From NCBI GenBank assembly GCA_016928495.1, contig JAFGKQ010000135.1, positions 1-7,469 on the forward strand: a DNA stretch of 7,469 nucleotides. The letters are read 5' to 3'. Position numbers and translations under genes: made by a program. The notes below the pieces were generated by a model. That model worked only from the letters and a program-made list of their open reading frames with translations. It did not search any database and had not been told where the DNA came from. Source of the stretch: Candidatus Fermentibacterales bacterium (lineage in GTDB: Bacteria > Fermentibacterota > Fermentibacteria > Fermentibacterales > JAFGKQ01). Positions 1-7,469 of this stretch are shown piece by piece (the first letter of the stretch is position 1; each line of letters opens with the position of its first letter).

Positions 1-42
1 GCGATAGGGCTGGCCCGCACCGGGAAGGACCACGCACACTGA
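1..42 (+). CDS. Possible C-terminal end of an upstream gene (partial)
   Basis: Frame 1 is open from the window edge and reads AIGLARTGKDHAH before a TGA at 40-42. Frame 2 is closed by a TAG at once. Frame 3 is open into the HydE-like gene, but its first part reads as arginine- and proline-rich filler. The frame-1 peptide looks more like a protein tail, so a same-strand gene may end here 77 nt before the first ATG of the HydE-like gene. Thirteen residues are too few to name a family, and the call rests only on reading-frame appearance. Confidence 0.3.
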   Translation, partial: AIGLARTGKDHAH

Positions 43-119
43 GAGACCCCGGAAGCCATAGGATCACAAAGGACTGGATCGATGCCAGGCTGGCGTCGGG
101 GTTCGAGCCGGACCACCTG

Positions 120-1073
120 ATGATGATGCTCCGGGCCTCGGACGAAGAGGCGGGGCATCTCTACTCCGCCGCGAGAAGAGTCAGGGACGACGTGTTCGGC
201 CCGAAGGCCTTCATCAGGGCGGTGGTGGAGTTCTCCAACCAGTGCCGGTGCAACTGCCTCTACTGCGGCATGAGGAAGGACAACGAGCTCGCCGTCAGGT
301 TCATGCTGGAACAGGACGAGATCGTCTCACTCGCGCGAAGGGCTCAAGACTGGGGCATAAGGACCTTCTTCCTGCAGGCGGCGGAGAACGAGACCTACAA
401 CGCGGACTGGCTGGCCAGCGTGATCTCGGAGATACACGGCCTTGGCATGGCGGTGCTGCTCTGCGTCGGCATTCATCGCGAGGAGGACCTCGATCTCTGG
501 TACGAGGCCGGGGCCAGGAAGTTCATCCTCAAGCACGAGATATCGGATCCGGAGCTCTTCGGGAGGATGAAGCCGGGCCTCGAGCTGGCCGACAGGGTCG
601 AGTGGCTCCGGGTTCTGAAGAGGCACAGGTACCACACAGGCTCGGGGCCGCTGCTGGGGCTTCCGGGGCAGACGATCGACACACTCGTGGGAGACCTGGT
701 GCTCATGAAGGAGCTGGCCGTGGACATGTCCAGCATCGCGTTGTTCCTTCCCGCCAAGGGCACGCCGCTCGAGGACTGGCCGGTGGGAGACGTCGAGCTG
801 GGACTGCGCTTCATCGCAGCGATGAGGCTCTACCTTCGCGACACCCTGATCCCTGCGACCAGCACCTTCGAGAGGCTGACCACCGACGGACAACTGCGCT
901 GTTTCCAGGCCGGCGCGAACGTGATCACGGTGAACATGACCCCCCAGCGCCTCCGCGACGACTACGAGCTCTACTCAGACCGCTACTACGTCCGTCTCGA
1001 GCACGCCCGCAACACCATCCGCCGCGCCTCCCTCGAAGAGTGCACCGAAGGGGACGTAGTTAAAGAAACTTAA
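120..1073 (+). CDS. hydE: HydE-family radical SAM protein ([FeFe]-hydrogenase maturase HydE or close paralogue)
   Basis: Radical SAM enzyme that would reductively cleave S-adenosylmethionine. HydE acts with HydF and HydG in building the diiron subcluster of [FeFe] hydrogenase. The CX3CX2C motif is CRCNCLYC (residues 42-49), followed by GMRKDN as in HydE. Further HydE-like blocks are KHE at 138-140, HTGSGPLLGLPGQT at 172-185, a TPL block near 205, IPATSTF near 244 and GANVI near 255. The C-terminal cysteines that bind a second, dispensable cluster in some HydE proteins are absent. The first ATG is at 120, within a run of three, but the frame stays open upstream and codons 63-119 (ITKDWIDARLASGFEPDHL) resemble the missing HydE N-terminus. 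No ATG, GTG or TTG lies in that stretch, so the true start is uncertain. At the 3' end the last seven residues (GDVVKET) and the stop lie inside the inverted repeat of the adjacent element, so the native tail may have been replaced. No hydF or hydG is visible, and a HydE-like paralogue is possible. Confidence 0.75.
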   Translation: MMMLRASDEEAGHLYSAARRVRDDVFGPKAFIRAVVEFSNQCRCNCLYCGMRKDNELAVRFMLEQDEIVSLARRAQDWGIRTFFLQAAENETYNADWLASVISEIHGLGMAVLLCVGIHREEDLDLWYEAGARKFILKHEISDPELFGRMKPGLELADRVEWLRVLKRHRYHTGSGPLLGLPGQTIDTLVGDLVLMKELAVDMSSIALFLPAKGTPLEDWPVGDVELGLRFIAAMRLYLRDTLIPATSTFERLTTDGQLRCFQAGANVITVNMTPQRLRDDYELYSDRYYVRLEHARNTIRRASLEECTEGDVVKET

Positions 1074-1081
1074 GAAACTTG
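1050..1081 (+). repeat. Left 32-bp inverted repeat of the RAYT element
   Basis: Exact reverse complement of 2279-2310. Reading inward it has a GC-rich cap (GGGGAC), a GTAG tetranucleotide at 1056-1059, and an AT-rich stretch ending in two tandem copies of AAGAAACTT (1063-1071 and 1072-1080). Only 12 of 32 bases are G or C, against a GC-rich background. Bases 1060-1073 can fold into a small hairpin (stem TTAAG/CTTAA with one bulged A, loop AAA). Stops occur in all three frames entering from the outside, and one of them ends the HydE-like gene. Confidence 0.9.
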
Positions 1082-1131
1082 TCAGATTAACGGCCCACGT
1101 GCCAAGATAGTAGACATGGTGTATCCGTTAT

Positions 1132-1154
1132 GGGGGGTGGAATCCCATCCTCCC
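1132..1154 (+). other. Imperfect hairpin in the transposase gene leader
   Basis: GGGGGGTGG (1132-1140) pairs with CCATCCTCCC (1145-1154) around an AATC loop. This gives nine pairs, one of them a G-T wobble, with a single bulged T at 1148. It lies 17 nt before the preferred transposase start at 1172 and covers the alternative ATG at 1130. It could limit translation of the transposase or be a recognition hairpin for it, since RAYT enzymes bind imperfect palindromes. The pairing is read directly from the sequence; the function is inferred. Confidence 0.5.
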
Positions 1155-1171
1155 GTCAGTACACTAGGACC

Positions 1172-2209
1172 ATGCCTAGAGATGCCAGACTGGACTGCGA
1201 GGGCGCCCTCCATCACGTGATGGCCAGAGGTATCGGCGTCGAGAGAGTATTCATCGACGCTCGCGATCGCGAGACTTTTCTCGAGCGGCTGGAGCACATG
1301 GTTGGGAGCACCTCTTCGTGCGTATACGCATGGGCGCTGATGGACAACCACGTCCATCTACTCTTCAGAACAGGATCTGTCCCCATCGGCAGGAGCCTTG
1401 CGTCGGTTCTGGGTGGGCACGCTACGTGGTTCAACAGGAGGCACGAGAGACGAGGTCACCTCTTCCAGAACAGGTTCAAGTCCATCCTCGTGGACGAGGA
1501 GACCTACCTTCTCAACCTGGTGCGCTACATACATCTCAATCCTGTAAGGGCAGGAATGGTTACGCTTGAGCAGCTCTGCCGCTATCCCTGGACTGGCCAC
1601 TCAGGCCTGATGGGGAGTTTCGCAAGTACCTGGCAGGACTCCGGCTCAGTTCTTGCGAGGTTCGGCTCGGCGGTCGGCGCGGCCAGGAAGCGTCTTCTCG
1701 ACTTCATGTCGAGCACTGATGCCCAAGCCGACGTGGATCTGGTCGAGGGCGGAGGATTGGTCTGGAGGAATGGCGAGTGGGTCCAACCGAAGAAGCTGCC
1801 CGGTAAACGGAGTGACTGGCCGACCGGGCAGCGCGTGCTGGGTGCAGACTGCTTCGCATCCAGGATTCGGGATGAGGTGAAGCTCTGCGGAAAGCTCGAG
1901 CCTGTAAGGCAGTTGATCAAGCCTGAGCGCACGGAGACCCTCGAACAGCTTGCTGATCGGATCATGCGGAAGCAGCGAATCGACTTTTCATCGCTCCGTG
2001 CAGGGGCCAGAACCAGGAAGCACTCTATCGCGAGGTGTGCGATCTGTCACGAGGCCGTGAGTCGGCTAGGACTCACTCTGGCCGAGATCGCGGAGTTCCT
2101 GGCCATCTCGGTGGCTGCGGCATCTCAGGCGGTGAGAAGGTGGCCCTTGCTGCTGGAGTCGAACCCTTGGTTGCAGGAGATCGTGGATGCGGAGCAGGCA
2201 AGAGGCTGA
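1172..2209 (+). CDS. RAYT / Y1-type HUH transposase with C-terminal helix-turn-helix
   Basis: Transposase of the IS200-like Y1 superfamily (REP-associated tyrosine transposase group), which nicks single-stranded DNA and forms a 5'-phosphotyrosine link. Numbered from the start at 1172, it opens with the typical MPRDARLDCEGALHHVMARG. The HUH metal site is DNHVHLL (H60, H62). RRGHLFQNRFKS is at about 93-104 and the characteristic RYIHLNPVRAGM at 118-129, with Y119 the likely nucleophile (Y112 is the alternative). The C-terminal region, about 270-340, contains a DnaA-C-like helix-turn-helix (LGLTLAEIAEFLAISVAAASQAVRR is spread over 299-323). At 345 residues it fits the longer RAYT class. An in-frame ATG at 1130 would add 14 residues, but family alignment favours MPRDARL; AGGA at 1166-1169 is a close-set ribosome site. 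The gene is intact with no frameshift and lies alone between the inverted repeats. Confidence 0.9.
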   Translation: MPRDARLDCEGALHHVMARGIGVERVFIDARDRETFLERLEHMVGSTSSCVYAWALMDNHVHLLFRTGSVPIGRSLASVLGGHATWFNRRHERRGHLFQNRFKSILVDEETYLLNLVRYIHLNPVRAGMVTLEQLCRYPWTGHSGLMGSFASTWQDSGSVLARFGSAVGAARKRLLDFMSSTDAQADVDLVEGGGLVWRNGEWVQPKKLPGKRSDWPTGQRVLGADCFASRIRDEVKLCGKLEPVRQLIKPERTETLEQLADRIMRKQRIDFSSLRAGARTRKHSIARCAICHEAVSRLGLTLAEIAEFLAISVAAASQAVRRWPLLLESNPWLQEIVDAEQARG

Positions 2210-2242
2210 TCGTTGGAGACGCATTCCGCGTGAGTTCAGTTA

Positions 2243-2279
2243 GGGCGTTCTCATTTGCGTGTTCCGCCAATAAACGCCC
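2243..2279 (+). repeat. Subterminal inverted repeat next to the right end of the element
   Basis: GGGCGTT at 2243-2249 is the exact reverse complement of AACGCCC at 2273-2279, separated by 23 nt. It lies just downstream of the transposase stop and abuts the right 32-bp repeat, sharing one base with it. A smaller GCG/CGC hairpin is possible inside the loop. It might act as a weak terminator for the transposase transcript, although no clean T-tract follows, or as part of the transposase recognition site. The left end has no equivalent copy. Confidence 0.4.
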
Positions 2280-2310
2280 AAGTTTCTTAAGTTTCTTTAA
2301 CTACGTCCCC
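2279..2310 (-). repeat. Right 32-bp inverted repeat of the RAYT element
   Basis: Exact inverted copy of 1050-1081. On the minus strand, reading inward from 2310, it has the GC-rich cap, GTAG (2304 to 2301) and the two AAGAAACTT repeats. It overlaps the 3' end of the minus-strand shikimate kinase gene. The codons for the final Gly-Arg-Ser and the TAA stop (2297-2299) all lie inside the repeat. Homology to the left copy stops sharply at both edges: 2311 does not pair with 1049, and 2278 does not pair with 1082. Confidence 0.9.
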
Positions 2311-2818
2311 GGTAGCGGCGCACGATTTCGCCGGCGACGGCCTGAGGTGGGAGGCGGGTGGTGTCGATCCTGTTGGGCAGGGATTCGTAGTGGGCCCTGC
2401 GGTCCTCGAGTAGCTTCATGAACGACACCCTGTCGCGGGCCAGGGGTCTTCCTCCATCGTAGCTGCACCTGTTCCACAGCGTCTGAGGATCGGCTGTCAG
2501 AGTGACGATGAAGCTCTTCTGCAGGGCCAGACGCAGATGGTCAGGATCGAGCAGGCAACCTCCACCCACCGATATGACTATATTTCTGAAATTCATAACT
2601 TCATTAAAACTTGCCTTCTCGAGCCTGCGAAAGCCCTCTTCCCCATCCTTCCAGAAGATCTCCATCAGGGACATTCCGGCCTGAGCCTCTATCATCTCGT
2701 CCACGTCGACGTAGTCCATCGTGAGAAGAGGGGCCAGGAGGGGGCCCGCGGTGCTCTTGCCTGAGCATGTCGGCCCCGCTAGCAGGATGATGCTCTTGTT
2801 CTTGAGGGCTGGGGTCAT
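2297..2818 (-). CDS. aroK: Shikimate kinase
   Basis: Cytoplasmic enzyme that phosphorylates shikimate at the 3-hydroxyl with ATP, the fifth step of the chorismate pathway. Numbered from the start at 2818, the P-loop is GPTCSGKST (15-23). The D-x-D pair is YVDVDEMIE (D38, D40). The shikimate-contacting EEGFRRLE block follows (R64), then VISVGGGCLL (glycine triplet 85-87) and the lid arginine in GGRPLA (R124). At 173 residues it has normal family length. An in-frame ATG at 2830 would add four residues, but it sits inside ATGGAGGACCGCATG. The GGAGG there lies 5 nt before the ATG at 2818, so 2818 is preferred. The last three residues (GRS) and the stop come from the right inverted repeat of the neighbouring element. 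The catalytic core is unaffected, so the enzyme should be active. The gene is convergent with the HydE-like gene and divergent from the HU-fusion operon. Confidence 0.93.
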   Translation of the reverse strand: MTPALKNKSIILLAGPTCSGKSTAGPLLAPLLTMDYVDVDEMIEAQAGMSLMEIFWKDGEEGFRRLEKASFNEVMNFRNIVISVGGGCLLDPDHLRLALQKSFIVTLTADPQTLWNRCSYDGGRPLARDRVSFMKLLEDRRAHYESLPNRIDTTRLPPQAVAGEIVRRYRGRS

Positions 2819-2823
2819 GCGGT

Positions 2824-2828
2824 CCTCC
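2824..2828 (-). promoter_or_regulatory. Ribosome binding site deciding the aroK start
   Basis: On the minus strand GGAGG is followed by five bases and then the ATG at 2818. This strong, well-spaced site favours the 173-residue product over the ATG at 2830, which overlaps the site itself and has no comparable site upstream. Confidence 0.7.
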
Positions 2829-2859
2829 ATCGGGGCTCTGTGGTGTTCCGTTGTGCCAA

Positions 2860-2888
2860 TGTGTATGCGCCCTGCCCGGCTCGGTCAA
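2860..2888 (-). promoter_or_regulatory. Candidate aroK promoter
   Basis: On the minus strand TTGACC (2888 to 2883) is followed after 17 bases by TACACA (2865 to 2860), about 40 nt before the aroK start. The -35 matches the sigma-70-type consensus at five of six positions with ideal spacing. The -10 is weak. It is back to back with the promoter candidate for the HU-fusion operon. Confidence 0.35.
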
Positions 2889-2926
2889 GGGTGACGCGGA
2901 GCGGCTCCGGGGCGCACTCTCAACGC

Positions 2927-2955
2927 TTGACATTATCTCTTTGGTAAGGTATTTA
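2927..2955 (+). promoter_or_regulatory. Candidate promoter of the HU-fusion/ftsK operon
   Basis: A perfect TTGACA at 2927-2932 is followed by a 17-base spacer and TATTTA at 2950-2955, a weak -10. The start codon at 2998 is about 40 nt downstream, after a GGAGG ribosome site at 2988-2992. The AT content rises here relative to the surrounding coding DNA. The -10 region overlaps an inverted repeat (2943-2957), so the promoter may be controlled. Confidence 0.45.
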
Positions 2956-2977
2956 CCACAACAGCCGTTGTTATGGT
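2943..2977 (+). promoter_or_regulatory. Two inverted repeats over the promoter and leader of the HU-fusion operon
   Basis: GGTAA (2943-2947) and TTACC (2953-2957) form a 5-bp inverted repeat across the candidate -10. Directly after it, ACCACAACA (2955-2963) pairs with TGTTATGGT (2969-2977), with one internal C/A mismatch, around GCCGT. The first could be an operator. The second could be an operator or a leader hairpin ending 10 nt before the ribosome site. HU genes are often autoregulated, but nothing here identifies the binding factor. Confidence 0.35.
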
Positions 2978-2997
2978 GAGATAGCACGGAGGAACCC

Positions 2998-3528
2998 ATG
3001 ACGAAGGATGAGCTTTCGAAACAGGTGTCCGAGAAGACCGGACTGACCCGCAAGGAGGTCACCGCCGTTCTGAACTCGGCTCTCGAGGCGATAACGGACG
3101 AGCTGGGCAGGGGAGGCAGTGTCTACCTGAGGGGCTTCGGCTGTTTCGAGACGAAGCTGGGAAGGCCGAGACGGGCCAGGAACCCTCAGGGCGAGGGCGT
3201 GATGGTGATCCCTCAGAGAGTCAGGCCCGTCTTCCGGGCCTACGATGATCTGAAGGATGCGGTCCACGAGAGCCTGGCGCCGAGAACGCCCGTGGATTTC
3301 CTGTTCCTGGACGGAAGGGCGGCGACCAGGGTGGCGGTCGTGGGCTCCTTCAACTCCTGGGATGTGTCGGCCAACCCCATGGAGAGGCTCCCCGACGGTA
3401 GCTGGGTCGCCGAGGTCATGATACCTTCGGGACAGGTGATCGCTTACATGTTCGATGTGGACGGAATCAGAGTCTCAGACCCCTCGGCCAAGAAGAACGA
3501 GAAGGGGCACTCGCTCAGACGAGTATGA
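2998..3528 (+). CDS. HU/IHF-family DNA-binding protein fused to a CBM48/AMPK-beta glycogen-binding-like domain
   Basis: Residues 1-91 form a complete HU/IHF-type DNA-bending protein. A helical N-terminus (MTKDELSKQVSEKTGLTRKE) is followed by the GFGCF turn (46-50), the beta-arm with RNPQGE (61-66) and its proline IP (71-72), and a C-terminal YDDLKDAVHE helix. Residues about 97-176 match the glycogen-binding/early-set fold of AMPK beta and isoamylase N-termini: VAVVGSFNSWD (112-122, W121), DGSWVAEV (133-140), a YMFDVDG strand and a VSDPSAKKNEKG end. In AMPK beta the sugar is held partly by a lysine and a second tryptophan in the HQYKF...DGQW segment. Here the aligned positions read Met (YMF) and Arg (DGIR), so sugar binding is doubtful. 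HU proteins are normally about 90 residues, and this fusion is unusual. A GGAGG site lies 5 nt before the ATG. The stop overlaps the ftsK start (ATGA), implying coupled translation. I infer a nucleoid protein with an added protein- or carbohydrate-binding module. Confidence 0.88.
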   Translation: MTKDELSKQVSEKTGLTRKEVTAVLNSALEAITDELGRGGSVYLRGFGCFETKLGRPRRARNPQGEGVMVIPQRVRPVFRAYDDLKDAVHESLAPRTPVDFLFLDGRAATRVAVVGSFNSWDVSANPMERLPDGSWVAEVMIPSGQVIAYMFDVDGIRVSDPSAKKNEKGHSLRRV

Positions 3529-5801
3529 GCACCAGCAGGTCCTCCGGAAGCAGGAAGGGCAGGAGCAGGCGAAGGCAGGGCCGGAGCACTGTCCAAAGCC
3601 TGGTGTTCCTCCTGCTCGGATTCGGCGGTCTGGCGTTCGTGGTTCTCCTGCTCACGCCGCCCTGGGGCATCCTCTCCTCGGGGTTCGATCCCACGTCCTC
3701 CAACCTCCCGGGGATTCTCTTCAGGGCCATGGGGCTGCTTGCCCTGTTCATCCCGGCGGGGCTGCTGATGGCGGCCGTTCTCGTAGTATCTCGCAGGCGC
3801 GGCTACCAGGCTCCATTCACGCTGCTCGGCCTGTTCGCCACTCTCTACTTCCTGTTCACGATCGTGCACCTGGTCGCCCCCAGGCTCTCCATCGAGGTAT
3901 CCCCGTTTCCCGGGGGCCGCATAGCCTCCGGCATCACCCTGTTCCTCGACCAGTCCACAGGCCCTGTCCTGGCCTTCCTCATTCTGATGACAGCCTTCGT
4001 CACCTCGCTCGTAGTACTCACAGGCTGGGATCTCGTCGCCGACTTCCAGAGCCTGTCGAAGAGACTGGGGAGGGTTCTGTCATCGCTCTGGGGGCTCAGC
4101 TTCTCCGGATCCGGAACCGACGATGGCCGCGTCGGGGCCGGTCAGGCGATCGCGCCGACAGCTCCTGCCGACGAGGCCGGGGCCAATCCGTGGGCCAGAC
4201 AGGAAGCAGAGCCCAAGGTCTCCCCGCACCTCGAGGCACTGCCTTTCGAGACCAGGGGCTCATCAGCGGTGGTCCCGACTGAGTTCGCCTCTCCGCGCCT
4301 CAGGACGTCACCGGGCCCCGCCGGAGCGGCTGGCGACTCCGAGCCCGAAGAGGGAAGCTGCTACGTGCTCCCTCCGGCGGAGATACTCTCGTCACCCCCG
4401 CCGTCCTCCTCGGGGCCGACTCAGGCCGAGCTGCGGGAGAGGGGGCGGATTCTCGTCGAGAAGCTGGCCGATTTCGGCATCTCCTGCGAGGTGGCCGGCT
4501 ACTTCCCGGGCCCCGTGATCACCAGGTACGAGCTGAAGCCGGGACCGGGCGTGAAGATCAACCGCATCCTCGGGCTCTCTGACGACCTGACTCTGGCCCT
4601 CAAGGCGAAGCGGATAAGGATACTAGCCCCCATCCCCGGCAAGGGCGCTGTCGGCATAGAGATCCCCAACGCCAATCCCGAGATCGTCTACCTCAGCGAT
4701 GTCCTGAGCCAGGTCAGCTCGTCGAGACAGGCGCTGCCCCTTGCCCTCGGGAAGAGCCTCGAAGGCAAGCCCTTCATCACCGACCTCTGCCGTATGCCCC
4801 ATGTCCTGATCGCCGGTGCGACCGGTTCGGGCAAGAGCGTCTGCATTCACTCCATCATCTCGACGCTCCTGATGAAGATGACTCCTTACCAGGTGCGTCT
4901 GGCCCTGGTGGACCCGAAGATGCTCGAGCTCTCGGCCTACCAGGACGTCCCTCATCTCTGGGGACCGGTCGTGGTGGAGGCAAGGAAGGCCCATTTCATG
5001 CTCGAGGACCTGGTGGAGGAGATGGAGGACAGGTACAGCCTGCTCGCGAGGGCCGGCGTGCGGTCGATCTCGGAGTACAACGAGATCCTCTCGGGGCAAT
5101 CCGACGAGGAGCGCATGCCGTACATCGTCCTGATAATCGACGAGCTGGCCGACCTCATGGCCCTCAGCGCGAACGAGGTGGAGCAGCCCGTGACGAGGCT
5201 GGCCCAGATGGCCCGGGCCGTTGGCATTCACCTGCTCCTTGCAACACAGCGCCCCTCGGTGGACGTCATAACGGGCCTCATAAAGGCGAACTTCCCGGCG
5301 AGAATCGCATTTAACGTCCAGTCCAAGACGGACTCCAGGACCGTTCTGGACATGAACGGCGCCGAGAAGCTCCTGGGCAACGGAGACATGCTCTTCCTGC
5401 CGCCGTCCTCCCCGGAGCCCATACGGGTTCACGGCTCCTACGTCTCCACAGAAGAGGCGCGGAGGATCGTGGAGCACTGGGCCGACCAGCCGAAGCTCCC
5501 GCACGAGTTCACGATGCGCGATAGCGACGAGGAGCGGGCGCACTCGGGATCCGGCACGATGGAGCTGGATGATCCGCTGCTCGAACAGGCCAGGGACCTG
5601 GTGGTCCAGCACCAGCAGGGCTCGGTCTCGCTTCTGCAGAGACGGCTCAGGGTCGGCTACTCCAGGGCCGCTCGACTGATAGACATGCTCGAGCAGATGG
5701 GCGTGGTCGGCAAGTTCCAGGGAAGCAAGGCCAGGGACGTCCTCGTAGGGCCGCCCGGGTCGGACGACGGCGGTGCCGAGGATGGAGAGGGGACGACCTG
5801 A
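3525..5801 (+). CDS. ftsK: FtsK/SpoIIIE-family DNA translocase
   Basis: Membrane-anchored hexameric ATPase that pumps chromosomal DNA through the division septum and helps resolve dimers. A basic N-terminus (residues 8-20) precedes four hydrophobic segments at about 23-45, 63-88, 95-118 and 146-167. A Pro/Ser/Gly-rich linker runs to about 300, much shorter than in E. coli FtsK. The alpha domain follows (GRILVEKLADFGISCEVAGY...GPVITRYELKPG is spread over about 306-340). The RecA-like motor has Walker A GATGSGKSV (431-439), Walker B IVLIIDELADLM (534-545), the LLATQRPSVDVITGLIKANF block and GNGDMLFLPP. The C-terminal gamma winged helix (about 683-742, DPLLEQARDLVV to KARDVLV) reads polar DNA signals. 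The 758-residue length is close to SpoIIIE. The start overlaps the HU-fusion stop by 4 nt, and no strong ribosome site precedes it, so coupling is likely. The HU-fusion partner upstream fits a joint role in chromosome handling. Confidence 0.96.
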   Translation: MSTSRSSGSRKGRSRRRQGRSTVQSLVFLLLGFGGLAFVVLLLTPPWGILSSGFDPTSSNLPGILFRAMGLLALFIPAGLLMAAVLVVSRRRGYQAPFTLLGLFATLYFLFTIVHLVAPRLSIEVSPFPGGRIASGITLFLDQSTGPVLAFLILMTAFVTSLVVLTGWDLVADFQSLSKRLGRVLSSLWGLSFSGSGTDDGRVGAGQAIAPTAPADEAGANPWARQEAEPKVSPHLEALPFETRGSSAVVPTEFASPRLRTSPGPAGAAGDSEPEEGSCYVLPPAEILSSPPPSSSGPTQAELRERGRILVEKLADFGISCEVAGYFPGPVITRYELKPGPGVKINRILGLSDDLTLALKAKRIRILAPIPGKGAVGIEIPNANPEIVYLSDVLSQVSSSRQALPLALGKSLEGKPFITDLCRMPHVLIAGATGSGKSVCIHSIISTLLMKMTPYQVRLALVDPKMLELSAYQDVPHLWGPVVVEARKAHFMLEDLVEEMEDRYSLLARAGVRSISEYNEILSGQSDEERMPYIVLIIDELADLMALSANEVEQPVTRLAQMARAVGIHLLLATQRPSVDVITGLIKANFPARIAFNVQSKTDSRTVLDMNGAEKLLGNGDMLFLPPSSPEPIRVHGSYVSTEEARRIVEHWADQPKLPHEFTMRDSDEERAHSGSGTMELDDPLLEQARDLVVQHQQGSVSLLQRRLRVGYSRAARLIDMLEQMGVVGKFQGSKARDVLVGPPGSDDGGAEDGEGTT

Positions 5802-6484
5802 TGAGGCCGGTTCTGATCGCTGCGCTGTCATGTCTCGGTCTCCTCTCGCTGCCTGGCTGCGGAAGACGTAGCCAGGACGTGGATGGTGCGGGTCTCCTGG
5901 AGGGCGGCACGGACCTGGTTCTGTTCGCCAGAGCGAGCCAGCACTACTTCCGCGGGAGCCTGAGCCGGGCCGAGGATGACTTCAACAGGGTCATCTACTC
6001 CTTCGAGGACTCCCGCCTGGCCGACGATGCCAGACTGGCTGTCCGCAGGATCGAGCAGGACAGGCTGGAGCTGACCTCGACCGACACCGTCTCCGCCAAC
6101 GGCGATGCCTCGTGGCCGGTGATCGCTCTCGTCGGTCAGCCCGGTGTCTCCGCCACGATGGAGAGGCTCAGGCTGGCCTTCGTCAGCAGGGGCATCTCGG
6201 CGGAGGTGATAGAGGACCAGGGGGCTCCCGACATGACGGTCGTGCTCTATCCAACGGCGCTGGAGAGCAGGGCCGGCGAGCTGGCGGACACCCTCGAGTC
6301 CTGGCTGACTCGTCCCGCCGATGTCCCGGTGCAGCGTAGCGGCACCATCCACGAGACCATAGTCCCGGGACACAGCGGGCTGCTCGTTGTCGTCGGCCGG
6401 GACGCGAACGTCAGGCAGACGGCTCCCGGAATGGAACTGGTTCATGAGGCCGATACTACAGGGCTTGAATGGATGATTCCCTGA
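5801..6484 (+). CDS. Putative outer-envelope lipoprotein with TPR-like segment
   Basis: The N-terminus MRPVLIAALSCLGLLSLPGC is a type II signal peptide with lipobox LPGC (lipidated C20). Residues about 42-86 (LFARASQHYFRG...AEDDFNRVIYSF...DSRLADDARLAVRRIEQD, in pieces) look like a tetratricopeptide unit of the YbgF/BamD kind. Residues about 106-165 (VIALVGQPGVSATMERLRLAF, then a TVVLYP strand) form an alpha/beta unit that faintly recalls the LytR C-terminal domain; I do not assign it. The start shares one base with the ftsK stop (TGATG). A purine-rich AGAGGGGA (5786-5793) lies 7 nt before it. The gene overlaps the next gene by 16 nt. Its position just before lolA suggests it is itself a cargo of lipoprotein transport. 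The exact role is unknown. Confidence 0.8.
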   Translation: MRPVLIAALSCLGLLSLPGCGRRSQDVDGAGLLEGGTDLVLFARASQHYFRGSLSRAEDDFNRVIYSFEDSRLADDARLAVRRIEQDRLELTSTDTVSANGDASWPVIALVGQPGVSATMERLRLAFVSRGISAEVIEDQGAPDMTVVLYPTALESRAGELADTLESWLTRPADVPVQRSGTIHETIVPGHSGLLVVVGRDANVRQTAPGMELVHEADTTGLEWMIP

Positions 6485-7098
6485 CGCTCGCCCGACTGGC
6501 ATGCATCGCAGCGCTTGCTCTGCCCTCCGGCACCGGCACGGCCGATTCGGTCATAGACCCTGTCGCGCAGAGGCTCGAGCAGGCAGGGATGCTAGAGGCA
6601 AGCTTCGTCCAGGTGGACCACTGGGCACTGACCCTCGAGGATGAGACCAGCGCCGGCACCGTCCTCCTGGCGCCGCCCAACCTGTTCCTGCTGGACTACT
6701 CCGATCCGGAGGGAAGATGCCTGGGTTACGACGGCTTCGTCCTCTACTCGATCGAGCCGGACGTGAGGCAGGTCATCCTCCACCGGGCGGGCGAGCCGGG
6801 CAGCTTCCTGTCCCTGCTGGACGATGCCCGCGAGCCCGATCTGATCGTGAGCGTCGAGCAGAGCGGGGACAGCACAGCCGCTGTGCTTCGGGGGGATTTC
6901 GGGGAGGGCGTCGTGGAGATGACCGTCGGCTTCACCGTGGCCGACAGCCTGCCCTTCCTCTTCCGCACGGTGGACTGCAACGGCAACAGCACATCCTACC
7001 GCTTCGAGAGCTTCTCGACCTTCGACGAGGCGGATCACTCGCTGTTCGCCCTGTCCGTGCCGGAAGGCTACGATCTGGTGGACGCGGGGGAAATGTAG
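6469..7098 (+). CDS. lolA: LolA-like periplasmic lipoprotein carrier
   Basis: LolA takes lipoproteins released by LolCDE at the inner membrane and carries them across the periplasm. The N-terminus (LTLARLACIAALALPSGTGTA, in two stretches over 5-25) is a signal peptide after MDDS, with likely cleavage near A25. Then come the family landmarks: ASFVQ (44-48), SAGTVLLAPPNLFLLDY (61-77), SDPEGRCLGYDGFVLYSIEP (78-97) and VRQVILH (99-105), the unclosed beta-barrel pattern of LolA. At 209 residues the length is typical. The first two acidic residues after Met are unusual for a signal peptide, but no better start is visible. The gene overlaps the preceding lipoprotein gene by 16 nt. The ftsK-lolA neighbourhood is known in gammaproteobacteria, which supports the call despite low sequence identity. 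C83 and C164 are present but have no assigned role. Confidence 0.85.
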   Translation: MDDSLTLARLACIAALALPSGTGTADSVIDPVAQRLEQAGMLEASFVQVDHWALTLEDETSAGTVLLAPPNLFLLDYSDPEGRCLGYDGFVLYSIEPDVRQVILHRAGEPGSFLSLLDDAREPDLIVSVEQSGDSTAAVLRGDFGEGVVEMTVGFTVADSLPFLFRTVDCNGNSTSYRFESFSTFDEADHSLFALSVPEGYDLVDAGEM

Positions 7099-7100
7099 GC

Positions 7101-7469
7101 TTGCCGGGCCGGGCCTTCGTGATAACGCTGGGCTGCCCGAAGAACCTGGCCGACTCGGAGGAGATGGCCGGTTGCCTGGTTCGCTCCGGCTGGATCCTCG
7201 TCGATTCCCCTGACGATGCCGATCTGGTGCTGCTGAACACCTGTGCCTTCCTCCGCTGCGCGGTGGAAGAGTCCGTCGAGGCTCTCGTCGAGGCCATCCA
7301 GTGGAAGTCCGGACTCCCCGGGAGGTTGCTGGTGCTGGCAGGCTGCCTGCCTGGCCGCTACGAGTGGGACCCCGCGGACGCGAACGGGGAGATCGATCTG
7401 GTCATAGGACCGGCGGATGCTGCCGGCCTGGCGAGGTTCCTGGGCTCCTCCCCGGGTGCCCCGGCATAC
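7101..7469 (+). CDS. rimO: Ribosomal protein uS12 methylthiotransferase RimO (5' part)
   Basis: RimO adds a methylthio group to an aspartate of ribosomal protein S12 using two iron-sulfur clusters and S-adenosylmethionine. The 123 visible codons cover the N-terminal methylthiotransferase domain. The RimO signature is FVITLGCPKNLADSE (6-20), NTCAF is at 46-50 with the AVEES follow-up, and LAGCL is at 79-83. These give the three cluster cysteines C12, C48 and C82. GCPKNLxDSE and NTCxF...ES distinguish RimO from MiaB. The radical SAM and TRAM domains lie beyond the window. The proposed start is TTG at 7101, 2 nt after the lolA stop, with a GGGGGA stretch (7086-7091) as ribosome site. The only later alternative is GTG at 7119, which would cut into the first strand. 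A non-ATG start suggests modest expression. Confidence 0.92.
   Translation, partial: MPGRAFVITLGCPKNLADSEEMAGCLVRSGWILVDSPDDADLVLLNTCAFLRCAVEESVEALVEAIQWKSGLPGRLLVLAGCLPGRYEWDPADANGEIDLVIGPADAAGLARFLGSSPGAPAY

Follow-up and report, generated by a model that had tools for sequence, protein, structure and literature searches.

The window, i.e. the whole stretch of 7,469 nucleotides analysed here, originates from a draft genome of a Candidatus Fermentibacteria order (2.3 Mb in 337 contigs, 81% complete). Between two housekeeping genes, hydE-like and aroK-like, it contains a 1,261-bp unit (positions 1050–2310), composed of one Y1/HUH transposase gene enclosed by 32-bp inverted copies (1050–1081 and 2279–2310). 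The features of this region are as follows:

3–1073, + strand: hydE-like gene; its 5' end lies outside the window, and its coding sequence ends within the left terminal inverted repeat (TIR), which supplies the last 7 residues and the stop codon
1050–1081, + strand: left TIR, 32 bp; the family consensus continues to 1089
1172–2209, + strand: TIRYT/RAYT transposase gene, 345 aa; likely start MPRDARL, by alignment with relatives (the ORF is open from 1130)
1349–1357, + strand: HUH motif His-Val-His (H60, H62), invariant in 22 homologues
1526–1528, + strand: catalytic tyrosine Y119 in the motif YIHLNP, invariant in 22 homologues; role assigned by homology to 4er8 and IS608
1919–2206, + strand: C-terminal domain with a DnaA domain IV-like fold (duplex DNA-binding), from the predicted structure and a profile
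2279–2310, − strand: right TIR, 32 bp; the family consensus continues to 2271
2297–2830, − strand: aroK-like shikimate kinase gene; its last 4 residues and stop codon lie in the right TIR or span its edge

A further gene of the window (2998–3528) encodes a 176-aa fusion protein, in which an HU-type DNA-binding domain is joined to a carbohydrate-binding module of the CBM48-like type; it is conserved over its whole length beside aroK across the order.

Direct search of the window for inverted pairs revealed a 45-nt pair (1050–1094 and 2266–2310), whose outer 32 nt match at 32 of 32 positions, while the runner-up in length is 74% complementary. The edges of the 32-nt repeat are sharp (first base outside, A versus C; first base inside, T versus G). 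The search thus confirmed the original prediction of a 1,261-bp unit bounded by perfect inverted copies. Alignment of 23 arms showed that the conserved part comprises 40 nt (GGGGACGTAGTTAAAGAAACTTAAGAAACTTG-KC-NN-WTTA). The tetranucleotide GTAG occupies positions 7–10 of the repeat, and the ends contain stops in all three frames. In folding tests a single arm did not form a hairpin (z from 0.45 to −0.55), whereas an inverted pair of arms folded into one long hairpin (z from −11 to −14). No direct repeat flanks the unit (GCACCGAA versus GGTAGCGG), and searches of Rfam and PADLOC gave no match. The full unit is present in one copy in the 81%-complete draft, so that one derived insertion was seen (see below), but not repeated mobility of the whole unit. 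The perfect identity of the two arms could reflect recency alone, as the relatives sampled include no genome of the same family.

The transposase matches Y1_Tnp (PF01797; E 8e-8) above the Pfam cut-off. Its best NCBIfam match is REP_Tyr_transpos (NF047646), with 53.6 bits against a cut-off of 80. In the AlphaFold model (mean pLDDT 86) the N-terminal part resembles 4er8, a RAYT with a REP hairpin (Z 14.0 over 156 residues), and the C-terminal part resembles DnaA domain IV (3pvp; Z 13.4 over 91 residues). A profile built from 22 homologues likewise matched DnaA (E 7e-6), and PF08299 was detected in one homologue under the cut-off (E 1e-4). According to the model, the protein combines an HUH domain of the RAYT type with a domain resembling DnaA domain IV; the presence of a single RAYT-type gene inside the unit, as had been proposed, is borne out by the PF01797 match and the 4er8-like fold.

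Comparison of the hydE–aroK junctions, suggested together with the original prediction, identified relatives that lack the element at this place. In 12 genomes of the order the two genes are convergent, their 3' ends overlap by 4–53 bp and there is no insert between them, while in 4 further genomes they are adjacent and codirectional, again with no RAYT between. Judging from the uninterrupted pairs of the 12 relatives, the unit is a derived insertion into an overlapping convergent hydE–aroK gene pair. The ends of the unit provide the stop codons of both genes: the C-terminus of the window HydE reads ...EECTE followed by GDVVKET-stop (in relatives, e.g. ...ETTEGELLS-stop), and that of AroK reads ...IVRRY followed by RGRS-stop. 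When the flanks were joined without the unit, hydE had no in-frame stop for more than 25 codons, and therefore some bases of the junction must have been lost or changed.

The 32-mer was found at 20 places of the window genome within 3 mismatches, including the two in the window. At the same threshold the reversed 32-mer, used as a control, had no place in this genome, nor had the 32-mer itself in 41 other genomes of the same order; chance is therefore excluded for the repeat. The dispersed copies form inverted pairs without a gene (148, 148, 148, 149, 162 and 206 bp), and single copies are also present. This agrees with the expectation that paired or solo copies lacking the gene would occur elsewhere: there are approximately 20 copies, mostly in inverted pairs. 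A fixed local structure, with the 32-mer occurring nowhere else and all relatives showing the same arrangement, is contradicted by this dispersal and by the relatives without the element at hydE–aroK. The spacers of the pairs are of near-constant length but barely align. Common ancestry of the spacers of the ~148-bp pairs was considered and rejected, with scores near those of shuffled sequences (mean z 0.7 and −0.5, depending on orientation), i.e. at most a faint relationship.

In one case (L014:1649-3018, G000:C49) the ends of a pair are 1,370 bp apart, with an unrelated gene between them. The enclosed gene (270 aa ORF) is membrane-protein-like and has no Pfam match, and both arms carry a private C20G, as if they formed one unit with a passenger gene. 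Another place (L019:2037 and 3103, G000:C255) has two copies that point in the same direction; the 12 bp adjoining them on the outside are identical, and the inner half of the second copy has diverged.

In a GTDB scan the window protein alone gave no match, and homologues were obtained with the family alignment as a query. Most RAYT homologues of the order are situated between inverted ends of 24–37 bp, of other sequence. They form locus groups with conserved flanks (flank identities 65–94%), and in the transposase tree the main ones are recovered as clades (SH-aLRT 99 for g1, with 14 rows, 86 for g2 and 97 for g4). The g1 locus lies between priA and a 260-aa gene located beside a DisA-like gene; the same junction is without a RAYT in five other genomes, and two genomes have other genes there. 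Across most of one genus, the RAYT unit lies immediately downstream of priA (encoding the replication restart helicase) and is convergent with it (L063:4304-7978). Such ends, with a score of at least 15, also enclose 42 of 50 homologues from outside the order (Desulfobacterota, Chlorobi, Nitrospirae, Methylomirabilota, Elusimicrobia, Planctomycetota and other groups), against 0 of 150 in shuffled controls; they mostly begin with RGGGACG or GGGGTCAG. In homologous ends GTAG is replaced by GTAC, GTTG, GCCC or GCTG. Three solitary ends in one relative (L131:1817, 4249 and 7640; G023:C10) are 2.4–3.4 kb apart and have the 14-nt sequence agtaggaaacc(c/t)ag in common on their outer side; they may belong to a larger repeated cassette.

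The original prediction had also raised the possibility that the two sites are held alike, and in the relatives both ends indeed change in parallel. In g1 the arms of one element differ at a mean of 2.0 of 26 positions, and the same arm differs at 6.0–6.9 positions between deep lineages; in g2 the respective values are 1.2 of 26 and, between species, 7.0–7.6. When right arms were permuted among elements, the observed total was reached in 4 of 720 (g1) and 1 of 120 (g2) permutations. Differences between species are mostly present in both arms. The dispersed copies drift along with the ends at the fixed loci: C14T occurs in 34 of 41 unlinked copies of two genomes (G009 and G027), versus 4 of 106 in 11 other genomes. 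Four g1 genomes have three fixed arm differences in common, and homogenisation is therefore neither constant nor complete. Moreover, the G009 gene at the g2 locus groups with those of G007 and G023, against its flanks (L068 versus L081/L086), which indicates that element exchange at the occupied g2 site occurs. Shared recognition specificity and gene conversion are each compatible with the parallel change of the ends.

End pairs come and go between sister species. One genome (G009) contains 63-bp end pairs with differing 11-nt loops. At each of four sites with pairs of this type, the pair is absent in at least one sister species, and at two of the four some sister species have instead a pair made of the ends of a different family. 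Intergenic sites occupied by end-pairs of different families, depending on the sister species, are those of L143/L285/L283 and of L144/L275, which suggests that places following gene 3' ends are insertion hot spots. Two changes of orientation were detected: (i) the segment between two inverted ends is flipped in G016 relative to G039 (L149:1015-1246 versus L150:1032-1270), with collinear flanks, and (ii) the g1 RAYT of G003 is inverted relative to its neighbour genes.

The position of the insertions was also analysed. Among 82 element edges (a count that takes orthologous loci repeatedly), 54 fall within −15 to +24 nt of the end of an ORF of at least 100 codons, versus 4.9% of random positions. 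By the same measure, in the window genome alone, 12 of the 14 edges of seven separate units are near ORF 3' ends. When an exact target or a target duplication was sought, the closest empty sites proved to be diverged within ~5–30 bp of the insertion.

The names TIRYT, for RAYT genes bounded by long terminal inverted repeats, and TIRtron, for the corresponding units, date from 2013 (PMC3733652; Di Nocera, De Gregorio and Rocco). Most probably, the unit at 1050–2310 is such a TIRtron, i.e. a self-contained insertion unit in which a TIRYT-type HUH/Y1 gene is placed between inverted copies of the sequence that its protein would recognise. Regarding the mechanism, we infer the following course of events. 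When the locus becomes single-stranded, the two ends could pair into a 32–40-bp stem; the DnaA-IV-like domain would bind the end as a duplex, and the HUH/Tyr119 domain would nick one of the strands at its outer foot, close to GGGGAC, and rejoin it. The transposase may also act in trans on short pairs. A shared recognition specificity, perhaps together with gene conversion between the arms, would make both ends and the dispersed copies evolve together. The gene itself would mostly remain where it is, the pairs being the putative mobile, REPIN-like part.

It is conceivable, though we put this forward tentatively, that TIRYTs are working HUH recombinases acting on paired ends and not frozen relics. 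They would insert whole single-gene units, spread short hairpin pairs, invert the DNA lying between ends and force their changing specificity onto all ends of a genome, with the result that the two arms of a fixed locus and the dispersed copies change in concert. If so, this would be an HUH system whose substrate is a single long hairpin of two arms and not a pair of subterminal hairpins.

A different explanation is a domesticated, immobile locus. Its arms would serve as operators or terminators, and their likeness would be due to selection for a host function and not to the specificity of the transposase. The presence of the gene at the same junctions in relatives over flank identities of 65–94%, with the main locus groups being clades, is in line with this, as are the arms abutting the stop codons of convergent genes. 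On the other hand, the unit at hydE–aroK is a derived insertion, dimers come and go between sister species, and the dispersed copies drift as the arms do, all of which makes a purely domesticated locus rather doubtful. Host function and mobility are not mutually exclusive.

Homologous recombination (gene conversion and inversion) could also have kept the arms identical with no role of the transposase. The inversion of the G016/G039 segment and that of the G003 RAYT are indeed what would be expected from recombination across inverted repeats. However, arms of 25–40 bp are short for RecA-dependent gene conversion, and the unlinked, dispersed ends drift in the same way; we therefore regard recombination alone as an unlikely explanation.

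The possibility of an ordinary REPtron, i.e. a RAYT gene with two REP palindromes of the GTAG type, in which GTAG would be the REP tag, is more remote still. It derives from the presence of GTAG in the repeat, from the HUH domain being nearest to the REP-bound RAYT structure 4er8, and from the arrangement of repeats as inverted pairs with divergent spacers, as in REPINs (PMC8049555). This reading was rejected: taken singly, an arm forms no hairpin (z 0.45), and GTAG is not kept in homologous ends; in addition, the protein scores below the REP_Tyr_transpos cut-off, and its DnaA-IV-like extension is typical of a transposase subclass, 2.1, that was reported without REPs (PMC6006769). Finally, a DDE insertion sequence of the classical kind, which has terminal inverted repeats and duplicates its target, would fit the inverted repeats and the size of the unit, but the sole protein is of the HUH/Y1 type and no direct repeat is present at the flanks, so that this option can practically be dismissed.

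The analysis adds several points to previous knowledge. What appears to be new is that (i) in relatives the gene remains at fixed loci, with both ends changing in parallel and the dispersed copies drifting likewise, (ii) segments between ends are inverted in one species versus another, (iii) sister species differ in the presence of short end-to-end dimers, and (iv) insertions are located at gene 3' ends. The 2013 work, in the sections considered here, lists genes and repeats, without empty sites, comparison of orthologous ends or inversions (PMC3733652). In the open-licence PMC papers searched we found no TIRYT biochemistry, and only two papers mention the class, which is almost unstudied. In the same literature RAYT loci are described as not appearing to transpose as a unit; the present locus provides one clear case of a RAYT unit versus an orthologous empty site. 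The parallel change of the ends, the drift of the dispersed copies and the inversions lead to predictions on DNA recognition by an HUH enzyme acting without end hairpins, for which the 63-nt and 148-nt pairs are candidate test substrates.

Among known systems, IS200/IS605 elements (IS608, ISDra2) share the HUH/Y1 catalytic fold with the window protein (Z 7–9). They differ in having no long TIRs, subterminal hairpins and a TnpA of ~150 aa alone, versus a 345-aa protein with an extra domain; the perfect 32-bp TIRs and the two-domain protein rule out identity with this group. The RAYT/REPIN systems of Pseudomonas and E. coli are similar in the single-copy HUH transposase, the vertical inheritance of its gene and the dispersed non-autonomous inverted pairs with divergent spacers. 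In contrast to the end described here, which forms a hairpin only as a pair, REPs are self-complementary, with GTRG.

Closer similarity was found to TnpA_Y1 subclass 2.1 (Quentin et al. 2018, PMC6006769), which comprises long proteins with a C-terminal helix-turn-helix related to Bac_DnaA_C, and to which the window protein, with its predicted DnaA-IV-like C-terminal domain, was assigned by domain features. This subclass, equated in that paper with RAYT group 1 of Bertels et al. 2017, includes 20 of 26 TIRYTs, with no REPs found nearby, and its link to TIRs was left by the authors for confirmation (PMC6006769).

The best correspondence is with TIRYT/TIRtron elements as outlined in PMC3733652: an HUH/Y1 RAYT-like gene is contained within long inverted repeats unrelated to GTAG REPs, and in some, but not all, of the described cases the ends are dispersed as singles and dimers. 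The outer motif GGGGWSAS agrees with GGGGACGT of the present element at 6 of 8 positions, the last two being different; in that account the motif is common to many, but not all, TIRs, the others being unrelated, and it is thus typical and not defining. The proposal that the element represents a distinct class of RAYT element was therefore correct in so far as its long inverted repeats set it apart from IS200 elements and REP-flanked RAYTs, but this class had already been described as TIRYT/TIRtron (PMC3733652). The features tested fit the assignment of the unit as a TIRYT/TIRtron-type member of a class named in 2013, and not as a new class.
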